Shown piece by piece: positions 1 to 11,139 of a stretch of DNA of 11,139 nucleotides. The notes beneath the pieces are model-generated. The model saw only the letters and a program-made list of their open reading frames with translations, did no database searches and was not told the origin of the DNA. Each line of letters opens with the position of its first letter. Within the stretch, counting starts at the first letter, position 1. The position numbers were made by a program, and so were the translations under genes. The DNA lies in the NCBI GenBank assembly GCA_016929205.1, contig JAFGJF010000435.1, forward strand, positions 1 to 11,139. Reading direction: 5' to 3'. The DNA is from Anaerolineae bacterium (lineage in GTDB: Bacteria; Chloroflexota; Anaerolineae; JAFGEY01).

Positions 1-412
1 TCGGCGTGTTCGTCGGCGTGGCCGTAAACAACGCCGGATCCAGCACCTCAACCACGATCGTCAGTGGCACGCTGGTATGCTCGTCCGCATTGACTGCTTT
101 GACCGTCAATTTGTGCTCGCCGGGGTCGCCGGCCCGCCAACGCTGGACGACAAGAAAAGAAGGAGATCCGTCAACCTCGTCTACACGATAGATCTCGTCG
201 TCGACCCACAATTCAATGCGCGCAAGGCCCCGTTTATCCGTCGTCTTGGTCTCAATTTCCAGCTCTTCTCCCAAGGCAACGCGCGCCCCGCTGGGGGGTG
301 AGATCAATTCCACCTCGGGCCGAACGATTTCTGCCACCTCGGTTGGCGCGACCGTTTGGCAGGCGGACAAGATAACCAGCAACAAGATTGAGATACACCA
401 GAACTGTTTCAT
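1..412 (-). CDS. Ig-like domain lipoprotein, 3' end cut by window edge
   Basis: About 137 codons are present and the reading frame stays open to the window edge. The protein starts MKQFWCISILLLVILSAC: a short positive N-terminus, a hydrophobic core and the lipobox L15-S-A-C18, so it is a predicted lipoprotein anchored outside the cytoplasmic membrane. Residues about 33-127 form an Ig-like beta domain; the phrases ELISPPSGARVALGEELEI, RIELWVDDE and GEHKLTVKAVNA are typical of surface Ig-like domains in Chloroflexota. The last visible residues, TATPTNTP, begin a Thr/Pro-rich linker, so another domain probably follows off the edge. The ATG at 412-410 is preceded by GGGAG seven bases upstream. 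It lies 140 bp downstream of ruvB on the same strand; I found no convincing promoter in that gap. The function of the missing C-terminal part is unknown. Confidence 0.85.
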   Translation of the reverse strand, partial: MKQFWCISILLLVILSACQTVAPTEVAEIVRPEVELISPPSGARVALGEELEIETKTTDKRGLARIELWVDDEIYRVDEVDGSPSFLVVQRWRAGDPGEHKLTVKAVNADEHTSVPLTIVVEVLDPALFTATPTNTP

Positions 413-544
413 AGATCAACTCCCAAGTACATATAATCGTATCTTGACAAAAAACAGGCGTGGGCGCAGGTCGGAATGCCACTCTGGTCTACATAACCCC
501 AAATCTTCCAAGGCTCCATTGCACAGCACCTACCTGTTGGGAAA

Positions 545-568
545 GGGGCATCTCACAAAAGCAGCCCC
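545..568 (-). terminator. Possible weak hairpin terminator at the end of ruvB
   Basis: On the minus strand GGGGC (568-564) can pair with GCCCC (549-545) around a 14-base loop and is followed by TTTCCC. The 5' arm lies in the last ruvB codons and the loop contains the stop codon. The stem is only 5 bp and the T tract is short, so this is a weak candidate. The rest of the gap (413-544) shows no gene or clear signal. Confidence 0.25.
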
Positions 569-1578
569 TGCTCCGGCGTCTGTGGAAACTCGACGCCAAG
601 ATGTTCATACGCCCGCCGCGTGGCTACACGGCCTCGGGGCGTGCGATCCAGAAAACCAAGCTGCAACAAGTACGGTTCGACGACATCCATGATCGTGTCC
701 GACTCTTCGCTGATCGAAGCGGCAATGGTATCCAGCCCCACCGGTCCACCATCAAATTTGTTAATGATCGCATCGAGTACGCGGCGGTCCATCTCGTCCA
801 TACCCAGGGCGTCAATATTGAGCATATCCAGCGCGGCTCGCGATACCTGCCGGTTGATGTAGCCATCGGCACGCACCTGGGCGTAATCGCGAACGCGCTT
901 GAGAAGCCGGTTGGCAACACGCGGCGTGCCACGCGCACGGAACGCGATCTCGGCTGCCCCCTGATCGTCGACGGGCACGTTCAGGATCTGGGCCGATCGT
1001 TTGACGATCGATTGGATCGCCTCCTGGCTGTAAAAGTCGAGGCGATAGACGACGCCAAACCGCGAGCGCAGTGGCGCGGTCATCAATGCCAGGCGCGTCG
1101 TCGCCCCGATGACGGTAAAGCGGGGCAGATTGAGACGAATAGAACGCGCGCCGGGGCCCTTGCCGATCACGATGTCGAGGGCAAAGTCTTCCATGGCTGG
1201 ATAAAGCACCTCTTCGACGACGTGTCCCAGGCGGTGGATCTCGTCGATAAACAAAATATCGCTCTTGTGCAAATTGGTCAGGATCGCCGCCAGGTCACCG
1301 GCTCGCTCGATCGCCGGGCCTGAAGTCACCCGGATGTTGACCCCCATCTCGACGGCGATGACGTGGGCCAACGACGTTTTTCCCAGCCCAGGCGGGCCGT
1401 AGAGCAGAACGTGCTCAAGTGCTTCCTGGCGTGCCCGCGCAGCATCTAAAAAGATGCGCAGTTTTTCTTTGATCTCTTCCTGGCCCTGGTACTGCTCGAG
1501 GGTTTGCGGGCGCAGAGCCGCATCGATGATCCCTTCGCCCGGTTTGGATTTAGGTGTAATGATACGGTCTTGGGTCAT
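553..1578 (-). CDS. ruvB: Holliday junction branch migration ATPase RuvB
   Basis: This is the 341-residue hexameric AAA+ motor that, with RuvA, drives branch migration of Holliday junctions in recombination and repair. The length is normal for the family. Visible features: Walker A GPPGLGKT (61-68), Walker B DEIH (112-115), sensor 1 GATTR (158-162) and PLRSRFG (169-175) carrying the expected arginine finger R171. The sensor 2 region [20 protein letters not shown] comes next, then the C-terminal winged helix with [15 protein letters not shown] and [17 protein letters not shown]. The ATG at 1578 follows a GAGG-type ribosome site and gives the standard N-terminus. ruvA and ruvC are not in the window. 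The gene lies 61 bp after the SAM hydrolase gene on the same strand and may be co-transcribed. No key residue appears to be missing. Confidence 0.97.
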
Positions 1579-1618
1579 TCAAACCTCGTTCCCACCCGCA
1601 TGTCCTAACATAATCCTG

Positions 1619-1660
1619 GGAAATGACGAGCGTTTCTTGTCAGATAACAAGCGTTTCCTT
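1619..1660 (-). repeat. Two imperfect 21-bp tandem units across the SAM hydrolase stop codon
   Basis: On the minus strand, unit A (1660-1640) is the last seven codons of the SAM hydrolase gene including TGA, and unit B (1639-1619) follows directly. They match at 14 of 21 positions, and at 13 of 16 in the core beginning GAAACGCT. Read in frame, A encodes KETLVI-stop and B encodes QETLVIS. The three core mismatches are all third-position changes that keep the amino acid. Confidence 0.55.
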
Positions 1661-2461
1661 GGATACAGGCCTCAGGACCACGGGATCACGAAGCGCGAGA
1701 CCCATCGCCTGTGCAGCGTTGCCATTGCGCACCGCGATCGCCATAAAGCCGCTGCTATCGGTGAGAGCAATCAGTTCCCCATCCGGCACATCGCTAAACG
1801 TCTGGTGAACCGCTTCAATCACCCGGTCTTTGACATCAATGCGCCAGTGTTCCGACTCGTGCAGCCAGTGTCCGGGAAAGTCGGTGATACAGTTGCCAAA
1901 ACGATCGATGTGCTGAATATGGGCCGTAATGTGGCCGTCAAAATGGCGGTTCGGCTCGGGAACCGGAAACGTGACCAACGTCTTGGCGTCGACCACTGTT
2001 CCCAGTTTGGCAAGCGGCACGCCTGCGGCCAGATGCGCCGCACATGGCCCAAAAATGTCACGCCCGTGAAAGACCGGGCTGACCGGGTGATGCCAGTAAG
2101 CCGGATCGGTCAACGATATCGCAGACGTAACCGTCTCTCGCGCTAGTACGTGGCTCAACACCCCGTTATCCGGTGCGATAAACGTGCCCTTGGGCGTCTG
2201 TACGGCCACGGCACGCCGGGCCGTACCCACACCTGGATCAACGACGATGACGTGGATCGTACTGGATGGCCAAAACGCATAGGCTGTCATCAACACAAAT
2301 CCGGTCCAGCGGATATTCTGAGGTGGAATACGATGCGAAATATCCACTAACTGGGCCTGCGGGACAATGCCGTGTATCACACCTTTCATCGCTCCCACAA
2401 GGCCATCTTGAAGGCCAAAATCAGTGAGCAAAGTAATAGTCGGTACAGGTTTCACCATCAT
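1640..2461 (-). CDS. S-adenosyl-L-methionine hydrolase, adenosine-forming (DUF62 family)
   Basis: This 273-residue protein belongs to the SAM hydroxide adenosyltransferase family, relatives of the fluorinase/chlorinase enzymes, which split SAM to adenosine and methionine using water. Family signatures are TDFGLQDGLVGAMKG (13-27), DISHRIPP (40-47), VDPGVG (74-79), PDNG (97-100), FHGRDIFGPCAAHLA (131-145) and DRFGNCITD. The Asp-Arg-His set described for the archaeal DUF62 enzyme matches D75, R82 and H132 by motif and spacing. No halide-specificity loop is obvious, so hydrolase is the better call than halogenase. The gene starts ATGATG directly after the lgt TAA with no spacer; its ribosome site AGAGGGGGA (2475-2467) lies in the last lgt codons, which suggests coupled translation. 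The SAH/MTA-deaminase-like gene upstream also acts on adenosyl-sulfur compounds. The physiological role of the family is poorly understood. Confidence 0.93.
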   Translation of the reverse strand: MMVKPVPTITLLTDFGLQDGLVGAMKGVIHGIVPQAQLVDISHRIPPQNIRWTGFVLMTAYAFWPSSTIHVIVVDPGVGTARRAVAVQTPKGTFIAPDNGVLSHVLARETVTSAISLTDPAYWHHPVSPVFHGRDIFGPCAAHLAAGVPLAKLGTVVDAKTLVTFPVPEPNRHFDGHITAHIQHIDRFGNCITDFPGHWLHESEHWRIDVKDRVIEAVHQTFSDVPDGELIALTDSSGFMAIAVRNGNAAQAMGLALRDPVVLRPVSKETLVI

Positions 2462-3247
2462 TTATATCCCCCTCTTGGCGTCTTGAGAAACCAGGTGATA
2501 GATCGTCAAACCAATCGCAAGACACACCTCAACAAGTGCCACCCACTGTGACAGCCACAGGCCCAGCCTCCACGTACCATCGCCGCGTATAAAGGCGATG
2601 CCAAAATCGGCCAAGGCGTACAATAGCAAATACAGCGAAAACGAAACCCCCGGCCGCAGCCGGCGCCGCATCGCCCACAATGCCCCCCACAGCAGCAGGC
2701 ACCAAACGATCATCAGCGGCTGAGTCAGGAACCGTTCGGCCTGCACACCAAAAATATCGGGCAGATCGGCCGTAAACCACGAAAGCGGCGGTGCGTACCC
2801 ACTCGCCTCAGCACCATAGGCACAGCCAGCCAGCAAGCAGCCCAACCAACCAAACGCGCCACCCAGTGCCAAACCAAAGGCCAGCACGTCAAACACCTCC
2901 CGCCAACCAGGTCCAGACGGCCGGCGACGAACAACAACCCAGACGAAAATCGCGACACAGCCGCCACACAGCGCCCCATGCCAGGCCAGCCCACCTTGCC
3001 ACAGCGCAAACGCCTTGGCCGGATAATCGACAAAATATGCCCAGTTGGCGATCACATATCCCGCCCGGCCTCCCAACAAGCCGCCGAGCAATCCCCAAAA
3101 TCCGGCGTCAAGCACGATCTCTTGATCTGGAAACCAAGATCGCGCCGCGCGCCAGGCCGCCCAAACACCGGCTAGCATTCCTAGAACCAGGGCAACAGTG
3201 TACGAATAGACGATATGAGAACCAAACCGAAAGAGGATAGGATACAT
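2462..3247 (-). CDS. lgt: Prolipoprotein diacylglyceryl transferase (Lgt), with one altered key residue
   Basis: This 261-residue, very hydrophobic, multi-spanning membrane protein should transfer diacylglycerol from phosphatidylglycerol to the lipobox cysteine of prelipoproteins. Family features include the N-terminal MYPILFRFG and SYTVAL segment, GGRAGYVIANWAYF (59-72), WQGGLAWHGALCGG (83-96) with the conserved H90, FLTQPL (173-178), and FIRGD (219-223) with R221 in the place of the C-terminal essential Arg. The signature segment reads GWLGCLLAGCAYG (133-145). The usual form starts GRIG, so W134 sits where other Lgt proteins have Arg (R143 in E. coli); the codon is TGG. The other changes in the segment are of the GC-type variant common outside Proteobacteria. 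It starts 7 bp after the ROK gene stop, without a clear ribosome site, and probably depends on coupled translation. Lgt is the best call; activity is less certain. Confidence 0.88.
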   Translation of the reverse strand: MYPILFRFGSHIVYSYTVALVLGMLAGVWAAWRAARSWFPDQEIVLDAGFWGLLGGLLGGRAGYVIANWAYFVDYPAKAFALWQGGLAWHGALCGGCVAIFVWVVVRRRPSGPGWREVFDVLAFGLALGGAFGWLGCLLAGCAYGAEASGYAPPLSWFTADLPDIFGVQAERFLTQPLMIVWCLLLWGALWAMRRRLRPGVSFSLYLLLYALADFGIAFIRGDGTWRLGLWLSQWVALVEVCLAIGLTIYHLVSQDAKRGI

Positions 3248-3254
3248 GGATGTG

Positions 3255-4226
3255 CTAGGTCTGAGCCATCATTGCCGCACCTGCTGCGCCGACGATGCCA
3301 ACTTGATCGCCTAGTTCGGCCAGCCTCACCTGAACCTTGGCCGCCGCGGAAGGAAAAGCGTACAGTTCAATGCCACGCGCTACAGGTTCCAAAAGCATGT
3401 CACCCAAGTTGGCCAGTCCCCCACCGATGACCAACATCTGGGGATTGAACAAATTGACCAGATTGGCCATACCAATGCCCAGGTAATGCATCGCCTGCAC
3501 GATGATCTCGGTCGCATAGGCATCGCCCAGTTTCATCGCATTAACCACATCCTTGGCCGAAACATCATAGGGAGCATCTTGGACAAGTTTGGCGATCATT
3601 GTGTTGATGCCCCGATTGACCAGTTCCTGGCCCTCGCGCGCGATGGCCGTTCCCGACGCCAATGCTTCCAGGCAACCTCGATTTCCACAGCCACAATGTG
3701 GACCTCTGGGCAAAATCGTCATATGCCCAATCTCACCCGCACCACCTGTGGTACCGTGATAGATCTTGCCATCCAGGATCAAGCCGCCGCCAATGCCGGT
3801 GCTGACGGTGACGTAAACCATATGCCTGGTGCCACGTCCTGCGCCATACAAATATTCGCCAATCGCGGCTGCGTTTGCATCATTCTCTAGAAAGGCGGGA
3901 ATCCCCATGGCATCCTGAATCAACTGGCGCAACGGCACATCATGCCAACCGGGAAGATTGGGCGGTTCGGTGAGAATGCCGGCGGGAATATCCATCGGAC
4001 CGGGCGCACCAATGCCAATGCCGGCAATTTCGTTCACGTTTGTGCCCGAATTGACAATCACCTCGTGCGCCGCCTCGATCATCCGTGCAACCACGGCATC
4101 GCATCCCTGCAAAACCTGGGTCGGGCGATAATCGCTGGCTCGCACGTATCCCGCTTCATTGACCAACCCGGTACCGATTTTCGTACCACCCAGATCAATG
4201 CCGAGAAACCATTTCTCCTCTGCCAT
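3255..4226 (-). CDS. ROK-family sugar kinase (glucokinase-like)
   Basis: This 323-residue cytoplasmic kinase has a ROK-type actin-like fold and is likely to phosphorylate glucose or a related hexose with ATP. Motifs: phosphate loop DLGGTK (11-16), sugar-binding GAPGPMD (73-79), ENDANAA (114-120) with catalytic base D116, STGIGGG (142-148), GEIGH (164-168), and the structural zinc set H168, C178, C180 and C185 in CGCGNRGCLE. The C-terminus has the second ATP-binding segment LVIGGGLAN. There is no N-terminal DNA-binding domain, so it is a kinase and not a NagC/XylR-type repressor. Glucose is the default guess; N-acetylmannosamine, N-acetylglucosamine or fructose are possible. The ATG at 4226 follows AAAGAGG on the minus strand. 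The gene lies 21 bp after the amidohydrolase-CYTH gene and 7 bp before lgt, inside a compact operon. Confidence 0.93.
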   Translation of the reverse strand: MAEEKWFLGIDLGGTKIGTGLVNEAGYVRASDYRPTQVLQGCDAVVARMIEAAHEVIVNSGTNVNEIAGIGIGAPGPMDIPAGILTEPPNLPGWHDVPLRQLIQDAMGIPAFLENDANAAAIGEYLYGAGRGTRHMVYVTVSTGIGGGLILDGKIYHGTTGGAGEIGHMTILPRGPHCGCGNRGCLEALASGTAIAREGQELVNRGINTMIAKLVQDAPYDVSAKDVVNAMKLGDAYATEIIVQAMHYLGIGMANLVNLFNPQMLVIGGGLANLGDMLLEPVARGIELYAFPSAAAKVQVRLAELGDQVGIVGAAGAAMMAQT

Positions 4227-4247
4227 ACAACCTCTTTTAGTCCGGGT

Positions 4248-6212
4248 CTATAGATCCAAATAATCCTGGCGCACAATGCACTCGGCAGAAAGTCCGAACA
4301 GATCAAGCAGCTCGCCGATCAAGACCGCCTTGCGCACAGCATCTTCTGAAGACCAGGTACGGCTCTTGATTTCGATAAACAGCCCATCCTGCGATGGCCG
4401 GACGATTTCGTCCACGTTGATGAAAAACAACGTCCCCCGGTAACGGATATGATAGCGGTGGCGATGCTTGGTCACTTCGTGCACCAGCTTGGGCTTGAAA
4501 TACTCGCGGTAAAAACGCACGCTGCGGTCGGCGTGACTCGCATACCGGGCACGAGTGAGCACCACCGAGTTTTCATATTCTTGTTCGATAACCGGCCCGG
4601 TGTAGACCAGGTTATAGATCGGGGTCATCTGGGCATCCAGGTCGATCACATTGTCCTCGCGATAACGAATACGCCCCTGAGCCGACTCACTAAAGGAAAA
4701 ATAGGTATCGTACTGATCGCGCTCCGAGTGTTTGGTCACCGTAATCTCGGGTTTCTCTAGCAAAGTCTCGACGTCAAGATCCTGTGGAATCCTGGCCTTG
4801 ACTTGCACTTCATACGTCTCTTCTTGTGCCAATCCCCCGATGATCAGCATCTTGTTCAACACATCTTTTTCACGCTCGATGAAAAAGTGATTGACCTTTT
4901 TTGCCAGTCTGGACGCTTCGGCCAAAGCCGCCTCTTCGTCGATTGTCAGAACCTGGCGGTCGCGCATCAACACTTTGCCATTCACCATCGTATGGCAAAC
5001 ATCGCAGCTCTTGGTCGCATAGACCAGGCGCGAATAGATATTTTGCCCAGTCGTCTCAAAGCGCGGCATCACGTGCACGCCGGTGGCATCCAGGACAGCC
5101 AGGTCAGCGCGTTTGCCCGGTTCGAGCGAGCCGATCAGGTGATCGATGTGCAGGGCACGCGCGCCCTCGATCGTCGCCATGGCAAATGCCTGCCGGGCGG
5201 GCAACACCGTGGGATCGTTGTTGAGCGCCTTGGGTAACAACGCCGCCAAGTGCATCTCGACCCACATATCCAGGTCGTTGTTGCTCGCCGTACCGTCGGT
5301 GCCAATGCCAACCGGGATGCCGTGACCGCTCATTTGAAATACCGGGGCGAATCCGCTGGCCAGCTTGAGATTGCTGGTTGGATTGTGTGCCACGCCCACG
5401 CGATGGCTAGACAGGATGTGCATATCCTCGTTGTTGACGTGTACACAATGGGCAGCCAGCACCTTGGCATCAAACAGCCCGACACTTTCCAACCAGCGCA
5501 CCGGTGACATGTTTTTCTGCTCGACGCTTTGTTCGACATCCAGCGCAGTCTCGGCAATGTGAATCAGCAACGGCACGTCATATTCTTGTGCCATACGCGC
5601 GGTCTCTCGAAGAATGTCGGCTGTACACATATAGGCCGAATGCGGCGCGGGCACAGCCGTAATCAGGTCGTGATCGCGCCAGTGATCGAGAAACTCGGCA
5701 CAATAGGCCAGGCTGGCGTCATAGCTGGTCGCGTCCGGCGTGGGAACAATCATAATCGTCTCCCCACACACCCCACGCAACCCGGCCTCAACCGCCGCCC
5801 AGGCAACTTCGTCCTCATAATAGTACATATCGGCAAAGGTGGTGACACCACCCCGAATAAACTCGGCGCATGATAGCAGCGTGCCCAGGCGACAAAACTC
5901 GGGATTGACAAAACGGGTCTCGGTGGGCAAAACGTAGCCGTGCAGCCACACATCAAGGCGCAGATCGTCGGACAGCCCTCGCAACAGGCTCATTGGCACA
6001 TGCGTGTGCGTATTGACCAACCCAGGAACAATAACCTGGTTTGTGCAGTCCCAGGTTTCTGGAGCAGAATAAGCCGCTTGAATCTCAAGTGCCGGTCCAA
6101 CGGCAACAATATCCGTCCCACGCACCGCAACCGCACCAGGATCGAACACGCTTCGCTCACCATCCATTGTAACCACGACGCCACCGGTTAACAAAAAATC
6201 GACTTGCTTCAT
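4248..6212 (-). CDS. Fusion: MTA/SAH-deaminase-type amidohydrolase with C-terminal CYTH domain
   Basis: This 654-residue protein joins two enzyme folds. Residues about 4-425 are a metal-dependent deaminase of the TRZ/ATZ-MTA/SAH deaminase type, converting 5'-methylthioadenosine or S-adenosylhomocysteine to the inosyl form plus ammonia. Metal and catalytic residues are visible: NTHTH (H69, H71), HIAE (H218, E221), AAHCVH (H255) and GTDGTASNN (D306), together with HNPTSNLKLASG and EPGKRADLAVLD. A charged, probably helical linker covers about 426-463. Residues 464-654 resemble a CYTH domain: EVQVKAR (468-474), YDTYFSF, RIRYRED (514-520), LTRARYAS, EVTKHRHRY, INVDEI and LFIEIKSR (611-618), then a long helix and YLDL. 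The usual CYTH acidic pairs read EVQVK and EIK, so part of the metal site is altered. The start at 6212 is chosen for its GGAGG five bases upstream; an in-frame ATG at 6299 lies upstream of the promoter at 6259-6286 and cannot be used from it. This is the first gene of the operon. Substrate of either half is inferred. Confidence 0.9.
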   Translation of the reverse strand: MKQVDFLLTGGVVVTMDGERSVFDPGAVAVRGTDIVAVGPALEIQAAYSAPETWDCTNQVIVPGLVNTHTHVPMSLLRGLSDDLRLDVWLHGYVLPTETRFVNPEFCRLGTLLSCAEFIRGGVTTFADMYYYEDEVAWAAVEAGLRGVCGETIMIVPTPDATSYDASLAYCAEFLDHWRDHDLITAVPAPHSAYMCTADILRETARMAQEYDVPLLIHIAETALDVEQSVEQKNMSPVRWLESVGLFDAKVLAAHCVHVNNEDMHILSSHRVGVAHNPTSNLKLASGFAPVFQMSGHGIPVGIGTDGTASNNDLDMWVEMHLAALLPKALNNDPTVLPARQAFAMATIEGARALHIDHLIGSLEPGKRADLAVLDATGVHVMPRFETTGQNIYSRLVYATKSCDVCHTMVNGKVLMRDRQVLTIDEEAALAEASRLAKKVNHFFIEREKDVLNKMLIIGGLAQEETYEVQVKARIPQDLDVETLLEKPEITVTKHSERDQYDTYFSFSESAQGRIRYREDNVIDLDAQMTPIYNLVYTGPVIEQEYENSVVLTRARYASHADRSVRFYREYFKPKLVHEVTKHRHRYHIRYRGTLFFINVDEIVRPSQDGLFIEIKSRTWSSEDAVRKAVLIGELLDLFGLSAECIVRQDYLDL

Positions 6213-6217
6213 CCCTG

Positions 6218-6222
6218 CCTCC
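6218..6222 (-). promoter_or_regulatory. Ribosome binding site that fixes the amidohydrolase-CYTH start
   Basis: GGAGG on the minus strand lies five bases before the ATG at 6212. It supports a 654-residue product beginning MKQVDFLL over a 29-residue longer form whose start would lie upstream of the transcript. Confidence 0.75.
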
Positions 6223-6251
6223 ACTCCCGTTCGATTCGACGAGCGCCCTGT

Positions 6252-6271
6252 GTTATCCATTATACCATAAC
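6252..6271. promoter_or_regulatory. Candidate operator: inverted repeat over the leftward -10 box
   Basis: GTTAT (6252-6256) and ATAAC (6267-6271) are inverted around a 10-base centre that contains the -10 box and is itself nearly symmetric (CC-ATTATA-CC). The size and position suit a dimeric repressor, but arms this short can arise by chance. No regulator gene is in the window. Confidence 0.3.
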
Positions 6272-6286
6272 CGTATTCTCTGACAA
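6259..6286 (-). promoter_or_regulatory. Sigma-A-type promoter for the leftward operon
   Basis: On the minus strand the -35 box is TTGTCA (6286-6281), the spacer is 16 bp and the -10 box is a perfect TATAAT (6264-6259). Transcription should begin near 6252, giving a leader of about 40 bases before the amidohydrolase-CYTH ATG at 6212. No other equally strong promoter is seen for the next three genes, which are nearly abutting. Confidence 0.75.
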
Positions 6287-6290
6287 CTTT

Positions 6291-6319
6291 TTGCGCCAAG
6301 AGTCATATCAGAGTACAAT
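6291..6319 (+). promoter_or_regulatory. Promoter for the RmlC-like gene
   Basis: The -10 box is TACAAT (6314-6319). A weak -35, TTGCGC, sits at 6291-6296 with a 17-bp spacer. Transcription should start near 6326. The -35 box is only four bases from the -35 box of the opposite promoter, so the two are back to back. Confidence 0.55.
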
Positions 6320-6342
6320 ACCCACCATGATCCGATCTATTC

Positions 6343-6350
6343 AAGGAGGA
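6343..6350 (+). promoter_or_regulatory. Strong ribosome binding site that decides the RmlC-like start
   Basis: AAGGAGGA lies one base before an ATG at 6352, which is too close to use, and seven bases before the ATG at 6358, which is ideal. The protein therefore most likely starts MIDGVKTK and not MVMIDG. Confidence 0.75.
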
Positions 6351-6357
6351 TATGGTA

Positions 6358-6819
6358 ATGATCGACGGTGTCAAAACAAAAGAACTTGTCATCCATCCCG
6401 ACGACCGAGGTATGTTTACCGAGGTTGTAAAAGCAACCGACGATTTTGTGGACGATCACCCGTTTGCCCAAATCTCGCATACGTTGACTTTTCCCGGGGT
6501 GATCAAGGCTTTTCACTGGCACAACCACCAAATCGATTACTGGTATTGCGCAGTTGGCAACATTCGCGTCGGATTGGTCGATTTGCGTCATGACTCACCG
6601 ACGCAGGGACAATTGATGTCCATCTACCTGGGAGAGTTGAGTCGCAAAGTGCTGAAAATTCCACCCGGTGTCGCGCACGGCTACCAGGTTCTGGGAAATA
6701 CACCGGCACAGTTGATCTATTATACAACCAAACCATACGATCCCCAAGCGCCGGACGAAGAACGCATTGCCTGGGACGATCCTACGCTTGGATTCGACTG
6801 GACGATCAAGAACCGCTAA
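6358..6819 (+). CDS. RmlC-like dTDP-4-dehydrorhamnose 3,5-epimerase family protein
   Basis: This 153-residue cupin-fold protein is of the RmlC/RfbC type, which epimerises nucleotide-linked 4-keto sugars on the way to rhamnose and related deoxysugars. Seen in order: DDRGMFTEV (15-23), IKAFHWHNHQIDYWY (49-63) where H53 matches the catalytic His of the usual RGLHxQ motif, VGLVDLRHDSPT, IPPGVAHGYQVLG (101-113), YYTTKPYDP (121-129) with candidate catalytic Tyr, and the C-terminal WDDPTLGFDW (139-148). It is shorter than classic RmlC (about 180 residues), and the substrate-binding Arg before the His is Lys. It may therefore act on another sugar nucleotide or only as an isomerase. No rmlA, rmlB or rmlD is adjacent; the Wzz-type gene downstream fits a polysaccharide role. 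It has its own promoter and a strong ribosome site. Confidence 0.85.
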   Translation: MIDGVKTKELVIHPDDRGMFTEVVKATDDFVDDHPFAQISHTLTFPGVIKAFHWHNHQIDYWYCAVGNIRVGLVDLRHDSPTQGQLMSIYLGELSRKVLKIPPGVAHGYQVLGNTPAQLIYYTTKPYDPQAPDEERIAWDDPTLGFDWTIKNR

Positions 6820-6832
6820 CGCCAGGATTGAT

Positions 6833-6861
6833 TTGCACGTTCGAGGCTTTTCTGATATAAC
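6833..6861 (+). promoter_or_regulatory. Promoter for the penicillin-binding protein gene
   Basis: The -35 box is TTGCAC (6833-6838), the spacer is 17 bp and the -10 box is TATAAC (6856-6861), preceded by TGA, which makes an extended -10. Transcription would start near 6868, about 30 bases before the ATG at 6897. I see no terminator between the RmlC-like gene (ends 6819) and this promoter, so read-through is also possible. Confidence 0.6.
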
Positions 6862-6896
6862 TGTGCCCTGACAAATATCCTTTGATTTAGGCGAAT

Positions 6897-9800
6897 ATGA
6901 AAAAAGCCAAACTTGTTTTTATCAAAAGAAGACACACGGAACGGGTCCGAAAGCAAACGATCGGACCCAATCTGTTGTTACGCGTCTTTGGTGGCTCAAT
7001 CGGCATCTTGCTCACCACGACGTTGATCATGGTTTTGTCCGCTGCTGGAGCCACAGTCGGCGTCTGGGCCTACTTTACCAAAGACCTGCCCGATGCAGAA
7101 GAGATCCAGGTCGTCGAACAAGGGTTTGAGACCATTCGTTTTTACGACCGTACTGGCAAAACAATGATCTATGAGATGGTTAACCCATTGGGGGACCGGA
7201 TCTGGCTCAACATCGATGACATTCCAGACGCGATCAAGTGGGCGACCATTTCGATCGAGGACCGCGACTTTTACACCAACCCTGGCGTTAATCTTCGAGG
7301 ATTAGGGCGTGCGTTTGCCAACGAATTGCGAGGCCTGCCCACCCAGGGTGGCAGTTCGCTCACCCAGCAGTTGGTCAAAAACGTCCTGATCGATCCCGAA
7401 GAGCGATATGAAAAATCCTACTCGCGCAAGATCAAAGAAGTGATCCTGTCCCTTGAAATCACGCGAAAATTCAGCAAAGACCAGATCCTGGAATGGTACC
7501 TCAATCTAAACAGCTATGGCAACTTTGCCTATGGCATCGAGTCGGCAGCACAGGTGTACTTTGGCAAATCAGTGCACGAACTGACCATTGCCGAGATCGC
7601 CATGCTGGCTCCAATCCCCCAGTATCCGGGCTTGAACCCTATCGACAACTGGGAATATGCCAAAAAACGCCAGGAACTCACCCTTGACGGTATGGCCTCT
7701 ACCGGTTTTCTGACACAAGAACAAGCAGAGGCAGCCAAGGCGCGAGAGATCAAGATCAAAGAAAAAGGGATCACCGAACGCTTTGACGTGATTGCCCCTC
7801 ATTTCTCGCTGTATGCAGCCAACCAGCTAGAAGACCTGGTTGGCGCTGAAGCCGTAGCCCTGGGTGGCCTGGAGGTCTATACCACCATCGACCTGGAATT
7901 ACAAGCGATCGCCGAAGAGGCAGCGCGCAAACGCGTGCGAGAGCTGACGGAACAAAACCTGGACGTCAACAACGCGGCTGTGATCAGCCTTCGCCCGCGC
8001 ACGGGCGAAATTCTGGTCATGGTGGGCAGCATCGATTATTGGAATAAAGAAATCGACGGCCAAGTCAATGTCGCATTGGCCGAAAGACAGCCCGGCTCGT
8101 CCTTCAAGCCATTTACTTATCTGACCGCTTTTTCCCAAGGGTACACCCCGGCAACGATGGTCCTCGATGTGCGCACGTGTCCCAACCCAAACGACCCGTC
8201 ATGGTGCCCGGAAAACTATCCCGATGCCGATGGCACGCGCCCCTATCACGGCCCGCAGCGATTGCGTAATGCCCTGGCCCGCTCATACAATATTCCGGCG
8301 GTCAAGGTGATGAAGATGGTCGGCGTGGGCAACGTCATCAAAACAGCACATGCGATGGGCATTACCACGCTGCGCAAAGACCTTGACTTTTACGGCCTGG
8401 CTCTTACTTTGGGCGGCGGCGAGGTCAAACTGATCGATATGGCCTTTGCCTATGGCGTCGTCGCCAACCAGGGCACGATGTATGGCGTCCCTATCCCGGA
8501 AGATCGGATCGAGATGGGCTACCGGGAATTGGATCCAATCTCAATCTTGCAGGTCAGAAATCGCGACGATCAGGTCATTTGGGAATACACCCAGCCCGAT
8601 TCCAGGGAAATCGTCGATCCCAAACTGACATACCTGCTGACCGACATCATGTCGGACAATGCCGCTCGCAGTTGGGTTTTTGGCCTGCACAGCAAGCTGG
8701 TCCTTGAAGACCGCCCCGTCGCGGCCAAGACAGGAACGACTGACGGCTGGCACGACTGTTGGACGGTAGGGTTTACGCCGCAGATCGTGACCACGGTATG
8801 GATGGGCAACACCGACAATACCCCTATGAGAAAAGTCACTGGCGGGTATGGAGCGGCATACGTTTGGAACGACGTCATGACAGCCGCGCACGAAGGACTG
8901 CCGGTTGAAACCTGGGAACAACCTGAAGGCATTGTAGAAGCACACGTCTGTTCGGTTTCGGGCCTGCTGCCCAGCCCAGACTGCCCGAGCGTCGTCAAAG
9001 AGATCTTTGTGGATGGCACCCAGCCGGTGGCAACATGTAACATCCACCGGGCCTACGAAGTGAACAAGCAAACAGGCAGACTCGCCACACCAAACACACC
9101 GCCAGAATTGATCGATCGCCAGGTCTATACTGTCTTGCCACCGGAGGCCGACGACTGGGTGCGAGAAGCCAATATTCCCCAACCACCTACAGAATACGAC
9201 GATTATTCGAGCACGCGCGAAAACGAAGACATTGCCATTGTCTATCCGGTCACATTTGGGTATATCAGCCAGGTGGTCGAGATCAAAGGTAATGCTCGAA
9301 ACAATGTCAGGTTTTGGAAACTGGACTATGGTCAGGGCCTTGCGCCACAAGAATGGTTCCAGATTGGCGGCGATCATCCTTATGAAGTCAATGGCGACCT
9401 GATGGAATATTGGGACGTGACCGAATTGGACGGATTGTATACCCTGCGGTTGACCGTCATCGGACACGACGACTCGATCCGCCAAGACATCATCCAGGTC
9501 ACAGTCGACAACGTCGCTCCCATTATGGAATTTAACCACCCACAACAAGGTGACGTGTTTATAAAAGAAGATGACGAGCGGATCAACATCCAAGCCACCG
9601 TCAAAGACAACGTCTCTCTAGATCGCGTCGAATTCTTTGTCGACGGCCGAGAATTTGCCGTCTCGACCGTGCCGCCCTATAACAAATCGTGGACAATTGT
9701 GATGTCGGATACAAATCCCGTTTTGAGGTCGGATGCCGTAGGCATCACCCGTCCTTTCACACGGACCGATGGTACGGTTGTTGAGCGATATTACCTGGCC

Positions 9801-10145
9801 TCAAGCACAGTTTGGGCTACACGCACCGTTACCCACACAAATGGCACCACCGGCCTTGAACAATATATCGCCTCGCAAGTTCTGTACGACCCCGAGTTGG
9901 ATCAGGTGTATCGCTGGTTTGACGGAGGTATGGTCATCATTCACGATAGCAAAGGCTACACCGAAACCCACCTCATCCACGTCGTGGCCTATGACGCTGC
10001 TGGAAACGAGACCAAAAGCGAGCAGGTGCGGGTTCATGTCGTACACAAAAAGCCAAGAGAGGAATCGGCGATCCCGCATCATGCGCTCATTATGCCTGCC
10101 AATACAAGTGCAGGCAGGTCTTTAACACGGAGGAAACACCATTAA
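6897..10145 (+). CDS. Class A penicillin-binding protein (PBP1A type) with C-terminal Ig-like domains
   Basis: This 1082-residue bifunctional peptidoglycan synthase has a basic cytoplasmic tail and one membrane anchor (about 28-60). The GT51 glycosyltransferase domain carries EDRDFYTNPGVN (121-132) with catalytic E121, GGSSLTQQLVKN (151-162) and RKIKEVILSLEITRKF (177-192). The transpeptidase has SSFK with nucleophile S401 and K404 (401-404), SYN (463-465) and KTGT (611-614), so both active sites look intact. After it come a Cys-containing segment (C685, C696, C714, H717), a Pro-rich linker, a beta domain (about 779-868) and an Ig-like domain (873 to about 1058). This last domain is interrupted by about 88 extra residues (935-1022). 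Most PBP1A proteins are 650-900 residues, so the tail of about 300 is extra; it lies outside the membrane and may bind wall or surface polymers. The ribosome site is weak (TAGGCGA). The stop codon overlaps the next start. Confidence 0.95.
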   Translation: MKKAKLVFIKRRHTERVRKQTIGPNLLLRVFGGSIGILLTTTLIMVLSAAGATVGVWAYFTKDLPDAEEIQVVEQGFETIRFYDRTGKTMIYEMVNPLGDRIWLNIDDIPDAIKWATISIEDRDFYTNPGVNLRGLGRAFANELRGLPTQGGSSLTQQLVKNVLIDPEERYEKSYSRKIKEVILSLEITRKFSKDQILEWYLNLNSYGNFAYGIESAAQVYFGKSVHELTIAEIAMLAPIPQYPGLNPIDNWEYAKKRQELTLDGMASTGFLTQEQAEAAKAREIKIKEKGITERFDVIAPHFSLYAANQLEDLVGAEAVALGGLEVYTTIDLELQAIAEEAARKRVRELTEQNLDVNNAAVISLRPRTGEILVMVGSIDYWNKEIDGQVNVALAERQPGSSFKPFTYLTAFSQGYTPATMVLDVRTCPNPNDPSWCPENYPDADGTRPYHGPQRLRNALARSYNIPAVKVMKMVGVGNVIKTAHAMGITTLRKDLDFYGLALTLGGGEVKLIDMAFAYGVVANQGTMYGVPIPEDRIEMGYRELDPISILQVRNRDDQVIWEYTQPDSREIVDPKLTYLLTDIMSDNAARSWVFGLHSKLVLEDRPVAAKTGTTDGWHDCWTVGFTPQIVTTVWMGNTDNTPMRKVTGGYGAAYVWNDVMTAAHEGLPVETWEQPEGIVEAHVCSVSGLLPSPDCPSVVKEIFVDGTQPVATCNIHRAYEVNKQTGRLATPNTPPELIDRQVYTVLPPEADDWVREANIPQPPTEYDDYSSTRENEDIAIVYPVTFGYISQVVEIKGNARNNVRFWKLDYGQGLAPQEWFQIGGDHPYEVNGDLMEYWDVTELDGLYTLRLTVIGHDDSIRQDIIQVTVDNVAPIMEFNHPQQGDVFIKEDDERINIQATVKDNVSLDRVEFFVDGREFAVSTVPPYNKSWTIVMSDTNPVLRSDAVGITRPFTRTDGTVVERYYLASSTVWATRTVTHTNGTTGLEQYIASQVLYDPELDQVYRWFDGGMVIIHDSKGYTETHLIHVVAYDAAGNETKSEQVRVHVVHKKPREESAIPHHALIMPANTSAGRSLTRRKHH
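10093..10116 (+). repeat. Hairpin near the end of the PBP gene, before the HicB-like gene
   Basis: TGCCTGC (10093-10099) and GCAGGCA (10110-10116) form a perfect 7-bp stem with a 10-base loop, inside the last PBP codons and 12 bases before the GGAGG of the next gene. No T run follows, so it is not a typical terminator. It might set the ratio of the two products, but this is inference. Confidence 0.4.
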
Positions 10146-10408
10146 TGAAAAGTTTTCCCATGGCAGAATATGTCTACACTGCGATGACAAAAGCACGTTA
10201 CGTCGCGCTGGAAGATGGCTCATATTATGCCGACATTTTTTTGTGCCCCGGCGTCTGGGCTACCGGAGAAACAGTCGAGGAATGTCGCGATGTACTCAAA
10301 GAGGTGCTTTTGGATTGGCTGCTTGCCGCTTATGAAGATGAGGATCCCCTGCCCAAGATGACCGAGCTGGCCTGGCTCAATCCACTGTGGCATATCGCGG
10401 GAGATTGA
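10145..10408 (+). CDS. Small HicB-like protein, no HicA partner seen
   Basis: This 87-residue protein resembles the HicB antitoxin N-terminal domain, which has a partial RNase H-like fold. The diagnostic part is ARYVALEDGSYYADI, then PGVWATGETVEECRDVL, then an amphipathic helix KEVLLDWLLAAYEDEDPLPK. Family members usually read DGxYxAxxPxLPGxxTxGxTxEEA in the same place. The protein ends ELAWLNPLWHIAGD, with no helix-turn-helix or ribbon-helix-helix DNA-binding domain. Its ATG overlaps the TAA of the PBP gene (TAATG), and GGAGG at 10129-10133 lies 11 bases upstream, so translation is probably coupled to the PBP. No HicA-like gene (60-80 residues with a GSHR-type motif) lies on either side. It may be a solitary HicB used as a regulator or a relic of a toxin-antitoxin pair. 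The family call is moderately sure; the function is unknown. Confidence 0.65.
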   Translation: MKSFPMAEYVYTAMTKARYVALEDGSYYADIFLCPGVWATGETVEECRDVLKEVLLDWLLAAYEDEDPLPKMTELAWLNPLWHIAGD

Positions 10409-10428
10409 GACAAACACTGAGATATAAT

Positions 10429-10457
10429 TTGTCGCCACCCTTGAGGTGTGTTATAAT
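10429..10457 (+). promoter_or_regulatory. Extended -10 promoter for the Wzz-type gene
   Basis: TTGTCG (10429-10434), a 17-bp spacer and a perfect TATAAT (10452-10457) with TGT directly before it (extended -10). Transcription should start in the C run near 10463, leaving a leader of about 63 bases. A second TATAAT at 10423-10428 lacks a -35 box at the right distance. Confidence 0.75.
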
Positions 10458-10462
10458 GCCCC

Positions 10463-10525
10463 CCGTTTCCCTGGTACCGGGAACAAGACAAGATATCTTA
10501 TTATTGATAGAATGGCACACACAAT
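10463..10525 (+). promoter_or_regulatory. Leader of the Wzz-type gene with two palindromes and no ribosome site
   Basis: TTCCC (10467-10471) and GGGAA (10479-10483) form a small hairpin. AAGATATCTT (10490-10499) is a perfect 10-bp palindrome. No Shine-Dalgarno sequence precedes the ATG at 10526, and an in-frame TAG at 10508-10510 excludes an earlier start. The palindromes could be an operator or a translational control element, but neither is strong. Confidence 0.35.
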
Positions 10526-11139
10526 ATGGAAGAAGAAATCGATCTGCGACAATACATCCAAGCCCTGTTCAAATATAAATTTTGGATCTTGGGATTGGCC
10601 TTCGTTGCCGCCCTGGTGGGCCTGGGCGGCAGTTTTTTGATATCACCAACCTACCAAGCTACCGCATTGGTGGCGATTACCGAGCCTCGCTACACGATGC
10701 AGTTTGATTCCCGGTTCTCAACGGATGACGTGCAGCCACCATACAAGGCATACCTTGATCTGGCTATGGGCGATGCACTGCTGGCCGCACTGATCGAGGA
10801 TTTGGGTAACGCACTGGAGGCAGAAGAACAATCGGTCCAAGTGCTAAGTGAGATGTTACAAGCGACAAATGGCAGCGATCCCAGCATTGTTCTTTTGAAG
10901 GTCGAGAATGGAGACCGCAAACGAACACCGCTTATTGCCAACCGTTGGGCCGAGCTGTTTGTGAATCATGTCAACGAATTGTACGGCCAAAGCCAGGCCG
11001 ATCTGACATTTTTTGACGAGCAACTGGCTGAAACGCAAGAAACACTGGACCAGTCCGAACAAGATCTGATCGCTTTCCAGGCCAACAACGAGTCGGCCAT
11101 TTTGCAGGCCCAGTTGAATGACAGACAAGCTGCTTTACA
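10526..11139 (+). CDS. Wzz/GumC-type polysaccharide chain-length regulator, 3' end cut by window edge
   Basis: The frame is open from the ATG to the window edge (204 complete codons). The N-terminus MEEEIDLRQYIQALFKYK is the typical cytoplasmic start of Wzz/GumC polysaccharide co-polymerases, followed by one membrane segment (about 19-39) and a periplasmic or extracellular beta/alpha domain beginning SPTYQATALVAITEPRY. A long, Glu/Gln-rich coiled-coil region runs from about residue 150 to the edge. The second membrane segment, and any fused tyrosine kinase domain, would lie beyond the window. Such proteins set the length of exported polysaccharide, working with a Wzy polymerase. There is no ribosome site, but the conserved N-terminus and the in-frame TAG just upstream make the start fairly firm. 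It probably opens an exopolysaccharide gene cluster to the right, which the RmlC-like gene would suit. Confidence 0.85.
   Translation, partial: MEEEIDLRQYIQALFKYKFWILGLAFVAALVGLGGSFLISPTYQATALVAITEPRYTMQFDSRFSTDDVQPPYKAYLDLAMGDALLAALIEDLGNALEAEEQSVQVLSEMLQATNGSDPSIVLLKVENGDRKRTPLIANRWAELFVNHVNELYGQSQADLTFFDEQLAETQETLDQSEQDLIAFQANNESAILQAQLNDRQAAL

Follow-up and report, generated by a model that had tools for sequence, protein, structure and literature searches.

The SaTTM paper names only a few fusions of the CYTH domain, which join it to HD hydrolase, exopolyphosphatase, nucleotidyl kinase and CHAD domains. In ygiF, whose partner domain is CHAD, metal 2 is held by Glu4, Glu6 and Glu162 and its water attacks the phosphate, and metal 1 is held by Glu160 and the substrate (PMC4641920); triphosphatases need the second Glu of the ExE motif for metal 2 (PMC8233210). 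Plant TTM1 and TTM2 (7z67) carry a nucleoside-metabolism domain, i.e. a uridine-kinase-like domain, followed by a triphosphate tunnel (TTM) domain in which the ExExK and ExE motifs are altered, and PMC8233210 reports this type only from Viridiplantae and Amoebozoa. According to the same paper, AtTTM2 is a pyrophosphatase in vitro and AtTTM1 is similar, though both lack ExExK and ExE, and loss of these motifs is therefore no proof of lost catalysis. The TTM domain of Vtc4 is a barrel with a basic phosphate-chain tunnel and a metal-binding Glu; it comes from a different family, whose members also have SPX and membrane parts. For deaminases, the comparison group consists of the MTA/SAH deaminases 4f0r/4f0s from Chromobacterium violaceum, TM0936 from T. 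maritima and DadD from M. jannaschii. DadD converts SAH to the inosyl compound, and the T. maritima homologue is called an MTA/SAH deaminase (PMC10978960).

The DNA analyzed here (the window) is 11,139 nucleotides long and encodes an amidohydrolase-type deaminase joined in one protein to a CYTH/TTM domain. An initial sequence-only reading had not recognized this as a standard architecture, and we found no publication on an amidohydrolase/deaminase fused to a CYTH/triphosphate-tunnel domain in the open-licence literature searched; as far as that search extends, the architecture is previously undescribed. By analogy, we regard plant TTM1/2, a kinase with a degenerate TTM, as the nearest parallel, from which the fusion differs in having a deaminase instead of the kinase-like domain and ExQxK where the plant proteins have TYILK.

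The fused gene and its deaminase half

The gene occupies 4248..6212 on the minus strand as a single open frame of 654 codons (ATG at 6212, stop codon 4250-4248); the uninterrupted frame had been noticed in the sequence-only reading, which did not state the strand. On the evidence of the frame, Pfam and homologs, the 654-aa product consists of a deaminase half (residues 1-440, 4893..6212, minus strand), a linker that is largely helical in the predicted model (residues 441-465, 4818..4892, minus strand) and a CYTH/TTM half (residues 466-654, 4251..4817, minus strand). Pfam analysis of the whole protein placed PF01979 at residues 60-414 (E 3.1e-71, 240.9 bits, cut-off 25) and PF01928 (CYTH) at residues 467-628 (E 6.6e-6, 26.5 bits against a cut-off of 23.2); when the CYTH domain was run alone its PF01928 score rose to 30.4 bits. 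Query coverage was at least 98% in 117 of the 119 homologs listed (identity 57-82%, best 120 of 8000 scored), and the remaining two (P0039 and P0040) are without the N-terminal part. The deaminase-CYTH architecture is thus genuine and far exceeds a chance match.

Residues H69, H71, H218, E221, H255 and D306 are taken by us to be the amidohydrolase metal ligands (HxH, H, E, H, D), and all six, as named in the sequence-only reading, are present in the protein. H218, E221, H255 and D306 are kept in 120/120 rows (the query and the 119 listed homologs, best 120 of 8000 scored); H69 and H71 are found in 118/120, the other two rows lacking that stretch. The closest solved chain by sequence is the MTA/SAH deaminase 4f0r (E 1.3e-93), and Foldseek comparison of the deaminase half with 4f0r gave E 2.2e-46, a TM score on the target of 0.95 and 39% identity, so the deaminase assignment of that reading stands. 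The whole deaminase half is shared with 4f0r, including the metal ligands, whereas the CYTH half has no counterpart in the matched chain, whose 436-447 residues the deaminase half spans by itself. NCBIfam models matched were those of TRZ/ATZ, N-ethylammeline, 5'-deoxyadenosine and MTA/SAH deaminases. The curated cut-off for one specific substrate was not reached by any of the 25 rows shown; the best score was 447.2 bits for PRK09045.1 (cut-off 540), and the 5'-deoxyadenosine deaminase model scored 361.2 bits (cut-off 522). Judged at family level, the N-terminal half would be a metal-dependent deaminase of the MTA/SAH/5'-deoxyadenosine type, turning an adenosyl compound into its inosyl counterpart. 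A substrate inference from residues 87/88 was dropped, since most stand-alone relatives also have D or E at position 87.

Tunnel motifs of the CYTH half

In the predicted model, residues 456-654 form a tunnel beta-barrel that matches the folds of solved CYTH/TTM structures, among them SaTTM (7ns9), ygiF (5a60) and the plant TTM (7z67), and this agrees with the proposed CYTH domain from about residue 464, for which a fold search had been suggested. Mediator Med18/Med20 chains are also among the fold matches; the Vtc4 TTM is not among the 50 shown, which carries no weight either way. When solved structures were searched with the sequence of the CYTH half, nothing rose above chance level, and plant TTM1/2 likewise had no sequence match there. 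Only 17 of 29 relatives match PF01928 at E up to 1, and the family therefore lies at the divergent edge of PF01928.

Two motifs located from alignments distinguish the fused domain, i.e. EVQVK (residues 468-472, 4797..4811, minus strand), an ExExK motif with Gln for the second Glu, and EIK (residues 614-616, 4365..4373, minus strand), an ExE motif with Lys for the second Glu. MAFFT was used to align 29 fused domains and 21 stand-alone CYTH proteins from the class (L009, G047 and the first 19 rows of a listing, all with frames of 164-251 aa and thus none CHAD-type or otherwise long). Position 470 is Q in 29/29 fused domains versus E in 21/21 stand-alone proteins, and position 616 is K in 29/29 versus E in 20/21 (one Q). 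The full ExExK motif occurs in 16 of the 21 stand-alone proteins and in none of the 29 fused domains. At K472, R518, D601 and E614 the two sets agree in all members or all but one; at R516, 16 stand-alone proteins have R and 5 have K, and at E468, the first Glu of ExExK, 16 have E and 5 have N. Since that Glu is Asn in five of the 21 (L109, L112, L113, L116 and L119, which read NxExK), ExExK also varies elsewhere among CYTH proteins. The RxR pair R516 and R518, like the other charged tunnel residues, is kept in 120/120 rows (query and 119 listed homologs). R554 and K582 were left unaligned to the canonical proteins by MAFFT. An hhalign comparison with a stand-alone Pelolinea CYTH protein paired EVQVK with EQEAK and EIKS with EIEG, keeping the motifs in register at a low probability (4.9, one side being a single sequence).

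The fusion thus shares with canonical CYTH proteins the tunnel fold, the K of ExExK, RxR and the first Glu of ExE, and differs from SaTTM and ygiF in that both metal-2 motifs are altered. With the equivalence of positions to ygiF taken from motifs and sequence alignment, the comparison shows that Q470 and K616 stand in place of two of the three metal-2 Glu ligands in the fused family, and that the metal-1 Glu (E614) and basic phosphate-binding residues are kept. By these comparisons the CYTH half departs from a standard triphosphatase and is a degenerate TTM. The sequence-only reading had supposed that this half may sense or process a nucleotide or polyphosphate; because the metal-2 residues are replaced and the phosphate-binding residues retained, binding or sensing is favoured over processing of the canonical kind.

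Assignment as a class IV adenylate cyclase (CyaB) was rejected. CyaB enzymes are marked by HF in HFxxxxExExK, by a small residue in place of the first RxR Arg and by Ala in place of the second ExE Glu (PMC8233210); in the fusion, residues 462-463 are AQ and not HF, R516 is kept and the ExE position is Lys. A further segment between tunnel strands, RSVRFYREYFKP (residues 563-574, 4491-4526, minus strand), is nearly invariant (RFYxEYF): R566, F567, E570 and F572 are found in 120/120 rows, Y568 and Y571 in 119, and residue 569 is variable (R in 96). This segment may be an interface or a ligand contact.

Distribution, origin and selection

Chloroflexota genomes were searched with one CYTH profile (A3) and genomes outside Chloroflexota with another (A4). 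Matches were found in 89 of 400 genomes of Pelolinea's phylum (90 places); two of these places lie at contig ends, and the frame is 600 aa or longer at the remaining 88. In Pelolinea's class, which bears on the taxonomic spread that the sequence-only reading had wished to see, 89 of 150 genomes had matches. The class matches fall in 93 places, 87 of them with a frame of 600 aa or longer; among the six shorter ones, four start no more than 3 bases from a contig start. The fusion is also carried by the complete genome of Pelolinea submarina, and the full protein matches at all 43 loci taken at length (40 from sampled genomes, 3 named). Single copy per genome is the rule: two matches occurred in 1 of 89 genomes in the phylum sample and 4 of 89 in the class sample, and these are partly fragments. 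Profile A4, run without a positive control in the genomes concerned, gave no match in 199 genomes with the phylum label Bacillota or in five further genomes outside Chloroflexota. The organism-named rows found among the best 120 of 8000 homologs, seven in number, are all Anaerolineae or Chloroflexi. As far as sampled, the fusion belongs to Chloroflexota.

At least 120 short proteins carry a CYTH domain of the fused type. Among the 120 listed, the match starts within the deaminase half (by residue 430) in 97 and after residue 430 in 23; most lie on short contigs and a few on long ones (e.g. P0210, 415,848 bases). They look mostly like fragments, and a few may be separate copies. One of these short proteins (P0225) is labelled as a Blastochloris sp. 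MAG, a label that does not fit Chloroflexota, and another protein (P0124, 354 aa) has a porphobilinogen-deaminase-like start (PF01379) followed by the end of the fusion and looks like a chimera or joining artefact. Two of the 120 are labelled "adenylate cyclase class IV" by their source. Source names, where given, are mostly deaminase or amidohydrolase among the listed proteins, and such labels can now be corrected.

A quick tree without bootstrap was built from 54 deaminase halves (the window, 29 of the 43 fused loci and 24 rows labelled unfused). The 30 fused rows fall in one branch (SH-aLRT 100) together with L088 and L089, which are cut by contig ends, are 58-59% identical to the window and are labelled unfused. 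The other 22 deaminase rows are outside the branch, and L090 and L092 among them also run off their contigs. The three label changes counted on the tree agree with the unfused labels of the two cut rows (L088 and L089). A single fusion event is the simplest interpretation. The nearest unfused deaminases (L084, L085, L086 and L087) are 42-43% identical and belong to the same class; two genomes (G418 and G470) have both a fused and an unfused copy.

Both halves are under strong purifying selection in close pairs: in the nine closest fused pairs (deaminase dS 0.26-0.54), which share loci and are not independent, dN/dS ranged from 0.030 to 0.070 in the CYTH half and from 0.022 to 0.097 in the deaminase half. 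The dS filter was passed by 295 of 903 possible pairs and values were taken from the 40 lowest, among which more distant pairs reached 0.957 (CYTH) and 0.559 (deaminase); the pair L047/L071 gave 0.957 and 0.551, respectively. Saturation of synonymous sites probably accounts for the higher values in distant pairs. Across the 43 loci, the deaminase half has a median identity of 54% to the window and the CYTH half one of 46%. Apparently of single origin and present in 89 of 150 sampled class genomes, with its hydrolytic metal site rewritten and its phosphate site kept, the fusion offers a clean natural case of an enzyme fold possibly turned sensor.

Proposed function and gene neighbourhood

We propose, with a probability of about 0.5, that the protein is a two-domain nucleoside-salvage enzyme, a deaminase tuned by a tunnel that binds phosphate chains and is probably non-hydrolytic. 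In this proposal the N-terminal half would deaminate an adenosyl nucleoside to its inosyl counterpart, the C-terminal tunnel would bind a phosphate chain (tripolyphosphate, polyphosphate or NTP) with one metal and without hydrolysis, and such binding would tune the deaminase, so that nucleoside turnover would follow phosphate or energy state. The combination of a deaminase with a degenerate TTM suggests a phosphate sensor built into a nucleoside-recycling enzyme, and raises two questions, namely whether a TTM domain can act as a receptor and whether phosphate or polyphosphate controls the deamination of adenosyl nucleosides. More speculatively, and we would not count on it, degenerate tunnels may have been joined repeatedly to enzymes of nucleoside salvage, in plants and amoebae to a kinase and in Chloroflexota to a deaminase, as a class of allosteric phosphate-chain sensors through which the levels of polyphosphate, PPPi or NTP would gate adenosyl-nucleoside turnover.

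The tunnel could instead be catalytic by non-canonical chemistry, as a TTM1/2-like pyrophosphatase or a Vtc4-like phosphotransferase, in which case the protein would be bifunctional and might, for example, handle both the triphosphate and the nucleoside by-products of adenosyl metabolism. The retained metal-1 Glu and basic residues are consistent with such activity, as are the pyrophosphatase activity of AtTTM2 without ExExK and ExE (PMC8233210) and, in Vtc4, a TTM that transfers phosphate, is inactivated by changes including E426 and has a metal arrangement matching site 1 of AtTTM3. We nevertheless consider an active tunnel improbable, since two of the three metal-2 positions are replaced, one of them by Lys, where the stand-alone proteins have Glu in 21/21 and 20/21. 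Distinctly unlikely, in our estimate, is a purely structural CYTH half serving oligomerisation, stability or docking, like the TTM-like folds in Mediator: the Med18/Med20 fold matches and the nearly invariant RFYxEYF segment, which could be an interface, speak for it, but charged tunnel residues kept in 120/120 rows are unexpected in such a domain. The sequence-only reading had named as the opposing case a sequencing error that joins two separate genes, and an assembly error would have the same effect. The chance of such a joining is negligible, and for the family as a whole it is ruled out by the one-frame counts (88 of 90 phylum matches, the other two at contig ends) and by the complete P. 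submarina genome.

The sequence-only reading had also supposed that the ligand of the CYTH half controls SAM-cycle or purine turnover. Some basis for such a link lies in the deaminase family and in the window, where the fusion leads a tight minus-strand run in which a ROK-like gene follows after 21 bp, an LGT-like gene after 7 bp, a SAM hydroxide adenosyltransferase-like gene after 0 bp and RuvB after 61 bp. The ROK-family sugar kinase-like gene lies 21 bp downstream at 3255..4226 (minus strand; PF00480, E 1.7e-73). The SAM hydroxide adenosyltransferase-like gene, three genes downstream of the fusion at 1640..2461 (minus strand), matches PF01887 (E 1.8e-54) and PF20257 (E 1.4e-24), its protein scoring 199.8 bits against NF058624, below the cut-off of 350; its predicted product is adenosine, a possible substrate of the deaminase. 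This part of the link did not extend beyond the window: when nine window proteins were compared by tblastn (E up to 1e-8) with the 43 other loci of 9-20 kb, there was no match for SAM_HAT, RmlC, LGT, UPF0150 or Wzz, and RuvB, ROK and PBP matched in two loci each. A conserved operon with the SAM-hydrolase-like gene was accordingly rejected, and because each of these neighbours recurs at no more than two of the 43 loci, the window's neighbourhood is not evidence for the fused family.

Other neighbours recur too patchily for deciding function. In 15 of 43 loci a CinA-like gene (one member Pfam-annotated, MoCF + KH) is found upstream of the fusion, at a distance of one to four genes and in the same orientation. 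A PF01048 nucleoside phosphorylase-type gene is two genes upstream in two of 43 (L042, 6479-7399; L075, 6673-7518), the L075 copy being annotated with PF01048 and the L042 copy assigned by similarity; it would fit a deaminase-phosphorylase salvage route. Two further genes of the window were characterized, i.e. a divergent LGT family gene at 2462-3247 (minus strand; best NCBIfam model Lgt, 93.4 against a cut-off of 334) and a UPF0150/HicB-like gene of 87 aa at 10145-10408 (plus strand), which starts on the last base of the PBP gene (6897-10145).
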